In this document: in pieces, positions 1 through 34,084 of the stretch | How the letters are laid out: the number at the start of each line of letters is the position of its first letter | Position numbering within the stretch: position 1 is the first letter of the stretch | Translations under genes and position numbers: made by a program | Assembly (NCBI GenBank): GCA_944386175.1 | Contig: CALXAB010000017.1 | Span: 1 to 34,084 of the forward strand | Source of the DNA: an uncultured Clostridia bacterium | GTDB lineage: Bacteria > Bacillota > Clostridia > TANB77 > CAG-508 | Length of the DNA: 34,084 bases | Direction: 5' to 3' | The notes under the pieces: model-generated | The model's input: the letters and a program-made list of their open reading frames with translations, nothing else | Database searches by the model: none | Told to the model about the DNA's origin: nothing

Positions 1-84
1 CTTACAAATTTAACTTTGTGTAAATGTTATTTCCTTATTTATATATTGCGTTTGGAATTTACTTTGTAAATTTACGACAATTAA

Positions 85-125
85 AAAAAGCAATGTATTT
101 GTTAAAAATAATTGCATTGCTTTTT
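85..125 (-). terminator. Intrinsic terminator behind the 180-626 remnant
   Basis: An 11-bp inverted repeat (85-95 against 115-125, AAAAAGCAATG/CATTGCTTTTT) with a 19-nt loop. Read on the minus strand it follows the stop codon at 180 and ends in a run of T. It is nearly symmetric, so it could also act on plus-strand transcripts entering from the left. Confidence 0.65.
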
Positions 126-179
126 AGTTTTTTGTTAATATTATTGAAACAAGTAAAAATATATACTTGTTATTCTTTT

Positions 180-626
180 TTACTCATTTATTTCTGACTC
201 TTGCTCATGTACATTAGGTAATATTCCTGCTTTTACTGCTAGTTTTTTCATCCCTGCTTTTAATGATTGTTTTAATTCTTTGTCAGATACATTATCTGGT
301 CCTTTGGTAAGTGCTCTATCAATAGTTTCTTTATTTTCTTTATAATATGTTGAAATTTGTCCTCTATTTTCAAACTTAATTATATTTCCTCTTTCATCCC
401 ATTTTTCATTATTGAGATATGTCAAATCATCCGTCTTCATTGGCAGATATTTTGTTCCTATTGGAGAACTCTGTTCAGAATCATCTAGAATGGTTTTTTC
501 CTGTATAATAAAAGGATATTGTTCATCCCTTGTATGTAAAATATGCTTTTCTAATATATTTTTACCATCTTCTTGTCTATAATCTTTAAATATTGTATAA
601 TTTATACTTATTCTATTTAAAAATAT
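180..626 (-). pseudogene. 5'-truncated hypothetical gene (C-terminal remnant)
   Basis: The minus frame is open from a stop codon at 627-629 down to the stop at 180-182, about 148 codons. The only ATG is at 440, which would give 86 aa ending HEQESEINE. There is no good ribosome binding site before that ATG; the nearest AGGAA lies about 14 nt upstream. The frame upstream of it reads like normal protein (for example FKDYRQEDGKN and HTRDEQYPFIIQEKTILDD) but has no ATG, GTG or TTG. I therefore infer the C-terminal part of a longer gene that lost its 5' end, which now abuts the por promoter region. The family is not recognised; the C-terminus is charged and probably helical. An intact 86-aa protein is the alternative. 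Confidence 0.45.
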
Positions 627-717
627 TTATAAATTTTCTAATATTCATTGCTTTTTCTATATTAAAATATATATTTTGTCTAGTCTTGTCTTAATTGGTC
701 AATTAGCTATTTTTTTC

Positions 718-746
718 TTGACATCATACAATTTTAGTCATATACT
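718..746 (+). promoter_or_regulatory. SigA-type promoter of the porGDAB operon
   Basis: TTGACA at 718-723, 17-bp spacer, TATACT at 741-746. Transcription would start near 753, and a strong AAGGAGG site lies just before the porG ATG at 787. Near-consensus, so expression should be high. Confidence 0.8.
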
Positions 747-786
747 AAACTCATAAAAATTTATAGATGAAGGAGGCAAATAATTT

Positions 787-1365
787 ATGAAAGACTTGAT
801 AGAGATTAGATGGCATGGTAGAGGTGGACAAGGTGCAAAAACTGCTTCTTTGTTACTTGCTGATGCAGCTTTTAATACTGGTAAATATATTCAAGGTTTT
901 CCAGAATATGGTCCAGAAAGAATGGGAGCACCTATCACAGCTTATAACAGAATTAGTACAAATCCGATTACTATCCATACTAATATTTATGAACCAGATT
1001 ATGTTGTTGTTGTAGATGATACTCTTTTAGAAAGTGTTGATGTAACATCTGGTTTAAAAGAAGATGGTGCAATTGTAATTAATACAACAAAATCTGCTGA
1101 TTATTTAAGAAATGTTTTAAAAGGATACAATGGTGCAATTTATACAATTGACGCTAAAAAAATATCAGAAGAAGCTTTAGGTAGATATTTCCCAAATACT
1201 CCTATGCTTGCTGCAATAGTAAAAGTAAGTAATGTAATGACTGACGAGGCTTTATTAGAAGACATGAAAGGATCTTTTAAACATAAATTTGCTAAAAAAC
1301 CAGAAGTTATTGATGGAAATATGAAGGCTTTAGAAATTGCCCTAAAAGAGGTTAAAAAAATTTAG
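787..1365 (+). CDS. porG: 2-oxoacid:ferredoxin oxidoreductase, gamma subunit
   Basis: 192 aa, the usual size for the free gamma subunit of four-subunit pyruvate/2-oxoacid:ferredoxin oxidoreductases, which carry out CoA-dependent oxidative decarboxylation of a 2-oxoacid to acyl-CoA, reducing ferredoxin. The N-terminal glycine motif HGRGGQGAKTAS (about residues 10-21) and the following FPEYGPERMGAP segment are family hallmarks. The AAGGAGG site before the ATG decides the start. It is first of four genes in the order gamma-delta-alpha-beta, as in Thermotoga and archaeal POR operons. Substrate (pyruvate or a branched 2-oxoacid) cannot be settled from sequence; the alpha and beta subunits favour pyruvate. 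Confidence 0.9.
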   Translation: MKDLIEIRWHGRGGQGAKTASLLLADAAFNTGKYIQGFPEYGPERMGAPITAYNRISTNPITIHTNIYEPDYVVVVDDTLLESVDVTSGLKEDGAIVINTTKSADYLRNVLKGYNGAIYTIDAKKISEEALGRYFPNTPMLAAIVKVSNVMTDEALLEDMKGSFKHKFAKKPEVIDGNMKALEIALKEVKKI

Positions 1366-1451
1366 GTAAAATAGGACACTCTTTTATTTCCTATAATTAT
1401 TTTAAATTATATAAAAAGGACAGAATTTATTTAAGAAAGGCGGTAATTTAA

Positions 1452-1751
1452 ATGACAAATATAAATTCATCTACTCCAATGGAAAAACTAACTATTGGTG
1501 GAGATATTTATGAGGCTGGTAATGCAAGAGATTTTAAAACTGGAGACTGGAGAAGTATTAGACCTGTATTTAATGTAGAAAAGTGTAAACAATGTGGTCT
1601 TTGTTTTCCTGTTTGTCCAGAAAATGCAATCCCAGTTGGAAAAGAAGATTTAAAAAGAAAAGATTTTAATTATGATTATTGCAAAGGATGTGGCGTATGT
1701 GCAAAAGTATGTCCATTTGGTGCAATTACTATGGTTGAGGAGGGTGAATAA
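1452..1751 (+). CDS. porD: 2-oxoacid:ferredoxin oxidoreductase, delta (ferredoxin-like) subunit
   Basis: 99 aa. Two CxxCxxCxxxCP motifs, CKQCGLCFPVCP and CKGCGVCAKVCP, predict two [4Fe-4S] clusters that pass electrons from the catalytic subunits to free ferredoxin. The N-terminal half (GGDIYEAGNARDFKTGDWRS) is the lead-in typical of PorD/VorD. A ribosome binding site (AAGAAAGGCGG) lies upstream. It is 86 nt behind porG, and the alpha subunit starts 2 nt after its stop, so it is clearly in the same operon. Confidence 0.93.
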   Translation: MTNINSSTPMEKLTIGGDIYEAGNARDFKTGDWRSIRPVFNVEKCKQCGLCFPVCPENAIPVGKEDLKRKDFNYDYCKGCGVCAKVCPFGAITMVEEGE

Positions 1752-1753
1752 AT

Positions 1754-2944
1754 ATGAGTATAAGAGAGAGATTAAGTGGTAATGAAGCTGCTGCAACTGC
1801 TATGAAACAAATTAATCCTGATGTTGTCGCTGCATTTCCTATTACACCTTCTACAGAAATTCCTCAATATTTTTCAACTTTTGTTGATAATGGTGTTGTA
1901 GATACTGAATTTGTAGCTGTAGAAAGTGAACATAGTGCAATGTCTGCTTGTATTGGTGCTGAAGCTGCTGGTGCAAGAGCTATGACTGCTACTTCTGCAA
2001 ATGGTTTATCTTTAATGTGGGAAATGATTTATATTGCTTCTAGCTTACGTTTACCTATTGTTTTATCTTTGGTAAATAGAGCTGTTTCAGGTCCATTAAA
2101 TATACATTGTGATCATTCTGATGCTATGGGTGTTAGAGATGCTGGCTGGATTATGTTATTTTCTGAAAATAATCAAGAAGCATATGATAATTTATTAATG
2201 GCTCATAGAATTGCTGAAAATGAAAATGTTCAATTGCCTTTAATGGTATGTCAAGATGGATTCATTACATCTCATTCTATAGAAAATATTCAATTAGAAG
2301 AAGACGAAGAAGTTAAAAAGTTTGTTGGAACATATAAACCTAAACATTATTTATTAAATGATAAAGAGCCTATTGCTGTAGGTCCATTAGATTTACAAGG
2401 TTTTCTTTTTGAACATAAAGCTCAACAAGCTGAAGCAATGAAAAATGCTAAAGATGTTATTTTAAAAGTTTCAGAAGATTTTGAAAAATGGACTGGTAGA
2501 CATTATGGATTATTTGAAGAATATATGTTGGAAGATGCTGAAATTGCAATTGTTTGTATAAATTCAACTGCTGGAACTACTAAGTTTGTAATTGATAATT
2601 TAAGAAAACAAGGTGTAAAAGCTGGTTTATTAAAGTTAAGAGTATTTAGACCTTTCCCAAGTACTGAAATTGCTAAGGCTTTATCTCATTTAAAAGCTGT
2701 TGCTGTTTTAGATAGAGCTGATTCTTTAAATGCTATTGGTGGTGCTTTATATTCTGATATTACATCTAGTATGTACACAGAAAATGTTCATGTTCCAATG
2801 GTTAATTATGTTTATGGTCTTGGTGGAAGAGATACTAAATCAACAGATATTGAATCTGTATTTAATGATTTACAAGAAATTGTTAAAACTAATAAAGTTG
2901 AAAATCCTTATCGTTATTTAGGATTAAGAAAGGAGGAAAAATAA
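1754..2944 (+). CDS. porA: 2-oxoacid:ferredoxin oxidoreductase, alpha subunit
   Basis: 396 aa, the usual alpha-subunit length. It contains the thiamine-diphosphate pyrimidine-binding domain, beginning with the AAFPITPSTEIPQYFSTF segment and the EFVAVESEHSAMSACIGAEA region, followed by the C-terminal transketolase-like domain (LLKLRVFRPFPSTEIAKAL). It pairs with PorB to form the active site. AGGAGGGTGA at the end of porD serves as its ribosome binding site. Its stop overlaps the porB start by one base (TAATG), which suggests translational coupling. Best match by eye is pyruvate oxidoreductase, but related 2-ketoisovalerate enzymes share these features. Confidence 0.92.
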   Translation: MSIRERLSGNEAAATAMKQINPDVVAAFPITPSTEIPQYFSTFVDNGVVDTEFVAVESEHSAMSACIGAEAAGARAMTATSANGLSLMWEMIYIASSLRLPIVLSLVNRAVSGPLNIHCDHSDAMGVRDAGWIMLFSENNQEAYDNLLMAHRIAENENVQLPLMVCQDGFITSHSIENIQLEEDEEVKKFVGTYKPKHYLLNDKEPIAVGPLDLQGFLFEHKAQQAEAMKNAKDVILKVSEDFEKWTGRHYGLFEEYMLEDAEIAIVCINSTAGTTKFVIDNLRKQGVKAGLLKLRVFRPFPSTEIAKALSHLKAVAVLDRADSLNAIGGALYSDITSSMYTENVHVPMVNYVYGLGGRDTKSTDIESVFNDLQEIVKTNKVENPYRYLGLRKEEK

Positions 2945-3888
2945 TGGCTTATAATTTGAAAGAAGTTGTTGCAAAAAAACCTTCAAGATTTACAGAAGGA
3001 CATAGAATGTGTGCTGGATGTGGAGCTCCTCCTGTTGCAAGAATGGTTATGAGAGCTTTAAAAGAAGAAGACCATGCAGTTGTAGCTGTTGCCACTGGTT
3101 GTATGGAAGTATCTACATTTATTTATCCTTATACATCTTGGACAGATTCATTTATACATACTGCTTTTGAGTGTGCTGGTGCTACTTTATCAGGTGCAGA
3201 AGCAGCATATGTTTCAATGAAAAAACAAGGTAAGTTACCTAAAGATAAAAATACAAAATTTATAGCTTTTGGTGGTGATGGAGGTACTTATGATATAGGT
3301 CTTCAATCTTTATCAGGTGCTATGGAAAGACATCATGATATGGTTTATGTATGTTATGATAATGGTGCATATATGAATACTGGTATTCAAAGATCTTCTG
3401 CTACCCCAAAATTTGCAGATACTACAACATCTCCAGCTGGAAGTGTCATACCAGGAAAAATGCAATCAAGAAAAGATTTAACAGAAATCATGGCAAGTCA
3501 TCATTTACCATATGTTGCACAAACAATTGCTGTAAACAATTTTAAGGATTTATATGAAAAATCTGAAAAAGCAATTTATACAGAAGGTCCTTGCTTCTTA
3601 AATGTTTTATCTCCATGTCCTAGAGGTTGGGGATATCCTACAGATATGTTAATGCAAATTAATAAACTTGCTGTAGATACTTGTTATTGGCCTTTATATG
3701 AAGTTGTAGATGGTAAATATAAGATAACTTACAAACCTGCTAAAAAACTTCCTATTGAAGAGTTTTTGAAACCTCAAAAGAGATTTAAGCATATGTTTAA
3801 ACCTGGAAATGAGTGGATGATTGAAGAATTCCAAAAAGAAGTAGATAGAAGATGGCAAGAATTGTTAGATTTAGAGAGTATTTCTTAA
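2944..3888 (+). CDS. porB: 2-oxoacid:ferredoxin oxidoreductase, beta subunit
   Basis: 314 aa. It holds the thiamine-diphosphate binding motif (G111-D112-G113 through N140, GDGGTYDIG...DNGAYMNTG). Cysteines at C23, C26, C53 and C225 fit the proximal [4Fe-4S] cluster ligands of POR beta subunits. The SSATPKFADTTTSPAG stretch resembles that of pyruvate-specific enzymes. GGAGGAAAAATAATG gives the ribosome binding site. It is last in the operon; two bases after its stop the DNA runs into GGGGACGGG repeats, with no ordinary terminator before them. Confidence 0.93.
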   Translation: MAYNLKEVVAKKPSRFTEGHRMCAGCGAPPVARMVMRALKEEDHAVVAVATGCMEVSTFIYPYTSWTDSFIHTAFECAGATLSGAEAAYVSMKKQGKLPKDKNTKFIAFGGDGGTYDIGLQSLSGAMERHHDMVYVCYDNGAYMNTGIQRSSATPKFADTTTSPAGSVIPGKMQSRKDLTEIMASHHLPYVAQTIAVNNFKDLYEKSEKAIYTEGPCFLNVLSPCPRGWGYPTDMLMQINKLAVDTCYWPLYEVVDGKYKITYKPAKKLPIEEFLKPQKRFKHMFKPGNEWMIEEFQKEVDRRWQELLDLESIS

Positions 3889-3890
3889 TA

Positions 3891-4038
3891 TTGCCAAAGT
3901 GTGCCAAAGGGGACGGGCTATTTTGACAGATTGCCAAAGGGGACGGGCTATTTTGGCACACTTTAGTTTAATAAGTTTAAAATAATTGATTATAAATTAA
4001 GTGTGCCAAAATAGCCCGTCCCCTTTGGCACTTTGGCA
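3891..4038. repeat. Compound inverted repeat of TGCCAAA-GGGGACGGG units
   Basis: It starts 2 nt after the porB stop. Unit 1 (3902-3928) and unit 2 (3932-3958) are tandem, same orientation, 30-bp period; a third copy (4004-4030) is inverted. Arms 3932-3963 and 3999-4030 are a perfect 32-bp inverted repeat around a 35-nt AT-rich loop. Each unit is itself a small hairpin: stem TGCCAAA/TTTGGCA around a loop with GGGGACGGGCTAT. The same unit recurs at 24274-24300 with 25 of 27 bases identical. The architecture is REPIN-like (two inverted REP-type units); the link to the RAYT at 15258 is inferred. Confidence 0.85.
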
Positions 4039-4065
4039 TAATTTTCGGGATTAAAGGAACGTCCC
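4035..4065 (-). repeat. Dispersed 31-bp GGGACGTTCC repeat, copy 1
   Basis: These 31 bases match 24428-24458 at 30 positions. On the minus strand the unit reads GGGACGTTCC(T/C)TT..ATCCCGAAAAT. It directly follows the compound repeat and ends 22 nt before the J-domain gene. It is also present twice, inverted, inside the 58-bp arms at 24299-24425. Confidence 0.85.
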
Positions 4066-4087
4066 ATAATTGAAAGGATTTAGGATT

Positions 4088-4777
4088 ATGAATAAAGATT
4101 ATTATAGCATATTACAAATAAATCAAAACGCTTCTCCTGAGATTATAGAAAAGGCTTACAAAACTCTTGCTAAAAAATATCACCCTGATTTGCAACAAAC
4201 AGCAGAAGCCAAAAAAGAATCTGAGGAAATTTTAAAAGATATAAATGAAGCTTATGAGGTACTATCAAATAAAGATAAAAAACAAGAGTATGATAATACT
4301 CTTAAAACTTCTACTATATCGCAAGAGGATTTTGATAATTTACATAAGCAAAATGAATTTTTGAAGAATAAAATTAATAATTTACAAAACCATGCTAATT
4401 TTGATTATAATTCTTCTGTTAATTCAAATTCGTATAATAATAATGTATATAGTACAAATTCACAAAATAATGATTATTCTATTCAAAATAAAATATATCA
4501 AGATTCTGAAAAAAAGAAGCAAGAACTTGAATTTAAAAAGCAGTTGGAATTTGCTAAAAAGAAAGCTTATTATGATGCCTATATTCAGGATTTAAAAAAT
4601 AGAGGCTATACTATAAAATATAAGAAAACTTTCAAAGATTATATTAGATATTTTGTTACCATTGTAGTTATTCTTTTAGTCTTATTTATTTTATGGCAAA
4701 TTCCATTTATTCATAATTATTTTATTAATTTGTTTGAAAATAATAGCATTTTAAAAAGTTTTATACAAATCTTTTAA
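4088..4777 (+). CDS. Membrane-anchored J-domain (DnaJ-like) protein
   Basis: 229 aa from the ATG at 4088; an in-frame TTG at 4070 is less likely because AAAGGA lies 9 nt before the ATG. Residues 1-70 form a J domain (YYSILQINQNASPEIIEKAY, HPD motif in KKYHPD, then NEAYEVLSNKDKKQEYD), the part that stimulates Hsp70/DnaK ATPase. A low-complexity Asn/Ser/Tyr stretch and a charged helical segment follow. Near the C-terminus is one transmembrane segment (YFVTIVVILLVLFILW). The Gly/Phe and zinc-finger domains of true DnaJ are absent, so this is a type III J protein, probably recruiting DnaK to the membrane. Its client is unknown. Confidence 0.8.
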   Translation: MNKDYYSILQINQNASPEIIEKAYKTLAKKYHPDLQQTAEAKKESEEILKDINEAYEVLSNKDKKQEYDNTLKTSTISQEDFDNLHKQNEFLKNKINNLQNHANFDYNSSVNSNSYNNNVYSTNSQNNDYSIQNKIYQDSEKKKQELEFKKQLEFAKKKAYYDAYIQDLKNRGYTIKYKKTFKDYIRYFVTIVVILLVLFILWQIPFIHNYFINLFENNSILKSFIQIF

Positions 4778-4816
4778 AAATTCCAATTTGGAAACTCATC
4801 CAAAATTGGAATTTTT
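4776..4816. terminator. Bidirectional intrinsic terminator
   Basis: A 14-bp perfect stem (4776-4789 against 4803-4816, AAAAATTCCAATTT/AAATTGGAATTTTT) with a 13-nt loop and T tracts on both strands. It overlaps the end of the J-domain gene and stands between it and the convergent surface-protein gene at 4870. Confidence 0.85.
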
Positions 4817-4869
4817 AATTTATATTTTTTCAAAATATATCAAATTAGCAAACGTCCAAATTTAAACTT

Positions 4870-7800
4870 TTACTTTGTTTTTTTCTTGTAACTTACTAAT
4901 AACCCTACACTTATTGCTAATATTATTTGAACAATTCCTATAATAATAATTTTAGAGTTTCTGTCTAATCCAGTTTCTATTGATACTATCATTTTTGACT
5001 TTGAAGTATTATCTTCTTTATTTATGTCTTCATATCCTGCTGGATTTTCTATTTTAGTTAAAAGTACTGTATTGTTTTTTTCTCCAAAATTATTTTTTCC
5101 TTTATTCCATGTTAATGTTATTTCTAGCTCTTTGTATTCTCCTTCTTTTATTATTTCGTCTTTTAATACATCTGTTACTAGTGTTCCATTTCGTTCTTCC
5201 CAATGTATATTATTATCTTGTTGTTTATAGCTATATCCTTCTGGAATAATCTCTACTATTTCTCCTACTGTTCCTTCTACTTCTCCTTTGTTTGTTATTC
5301 TTATTTTATATGTTATTTTTATATCAGTAGTTTCAGTTTTTGTTCTATGTATGTCTACTTTGTAAATTTCATCTTTGTTTTCTATATTTTGTACTGTTTT
5401 GTTTATTCCGTCTATATTTACATTTGATATCCATTTGTCTATACCTAAATTAAATATTTGTTTTTCATAGTAATATATTACTGTTATTTTGTCTTTTTCC
5501 ATATTTCCTTTATAGTTTTCTGTTTTTTCTATAAATTTATAATATGGTATTTCTTTTTCTTCTGTTGTATATTCATCTCCTACATATCCTTCTATTGTTT
5601 CAGTATCTGTTAATTCATATCCTGTTTCTTTTTCTATATATTTTATTTCTACTTCTGCCTTTCTTTCATAATAATATTTTACTACTATTTCGTCTTTCAT
5701 TTCTCCATTGCTATTTGATGGTATTTCTACTAATTCATAGCCATCAAATTCTTTTTCTTCTGCTTGATATCTGTCTCCTTCATGACCTTCTATTATTTCA
5801 TCTTCTGCTAATTTTTCTCCTGTTTGTCTATCTATATATTCTATTTTTACTGTTGCTTTTTTGATGTAATAATATATTACTTCTATTGGTTCTTCTGTCA
5901 TCTTTCCTGTTGCATTTTCTGGTAATTTACTGTTTCCTTCTTCATCTATTTCGACTAAGTCATATTTTTCAAATTGTTTTGATGGTATATTATATTCATC
6001 ACCTACGTTTCCTTTGTGTGTTTCTTCTTCTAATATTTCGTTTGTGTTTATGTCTATGTGCTTTTCTGTTACTCCTCCTGATATTTTTTGGTAATAGTAT
6101 GTTACTACTGTTTCTGTGTTGTATGTTCCATCTTCATTTTTTGTTATTATCATTTGTCCTTTTGCATTTTCTGGCTTTTCTACTAAATTATATCCATCAA
6201 ATTCTTTTTCTTCTGTCTCATAATTATCATTTTGGTGTCCTTGCATTATTTCATCTTCTGTGATTTTTTCTCCTGTTGTTTTATCTATATATTCTACTCT
6301 TACTGTTGCTTTTCTAATATAATAATATTTTACTTCTATTGCCTCTTTTGTCATTTCTCCTTCTGCATTTTCTGGTAATTTACTATTTCCTTCGGAATCT
6401 TCTGTTACTAAGTCATATCCTTCAAATTCTTTTGATGGTATATTGTATTTATCTCCTTCATTTCCTTCATGTATTTCTTCATATATTATTTCTCCTGTTA
6501 TTTCATCTATATGTTTTTCTATTACTCCTGATGATATGTGTACATAGTAATATTTTACTATCTGTTCTTCTTTTGTCATTGTTATATTTGGATTTTCTGG
6601 CGCTTCTACTAATATATATCCTTCAAAGTTTTCTGCTTTTGTTTCGAAGATATCTCCTACAAGTCCATCTTTACTTTCTTCTTTTAGTATTTTTCCTGTT
6701 TCTCTATCTATATGTTGAACTGTTGCTTTTGTCTTTTGTGCATAGTAGTAAATTACTTCTATTTGTTCTTTTTGCATTATTCCTTTTGTGTTGTTTGTAC
6801 TTTCTACAAATTCGTAATTTTCTATATCTTTTTGTTGAGTTTTATATTCTTGTCCTTCATATCCTTTTATAATTTCTTGTTCTGATAATTCTTTGTTAGT
6901 ATCTTTTTCTAAATATTTTACTACTACTTGCGTATTTTTTCCATAATAATAGATTACTTCTATTGATTGTTCTGTCATTTTTCCACTTGTATTTTTTGTA
7001 TCTTCTATGAATGTATATCCTTCTATTTCTTTTTTCTCTGTTGTATAATCTTTCCCTACATATCCTGATATTTCATATTGTGTTTCTTCTGTTAATGGTT
7101 CATTTGTTGCTTTATCTAGATATTTCACTATTACTTTGGTATTTTTTGCATAATAGTAGATTACTTCTATTTTGTCTCTTGTCATTACTCCAGATGTGTT
7201 GTTTGTATTTTCTACACATGTGTAATTTTCTATATTTTCCATATTTGTTTTATATTCTAATCCTTCATGACCATAAATTACTTTTTCTTTTGATAATACT
7301 ATATTAGTGTCTTTTTCTAAATATTTTACTATTACTTGTGTAGTTTTTGCATAATAATATATTTTTTCTTGTGATTCATCTGTAAATTCACCTGTTGTTT
7401 CCTCTGGTTTTTCGATTAATGTATATCCTGGTATTTCTTTTTCATCTTCTGCTATATCGAATTCTTCTCCTACGATTCCCTCCTTTGTCTTGCTGTCTGT
7501 TATTTCCTCTCCTGTATTTTTATCAATATATTTTATAACTACTGTTCCTGGAATTTTTGTCATTATATTCGTAATTGTTACTTGCTTTTCATTTGTTTTT
7601 CCTTCTTTGTTTGTTAGTTCTCCTATTTCTTTTTCATAATGGTATAAGTCATTTTCTAATACTTCTTTTTCGTCTACTGTATATTGTATTTCTTGTCCGT
7701 TTTCATCATATTTGTTTAAGTTTGTAAAAGTATATTTCCAATTTTCTTCTTTTGTTACAATTGCATCATCTTCTACTATATCTCCATTTTTTACTTCTAG

Positions 7801-10800
7801 TTTTATTGTTTCTGGTCTTTTGTTATATATATTTTCTTGATCTTCCCAAATTTTATTTACTTCTATACTTATTGTTTCTGTTGGTCTTGTAAATGTGTTC
7901 GTTATTGTTGTGTCTTCTATTTTACTTGTGTAAAATTTTAAATCTCCTTGAGTTTTTTCTTGTTCTTCTACTGTATAATTTATTCTATTATTATCTTCAT
8001 CATATTTAGGCAATTCTTTGAATATATAATTCCATGTATTTTTGTCCGCATTGTTTGCTGTTGCTTCACTTAATTCATATCTTTGAATTTCTTTTCCATT
8101 TGCTTTTAATATTATTATTACACTTTCTGGCCTTCTTTGAACTTGTATTTCGTTATCTTCCCATATTTTTGTTACTGGTATTTCTACTTTATCTACATTT
8201 TGCGTGAATTTGTTTGTTATTGTTGTTCCATTAATTGTAGCTGTATAAAATTGCAAATCATTGTTGTTTACTTCCGTTTCATCAACTGTATATTTAATTT
8301 CTTCTCCATTTTCATTATATTTTTCAATTTTTTCAAATGTATATGACCATGTATTTGCATCTCCATTTGTTGAATTTGTATTATTTACTTCTTGTTCTTT
8401 TATTATTTTGTTTTCATTTTTTAATTGCAATTTTATACTTGTAGGCCTTTTGTTTGCTTTGTTGTTATTATCATCCCATATTTTAGTTACTGGTATTTGC
8501 GTTAATTCTTCTGGTTTTTCAAATGTATTTGTAATTATAACTTGCTTTTTATTTTCATTATTTTCTATATTTGTTATATCTCCTATTGTAGTTGTATAGA
8601 ATTTTAAATTTCCTGACGTTTTTTCTTGCTCTTCTACTATGTATTCTATTTCATTTCCCTTATTATTATATTTTGGTAGTTCTGTAAATGTATAATTTGT
8701 TTCTTCTGATGTTTTTAGTTCATATGATTTTATTATTTCTTCTGGATTATTGTTATCTGCATTTTTTGCTTTTACATTTAATACTATTGTTTTAGGTCTT
8801 CTTTTTGCTTGTATTTCATTATCTACCCATTTTTTATTAACCGTTAATTCTATTTGTTCAGCTGGTACATTAAATGTATTTTCTATCTCAAATCCATTTA
8901 CCATATCTCCTGTTGGTTGTGATATTGTATAGAATTTTAAATCTCCTATACTTACTTCCGCTTCTTTTATTGTATATTGAATCTCTTCTCCATTTTCATT
9001 ATATTTTGGTAAATTCTCTATGGTTGTTTCCCAAGTATTTTCTCCTGTTTCATTTGCTTGTTTGCTTATTATTTGGCTTATTTCATTTGTACCATCTGAC
9101 ACTATCAATTTTATTTCATCTGGCCTTTTTCCATTTATATTATTGTTGTCTAGCCAATTTTTTGTTATTTTTATACTTCTTGTTTCATCTTTGTTTACAA
9201 ATGTATTCCTTATTGTTGCTTGATTGTCTTTTATTTCTACATTATTTTCTTCTACTTCATAAAAATCTAAGTCCCCTTGATTTTTTTCTTTTTCTTCTAC
9301 AATATATTTAATTTCTTGTCCATTTTCATCGTATTTTTGTAAATCTTTTATTGTTATTGCCCATTGATTTGTTGTTCCTGCTACTACATTATTTTTTGTA
9401 ATCTCTTGTCTTATTACTTCTTCATTGTTTTCTTTTTTTACTACTAGTACTAAACTTTCAGGTCTTCTTTTTGCTTGTATCTCGTTATCTTTCCATATTT
9501 TATTTATTATGATATCTTGTGAATAATTTTTATCTACATTGTAACTATCTTTCCCTGATGTTATTTTCTCCAATAATATATCTACTTTTTCTCCATTTTC
9601 TGTTATCAAATTTCCATCTGTGTACGAATTTGAAGTATAATTATCCTTTTTTACTTTGTTTTTTCCTGTAATAGTAAATGTTATATAATCTCCTTTTTGA
9701 GATATTGCCTCACTATTTTTCCCAAAATCTATTGTTACTTTATTTCCTTCTATTTTATACATATTAGATGTTAGTTCTACTTTTTCTCCATTTTCATCTG
9801 TAAAATATGCTTTTGCTGTTGAGTTGTCTAATAATATGTCTTCATCTATTGTGAAATATGTTTTTCCTCCATGAAGTCCAGATAATTCTTCTTTACTTGT
9901 ATTCGTTACTTTTAGTGTTATATCTACATTTCCACCTTGTAAAAGTTCTGTAAATCCTTTTGAAGGTTTATGTGTAATTTCTGTTTTATAAATTGGTGTT
10001 TCTATATCTGAGCTTAGTCCTAATGCATTTACCAAAAATACTGTTGCATTTGTATTATTTACAATTTCCATATCTACTTTTGAACTACCTGATGGAAGAG
10101 TTGCACTTATATAAGGTTTGGCTTCTGATGAAATATCTGCTAATATTAAATCTGTGTTATAATCTTCATTTTCTCCTCTGATAACAGGATATCTAGCTAT
10201 ATCCATAACTTCACCATTTATTTCTGGTCTTGCTATAAAAAATTTACCATCTGCTCTTGATTCTCCTGTTAATGGATTTCCATTAAATGTTACTTGCCCA
10301 CTATTTTCTGTTCCTTCAACACTAATTAATAATTGTCCTTTAGGATTGTCTTTTTTTATACCAACTTCTTTTCTGTTTATTTGTACATCTATTTTATCTT
10401 GTGTTGTACCTTTAGTTTGAACTCCTCCTAATTTTAAGTTTATGGACTTTATATCATTTTCTTCATTTTCTTCTATTACAATTAATTTCCATGAAGCAAA
10501 TTTATCTTCTGATGTTCCTACTCCTTGTCCTTTATCATTTAGTCCTGGTCTTATATCTAAATATGGTATATCTTTTCCTATATAGTCTCCATATCCTTGT
10601 TCTTTTACAAATTCAGTTACATCAACATACCCACTTGTTCTAACTCCTGTCTCATCTTGAAATAGCTCTAGTTTTGGAGTTACAGTATCTCCTTTAGGAC
10701 CTATTAATGTCATTGGATATGTATTTAATAAATTTGGATATCTTGGCACTTCATATTGAGTATCTGTTCCATAGCTATTTGTTTCTTTGCTAATTAATCC

Positions 10801-11316
10801 CGTTGTTGCTGAAACTACTAGATATGCTGCTTTTATAGTTCCTCCATTATATTTTAATTCACTTTTTGAAGAGTTTCCTCCCCCTCCTATTGCTGATTGC
10901 ACAGTTTTTGACATATCAAAAGTAGTTCCACTTATATATTTATAGCCAATATCAACCGTATCTGTTAGATATCCTGTTCCATATTCGTCTAAGTATAATG
11001 GCTTACAAATATATTCTGGATAATTAGCTTGAGTAACACCTACTGCTGATATGGCTGAACTAATACGTGTGTTATCTCCATATGCTGTATTTGTCCCCAT
11101 TGCAACATTAAAATTATATCTTCCAATTCCTGAAAAAACTTGATCTAATGAAGTTGGTATCTCTACCTTATCACTTGCTGATTGGTTATTTTGTATTTTT
11201 CCAGCTTGCGTATATGTTTTATTCTTTATTGAGTATATTAATGTCATACAAAAACTTATTATTACTATACAACTTAAAATAATAGCTACCGTAAATTTGA
11301 TTTTATTTTTTTTCAT
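4870..11316 (-). CDS. Giant Cna-B/MucBP repeat surface protein
   Basis: 2148 aa with AGGAGG before the ATG. Layout: basic N-terminus and hydrophobic segment (about 8-29) as signal or anchor; a unique region (about 40-597) that may carry the adhesive head; six Cna-B-like repeats (598-1252; each with a W-x-D-N/D..(K/R)RP start and a K-Y-(D/N)..YTV(D/E)E end); ten MucBP-like repeats (1253-1952; each with (K/H)(Y/H)(I/L)(D/E) and ending YYY); a non-repeat domain (1953-2110); then SIETG (2112-2116), a hydrophobic helix (about 2119-2142) and KKKTK. The end resembles a sortase sorting signal, but no LPXTG is present. Cna-B domains serve as rigid stalks and MucBP domains bind mucus in other Firmicutes, so a host-surface adhesin is inferred. 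Confidence 0.85.
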   Translation of the reverse strand: MKKNKIKFTVAIILSCIVIISFCMTLIYSIKNKTYTQAGKIQNNQSASDKVEIPTSLDQVFSGIGRYNFNVAMGTNTAYGDNTRISSAISAVGVTQANYPEYICKPLYLDEYGTGYLTDTVDIGYKYISGTTFDMSKTVQSAIGGGGNSSKSELKYNGGTIKAAYLVVSATTGLISKETNSYGTDTQYEVPRYPNLLNTYPMTLIGPKGDTVTPKLELFQDETGVRTSGYVDVTEFVKEQGYGDYIGKDIPYLDIRPGLNDKGQGVGTSEDKFASWKLIVIEENEENDIKSINLKLGGVQTKGTTQDKIDVQINRKEVGIKKDNPKGQLLISVEGTENSGQVTFNGNPLTGESRADGKFFIARPEINGEVMDIARYPVIRGENEDYNTDLILADISSEAKPYISATLPSGSSKVDMEIVNNTNATVFLVNALGLSSDIETPIYKTEITHKPSKGFTELLQGGNVDITLKVTNTSKEELSGLHGGKTYFTIDEDILLDNSTAKAYFTDENGEKVELTSNMYKIEGNKVTIDFGKNSEAISQKGDYITFTITGKNKVKKDNYTSNSYTDGNLITENGEKVDILLEKITSGKDSYNVDKNYSQDIIINKIWKDNEIQAKRRPESLVLVVKKENNEEVIRQEITKNNVVAGTTNQWAITIKDLQKYDENGQEIKYIVEEKEKNQGDLDFYEVEENNVEIKDNQATIRNTFVNKDETRSIKITKNWLDNNNINGKRPDEIKLIVSDGTNEISQIISKQANETGENTWETTIENLPKYNENGEEIQYTIKEAEVSIGDLKFYTISQPTGDMVNGFEIENTFNVPAEQIELTVNKKWVDNEIQAKRRPKTIVLNVKAKNADNNNPEEIIKSYELKTSEETNYTFTELPKYNNKGNEIEYIVEEQEKTSGNLKFYTTTIGDITNIENNENKKQVIITNTFEKPEELTQIPVTKIWDDNNNKANKRPTSIKLQLKNENKIIKEQEVNNTNSTNGDANTWSYTFEKIEKYNENGEEIKYTVDETEVNNNDLQFYTATINGTTITNKFTQNVDKVEIPVTKIWEDNEIQVQRRPESVIIILKANGKEIQRYELSEATANNADKNTWNYIFKELPKYDEDNNRINYTVEEQEKTQGDLKFYTSKIEDTTITNTFTRPTETISIEVNKIWEDQENIYNKRPETIKLEVKNGDIVEDDAIVTKEENWKYTFTNLNKYDENGQEIQYTVDEKEVLENDLYHYEKEIGELTNKEGKTNEKQVTITNIMTKIPGTVVIKYIDKNTGEEITDSKTKEGIVGEEFDIAEDEKEIPGYTLIEKPEETTGEFTDESQEKIYYYAKTTQVIVKYLEKDTNIVLSKEKVIYGHEGLEYKTNMENIENYTCVENTNNTSGVMTRDKIEVIYYYAKNTKVIVKYLDKATNEPLTEETQYEISGYVGKDYTTEKKEIEGYTFIEDTKNTSGKMTEQSIEVIYYYGKNTQVVVKYLEKDTNKELSEQEIIKGYEGQEYKTQQKDIENYEFVESTNNTKGIMQKEQIEVIYYYAQKTKATVQHIDRETGKILKEESKDGLVGDIFETKAENFEGYILVEAPENPNITMTKEEQIVKYYYVHISSGVIEKHIDEITGEIIYEEIHEGNEGDKYNIPSKEFEGYDLVTEDSEGNSKLPENAEGEMTKEAIEVKYYYIRKATVRVEYIDKTTGEKITEDEIMQGHQNDNYETEEKEFDGYNLVEKPENAKGQMIITKNEDGTYNTETVVTYYYQKISGGVTEKHIDINTNEILEEETHKGNVGDEYNIPSKQFEKYDLVEIDEEGNSKLPENATGKMTEEPIEVIYYYIKKATVKIEYIDRQTGEKLAEDEIIEGHEGDRYQAEEKEFDGYELVEIPSNSNGEMKDEIVVKYYYERKAEVEIKYIEKETGYELTDTETIEGYVGDEYTTEEKEIPYYKFIEKTENYKGNMEKDKITVIYYYEKQIFNLGIDKWISNVNIDGINKTVQNIENKDEIYKVDIHRTKTETTDIKITYKIRITNKGEVEGTVGEIVEIIPEGYSYKQQDNNIHWEERNGTLVTDVLKDEIIKEGEYKELEITLTWNKGKNNFGEKNNTVLLTKIENPAGYEDINKEDNTSKSKMIVSIETGLDRNSKIIIIGIVQIILAISVGLLVSYKKKTK
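5461..7560 (-). repeat. Ten MucBP-like repeats (coding)
   Basis: Residues 1253-1952 of the giant surface protein divide into ten units of 66-76 aa, each starting with a strand like VIVKYLDK and ending in YYYxK/R. Units 6 and 8 (starting ISSGVIEKHID / ISGGVTEKHID, each with GNSKLPENA) and units 7 and 9 (KATVRVEYID / KATVKIEYID) alternate, which points to duplication of a two-domain block. Confidence 0.85.
7561..9525 (-). repeat. Six Cna-B-like repeats (coding)
   Basis: Residues 598-1252 of the giant surface protein divide into six units of 105-117 aa. Each has a V(T/N)K(I/K)W(E/D/V)D start, a (K/R)RP(E/D/T/K) turn, a K-Y-(D/N)-(E/N) turn, then YTV(D/E)E or a variant, and closes with (T/R)NTF or a variant. 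K and E/D residues suited to intramolecular isopeptide bonds are present but were not mapped. Confidence 0.85.
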
Positions 11317-11341
11317 CTCATTCCTCCTATTTATATATAAT

Positions 11342-11370
11342 ATTTTACTTTATTTATGGTTCATTGTAAA
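11342..11370 (-). promoter_or_regulatory. Probable promoter of the surface-protein gene
   Basis: On the minus strand TTTACA (11365-11370), 17-bp spacer, TAAAAT (11342-11347), about 26 nt before the ATG at 11316. Both boxes deviate from consensus, and the region is so AT-rich that chance matches are possible. Confidence 0.45.
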
Positions 11371-11589
11371 TTATTTATATTTAGCATTTTTTATTCCTTT
11401 CTCTATATACTTAGGGATAGTCTCTTTTCCCTTTTTGTATTTTTTATTGACATTTTTATTACATTTTTGTTATATATTATAAATGCTTAATAATATATTG
11501 TTTCAATCATATATTTCCGTAGCTTTTGATGACAATTTGTAATAAATTTTCTAATAGATTATTAATTTTGTTAACTCTTTTTTCATATA

Positions 11590-11618
11590 TTGACTTTTAT
11601 ATTATTTTTGTATATAAA
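11590..11618 (+). promoter_or_regulatory. Probable promoter of the YbhN-like gene
   Basis: TTGACT (11590-11595), 17-bp spacer, TATAAA (11613-11618), then AGGGAGG (11624-11630) before the TTG start at 11639. The rest of the 322-base gap 11317-11638 is AT-rich. A second TTGACA at 11447-11452 with TTATAT 17 bp on could start a longer leader; I see no known riboswitch or RNA gene there. Confidence 0.55.
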
Positions 11619-11638
11619 TATTTAGGGAGGATAATATT

Positions 11639-12748
11639 TTGGAAGATAATTTAATAAATAATGATAAAAATATTAATAACATTTCTGATAATTTAGAAAA
11701 TGAGCAAATAGTTAAACCAACTAATAAAAAATCTACTATCTTTAATTTTATTTTGGTGGCAATTATTTTTGTTGGTCTTTTTATTTATATGATATTAGTT
11801 GATGGTATTGATAATATTGTCAATTTACTAAAAAATGTTAATTATTGGTGGGTTTTAGCTGGAATTGGATGTCTAATTATTCAATGGATTTGTGATGCTA
11901 TATGCCTTCATTTACCTATAAAAAGACTATATCCAAACCAATCATTTACCAATTCATTTAAAGTTACTATGATTGGTCAATTATTTAATAATGTAACCCC
12001 TTTTTCTTCAGGAGGTCAACCTATGCAAGCATATGAATTTACTAAAACTGGAAAAAGAGTTAGTGATTCCTTCTCTGCCATGGCTATAAAGTTTATTATT
12101 ACCCAAACTGCTCTTGTTGTTTTTACCTTTGCTGTTATTTTATTTCAATTTAGCTTTTTTGCTAGCATTATGAAAGACTTTCTTTGGGTTGCTGTCATTG
12201 GTTTTGGTATAAATATTTTAGTTATTTTAGTTGTAATTTTAGCTGGTATGAAAAAGCGTGTTATAACTATTATTTCTAATCCTATAATTACTTTATTAGG
12301 AAAAATTAAAATATTTAAAAATCCTGAAAAAATAAGAGAAAATTTTGACAAAAGCCTTGATAATTTTGGCGAACAATTTAATATAATGAAATCAGAAAAG
12401 GCAATGGTTTTAAAGATATTTATAACAGCTTGTATTCAGAGTTTTGCATATTATTCTATTACATATATGGTGTATAGAGCTTTTGGTAATTTTGGTGTTA
12501 ATTTTTGGCAAATTATACCTGTTCAAGCATTTTTACTATTACTTATGACTTTTATTCCTACTCCTGGTGCAGGAATTGGTGCAGAAGGTGGATTTTTAGT
12601 GTTATTTCAATCTATATTTAAAAATGGAACTATCAATATGTCAATTTTATTTTGGAGATTATACACTTTCTATCTTCCTATAATTATTGGTGCTTTGTTT
12701 TTGATACCTATAAATAAAAAGAATAAATCGACTAAAATTTTTGATTAG
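11639..12748 (+). CDS. Lysylphosphatidylglycerol-synthase TM-domain (YbhN/UPF0104) protein
   Basis: 369 aa, TTG start with AGGGAGG 8 nt upstream. After a polar, Asn-rich N-terminus of about 35 residues come several hydrophobic helices (for example FNFILVAIIFVGLFIYMILV). Family motifs include FNNVTPFSSGGQPMQAYEF (about 118-136) and TFIPTPGAGIGAEGGF (about 303-318). In MprF this domain moves aminoacylated lipids across the membrane; stand-alone members lack the synthase domain, and their substrate is generally unknown. A lipid-transport role in the envelope is inferred. It has its own likely promoter and is not obviously in an operon. Confidence 0.85.
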   Translation: MEDNLINNDKNINNISDNLENEQIVKPTNKKSTIFNFILVAIIFVGLFIYMILVDGIDNIVNLLKNVNYWWVLAGIGCLIIQWICDAICLHLPIKRLYPNQSFTNSFKVTMIGQLFNNVTPFSSGGQPMQAYEFTKTGKRVSDSFSAMAIKFIITQTALVVFTFAVILFQFSFFASIMKDFLWVAVIGFGINILVILVVILAGMKKRVITIISNPIITLLGKIKIFKNPEKIRENFDKSLDNFGEQFNIMKSEKAMVLKIFITACIQSFAYYSITYMVYRAFGNFGVNFWQIIPVQAFLLLLMTFIPTPGAGIGAEGGFLVLFQSIFKNGTINMSILFWRLYTFYLPIIIGALFLIPINKKNKSTKIFD

Positions 12749-12845
12749 ATTTAAATATGGATCAAATTGGAAAGTCATTAATACAATTGCATTTTGAATT
12801 TTCACTTAGGCTTTCCTCAAATTTGATTTACGCTAATTTTACGTT

Positions 12846-12946
12846 AATAAAATTGTGTGTATCTATATCAGTAGCATTAAAGGTTACTTTCTATTGTATA
12901 AAAAAGTTACAATTTTATTGACACATTATTCTTTATATTATATAAT
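12846..12946 (+). promoter_or_regulatory. Consensus asnS promoter with upstream inverted repeat
   Basis: TTGACA (12918-12923), 17-bp spacer, TATAAT (12941-12946): a perfect SigA promoter. An 11-bp inverted repeat, AATAAAATTGT at 12846-12856 against 12909-12919, has its right arm reaching into the -35 box. That could be an operator or chance in AT-rich DNA. The sequence 12749-12845 holds only an imperfect hairpin (about 12760-12830). Confidence 0.75.
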
Positions 12947-12968
12947 AATTTCAAGTTAAGTAGCACTA

Positions 12969-13011
12969 CGAATAAATTATTCGTCCATGCATTTTTGCAA
13001 GGATGTTTTTT
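12969..13011 (+). promoter_or_regulatory. Short asnS leader with terminator-like hairpin
   Basis: The predicted asnS leader is only about 80 nt. It contains two abutting hairpins: CGAAT/ATTCG (12969-12983, 5-nt loop) and TCCATGCA/TGCAAGGA (12984-13003, one mismatch, 4-nt loop). The second is followed by GTTTTTT (13005-13011). It lies before the AGGAGG site (13024-13029), so it could attenuate transcription. No T-box consensus is present. The regulatory role is inferred. Confidence 0.5.
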
Positions 13012-13035
13012 GTTTGTAATATTAGGAGGTTTTCT

Positions 13036-14427
13036 ATGGAGAAATTATTAGTAAAGGATTTATATAGAAATACAAAAAAATATGAAAATGAAATTATAAC
13101 TTTAAATGGATGGGTTAGAACTTTAAGGGATTCTAAAACTTTTGGTTTTATTGAATTAAATGATGGTTCTTTTTTTAAAAATATTCAAATTGTTTTTAAT
13201 GATGAATTAAATAATTTTGAGGATATTCGTAGATTATCAATTAGCTCATCTATAAATGTAACTGGAAAATTATTGATAACTGAAAATGCTAAACAGCCTT
13301 TTGAAATTCATGCAACTAATATTGGAATATTGAGTTTATGCGATTCTGATTATCCTCTTCAAAAGAAAAGGCATTCTTTTGAATATTTAAGAACAATTGC
13401 TCATTTACGTCCTAGAACTAATACATTTAGTGCTGTTTTTCGTGTAAGAAGTATTTTAGCATACAGTATTCACAAATTTTTTCAAGAAAGAAACTTTGTG
13501 TATGTAAATACTCCTATCCTTACATCAAGTGATGCAGAAGGTGCTGGTGAAATGTTTAATGTTAATTCATTTGATTTAAATAATGTTCCAAAAACTGATG
13601 ATGGAAATATTGATTTTTCTCAAGACTTTTTTGGAAAGCCAGCTCATTTAACAGTTAGTGGTCAATTAAATGCTGAAACATATGCTCAATCTTTTAGAAA
13701 TGTATATACTTTTGGTCCTACATTTAGAGCTGAAAATTCTAATACAGTAAAACATGCTGCAGAGTTTTGGATGGTAGAACCTGAAATTTGTTTTGCTAAT
13801 TTAGAAGATGATATGGATTTAGCAGAAGATATGATAAAATATATATTTACATATGTTCTTGAAAATTGTCCTGAAGAAATGGAATTCTTTAATAATTTTG
13901 TTGATAAAGGATTATTAGATAGATTGCATAATGTAATAAATTCTGATTTTGCCAGAATAAGTTACACAGACGCTGTTAAAGAACTTGAAAAACATAATGA
14001 CGAATTTGAGTATAAAGTTTCTTGGGGTGTTGATTTGCAAACAGAACATGAAAGATATCTATGTGAAAAAATATTTCAAAAACCTGTATTTGTTACAGAT
14101 TATCCAAAAGATATAAAGGCCTTTTATATGAAACAAAATCCTGATAATAAAACAGTTGCTGCAACTGATCTTCTAGCTCCTGGAATCGGAGAAATTATAG
14201 GTGGTAGCCAAAGAGAAGAAAATTATGATAAGTTAGTTGCTCGTATGAAAGAATTGGACATGCCTCTTGATGAATACTCATGGTATTTAGATTTAAGAAA
14301 ATATGGTAGCTGTGAACATGCTGGTTTTGGTTTAGGTTTTGAAAGAGCTTTAATGTATTTAACAGGTATGCAAAATATTCGTGATGTAATACCATTTCCA
14401 AGAACACCAAAAAATTGTGATTTTTAG
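13036..14427 (+). CDS. asnS: Asparaginyl-tRNA synthetase
   Basis: 463 aa from the ATG at 13036, with TTAGGAGG 6-7 nt before it; an in-frame TTG at 13003 lies inside the leader. N-terminal OB-fold anticodon-binding domain ([20 protein letters not shown]), then a class II catalytic core: motif 1 around [21 protein letters not shown], motif 2 [12 protein letters not shown]...EFWMVEPE, motif 3 [20 protein letters not shown]. The AspRS-like insertion is absent and the end [11 protein letters not shown] is typical of AsnRS. With a dedicated AsnRS, the gatCAB genes here are more likely needed for Gln-tRNA(Gln). A GGGACGGGG palindrome begins 2 nt after its stop. Confidence 0.96.
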
Positions 14428-14428
14428 G

Positions 14429-14465
14429 AATAGGGATTTTAGGGACGGGGTTCTAAATCCCTATT
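14429..14465 (+). repeat. AGGGATT-type GGGACGGGG palindrome, copy A
   Basis: Stem 14429-14439 against 14455-14465 (AATAGGGATTT/AAATCCCTATT, 11 bp), 15-nt loop TAGGGACGGGGTTCT. A T run follows, so it may also terminate asnS. Bases 14428-14450 are identical to the minus strand of copy C (16312-16334). Confidence 0.85.
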
Positions 14466-14493
14466 TTTTCATTAATAAAGGGGGAAAACACTA

Positions 14494-15132
14494 TTGAATA
14501 AAAATGATAAAACAAAAAAGGCTAAAGACAAAACATTAAAAAAAGAATCTATAAAAGAAAAAATTCAAACTTTGAAAGAACACAATAAATTTTTAAAATT
14601 TATATTAAATGTCAAAAATATATCTATTATCATATTATCATTTTTACTATTTTGTGCCTTTTGTGCATATACTAATCCTGTTGATGTAACACAATATGAA
14701 AATAAAATAACGGAATTAAATGACAAATTAGAATATAATGAAAAGCAAATTACAAATTTGAAAGAAGAAAACCAGCTTTTGCAGAAAGCAAATTCTACAT
14801 TAGAAGAAGAAAAACAAACTTTAGAAAATGAAAAAAATAAATTAACTACTAAAGTAGATGAATTAGAGAATGCATCTACTGTATCTTCTAGTTCTGAAGT
14901 TCAAAACTCTTCTACTTCTACCGATTCTTCTTTAACAAACAGCTCAAAATCATCCAGTGAAACTTCTACAATAAGTACTACAAATAATCAGAGTTATACT
15001 GTATATATTACAAATACAGGAAGCAAATATCATTCCGCTTCTTGTTCTTATTTAAGAAAAAGTAAAATAGCTATCTCTTTAAGTGAAGCTAAATCAAAAG
15101 GATATACAGCGTGTAGTAAATGTAATCCATAA
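14494..15132 (+). CDS. Membrane coiled-coil protein with Cys/His C-terminal module
   Basis: 212 aa, TTG start with AAAGGGGG 9 nt upstream. Lys-rich cytoplasmic N-terminus (1-40); one membrane segment (about 43-59, ISIIILSFLLFCAFCAY); a coiled coil (about 66-127) with heptad-like Leu/Ile; a Ser/Thr linker (128-166); and a final module (about 168-212) with H180, C184, C207 and C210 in the pattern YHSASCSYL...TACSKC. Such HxxxC...CxxC ends occur at the C-terminus of many Firmicute surface or nuclease-associated proteins and probably bind a metal. The layout implies a stalk holding this module outside the membrane. Function unknown. Confidence 0.65.
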   Translation: MNKNDKTKKAKDKTLKKESIKEKIQTLKEHNKFLKFILNVKNISIIILSFLLFCAFCAYTNPVDVTQYENKITELNDKLEYNEKQITNLKEENQLLQKANSTLEEEKQTLENEKNKLTTKVDELENASTVSSSSEVQNSSTSTDSSLTNSSKSSSETSTISTTNNQSYTVYITNTGSKYHSASCSYLRKSKIAISLSEAKSKGYTACSKCNP

Positions 15133-15221
15133 TTAATTTAATACAAATTGGTTTTATAATTGAATCTAAAACATGATTAAAAAATTTTTATAGTAAAAAT
15201 GTGAATATATCAGAACAAAAT

Positions 15222-15256
15222 ATAGGGATTCTTACCCCCGTCCCCAAAATCCCTAT
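15222..15256 (-). repeat. AGGGATT-type GGGACGGGG palindrome, copy B
   Basis: Stem 15222-15230 against 15248-15256 (9 bp), 17-nt loop reading TTGGGGACGGGGGTAAG on the minus strand. It begins one base after the RAYT stop codon, on the RAYT coding strand, and has no T run behind it on that strand. The stretch 15133-15221 holds nothing else recognisable. Confidence 0.85.
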
Positions 15257-15257
15257 T

Positions 15258-16037
15258 TCATTTTTTATTTTTTTCTATCCACTTTATTCTATTTTTTCCT
15301 ATTCCTAATATACCACATATGGTTTTATTTGTAATTTTGGAATTTTGATTTAAATATTCTTTAAATTTTAGAATTAACTGATTTGATGATTTTACTTGAT
15401 TTAAATGCACTTTATATTCTTTGCAAAAACTGCTAATTAAAATTTCAATTTTTTGTTTGCTTTCATTAAGATTATTTCTTTCTTTTGAAGTATCAATAAT
15501 ATCTATATTCTCATCCATTTTTATATTATAGAAATCTTTTAAATAATTTTCTGTTCCAAATATTATTTTTGCAACCTTCTTATCTAATTTATTTCCATAA
15601 AATTCATTAAAAGATGAAAATTTGTATTCGTTTGGTTTTTTTACTAATCCCGCTTTAATTGGATTTTCATGAATGTATTTTATACATGTAAATAAATGTT
15701 TTTCATCTTTTATGGGTTGAGAATAATATCTATTTGCAAATACATATCCTACTCTTTTTTCATTTTTATTATAATAAATTGCATATGCTGTATTTATTTT
15801 TCTCATTGCTGCAATTAGCTCATTTGTTTCTTTCATATGTATCAATATATGTGCATGATTAGACATTACACAATATGCTACTAATCTTAAATTTTTTAAT
15901 TCATTAATATATTTCTTTAAAAGGTTTATATATACATTTTTATAGTCATCTTTATAAAATATAAATTCTTTTTCAATGCCTTCAGTTACAACATGAATAA
16001 AGTCTGATTTTATATTTTCCCTTGCTATTCTTGGCAA
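15258..16037 (-). CDS. REP-associated tyrosine transposase (RAYT, Y1/HUH nuclease)
   Basis: 259 aa from the TTG at 16035-16037. That start gives the family N-terminus M-P-R-x-x-R, and AGGAGGG lies 6 nt before it; the ATG two codons earlier has no spacing to that site. The Transposase IS200-like (Y1) domain covers about residues 1-130: metal-binding HUH motif in MSNHAHILIH (about 61-70) and the nucleophile region KYIHENPIKAGLV, followed by EYKFSSFNEFYG. About 130 C-terminal residues include a helix-turn-helix-like TNKTICGILGIGKNRIKWI. No IS200 terminal structures or accessory genes are seen. It is bracketed by GGGACGGG palindromes (15222-15256 and 16299-16333), which favours a domesticated RAYT acting on REP-like elements over an active IS. 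Confidence 0.85.
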   Translation of the reverse strand: MPRIARENIKSDFIHVVTEGIEKEFIFYKDDYKNVYINLLKKYINELKNLRLVAYCVMSNHAHILIHMKETNELIAAMRKINTAYAIYYNKNEKRVGYVFANRYYSQPIKDEKHLFTCIKYIHENPIKAGLVKKPNEYKFSSFNEFYGNKLDKKVAKIIFGTENYLKDFYNIKMDENIDIIDTSKERNNLNESKQKIEILISSFCKEYKVHLNQVKSSNQLILKFKEYLNQNSKITNKTICGILGIGKNRIKWIEKNKK

Positions 16038-16093
16038 TAGCATCCCTCCTATCTATTTTTATAAAATGAATAAATTGATATAATCTAATTATT

Positions 16094-16141
16094 GAATTTA
16101 ATTTTGAATTTAATTTTGAATTTTATTTTGAATTTTATTTA
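16094..16141. repeat. Four 12-bp tandem repeats
   Basis: GAATTTAATTTT twice, then two variants (GAATTTTATTTT, GAATTTTATTTA) in the AT-rich gap 16044-16298 upstream of the RAYT gene. A 12-base TTTTTACATGAA word also appears twice (about 16197-16240). No gene or promoter is convincing in this gap. Confidence 0.75.
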
Positions 16142-16298
16142 ATATAAAATTTAAACAACAATATTAGAAATAAATTTTTAAAAAATTAATTTTTATTTTT
16201 ACATGAAAATAAATTTGTTTATAATTTCATTTTTACATGAACAAAATTTTACTTGTGATTTTACTTTGGGTAATGATTGGGCACCAAATCCTTAATAT

Positions 16299-16333
16299 AT
16301 GGGGATTTAGAGCCCCGTCCCTAAAATCCCTAT
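16299..16333 (-). repeat. AGGGATT-type GGGACGGGG palindrome, copy C
   Basis: Stem 16299-16308 against 16324-16333 (10 bp with one G-T pair), 15-nt loop TAGGGACGGGGCTCT on the minus strand, one base different from copy A. It overlaps the end of the ferredoxin gene: the TAG stop (16330-16332) is part of the stem. Confidence 0.85.
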
Positions 16334-16500
16334 TCTTCTTCTGGCGCTTCTACTGGACAAACTCCTGCACATGTACCACATGATATACATGCTGAAGCAT
16401 CAATTACAAATTTATCATCTCCTTGTGATATGCATCCTACTGGACATTCTGCTGCACAAGCTCCGCATGATATACATTTATCTGTTATTTTATATGCCAT
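16330..16500 (-). CDS. 2[4Fe-4S] ferredoxin
   Basis: 56 aa, ATG at 16498-16500 with GGAGGTG upstream. Two CxxCxxCxxxCP motifs (CISCGACAAECP, CISCGTCAGVCP) make a clostridial bacterial-type ferredoxin, the usual low-potential electron carrier, here a natural acceptor for the PorGDAB enzyme in the same window. It is last in the ppaC-lepB-holB-ricT operon, 28 nt after ricT. Its C-terminus PVEAPEEE and stop codon run into a GGGACGGGG palindrome. Its place after ricT, whose product acts with Fe-S clusters, may be coincidence. Confidence 0.95.
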   Translation of the reverse strand: MAYKITDKCISCGACAAECPVGCISQGDDKFVIDASACISCGTCAGVCPVEAPEEE

Positions 16501-16528
16501 TTTTTTCACCTCCTTGAATTACATCTTT

Positions 16529-17446
16529 TTATTCTTCATTCTCTACTTGTTCTTTTTCTAATTTTTCTAGTTTTTCTAATTCCTCTAATTCTTTTTGATG
16601 TTCTATTTCTTCTTCATCAATTTTTTCTACCTCTACATCTTTTATAATTTCTATGTCTTTTACATCATATTTTTTATAAAAATATCCTTCTCCATCTTTT
16701 ATCTTTACTCTTACTTTTTCTTTTAATATTTCTAGGTTATCTATTTCTCCTTCTCCGTCTTTTGTCTTTACTATTGCTCCTAGATGAGGTAATTGCTTTA
16801 ATTTTTCTTCATATACATCATTTTCATATTTTAAGCAACACATTAATCTACCACAATTTCCAGATATTTTTGATGGATTTAGAGATACATTTTGTTCTTT
16901 TGCCATTTTTATTGATACTGCTTCAAAATCACTTAAAAATGTACAACAACATAATTCTCTACCACATACGCCATTTCCACCAATTCGTTTTACTTCGTCT
17001 CTAACACCAATTTGTCTTAATTCTATTCTTATTTTATATATTGAAGCCAAGTCTTTTACTAATTCTCTAAAATCTACTCTTCCATCTGCTGTGAAATAAA
17101 ATAAGATTTTGCTATTGTCAAATTTATATTCAACATCAGTTAAGTTCATGTTTAATTTATGTTGTTTTATTTTTTTCTGACATATATTAAATGCATCTTT
17201 TTCTATTCTCTTACATTCATTGAAATGTTTATGATCTTTATAAGTAGCTATTCTTATTACTTTTTTTAATGGTGTTACAATTTTGTCATCTTCAACCCTT
17301 CTATTTGGTATTACGACTTCTCCATATTCTTCCCCTTGAGCAGTTTCTACTATAACTTTGTCTCCTTTTCTTATTCGTAATCCTTTAGGATTAAAAAAAT
17401 ATATTTTTCCTAATTTTTTAAATCTTACTCCTATTATATTTTTCAA
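16529..17446 (-). CDS. ricT: RicT (YaaT/PSP1-domain) protein
   Basis: 305 aa from the TTG at 17444-17446, which overlaps the holB stop (ATTGA) and has GGGAGG just upstream. An in-frame GTG at 17459 would place that site inside the gene. PSP1 domain with the Cys-rich signatures GVCGRELCCCTF and GNCGRLMCCLKYE, the likely cluster ligands: in Bacillus RicT joins RicA and RicF in an Fe-S containing complex that promotes RNase Y processing and sporulation or competence. A charged KEL-rich tail (about the last 40 residues) is longer than in Bacillus. The gene order holB-ricT is conserved in Firmicutes. No ricA or ricF is in the window. Confidence 0.92.
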   Translation of the reverse strand: MKNIIGVRFKKLGKIYFFNPKGLRIRKGDKVIVETAQGEEYGEVVIPNRRVEDDKIVTPLKKVIRIATYKDHKHFNECKRIEKDAFNICQKKIKQHKLNMNLTDVEYKFDNSKILFYFTADGRVDFRELVKDLASIYKIRIELRQIGVRDEVKRIGGNGVCGRELCCCTFLSDFEAVSIKMAKEQNVSLNPSKISGNCGRLMCCLKYENDVYEEKLKQLPHLGAIVKTKDGEGEIDNLEILKEKVRVKIKDGEGYFYKKYDVKDIEIIKDVEVEKIDEEEIEHQKELEELEKLEKLEKEQVENEE

Positions 17447-18333
17447 TTTATTTCCTCCCACATATTAAATAGCATATTGTCTATACACATATCATAATTT
17501 GCATTTTGACGTATTCTTTTTTTTGTGTTTTCCACAATATTAATACAGTTTGTGTATTTATATTGTTCCTTTGCTTTCTTTAGTAAGAGTATATTTATAT
17601 AATCTAAAAATTCTGTTATTTCTTCTTTAGATTTGTATAATATTTCTGATTGATTTATTGTTTCTATTAAATCTGTTTTTTCTAAGTTATCAATAATATT
17701 TTTTATTTTTAAATACTCTTCTTGCTTATCTTTTAGTTTTATTGCTTTTCCAATACTTCCTTCAAAAGTATCTAATATATCTTTATTTATATTTTCTATT
17801 CCGTGGTTTAATTTTAAATAATTAGATATTTCTTCATTACTAATTGGCATAAAATGTAGTATCATACATCTTGATTTTATTGTACTTAGAAATGCGTTTT
17901 CATTTGAACCTATTAAGATAATTGTCGCAAATTCTGGCGGTTCTTCTAATGTTTTTAATAAACAGTTTTGTGCTTCTTTTGTCATTTTATCTGCATTATC
18001 TATTATATATACTTTTTTTTGCGAAATTATCGGTTTTTCTTGTATTCTTTTTTGCATTTCTCTTATTTGTTCTATTTTTATATTATTTCCGTCTGGTTCT
18101 ATATATGAAAAATCAGGGTTATTGTTTGAGTTGAATTCAATGCATGATTTACAATTATTACAGTATTTTTTCTCATTAATACACAATATTCCTTTTGCAA
18201 AGTCCTTTGCTATTAATCTTTTTCCTATTCCTTCAATTCCTATAAATAGATAACTATGCAATATTCTTTGTTCATGTATTAATTTTTCTAATCTTTCTTT
18301 TATTTTTTGATTTCCTAATATCTTTTCAAACAT
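17443..18333 (-). CDS. holB: DNA polymerase III subunit delta'
   Basis: 296 aa, an AAA+ clamp-loader subunit. P-loop-like GIEGIGKR (about 32-39) carries Arg where ATPases have Ser/Thr, as expected for a stator subunit that does not hydrolyse ATP. A four-cysteine zinc module (CINEKKYCNNCKSC), Walker B-like VYIIDNADKM, and the conserved SRC motif (TIKSRCMILHF) follow. Start ATG at 18331-18333 with AAGGAG upstream. It lies 14 nt behind lepB and overlaps ricT, so it is cotranscribed. Confidence 0.93.
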   Translation of the reverse strand: MFEKILGNQKIKERLEKLIHEQRILHSYLFIGIEGIGKRLIAKDFAKGILCINEKKYCNNCKSCIEFNSNNNPDFSYIEPDGNNIKIEQIREMQKRIQEKPIISQKKVYIIDNADKMTKEAQNCLLKTLEEPPEFATIILIGSNENAFLSTIKSRCMILHFMPISNEEISNYLKLNHGIENINKDILDTFEGSIGKAIKLKDKQEEYLKIKNIIDNLEKTDLIETINQSEILYKSKEEITEFLDYINILLLKKAKEQYKYTNCINIVENTKKRIRQNANYDMCIDNMLFNMWEEIN

Positions 18334-18347
18334 TTGAATACTCCTTG

Positions 18348-18986
18348 TTATTCAACTTCGCCCCACTTATCTAATGGCCATATTCTTATTGCGACTGTAC
18401 TTTCTATTTTTTCTAATGGTATGCATCCAAATGCTCTACAGTCTGTACTGTGACTTCTATTATCTCCCATTGCAAATACACAATTTTCTGGCACTATAAA
18501 ATCTGAAAATCCTACTCCACTACCTAGTAAATCTGTAACTACTCCAGATTGCAAATATGGTTCGTCAAGTTTTTTATCATTTATATATACAGCTCCATCT
18601 TTTATTTCTACATGCTCTCCCGGTAATGCTATAACTCTTTTTATATAACTTCTTTTCCCTATTTCTAAAAAGTTATGTACAAACCAATTAAATCCGCTTC
18701 TTTCTTTATATTTAGCTACTGGGTTAGTTTCGTCTATTTCACTTTGTTTATATTCTAATTTTGCTGGTTCTTCAAAAGTTATTATTTCACCTCTTTGAGG
18801 TAAAGTTTTTGTTGTTCTTCCCCATCTATTTAGCCATAGTCTTTGACCTTCAATTAATGTTGGTTTCATTGATTCTTGTTGAACTATTGTTGGTGTTCCT
18901 ATAAAATATCTAAATAGCATTGCTAGTACTAAAGCAATAATTATGCAATATACCCATTCCAACACTTCTTTAACTTTTGGATTCAT
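18348..18986 (-). CDS. lepB: Type I signal peptidase
   Basis: 212 aa. One N-terminal membrane helix (about 11-29, VYCIIIALVLAMLFRYF) places the catalytic part outside. Box B has the nucleophile Ser in QQESMKPTL; the general base Lys is in SYIKRVIALPGE; box E is MGDNRSHSTDCRAFG, with Cys where Ser is common. It releases exported proteins such as the surface proteins of this organism. Start ATG with GGAGAGA upstream; 17 nt after ppaC. Confidence 0.94.
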   Translation of the reverse strand: MNPKVKEVLEWVYCIIIALVLAMLFRYFIGTPTIVQQESMKPTLIEGQRLWLNRWGRTTKTLPQRGEIITFEEPAKLEYKQSEIDETNPVAKYKERSGFNWFVHNFLEIGKRSYIKRVIALPGEHVEIKDGAVYINDKKLDEPYLQSGVVTDLLGSGVGFSDFIVPENCVFAMGDNRSHSTDCRAFGCIPLEKIESTVAIRIWPLDKWGEVE

Positions 18987-19003
18987 TATATCTCTCCTTT
19001 GTG

Positions 19004-19930
19004 TTATATGTTTTTATCTATATTTGGTAATAATTGTTTTTTTCTTGAAACTACGCCTTCTAAAAATGCTCTATTATTTTCTAGCTTCACATTAAATGCT
19101 GTTTCAACTATTTCTGATTTTTTTCCTAAAACTAATATCTCTGAATTACTGTTTAGTATATCTGTTATAGCTAATACAAATAAATCTAATCCCTTTTCTT
19201 TTATTTCTTCTTCTATAGCATGTTCTAATTCTTTTTGTCTTTTTAGCACATCTTCAATACTTACAGTATTTACTTGTGCAATTACATATTTAATATTTTC
19301 TTTGTTTAATGATTTTGCATCTAAATTGATTAATTCTTTTGCTGAAAAATCATCCAAATCTGTTCCTGCTTTTAGCATTTCTAATCCATATTCTGTGATA
19401 TTAATATTTGCTATTTTTCCTAATTCTTCTAAAGCCCTTTTATCATGTTCTGTAGTTGTTGGTGATTTTAATAATAATGTATCTGATATAATTGCACTTG
19501 CCATTAATATTGCTTCTTCTTTATTTATTTCTAAGTCTCTTTGTTTATATTCTTTATATAAAATTGTACAAGTGCATCCATATGGTCTTGCTGTATAATA
19601 TAATGGTTCTGAAGTTTCAAAATTAGCAATTCTATGATGATCTATCACTCCAATTATTTTTGCTTTTTCTATTCCTTCTGCACTTTGATTAAATTCATTA
19701 TGGTCTACTAAAATTACTTCTTGTCCTTCTTCTACTTTTTCAATCAATTCAGGCTCTTCTAAATTTAAATAGTTCAAAACATATTTTGTTTCTTTATTCA
19801 AATTTCCTAGTCTTCCTGCATGACATTTTGTATATCCCATTCTTCTGTTTAGTCTTTGTTTCACCATTGCTGAACAAATTGAATCTGTATCTGGATTTTT
19901 ATGTCCAAAAATTAAAATTTTCTCTTCCAT
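19004..19930 (-). CDS. ppaC: Manganese-dependent inorganic pyrophosphatase (family II)
   Basis: 308 aa, the usual family II length, without the CBS/DRTGG insertion. DHH-phosphoesterase motifs: FGHKNPDTDSICSA at the N-terminus, LVDHNE, VIDHHR (the DHH box), and C-terminal SRKKQ that binds substrate. It hydrolyses PPi to 2 Pi and so drives biosynthetic reactions. AGGAGGAAAACAA precedes the ATG. First gene of the operon ppaC-lepB-holB-ricT-ferredoxin. Confidence 0.95.
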   Translation of the reverse strand: MEEKILIFGHKNPDTDSICSAMVKQRLNRRMGYTKCHAGRLGNLNKETKYVLNYLNLEEPELIEKVEEGQEVILVDHNEFNQSAEGIEKAKIIGVIDHHRIANFETSEPLYYTARPYGCTCTILYKEYKQRDLEINKEEAILMASAIISDTLLLKSPTTTEHDKRALEELGKIANINITEYGLEMLKAGTDLDDFSAKELINLDAKSLNKENIKYVIAQVNTVSIEDVLKRQKELEHAIEEEIKEKGLDLFVLAITDILNSNSEILVLGKKSEIVETAFNVKLENNRAFLEGVVSRKKQLLPNIDKNI

Positions 19931-20023
19931 TTGTTTTCCTCCTATCTCTATAAATGAATTTTTTTATTTGTTTTATTTATTCTTTAATATTATTTATATT
20001 TTATTGAATTTTTAACTGTTTTT

Positions 20024-20052
20024 ATTATAGTTTTTTTAATTTATAATGTCAA
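20024..20052 (-). promoter_or_regulatory. Consensus promoter of the ppaC operon
   Basis: On the minus strand TTGACA (20047-20052), 17-bp spacer, TATAAT (20024-20029). The leader to the ppaC ATG is about 85 nt and AT-rich without a clear fold. Confidence 0.85.
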
Positions 20053-20100
20053 ATTTATTTTAATTTTTATAATTATTTTTGTATCTATTTTTAGGTTTTA

Positions 20101-20200
20101 TAGTTATTTTTTAATTTACTTTTTATAATTACTTTTTAATTTACTTTTACTTTTTATAATTATTCTTTAATTTACTTTTAATTTTAATTTTAATTTAGTT
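20101..20200. repeat. Degenerate AT-rich tandem repeat
   Basis: Imperfect copies of a block like TTTTTAATTTACTTTTTATAATTA recur about every 27-31 bp between hslO and ppaC. The gap 19931-20234 holds this, the ppaC promoter and no gene. Confidence 0.6.
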
Positions 20201-20234
20201 TGATTTTTCATTTATCTATAAAATTTAATTTTAA

Positions 20235-21152
20235 TTATTCATTTTCATTGTATTTTTGATAAATCTTAAGTAATTCATCTTTTGAAAATTGATATTTTTT
20301 ATTGCAAAAATGACACATTAATTCTGCCTTTCCGTCTTCCTCTATTATTTTATATAATTCTTCTTTTCCTATTGCTATTAGTGCTTCTTCCATATGCTTT
20401 TTAGAACAATCACATTCATATATTGGTGTAATATTATTTTTTATAATTTTAATATTATTATCACCTGTTATTTTTTTTGCTATTTCTTCTAAAGTTAATT
20501 TTTCGTCTAGCATTTTTGATATTGCTCCAACATTAAATATGGCTTTTTCTATTTTTGATATTTCTTCTTCTGTTGCGTCTGGCATTGGATTAATTAGATA
20601 TCCTCCTGCTGATTTTACTCCATTTTTGTCGACTAATACTCCTAATGCAACTGCTGAATTTCTTTGCTCTGAATTAACAAAGTAATTTGCAAAGTCTTCT
20701 GCTATTTCTCCAGAAACTAATGGTGAAATACCTATATATGGCTCTTTTAATCCTATGTCCTTTATTACATTTATATATCCTTCATATCCTACTGCTTTTG
20801 ATACATCTAATTTTCCAAATTCGTTTAAAGGTAAGTCTACATATGGGTTTGCTACATATCCTTTTATTTTAGGATAGTTATTTGCTACTGTTAGCATTGT
20901 ACCTATTGGACCATTTCCTTTTAGTTGTATTGTTAATTTGTCTTCTTTATTTTTCATTTCATTTCCCATTATTGCAGTTATTGTAAGTAGTCTTCCAAAT
21001 CCTGCTGTTACTACTGGACTTAGGTCATGTATCTTTCTTGCTTTTTCTACTAGGTTAGTTGTTTTTGCACATATTACTGAGATTTTTCCTTCATATGCTA
21101 AAAATTTTATTATTTCATCTGCCATGTTTAATGTTGTTCCTTTCTTTGGCAT
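20235..21152 (-). CDS. hslO: Hsp33 redox-regulated chaperone
   Basis: 305 aa from the ATG at 21152; an ATG at 21125 would give 296 aa starting MADEIIKFLAYEGK, which fits the family N-terminus better. Ribosome sites for the two are equally weak. The N-terminal chaperone domain is followed by the zinc redox switch: CxC in YECDCSKK and CxxC in LMCHFCNKKY. Under oxidation the four cysteines release zinc and the protein becomes an active holdase, useful to an anaerobe meeting oxygen. It is preceded by its own promoter and is probably monocistronic. Confidence 0.95.
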   Translation of the reverse strand: MPKKGTTLNMADEIIKFLAYEGKISVICAKTTNLVEKARKIHDLSPVVTAGFGRLLTITAIMGNEMKNKEDKLTIQLKGNGPIGTMLTVANNYPKIKGYVANPYVDLPLNEFGKLDVSKAVGYEGYINVIKDIGLKEPYIGISPLVSGEIAEDFANYFVNSEQRNSAVALGVLVDKNGVKSAGGYLINPMPDATEEEISKIEKAIFNVGAISKMLDEKLTLEEIAKKITGDNNIKIIKNNITPIYECDCSKKHMEEALIAIGKEELYKIIEEDGKAELMCHFCNKKYQFSKDELLKIYQKYNENE

Positions 21153-21179
21153 AAATCTGGTTGCCTTTTTACCTTGTCA

Positions 21180-21208
21180 ATTATATCATGGTTTTTGCTA
21201 TTATTCAA
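21180..21208 (-). promoter_or_regulatory. hslO promoter
   Basis: On the minus strand TTGAAT (21203-21208), 17-bp spacer, TATAAT (21180-21185). The start point near 21173 leaves about 20 nt to the first ATG. Confidence 0.7.
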
Positions 21209-21241
21209 TAAAAAGTAAAACAAATTTTTTAGTTATATATA

Positions 21242-21403
21242 TTAATAATTATATAAAACCAATGATTTAAATTTTCCCAACTCATCTTGAACTTTATCTG
21301 CTATTCCAAATACAGTAGCATAAACTAAATACTCTTCATTTATAACTATTGATTCTGTTTCATGATCTTTCATTAATGTATATATATTTTTTATAAATTC
21401 AAA
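21242..21403 (-). pseudogene. C-terminal relic of a DUF2207-like membrane protein gene
   Basis: The minus frame reads FEFIKNIYTLMKDHE, then INEEYLVYATVFGIADKV, then a short tail and stop. The EEYLxYAxxxGIADKV pattern is the conserved C-terminal signature of DUF2207 (predicted membrane proteins several hundred residues long). Nothing of the rest of that protein is present: upstream the frame runs through the rubredoxin terminator and antisense-shifted rubredoxin DNA. An ATG at 21373 would give 43 aa but has no ribosome site. I read it as a gene relic. Confidence 0.5.
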
Positions 21404-21431
21404 AACCCTAAAAAACAAATTTTCAGGGTTT
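21401..21431 (-). terminator. Terminator of the rpiB-tagO-rubredoxin operon
   Basis: Stem AAACCCT/AGGGTTT (21425-21431 and 21403-21409), extendable through A/T pairs, followed on the minus strand by TTTTT. It starts 15 nt after the rubredoxin stop. Confidence 0.8.
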
Positions 21432-21446
21432 ATGTTTAAATTTCTA

Positions 21447-21602
21447 TTAGTCTTGTTTTTCAAACATATCTTTTCCAACTCCACAGATTGGACATACCCA
21501 ATCTTCTGGAATATCTTCAAAAGCTGTTCCTGGAGCTATTCCACTATCTGGATCTCCTTTTTCTGGATCATATATATATCCACATGCCATACATACGTAC
21601 AT
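21447..21602 (-). CDS. Rubredoxin
   Basis: 51 aa, ATG at 21600-21602 with GGAGGTG upstream. Two CxxC motifs ([25 protein letters not shown]) bind one iron; the acidic middle ([15 protein letters not shown]) is typical. It is a one-electron carrier, in anaerobes often feeding oxygen- and peroxide-reducing enzymes. It lies 18 nt behind a transferase gene whose C-terminus is a second rubredoxin domain; by hand alignment the two agree at 29 of 50 positions. Confidence 0.96.
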
Positions 21603-21620
21603 TTTATCACCTCCATTACA

Positions 21621-22856
21621 TTATTCATGAATTTCAAACATATCTTTTCCTTCTCCACATACTGGACATACCCAATTTTCTGGTAATTCCTCAAATGGAG
21701 TTCCTGGCTTTATTCCTGCTTTTTCATTTCCAAATTTAGGATTATATATATATTTACACTGTATGCATTCATATCTTTGATTATCAGATTTTTCTGACTG
21801 GAAGTTTTTATATCCTAAACCTAAAGCTACTATTACCATTAATAAAAAAGATAACGCTTTCCAAATTCCACTTTCTAATAGTATAACCGCAAATATTCCA
21901 AATGTTGCACTTATTCCATATAAAATTAAAACTGCTTGCTTTTGACTAAATCCTTTTTTTACTAATCTATGATGCATATGTCCTTTATCAGCTTTAAATA
22001 TTGCTTTTATTGATTTTCCTTTAATTATTCTTCTTATTATAGCCCACAAAGTATCAAATATTGGTAACCCTAATACTATTAATGGTAAAACTATTACTGC
22101 TATGGTATATGTTTTTGCCACTCCTAATATTGATATTATTGATAATGAAAATCCTAGAAAGTTTGAACCTGTATCACCAATAAATGTTTTTGCTGGTGCA
22201 AAGTTAAATGGTAAAAATCCAACTAAAGCTCCTGCCAATGCTGTTATTAATAGTATTGAAACTAAAGGTGAACCATTTAATACAAATATTATTAATAATG
22301 ATATTGAAGATATTACTGATATTCCTGATGATAATCCATCTAGCCCATCTATTAGATTAATTGCATTCGTAACTCCCACTATCCAACCTATTGTTAGTAT
22401 TACTGAAAAAATTTCTTTTCCAATTTCTGACGTTATAAATGCTGGAACAACATCATCAATTCTTATACCAAAAGAAACAACTACTATTGCTGCTAAAACT
22501 TGTCCTGTTAATTTTACTATTGGTTTTATAGTTTTTATATCATCAATTATACATGTAATTGATATTATAACTATTCCTAAGAACATTCCTAAAAGCTTTT
22601 TCCCATATTCTTCTACGCCAAATAGATTAATTGTTTTTTCCATGCTCATTACTATTAACAAATACATAACCGATACTAAAAAACCTAGTATAACTGCTGG
22701 TCCTCCAAACTTTGGCATAGCTTTTTTATGCATTCTTCTTTTGTCTTTTGGTATATCTACTGCGCCAACTTTTTGTGCAACTTTTATTGTATATGGTGTT
22801 GCCATAAATGCTACTATAAATGCTAGCAAAAATGCAATAGCTATATCTCCCCACAT
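21621..22856 (-). CDS. TagO/WecA-type polyprenyl-phosphate sugar-phosphate transferase fused to rubredoxin
   Basis: 411 aa. Residues 1 to about 345 are a polytopic MraY/WecA/TagO-family enzyme, which transfers a sugar-1-phosphate (usually GlcNAc-1-P) to undecaprenyl phosphate, the first step of teichoic acid or polysaccharide synthesis. Motifs: [14 protein letters not shown] near the start, [37 protein letters not shown], and the TagO/WecA loop [19 protein letters not shown]. After the last helix ([16 protein letters not shown]) a 12-residue linker leads into a full rubredoxin domain (362-411) with [10 protein letters not shown] and [15 protein letters not shown]. The fusion is one uninterrupted frame. 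It starts 11 nt behind rpiB. What rubredoxin does here is unknown. Confidence 0.92.
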
Positions 22857-22867
22857 AGTTATGCCCC

Positions 22868-23314
22868 CTATTTCATGTTTTCATTTTCTATTTCCTTTAT
22901 TATATCCAATCTTTCTTGATGTCTTCCACCTTCAAATTCTGTTGCTAGCCACATTCTTAATATACATATTGCCTCATTTTGTGTTACATCATCTGCTCCT
23001 ATTGCTAATATGTTACTATTATTATGTAGTTTTGAATATTTAGCAGTATATTCATTATGACAAGGTGTACATATTATTCCTTTGAATTTATTTGCAACTA
23101 CACTCATTCCTATCCCTGAACGACAAATCAGTATTCCTTTATCAGCTTTTTTAGTTTGTACTAATTTTGCCACTTCTTTAGCTATATTAGGATATTCTAC
23201 TCTTTCTTCATTCATACATCCACAATCAATATATTTTATATCTTTCTCTTCTAAATATTTTTTTATTTCTTCTTTTAATTTATATCCTCCGTGATCACTA
23301 CCTATTGCTATCAT
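22868..23314 (-). CDS. rpiB: Ribose-5-phosphate isomerase B (RpiB/LacAB family)
   Basis: 148 aa from the ATG at 23312-23314 ([14 protein letters not shown]), the family N-terminus, with GGAG 8 nt upstream; a GTG three codons earlier lies too close to that site. Interconverts ribose-5-P and ribulose-5-P. Visible signatures: GSDHGG phosphate loop, the active-site cysteine region ([11 protein letters not shown]), [13 protein letters not shown], and [16 protein letters not shown]. First gene of an operon with the transferase-rubredoxin fusion and rubredoxin. Allose-6-P isomerase activity is possible for relatives. Confidence 0.93.
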
Positions 23315-23339
23315 TTGCATCACTCCATTCTTATTTTAC

Positions 23340-23368
23340 AATATATCATAAGTTTATTGATATTACAA
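23340..23368 (-). promoter_or_regulatory. Probable rpiB operon promoter
   Basis: On the minus strand TTGTAA (23363-23368), 17-bp spacer, TATATT (23340-23345), 26 nt before the rpiB ATG. Confidence 0.55.
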
Positions 23369-23422
23369 TAATTATTTTGAATTTTACTTGATTTTTCCTC
23401 CAAAATGTGTTAAAATATCATA

Positions 23423-23431
23423 TGTTATAAT
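23423..23431 (+). promoter_or_regulatory. Extended -10 promoter of rpsT
   Basis: TGTTATAAT at 23423-23431, an extended -10 element (TGnTATAAT) without a good -35 box. AGAGGAGGTG (about 23444-23453) follows as the ribosome binding site. Confidence 0.6.
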
Positions 23432-23461
23432 GAATTTAGACTAAGAGGAGGTGCTTAATAA

Positions 23462-23728
23462 ATGCCAAATATTAAATCAGCTAAAAAGAGAGTTAAAGTT
23501 ATAGAAAAAAAGACTTTAAGAAATAATATGATTAAATCTGGATGTAAATCAGCTGTTAGAAAATTTGAAGAAGCTGTAAATGCTGGAAATATAGAAGAAG
23601 CTAAGGTTCTATTATCTGAAGCTACTAAAAAAATAGATCAAGCTTGTACAAAAGGTGTTTATGTAAAAAACACTGCAGCTAGAAAAAAATCTAATTTATC
23701 AAAAAAATTAAATGCAGCAATGGCTTAG
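23462..23728 (+). CDS. rpsT: 30S ribosomal protein S20
   Basis: 88 aa, normal length. Lys/Arg-rich helical protein starting [13 protein letters not shown], with the conserved [20 protein letters not shown] segment near the end. It binds 16S rRNA during 30S assembly. GAGGAGGTG ribosome site before the ATG. Confidence 0.97.
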
Positions 23729-23762
23729 TGCTTAAATAAAAATTATGCATAGTTTTTATTTT

Positions 23763-23788
23763 CCCTTCATATGATGAGGGGATTTTTA
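23763..23788 (+). terminator. rpsT terminator
   Basis: CCCTTCAT/ATGAGGGG stem of 8 bp (one G-T pair), 3-nt loop, then GATTTTTATT. It lies 34 nt after the rpsT stop. The rest of the gap up to 24000 shows nothing convincing. Confidence 0.8.
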
Positions 23789-24000
23789 TTATGGTTTTAA
23801 GATTTATTTATAATACATATTTCGCTTTCTTTTGCTAAGTAATTTATAGAAGATTATAGAAGATTTTTCCATTGTCTTTTATGTTTAATCATGTTACCAT
23901 AATTATATAAGTTACTTTTTATTGTTAATACATGTTAATACATTAGTAATGATACTGCTAATGACATATACTAAGTTAGACACTAGAATGGAGGTTATCA

Positions 24001-24251
24001 TGTTTAAAAAATTAATTGAAAATTTTAAGGAGTTTGAAAAAATTACATATAAAATAATGAATTATGGATTAAAATTTTGCTTTGCTATATGTCTAATTTC
24101 TGTTTTTATTCTTCTTTCATATAATTTAAAATTTCATTCTCCTTATATGTATTATATAGGTATCTCTTTATTTAGATTAAGCTTAATATTTGGTACTGAA
24201 TTTATAATTTGTGCTTTTGTGGCAGATAATCTAAAAAAAGGCAGAGCTTAA
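24001..24251 (+). CDS. Small two-helix membrane protein, function unknown
   Basis: 83 aa from the ATG at 24001 with GGAGG 5 nt upstream; a longer frame from 23922 has no such site. Amphipathic N-terminus (MFKKLIENFKEFEKITYKIM) followed by two membrane helices, about residues 24-40 (FCFAICLISVFILLSY) and about 48-75 (MYYIGISLFRLSLIFGTEF), with a short basic end KKGRA. Not a family I can name. Its stop runs straight into the GGGGACGG repeat compound. Confidence 0.7.
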
Positions 24252-24254
24252 AAA

Positions 24255-24460
24255 AGGGGACGGATCTTGAGATTGCCATTGGGGACGGGCTATTTTGGCA
24301 ACCTTAGGGGACGTTCCTTCAATCCCGAAAATTAGGGAACAAAGGGACGGACCTGTAATAATTTAAAACAGGTCCGTCCCTTTGTTCCCTAATTTTCGGG
24401 ATTGAAGGAACGTCCCCTAAGGTTGATGGCATAATTTTCGGGATTGAAGGAACGTCCCCT
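24255..24460. repeat. Compound GGGGACG repeat cluster with 58-bp perfect inverted repeat
   Basis: It fills the gap between two convergent genes. In order: a partial unit (GGGGACGGATC, 24257-24267); a TGCCA-type unit (24274-24300); a perfect 58-bp inverted repeat (24299-24356 against 24368-24425, 11-nt loop AATAATTTAAA) built from GGGGACGTTCC...CCCGAAAAT and GGGAACAAAGGGACGGACC units; and one more minus-strand GGGACGTTCC unit (24428-24458) that ends 4 nt before the gatB stop. The RNA of either strand would form a very stable hairpin and would stop convergent transcription. The units recur at 3891-4065. Confidence 0.9.
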
Positions 24461-24462
24461 TT

Positions 24463-25896
24463 TTATATTTCTTCTAAAAATAATTTATTTAACATTTTAG
24501 GATTTGCTTTTCCTTTTGTCTCTTTCATTGCTTGTCCTACTAAAAATCCTAATGCTTTCTCTTTTCCTGCTTTATAGTCCTCTATTGATTTTGGATTTGC
24601 TTCTAATACTTTTTTTACTACTTCTCTTATTGCTCCTTCATCTGATATTTGTATCCATCCTTTTTCTTTTATAATTTCTTCTGGATCTCTAGGATTTTCG
24701 AATAATTCTTCTAGTACTTTTTTGCCTATACTTGAACTTATTGTTCCTTTATCTATTAAAATTACTAGCTTTCCTAGTTGATTACTGTCAAATGGTATTT
24801 CTATTGGTTCTGTTTCTGTTTCGTTTAATATTCTTGATATGTCAGATATAATCCAATTGTTTACTGCTTTTGGATTGTTACATACTTTTATTGCTCCTTC
24901 AAATAAGTCTGATAAATATTTTGAAGCAGTTATTATATTTGCGTCTTTTTCTGATAAATTATATTCTTTTAGATATCTTTCTTTTCTACTTTCTGGTAAT
25001 TCTGGTAACTCTTTTTTAATATTTTGTATATATTCTTCTGAAAGATTTATTGCTACCAAATCTGGCTCTGGAAAATATCTATAGTCATCTGCATCTTCTT
25101 TATCTCTCATAGCAAATGTTTTTCCTGATACATCATCCCATCTCAAGGTTTCTTGTTCTACAGTACCACCATCTTCTAATATATCAATTTGTCTTTCTAT
25201 TTCATAATCAATTTCTCTTGTAATGCTTTTAAAAGAGTTCATATTTTTTGTTTCTGTACGTGTTCCTAATTTTGTATCTCCTTTTTTTCTTACTGATACA
25301 TTTACATCTGCACGATATGATCCTTCTTGCATTTTACAATCTGATACTTCTATGTATTCTAATATTGATTTTAGCTTTTTAAGGTATAATTCCGCTTCTT
25401 CACTGCTTCTTATATCTGGTTCAGAAACAATTTCAATTAATGGCACTCCTGCTCTGTTTAAATCTACTAAACTCCCTCCTGAAAATTCATCATGATTTAG
25501 TTTTCCTGCGTCTTCTTCTATATGGATTCTTGTAATTCCTATTTTCTTCTTTCCTTCTTTTGTTTCTATTTCTATATACCCATTTTTACACAATGGCTTA
25601 TCATATTGTGAGATTTGATATGCTTTTGGCAAATCTGGATAAAAATAGTTTTTTCTATCATTTTTGCTGTTTCTTGATATTTCACAATTTGTTGCTAACC
25701 CAGCTTTTACTGCATATTCTACTACTTTCTCGTTTAATACTGGTAATGTTCCTGGCATTGCCATACATATTGGACATACTTGAGTATTTGGTGCTGCTCC
25801 AAATTTTGTTGGACATGAACAAAATATTTTTGTTTTTGTTGAAAGTTCTGAATGAACTTCTAGTCCTATTACTACTTCGTAATCTTCTCTTGACAT
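24463..25896 (-). CDS. gatB: Aspartyl/glutamyl-tRNA amidotransferase subunit B
   Basis: 477 aa, full length. N-terminal catalytic cradle (YEVVIGLEVHSELSTKTKIF) that activates the misacylated tRNA with ATP, zinc cysteines (FCSCP and TQVCPICMAMPG), and the C-terminal helical/YqeY-type tail domain that binds the tRNA (KALGFLVGQAMKETKGKANP). Works with GatA and GatC to turn Glu-tRNA(Gln) or Asp-tRNA(Asn) into the amide form. Start ATG with AGGAGGAAAATAA upstream; 132 nt behind gatA. Confidence 0.97.
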   Translation of the reverse strand: MSREDYEVVIGLEVHSELSTKTKIFCSCPTKFGAAPNTQVCPICMAMPGTLPVLNEKVVEYAVKAGLATNCEISRNSKNDRKNYFYPDLPKAYQISQYDKPLCKNGYIEIETKEGKKKIGITRIHIEEDAGKLNHDEFSGGSLVDLNRAGVPLIEIVSEPDIRSSEEAELYLKKLKSILEYIEVSDCKMQEGSYRADVNVSVRKKGDTKLGTRTETKNMNSFKSITREIDYEIERQIDILEDGGTVEQETLRWDDVSGKTFAMRDKEDADDYRYFPEPDLVAINLSEEYIQNIKKELPELPESRKERYLKEYNLSEKDANIITASKYLSDLFEGAIKVCNNPKAVNNWIISDISRILNETETEPIEIPFDSNQLGKLVILIDKGTISSSIGKKVLEELFENPRDPEEIIKEKGWIQISDEGAIREVVKKVLEANPKSIEDYKAGKEKALGFLVGQAMKETKGKANPKMLNKLFLEEI

Positions 25897-26028
25897 TTAT
25901 TTTCCTCCTTTTTTAGTAACTATTTCATTTTATTGCATATGGCTAAATATTCTTTCTCTAGTAATATCAATTGTTTCATATTATTAGAGTAATTTTTATA
26001 TACACATATTTATATTATTTATTCAATT

Positions 26029-27498
26029 TTATATTTTAAATTCTGGTTTATAATTTTCTCTAAATTTTAAATCTTGTTCAAATGTGTATGCTGAATTTAG
26101 TATTGTCTCTTCACAGAATTTATTTCCTATTAATTGCATTCCTATTGGCATTCCTTCTTTGTCTACTCCACATGGTATTGAAATTGCTGGAAGTCCTGCT
26201 ATATTTACAGAAACTGTGCAAATATCTGCTAAATACATTTCTAGGGGATTATTAGATTTTGCTCCTATATCAAATGCAACTGTTGGTGCTGTTGGAGTCA
26301 ATATAACATCATACTTTTTAAATGCTTTATCAAATTCATTCATAACTAATGTACGCACTTGTTGTGCTTTTTTATAATATGCATCATAATATCCAGAAGA
26401 TAATACATAAGTACCAAGTATTATTCTTCTTTTTACTTCTTGTCCAAATCCTTCACTTCTTGATTTTTTGTATAATTCCTTTAAGTCTTTAAATTCACTT
26501 GTTCGATATGTATATCTAATACCATCAAATCTTCCTAGGTTTGAGCTAGCCTCAGCACAGGCAATTATGTAATAAGTTGCTAATGAATATTCTGCAACAT
26601 CTAATGAAAATTCTTCAACTTCAGCACCTAATTTTTTATATCTTTCAATTGCCTCATATAGACTTTTCTTTACTTCTTCATTTATTCCTTCTCCATAGAA
26701 TTCTTTTGGTACACCTATTTTTAAACCTTTTACATTATTTTTTAAACATTTTGTATAATCTTTTTTCTCTATTTCTACTGATGTTGTATCTTTTTTGTCA
26801 TGTCCTGCAATTATATTTAATAATATTGCTGTATCTTTAACATCTTTTGTTATTGGTCCTATTTGATCTAAAGATGAAGCAAATGCTACTAGCCCATATC
26901 TTGATATTAAACCATATGTTGGTTTTAATCCAACAACACCACAAAAACTTGCTGGTTGTCTTATTGATCCTCCTGTATCACTGCCTAGTGCCCATGGTAT
27001 CATATTTGCTGCTACTGCTGCTGCGCTTCCTCCTGAAGAACCTCCTGGTACTTTATTTAAATTCCATGGATTTTTTGTTTTTTTAAAATATGAATATTCT
27101 GTTGAACCTCCCATTGCAAATTCGTCCATATTTAATTTTCCTAAATTTATCATATTTTCATTATTTATTTTTTCCATTACAGTTGCATCATATGGTGATA
27201 CAAAGTCTTCCAACATTTTTGAGCTACATGTTGTTTTTATTCCTTTTGTACATATGTTATCTTTTATTCCTATTGGAATTCCTGCTAACTTTCCTTCTAT
27301 TTCTTCATTATCTAATTTTTTTTGTATTTTTTCTGATTCATTTTTTGCTTCTTCTGTCAGACTTGTTACAAATGCTTGTACGTCTTTTTCTTTTTCTTCT
27401 ATCCTATTTATATATGCATTTGTAATCTGTTGAATTGTTAATTCTTTTTTCTTTATTTTTTCTTGCAATTCATGCACTGTTAATTCTGTAATATGCAT
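26029..27498 (-). CDS. gatA: Aspartyl/glutamyl-tRNA amidotransferase subunit A
   Basis: 489 aa, full length. Amidase-signature enzyme releasing ammonia from glutamine. The catalytic triad is visible: K79 in [10 protein letters not shown]154 in PGGSSGGS (cis-Ser S178 in [15 protein letters not shown]). The ammonia passes through a channel to GatB. GGGGGC upstream of the ATG is the likely ribosome site. It is 148 nt behind gatC; the gap holds no recognised signal. Confidence 0.97.
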
Positions 27499-27646
27499 TT
27501 TTAAGCCCCCTTATTGATTTTATAAATTTTACTTTTATGCTAATATCTGCATTGCATTTTGTATATTATACTTTCTTATATTTATTTAAAATTTTAATCA
27601 AATGTAATAAAATTTTTATTCACATTTCTTCTATTTCTTTTTTCAT

Positions 27647-27934
27647 CTATTTTATTACTTTTGGAATTTTAAACATATTTTGTTCTTGACTTGGCGCATT
27701 TTCTAGTAAAGCTTTATTATCTTTAAATAATTCTACTTCATCTTTTCTGAATACATTTTTTGCTTGATTTGCTCCTATTGTAATATCAAGGTTTTCTACT
27801 GGTGCATTATTTACTATGTTTGCAAAATTTAATATTTCTTCTAAATTATTTAAATAATTATTAACTTCATTTTCTTCTAAATTTAAGTTTGCTAAATTAG
27901 CAATATGTAAAATCTCTTCTTTGCTTACTTTCAT
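27647..27934 (-). CDS. gatC: Aspartyl/glutamyl-tRNA amidotransferase subunit C
   Basis: 95 aa. MKVSKEEILHIANLANLNLEE start and the VENLDITIGANQAKNVFRKDEV and APSQEQNMFKIPKVI blocks are the GatC pattern; it wraps GatA and holds it to GatB. AAGGAGTGAG before the ATG. First gene of gatCAB. With asnS in the same window, the complex is more likely used for Gln-tRNA(Gln). Confidence 0.95.
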   Translation of the reverse strand: MKVSKEEILHIANLANLNLEENEVNNYLNNLEEILNFANIVNNAPVENLDITIGANQAKNVFRKDEVELFKDNKALLENAPSQEQNMFKIPKVIK

Positions 27935-27963
27935 AGTCTCACTCCTTACTAAATTTGGTATTT

Positions 27964-27992
27964 ATTATATACTTTTTTATTGAAAAAAACAA
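27964..27992 (-). promoter_or_regulatory. gatCAB promoter
   Basis: On the minus strand TTGTTT (27987-27992), 17-bp spacer, TATAAT (27964-27969), with the start point about 25 nt before the gatC ATG. This separates gatCAB from the ribosomal operon upstream. Confidence 0.7.
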
Positions 27993-28028
27993 GCCCCATC
28001 TATGCAATATATTATAATTTCGTTACAA

Positions 28029-28116
28029 TTCAAATGGACAATATGGATAATATGATTTCTTGAGTAAGCTTCTTAGCTTGTTACATAAATTATATTATAC
28101 ATATTGTCCATTTGAA
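28029..28116. repeat. 88-nt long hairpin between rplL and gatC
   Basis: A perfect 17-bp inverted repeat (TTCAAATGGACAATATG at 28029-28045 against 28100-28116) continues inward with about 11 more pairs and a nested AAGCT/AGCTT hairpin (28066-28079). Two further small inverted repeats (28130-28136 with 28166-28172; 28178-28184 with 28190-28196) lie between it and the rplL stop, the second probably a weak rplL terminator. It could be an operon-end structure, a structured RNA or a MITE-like element. No coding frame is credible in 27993-28200. Confidence 0.7.
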
Positions 28117-28200
28117 CTACAACATAAAATGAACCCTCCTTATTAAACTTTTTGTCTAATAATTTGGGTTCACGCAAAATGAACGCTTTGTTCATTATTA

Positions 28201-28569
28201 TTATTTAAGTTCTACTACTGCTCCAACTTCTGTGAATTTAGCTTTTAATTCTTCTGCTTCTTCTTTTGAAGCTCCTTCTTTTACTGTTTTTGGTGCTCCA
28301 TCAACTAGGTCTTTAGCTTCTTTTAATCCTAATCCTGTAGCATCTCTAACTACTTTTATTACTTTTATTTTTTGATCTCCTGCTTCTGTTAATACAACAT
28401 CAAATGATGTTTTTTCTTCTGCTGCTCCTCCTGCAACTGCTCCTCCTGCTGGTGCTGCTACTGCAACTGCTGATACTCCATATTTTTCTTCAATAGCTTT
28501 TACTAAATCTGCTAATTCAACAACTGTTAAAGCGTCGATTTCTTCTAATAATTTTTCTATTTTTTCCAT
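28201..28569 (-). CDS. rplL: 50S ribosomal protein L7/L12
   Basis: 122 aa. N-terminal dimerisation helix region ([20 protein letters not shown]), the Ala/Gly-rich hinge (about 38-52), and the C-terminal factor-binding domain (EKTSFDVVL...[19 protein letters not shown]). Forms the stalk that recruits translation factors. AGGAGG before the ATG. It follows rplJ after a 149-nt gap with two small hairpins (28596-28610, 28629-28645). Confidence 0.98.
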
Positions 28570-28718
28570 TTTAAATCCTCCTAAATTATTTTTTTGTGAA
28601 TTAAGTTCACAATTCTTTAATTATTTTTATGAGTAAAATTCTCATTTTTTATAAAATTTATATAAATCTTTCTTATTTATAAATTTATATTTTGTTTTTT
28701 AATTGTTTCATTTTTTTA

Positions 28719-29312
28719 TTATTCTGCTGGTGTTGCTTCTGTTTCTGTATTTGATTCTTCAGTTGTAGCTGATTTTGTTTCTTCTACTGCTACATTAACA
28801 GCTACTTTTTCTCCAGCTTCTTCTTTTTGTTTTTTTACTTCATTAAGTGCAACTGCAATTTTTGAAATATTTCCAAGTAAAGCTCCAGCAAGCATAGATA
28901 GTAATGTTTCTCTTGAAGGTAATTTTGCTAAAGTTATAATCTCTTCTGCTGTCATTACTTTTCCTTCGATTACTCCACCTTTAATTTTGTAATATTCATT
29001 GTTTTTTGTAAAATTGTATATTGCTTTTGCTGGTTCTAAGTAATCTTCTTTTCCTATAACTACTGCTGTTGGTCCTACTAATTTATCATCTAATCCTTCT
29101 ATTTCACATTCTGCTAATGCTCTTCTTGTTATATTATTTTTTATAATTGTGTATTTTGCATTTGCATTTCTTAAATCTCTTCTTAATGTTGTATCATTTT
29201 CTACATTAATTCCTCTGTATTCTGTTAAAAGTATTAATTTAGCTTCTTTCATTTCTTCTGCTAATTTTTTTACTTCTTCTTTCTTTTGGTTTAGTATTTT
29301 TTCACTTGCCAT
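28719..29312 (-). CDS. rplJ: 50S ribosomal protein L10
   Basis: 197 aa. Typical start (KKEEVKKLAEEMKEAKLILLTEYRG) and the C-terminal helix that anchors L7/L12 dimers. An extra Thr/Glu/Ala-rich acidic tail of about 30 residues makes it longer than the usual 165-175. AGGAGGTG lies before the ATG. Expression is probably set by the L10 leader upstream, since L10-L12 is known to bind such leaders and repress its own synthesis. Confidence 0.97.
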   Translation of the reverse strand: MASEKILNQKKEEVKKLAEEMKEAKLILLTEYRGINVENDTTLRRDLRNANAKYTIIKNNITRRALAECEIEGLDDKLVGPTAVVIGKEDYLEPAKAIYNFTKNNEYYKIKGGVIEGKVMTAEEIITLAKLPSRETLLSMLAGALLGNISKIAVALNEVKKQKEEAGEKVAVNVAVEETKSATTEESNTETEATPAE

Positions 29313-29383
29313 TTATTTTTCACCTCCTAGAATATGTATATTTAATTATCATTTTTTTAGATTATTAGCTTTTACCTTATAAT

Positions 29384-29490
29384 CCAAAAAATAACACTCT
29401 TTTGTATCCTACCAAACAGGTACAAAAAGAGTGTATATTTCTCTATTATCGTACCTAGGTAGGACTTATTTTTTGCCTACTGTCTTTGGC
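29384..29490 (-). ncRNA. Ribosomal protein L10 leader with terminator
   Basis: On the minus strand, between rplA and rplJ: GCCAAAGACAGTAGGC (29475-29490) and, after a gap, GTCCTACCTAGGTAC make the L10(L12)4 binding core found in Firmicutes. It is followed by a hairpin ACACTCTTTTTGTA/TACAAAAGAGTGT (29394-29434, one bulge) and TTATTTTTT. The hairpin is a terminator that could halt transcription when L10-L12 is in excess. It overlaps the last codons of rplA. Confidence 0.85.
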
Positions 29491-29492
29491 TT

Positions 29493-30176
29493 CTATTTTT
29501 GGTCTATTAATATACTTGGTCCCATTGTTGTTGCTATAGCAACACTTCTTATGTATTGTCCTTTAGCTGCTGCTGGTTTTGCTTTTATAATAGCATTCAT
29601 TATTGTTTCGTAGTTTTCTGATAATTTTTCTGCACCAAATGAAACTTTTCCAAATCCTAAGTGAATTATATTAGTTTTGTCTAATCTATATTCTACTTTA
29701 CCTGATTTTATTTCATTTATTGCTTTTGTTACATCCATTGTTACTGTTCCTGATTTAGGGTTTGGCATTAATCCTTTTGGTCCTAATACTTTTCCAAGTC
29801 TTCCTACAACCCCCATCATATCTGGAGTTGCAACAACTACGTCATAATCAAACCAATTATCATTTTGTATTTTTGGTATCAATTCTTCTGCTCCAACAAA
29901 GTCTGCTCCAGCTTTTTCTGCTTCTTCTGCTTTTGGTCCTTTTGCAAAAACTAATACTTTTTGTGTTTTACCTGTACCATTTGGAAGCACTACTGTACCT
30001 CTAACTTGTTGATCAGCATGTTTTGAGTCAACACCTAGTTTTACATGTAATTCTACTGTTTCATCGAATTTTGTTTTTGGCATTTTTTCTATTATTTCTA
30101 ATGCTTCTTTTATCCCATATTCTTTTGTTTTGTCAACTAATTTTACGCTTTCTGCATATCTTTTAGATATTTTCAT
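29493..30176 (-). CDS. rplA: 50S ribosomal protein L1
   Basis: 227 aa from the ATG at 30174-30176 ([16 protein letters not shown]) with AGGAGG 8 nt before it; an in-frame ATG 14 codons earlier has no site. Two-domain L1 protein with [33 protein letters not shown] as its signature region. Builds the L1 stalk near the E site and can repress its own operon. Confidence 0.97.
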
Positions 30177-30255
30177 TTTTCTAACCTCCTTTGGTATTAA
30201 CGAGCTATGCTCTCCCAATTAATTTATTTATAATTAATATATATCTTGATATATA

Positions 30256-30684
30256 TTACTCTGTAACAACAACTCCCATAGATCTGGCAGTACCTTCAAC
30301 CATGCTCATAGCTGTTTCTAATGTTGCTGCATTTAAATCTGGCATTTTTTGTTCAGCAATTGCTTTTACTTGCTCTTTTGTTATTTTAGCAACTTTTTCT
30401 CTGTTTGGTTTTCCTGAACCTTTTTCTATTTTTATAGCTTTTTTTATTAATACTGCAACTGGTGGAACTTTTGTTATAAATTCAAAAGATTTATCTTTAT
30501 ATACTGTTATTACTACTGGTATTATCATTCCAGGTTGATTTGCAGTTCTATCATTAAATTCCTTTACAAATTGCATGATATTAACACCACTTGAACCTAG
30601 TGCTGGACCTACTGGTGGAGCTGGTGTTGCTTTTCCTGCTTCTATTTGTAATTTAATAATATTTGATATTTCTTTTTCTGCCAT
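30256..30684 (-). CDS. rplK: 50S ribosomal protein L11
   Basis: 142 aa, standard length. N-terminal [20 protein letters not shown] with the following [13 protein letters not shown], and the C-terminal rRNA-binding domain ([19 protein letters not shown]). Forms the GTPase-associated center with 23S rRNA; needed for RelA-type stringent signalling. AAGGAGGTG before the ATG. Confidence 0.98.
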
Positions 30685-30710
30685 TTTTATGGCACCTCCT
30701 TGATAATTTA

Positions 30711-31247
30711 TTATTTGATTTTTTGTACTTGTGAAAATTCTAATTCAACTGGAGTTTCTCTTCCAAACATTGAAACTAAAACTTTTACTTTGTGTTTTTC
30801 TTTATTTATTTCTTGAACAGTACCAACAAATCCTTCAAATGGTCCATTCATTACTTGTACTTGCTCATTTACATCATAGTCTACATTTATTGGAACATCT
30901 TCAAATCCCATATTTCGTATTTCTTCTTCTGTTAATGGTATTGGATCTGTTCCAGAACCAACGAATCCTGTAACTCCTCTTGTATTTCTTACTATATACC
31001 ATGATTCTTCTGTTACTATCATTTTAATTAAAACATATCCTGGAAAAACTTTTTTTAAATTAGTTTTTCTTTTTCCATCTTTTATTTCAATTTGCTCTTC
31101 CATTGGTACTATGATATCAAAAAAATAGTCTTCTAATTCTCTATTTTTTATAGTATTTTCTAAATCTTTTTTGACTTTGTTTTCATAACCAGAATAAGTA
31201 TGAACTACATACCATCTAGCTACCATATCATAATCTTTTTGAGACAT
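30711..31247 (-). CDS. nusG: Transcription termination/antitermination factor NusG
   Basis: 178 aa. NGN domain ([19 protein letters not shown] ... FPGYVLIKM ... [15 protein letters not shown]) that binds RNA polymerase, then a C-terminal KOW domain ([16 protein letters not shown]) that contacts ribosomal S10 or Rho. Usual position behind secE. AGGAGGCTTACTTTAA upstream of the ATG. Confidence 0.97.
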
Positions 31248-31263
31248 TTAAAGTAAGCCTCCT

Positions 31264-31683
31264 TTATTCTTGGATATTATTATTGGTATCTCCTTCTGTT
31301 GTGCTTGCATTGCTATCTTCTGAATTTGTATCTTCTGCATTATTAGTATCTTCTTCAGAATTATCTGTACTATTACTGTCTTCTGTAGAATTATCTTCTT
31401 GAGTCTCTGTTTCCTCAGAAGTATTGTTACTATCTTCTTGAGTAGTTCCTATTACTTCTTTTATTTTATCTACTCCATTTTTGTTTATTGTTTCAAATGT
31501 TAAATCTAGTACAAAAACTATTAATGCTGTAATTAACACAATTGTAATTACTGCTGTTGTATTATTTACTAATTGTTTAGGTGTTGGCCAAATTACTTTT
31601 TTTAATTCAGCTTTAAAACCTTTAAAAAAACTTTTCTTATTTTTATTTTCTTTATTATTTGCTTTTGCTTCCTTTTTAGCCAT
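31264..31683 (-). CDS. secE: SecE translocase subunit with acidic C-terminal tail
   Basis: 139 aa. Residues about 18-78 are a complete single-span SecE (FFKGFKAELKKVIWPTPKQL, then a membrane helix about 43-63), which clamps SecY in the translocon. A tail of about 60 residues (80-139) of only Thr, Ser, Asn, Asp, Glu, Gln, Gly, Ala and single Ile/Val follows, with no Lys or Arg. Firmicute SecE is usually 60-75 aa, so the tail is extra; by topology it would face outward. AAGGAGG before the ATG; 16 nt before nusG. Confidence 0.95.
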   Translation of the reverse strand: MAKKEAKANNKENKNKKSFFKGFKAELKKVIWPTPKQLVNNTTAVITIVLITALIVFVLDLTFETINKNGVDKIKEVIGTTQEDSNNTSEETETQEDNSTEDSNSTDNSEEDTNNAEDTNSEDSNASTTEGDTNNNIQE

Positions 31684-31710
31684 TTTATATCCTCCTTAAA
31701 ATAGCTTTTA

Positions 31711-31875
31711 CTATTTAGTTTCTTTATGTGTTGTACGTTTTTTACAGAATTTACAATATTTAACTAATTCTAGTCTATCTGTATTTTTTCTTTTATTTTT
31801 TGATGTTGTATAATTTCTTCTTTTACATTCTGTACACTCTAGTGTTATATTTTCTCTTGGTCCTTTTGCTGCCAT
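31711..31875 (-). CDS. rpmG: 50S ribosomal protein L33
   Basis: 54 aa, ATG at 31873-31875 with GGAGGTG upstream. [20 protein letters not shown] start and [16 protein letters not shown] end; the two CxxC pairs make this the zinc-binding version. First gene of the rpmG-secE-nusG-rplK-rplA operon, the normal Firmicute order. Confidence 0.96.
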
Positions 31876-31921
31876 TTTAATACACCTCCGAATTTTACCT
31901 TTTCTTTTTAAAACGATGTGA

Positions 31922-31980
31922 GCATATGTCCGTAATTACATATGCCCATGTATTTTATCACTTTTTTTTATTTATGTCAA
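31922..31980 (-). promoter_or_regulatory. Promoter and start-site palindrome of the rpmG-secE-nusG operon
   Basis: On the minus strand TTGACA (31975-31980), 17-bp spacer, TAAAAT (31952-31957). At the expected start point lies a perfect 8-bp palindrome, GCATATGT/ACATATGC (31922-31929 with 31938-31945), either a 5' hairpin on the mRNA or an operator. Confidence 0.7.
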
Positions 31981-32038
31981 TGATTTTTAATTAAATTTAC
32001 CTTTTTTTGTTGCACTTTTTTAAGATTTTATATTTTTA

Positions 32039-32608
32039 CTAATTTTTTTTATTCTTTTTTACTGAAAATCCAAACTTTCCTACTATTTTACCTAAAGAAA
32101 AATATTTGCCATTTGCATATGCAATCAAATTACATTTTGATATATCAAATGCACCTTTTTCATCTATATATTTTTCATCTGCATCTATTGACAGCACTTC
32201 TGATATAAATACATGATGAGATCCCATTTTTTTTATTTCTTTTACTTTGCACTCAATTGAAACTGGACTTTCTTTTATTAAAGGACATTTTACAAATTTA
32301 CCTTTTTCTTTGTGCAATTTCATTTCTTTAAATTTATCAACTTTTGCTCCACTTTTTACACCGCACCAATCAGTTGCTTTCACTAATTCTTTAGTAGTTA
32401 AATTTATTGCAAATTCTTTTTGTTCTTTTATAATGTTATAAGAAAATCTACTTGGTCTAACAGAAATATATACAATCGCTGGATTTGTATTTAAAATTCC
32501 TGTCCATGCTACTGTTATAATATTTGACTTTTCCATTGTTCCGCAACTTACCATTACTACTGGTAATGGATATATAAATGTTCCTGATTTCCAAATTTTT
32601 TTAGGCAT
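32039..32608 (-). CDS. Flavin-reductase-like (FMN-binding split-barrel) protein
   Basis: 189 aa from the ATG at 32606-32608 (MPKKIWKSGTFIYPLPVVMV), where AGGA lies about 8 nt upstream; an ATG five codons earlier has no site. The pattern PLPVVMVSCG...NIITVAWTGILNTNPAIVYISVRPSRFSYN and the EFAINLTTKELVKATDWCG block mark the flavin reductase/flavoredoxin family, which binds FMN and moves electrons in anaerobes. Substrate unknown. It is followed only by AT-rich DNA; the gene behind it on the same strand (32637) ends 28 nt upstream. Confidence 0.9.
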   Translation of the reverse strand: MPKKIWKSGTFIYPLPVVMVSCGTMEKSNIITVAWTGILNTNPAIVYISVRPSRFSYNIIKEQKEFAINLTTKELVKATDWCGVKSGAKVDKFKEMKLHKEKGKFVKCPLIKESPVSIECKVKEIKKMGSHHVFISEVLSIDADEKYIDEKGAFDISKCNLIAYANGKYFSLGKIVGKFGFSVKKNKKN

Positions 32609-32636
32609 TTTATCATTCCTCATTTTTTATATCTTT

Positions 32637-33599
32637 TTATGTTTTTTCTAGCTCTGGCTTTTCTTCTGAATTTTCGTTTTCATTTCTTTGTTGTTCTTTA
32701 GATTCTTTTTCAATTAATTGTTTTACACGATTTTCTAAATTTTTATCTTTTCTTCTTATAAATGTATTTATATCATTTTTCTTATCTTTATATATACAAT
32801 CAATATGACCTATGTATGAATTTCCTTCTTTTGTTGCTTCAGCTATTGCTCCAAGCATAGGTAAAAAATATCCTCTATCCTTTTCTTCTAAATTTCTTTC
32901 TAAGTCTATATCTCCAAAAAATTCCATACTAGCTGTTTTTCCTAGTTTATATTCTAATTCCATTTTGAATTTCATTAGATATTGTTTATCAATTTCTGCT
33001 ATTACCTTACTTTTTTTATCTGCATTTTCTTTCTTTTTATATGTTTCATAAATTCCAATTGGATATACGTTATATTTATTATTATTATGCATATACGAAT
33101 GTTTAATATCTCTTATTTGATCATTATTAACTCTTGATAAATCTCCATATGAAAAATTTTCTTCTTCACTTTTGTCTTCATGTATTTTTAAATTAGATTG
33201 TTCTATTATATCCAATATTATTTCTTCGTCAGTTAGTCCTCTTGCTTTTTCTACTTCTATTAGTAAAGTCTCATAATATCCTTTTCCTATTGTATTTAAT
33301 TTTTCTCTTACTTCTTCAAATTCTACATCTTCAAATTCTACATCTTCAAATTTTACATCTTCAAAAATTCCATCGATCAATTTTTTTAATGTTTCTATTT
33401 TTTCATCTTCGTTATCAAATCTGCTTAAAAGTTCATCTAATTTTTGTTGTAATTCTTTATCTTTTAAAGCATGATTTATATATGTAGGATCATTAAATAC
33501 TTTACTATAAAGTATTTTTTCTTGTTTATACATTGAAATATAAAATTTTTTCAAGTCTTCTATTGCATCTTTTTTTGTTTCCATTTTTTTTATATTCAT
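32637..33599 (-). CDS. Hypothetical charged protein with DVEFE repeat
   Basis: 320 aa, very rich in Lys and Glu, no membrane helix or signal peptide. The N-terminal part is predicted helical; at about residues 80-96 a pentapeptide repeat (FEDVKFEDVEFEDVEFEEV) is encoded by a 15-bp tandem repeat. The middle (YPIGIYETYKKK, FFGDIDLERNLEEKDRGYFLPMLGA) looks folded, and the end is a Glu/Asn-rich tail. I do not recognise the family. AAGAGGTGATATAA precedes the ATG. It lies between the flavin reductase gene and 5S rRNA. Confidence 0.75.
   Translation of the reverse strand: MNIKKMETKKDAIEDLKKFYISMYKQEKILYSKVFNDPTYINHALKDKELQQKLDELLSRFDNEDEKIETLKKLIDGIFEDVKFEDVEFEDVEFEEVREKLNTIGKGYYETLLIEVEKARGLTDEEIILDIIEQSNLKIHEDKSEEENFSYGDLSRVNNDQIRDIKHSYMHNNNKYNVYPIGIYETYKKKENADKKSKVIAEIDKQYLMKFKMELEYKLGKTASMEFFGDIDLERNLEEKDRGYFLPMLGAIAEATKEGNSYIGHIDCIYKDKKNDINTFIRRKDKNLENRVKQLIEKESKEQQRNENENSEEKPELEKT
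33315..33359. repeat. Three 15-bp tandem repeats inside a gene
   Basis: TTCAAATTCTACATC twice, then one copy with a C-to-T change, encoding (E/D)-D-V-(E/K)-F units in the 320-aa protein. Whole codons, so changes in copy number keep the frame. Confidence 0.85.
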
Positions 33600-33677
33600 T
33601 TATATCACCTCTTATTTTTTAGTCCAAATTTTGTAATTCTCATTTTTTATATAATATCATATTTTCTTTAAAAAATC

Positions 33678-33732
33678 AAAAATTATAAATTAAAAAATAT
33701 TTTTAATTTATATTTTCTAATTTATAATTTTT
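33678..33732. terminator. AT-only 15-bp hairpin downstream of 5S rRNA
   Basis: Perfect inverted repeat (AAAAATTATAAATTA at 33678-33692 against 33718-33732) around a 25-nt loop, followed on the minus strand by TTTTTGATTTTTT. It could end the 5S transcript, but no G-C pair stabilises it. The rest of 33600-33888 is AT-rich with no gene. Confidence 0.35.
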
Positions 33733-33888
33733 TGTTATTAATAATTAATTTTTAATATAATTGAATGAGTAAAAGTTTAATTATTTAATTATTTGTAAGC
33801 TTTATTTTTTATTCATATTATATAGTTAACACTTTTCATTTAAATATTTAACAATATTTTATTAGTAAAAAATAATATAAATAAAAAA

Positions 33889-34005
33889 TCTAGCAACAAC
33901 CTATTTTCCCAGCAGGGTAACCCACAAGTATTTTCGGCACATCTAAGCTTGACTTCTGTGTTCGGAATGGGAACAGGTATTACCCTAGATGTTATCGTCA
34001 CTAGA
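33889..34005 (-). rRNA. rrf: 5S ribosomal RNA
   Basis: About 117 nt. The minus strand opens TCTAGTGACGATAACATCTA and ends GGTTGTTGCTAGA, the two ends pairing as helix I. The conserved core CCCATTCCGAACACAGAAGT and the GCCGAAAATACTTGTGGG loop region are typical 5S. Ends are judged by eye and may shift a few bases. A T run follows directly. A 23S gene, if it is an rRNA operon, would be beyond the right edge. Confidence 0.95.
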
Positions 34006-34084
34006 AAATTATTGTATGCCAAAGCACACTCAAAAATACATAGATGAAATATTTTTCTTAGTTTTAGGTTTAACTTCTTCTTTT
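34006..34084 (-). other. Region 5' of 5S rRNA at the window edge
   Basis: No 23S 3' end is recognised here. On the minus strand a frame (EEVKPKTKKNISSMYF, stop at 34030-34032) is open to the edge and could be the end of a protein gene, but 17 codons are too few to judge. A small hairpin, GTGTGC/GCATAC, spans 34015-34030. Confidence 0.2.

Follow-up and report, generated by a model that had tools for sequence, protein, structure and literature searches.

The window, by which we mean the whole 34,084-nucleotide stretch analyzed, is contig 17 of the source genome, an uncultured Clostridia bacterium (70 contigs totaling 1.77 Mb; completeness, 76%). It carries a RAYT-like Y1/HUH gene (RAYT1) and three GGGACGGG palindromes (copies A, B, and C), all of which had been pointed out in a sequence-only reading and were present on re-reading of the sequence (Table 1). 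Copies A to C read AGGGACGG or GGGGACGG in the loop, by direct reading, and the loops of A and C are, as had been said, one base (T/C) apart. RAYT1 had been described as bracketed by two palindromes on its coding strand, B and C. Both do lie on the minus strand like the gene, but the inverted bracket consists of C and A, ~1.9 kb apart and with A on the opposite strand; copy B is an extra copy inside this bracket, in the orientation of C. The bracket also encloses a 212-aa ORF, and the chromosomal home of RAYT1 is ricT-ferredoxin, facing asnS.

Table 1. Features of the RAYT1 locus and other hairpin elements in the window
Feature	Position	Strand	Remarks
Family II hairpins, facing pair	3903..4030	cores 3910 +, 3940 +, 4015 -	cognate to dnaB-linked RAYT2
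Copy A, family I hairpin	14431..14463	+	immediately 3' of asnS; forms the inverted pair with C; T run after
212-aa ORF (TTG start)	14494..15132	+	within A-C bracket
Copy B, family I hairpin	15223..15256	-	directly 3' of RAYT1, oriented like RAYT1
RAYT1, TIRYT-like HUH nuclease	15258..16037	-	likely TTG start at 16037; alternative ATG at 16043
Copy C, family I hairpin	16300..16333	-	upstream of RAYT1; overlaps ferredoxin stop codon
Nested cluster: family III units with a single family II hairpin	24247..24468		

The M-P-R-x-x-R start ascribed to RAYT1 depends on the start codon. From the first ATG (16043) the protein begins M-L-L-P-R-I-A-R, and the motif stands at the N terminus only if translation starts two codons further on, at the TTG (16037); by reading of the sequence, this TTG is better spaced from the AGGAGG. 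The near relative L095, a MAG labelled uncultured Clostridium sp., has a RAYT 96% identical to RAYT1 and also carries the 212-aa ORF inside its RAYT bracket; in the genus genome G001, the stretch from asnS to the RAYT showed no such ORF. The ORF product is coiled-coil-like, has a Cys-containing C-terminal part, and matches phrog_14556, a group of unknown function. Elsewhere in the window, positions 4870-11316 (minus strand) encode a 2,148-aa surface-type protein containing repeats of the MucBP and Cna_B types, and the long opposite-strand ORFs across it are probably spurious. Matches to GGGACGGGG with at most one mismatch numbered seven in the window, with 0.16 expected from shuffles, and four of them (3910, 3940, 4014, and 24282) belong to another family than copies A to C, one that the sequence-only reading had left unlisted.

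RAYT1 is a RAYT relative, as had been claimed, by both sequence and predicted fold. It scored 40.5 bits against PF01797 Y1_Tnp (cut-off 23) and 75.2 bits against NF047646 REP_Tyr_transpos, slightly below the cut-off of 80, and residues H63, H65, Y123, and N127 are conserved in the alignment of all 112 complete RAYT relatives. A profile of 40 RAYTs had a single match among PDB sequences, 4er8, the E. coli TnpA-REP (E 1e-5). The structure model of RAYT1 (mean pLDDT 76, built from a five-sequence alignment) had the same entry as its best fold match (E 1.3e-6, TM 0.73 by target length), followed by ISDra2 and then IS200/IS608-type transposases, and has a predicted helical C-terminal part (helices 190-258). 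Weak, sub-cut-off HTH matches were found in some of the 40 RAYT relatives, C-terminal wherever their positions were seen; profile search of the window RAYT1 protein gave none.

Searching the whole genome with PF01797 revealed four genes: an IS200-like gene on contig 69 (137.2 bits) and three with 39.5-44.6 bits, namely, RAYT1, RAYT2 on C53 (38% identical to RAYT1), and RAYT3 on C56 (66% identical, its gene cut by the contig end). The GGGACGGG elements are likewise dispersed rather than confined to the window, with 107 genome-wide occurrences against one of the reversed pattern, and they fall into families with a common loop motif and different stems. Family I, with the stem AGGGATTTT...AAAATCCCT, has 10 genome copies (at most three mismatches); family II, with TGCCAAA...TTTTGGCA, has 100 and family III, GGGGACGTTCCTTNAATCCC, has 130 (both at most two mismatches), and the reversed-pattern controls gave 0 for each. 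RAYT1 has family I beside it, RAYT2, located behind dnaB, has family II on both sides, and RAYT3 has family III upstream, such that each of the three RAYTs of the source genome pairs with one of the three families. The GGGAC core is thus not diagnostic of RAYT1, the other two RAYTs being framed by GGGAC-loop families of their own. The sequence-only reading, which had put this one RAYT behind the GGGACG elements across the genome, is thus right in kind and wrong in scope: only 10 copies have the RAYT1 stem, and the 100 and 130 others match the other two RAYTs. Many copies face each other in pairs, frequently at a distance of 70-80 bases, and some copies lie nested within others. Many contigs of the source genome begin or end within ~60 bases of a GGGACGGG copy (e.g., C16, C21, C25, C27, C42, C58, C59, and C61), and since contigs end inside or next to such copies, the repeats seem to break the assembly.

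Hairpin anatomy was examined at 113 RAYT loci, consisting of 112 of the 178 genus matches plus L095. A hairpin with the core in its loop, in the expected orientation and within 700 bases, was found at 92 loci; 75 loci had one upstream, 73 had one downstream and inverted, and 56 had both, compared to single-base shuffle expectations per 113 loci of 2.1 upstream and 0.75 downstream (~3). Core hairpins in the opposite orientation numbered 5 and 9, and 21 of the 113 loci had no core hairpin in the 700-base flanks. A motif-free test gave an inverted flank match score of at least 19 at 81 of 112 loci, 74 of which contain GGGAC, against a background in which the 99th percentile of random pairs was 18 and the largest value 28. 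The remaining 31 loci had no inverted repeat by score, the RAYT1 locus among them, its copy A being outside the 700-base scan; L046, cut by a contig end, was left out of this test and of the tree below. The best hairpins (n = 92) have stems of 6-12 bp and loops of 10-22 nt (11-17 nt in 86), with the core starting 0-3 nt into the loop. Their cores were GGGACGG (45), GGGACGT (19), GGGACAG (10), GGGACAC (6), GGGACGC (5), GGTTCCGGG (5), and other (2), and the GGGAC loop motif is common to nearly all RAYT lineages examined. One RAYT clade behind dnaB (L152, L160, L176, L206, and L210) has hairpins whose loops contain GGTTCCGGGTTT instead of GGGGACGG.

Stems and proteins diverged together. Across genomes, stem distance correlated with protein distance (r 0.38; largest of 2,000 permutations, 0.12), and at 65 of 91 loci the stem was the same as that of the nearest protein in another genome, where 9.6 were expected. 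RAYTs group by their upstream gene, and clades keep fixed chromosomal homes. For example, all 16 ricT-locus members, rows that were chosen by hand and that include four (L069, L070, L073, and L076) with another neighborhood gene between, fell in one supported clade of 20 in the tree of 112 RAYTs, where this label needs five changes. Nineteen RAYTs in 19 genomes lie directly behind dnaB and are 83-98% identical over the part compared; by reading of these loci, the hairpin stands within about 12 bases of the dnaB stop and the RAYT start 87-254 bases further on. A GATTA-like motif outside many upstream hairpins, considered as a target site, is actually the end of the dnaB coding sequence. Other home clusters comprised 11, 8, 6, 6, and 4 RAYTs, and the members named were ileS-like, ricT (that of RAYT1), ABC-F ATPase, ComEB-like, and RecD2-like, naming being based on a family search with one member per cluster, several on fragments below the curated cut-off. 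G001 has a RicT 95% identical to that of the source genome, and its asnS-ferredoxin place is occupied by a RAYT only 38% identical to RAYT1, where hairpins of the TAGGGAAA type stand at the same stop codons. At this place G009 (L119, 600-1150) has two small genes between asnS and ferredoxin that appear toxin-antitoxin-like by eye only, and G008 (L117, 1-1240) has, beside ferredoxin in the place of the RAYT, a gene that looks serine recombinase-like, also by eye only.

The abundance of the elements follows the presence of RAYTs. A RAYT match was found in 81 of 97 genus genomes, the source genome included (178 matches summed over the table, some of which may be fragments). Relatives without a detected RAYT have few copies, in line with the link drawn by the sequence-only reading: the median number of GGGGACGG per genome was 30 in the 81 genomes with a RAYT vs 1.5 in the 16 without (Mann-Whitney p 2.6e-5, p-values being only a guide since the genomes are related), and the reversed GGGGACGG control had a median of 4 and a maximum of 9. 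More than nine copies occurred in 58 of 81 genomes with a RAYT vs 2 of 16 without, the two exceptions being G059 (74 copies, 82% complete) and G019 (18 copies, 79% complete). Nine or fewer were present in 23 of the 81 RAYT-bearing genomes, some of which, e.g., G012, carry RAYTs whose hairpins show the GGTTCCGGG core. GCCA-stem RAYTs (a list compiled by hand from the loci fetched) were enriched in genomes with at least 10 family II-pattern copies, being present in 13 of these 22 genomes vs 8 of the 75 others. Family II has 87 copies in G008, which like the source genome (G000) has RAYT2, and 7 in G001, none of whose three RAYT matches is in the dnaB-linked clade. A counter-case is G008 (81% complete), with 86 family III copies and no match at the level expected for RAYT3; its two RAYT matches have a best E of 2e-41. 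The family I pattern at three mismatches matched in 26 of 97 genus genomes and was not used as a test, because it also catches related families elsewhere.

Turnover was evident at orthologous sites. Flanks of 17 of 22 chosen source clusters were searched against G097, G008, and G001, and 13 sites could be resolved in one or more of these relatives (sites 0, 9, 14, and 15 were left out of the count). The element was missing in at least one relative at three of the 13 (sites 2, 6, and 16) and belonged to a different family in at least one relative at six (sites 5, 7, 8, 10, 12, and 13), and family I was retained at sites 3 and 4 in G000, G001, and G008. Nine resolved sites were filled in G001; five of these (sites 5, 7, 8, 10, and 12) carry the kinds that frame its own RAYTs (C7, C46, and C104), and the other four (sites 2, 3, 4, and 13) carry family-I-like hairpins, with no RAYT1 orthologue detected in that genome.

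We consider it likely that the source genome holds three resident TIRYT-like RAYTs, each with its own hairpin class that it binds, cuts, and slowly copies or moves. As we picture it, each RAYT would bind its own hairpin as single-stranded DNA, reading the stem plus the loop motif, and would cut beside the hairpin through Tyr123; facing hairpin pairs, as REPIN-like units, would slowly be copied or moved into intergenic sites behind genes, and the RAYT gene itself would stay at its inherited place. Binding, cutting, and movement of the hairpins by the RAYTs are putative activities that we infer, as would be any host use. A farther-reaching version, which we put forward only as a tentative and rather doubtful idea, is that the RAYTs of this clade together recognize a separate repeat class, a long-loop hairpin with the stem as lineage address and the loop GGGAC as common signal, and that resident RAYTs compete for the same intergenic sites, the elements being rewritten in place whenever the set of RAYTs shifts. 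Replication genes precede several of the RAYT homes (dnaB, holB-ricT, and a recD2-like gene); if this version is true, RAYT expression at such homes would be tied to the fork, the place at which single-stranded hairpins arise.

The elements could instead have been spread by ancestral RAYTs, the present ones being domesticated for a different host task and moving nothing, such that differences between genomes would reflect recombination and decay. Such a history would accommodate RAYTs whose position is inherited across an entire clade, as well as the family-I-like and family III elements that persist where the RAYT was not detected. We nevertheless regard it as unlikely, given that none of the 112 complete genes has lost its catalytic residues and that six G001 sites differ in family from G000, five of them with the kinds framing the RAYTs of G001. 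Alternatively, were the hairpins host RNA elements, i.e., terminators or stabilizers of mRNA 3' ends, the RAYTs would be incidental neighbors or at most past vehicles. The elements are indeed close behind stop codons, a crude ORF call placed none of 22 clusters between divergent genes (14 tandem, 1 convergent, 7 overlapping an ORF call), and copy A, which precedes a T run, has a good RNA fold (z -3.6). However, RNA folding of B and C is no better than that of shuffles (z -0.9 and -0.7), and a terminator needs neither a loop GGGAC nor nested facing pairs, nor would it need a stem that follows the RAYT tree or an abundance linked to RAYTs, all of which makes this explanation improbable. An ordinary GTAG-type REP/RAYT system or an IS200/IS605 insertion sequence would share the Y1 fold, the hairpins flanking the gene, and facing pairs as in REPINs, but with GT[AG]G at the 5' hairpin foot in just 2 of 90 cases and RAYT Y1_Tnp scores far below that of the IS200-like gene on contig 69 (39.5-44.6 vs 137.2 bits), we can see hardly any chance of it.

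The arrangement of three RAYTs, each with its own hairpin class, looks like a variant TIRYT-like RAYT system, a little-studied kind, and the closest known system is probably the TIRYT/TIRtron, probably of subclass 2.1 (Bertels group 1). As far as the available text of Di Nocera et al. (2013, PMC3733652) describes them, TIRYTs are RAYT-like genes within inverted repeats, some with GGGGWSAS and some with repeat families; some TIRs with GGGGWSAS form moderately abundant families, and the two TIRYT genes of S. maltophilia go with two families of TIRs. Here, too, RAYT-like genes are framed by inverted repeats (C and A, and 81 of 112 relatives by score). In contrast, GGGGWSAS, a feature of some TIRs, fits 7 of 92 hairpins exactly and is absent in A to C, since the usual core here is GGGACG; further differences, with TIRs compared by description only, are the core at the start of a long loop and the stems that vary by RAYT lineage. 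In the portions available of Quentin et al. (2018, PMC6006769), subclass 2.1 (20/26 TIRYTs) has a C-terminal HTH-like extension, is equated with RAYT group 1 of Bertels 2017, and is reported without REP-like sequences near its genes, from a scan restricted to hairpins with a GT[AG]G foot and a loop of 2-5 nt. The RAYTs described here resemble TnpA-REP subclass 2.1 in being longer Y1 proteins with a predicted C-terminal extension and, unlike that subclass as published in those portions, have hairpins alongside, which would escape such a scan because they are without a GT[AG]G foot and have loops longer than 2-5 nt.

More distant systems share parts of this organization. The E. coli TnpA-REP REPtron (4er8; PMC8266576, as excerpted) has the closest solved fold and likewise one RAYT per repeat type, and paired repeats and protein-repeat co-evolution are further likenesses to the E. 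coli GTAG-REP REPtron of the same excerpt. Unlike GTAG-REPs, the hairpins here have no GTAG foot (2/90) and have a loop motif, and the proteins have an extra, predicted C-terminal helical part. CGTC-tagged REPs, as the available text of PMC3733652 presents them, are similar in that CGTC is the complement of GACG and that facing pairs predominate; they have the tag at the hairpin end, 4-5 nt loops, and no linked transposase, whereas here the motif is inside a 10-22 nt loop (92 hairpins) and RAYTs are linked, and a CGTC-REP identity was accordingly rejected. E. coli REPINs are commoner in genomes with a RAYT, according to the part of Park et al. (2021, PMC8049555) at hand, similar to the GGGGACGG abundance that tracks RAYT presence in this genus. 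No earlier report of such a system was found among the literature matches listed on REP, RAYT, and TIRYT topics, which are mostly without subscription papers.

If the RAYTs of this genus are of subclass 2.1 (group 1), the missing repeats are present in this genus in a natural series, which makes recognition between HUH nuclease and hairpin directly testable. The RAYT behind dnaB in particular is one orthologous gene, in 19 genomes, beside hairpins with changed stems and loops, and comparing close relatives that have a particular RAYT with others that lack it offers a chance to ask what effect the nuclease has on the repeats.

RAYTs also extend beyond the genus. A class-wide draw of 391 genomes had a RAYT match in 143 genomes and in 92 of 222 genera, and among the best 30 loci class-wide a hairpin was found at 24 of 29 testable ones (six of these loci being from the own genus; L296 was left out owing to its short flank). 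Distant RAYT relatives were additionally detected on five contigs of a viral collection. Three of these viral-collection contigs (L312, L313, and L314) encode RAYT relatives that are ~30% identical, and in L313 and L314 these are flanked on each side by GGGAC or GGGTC motifs.
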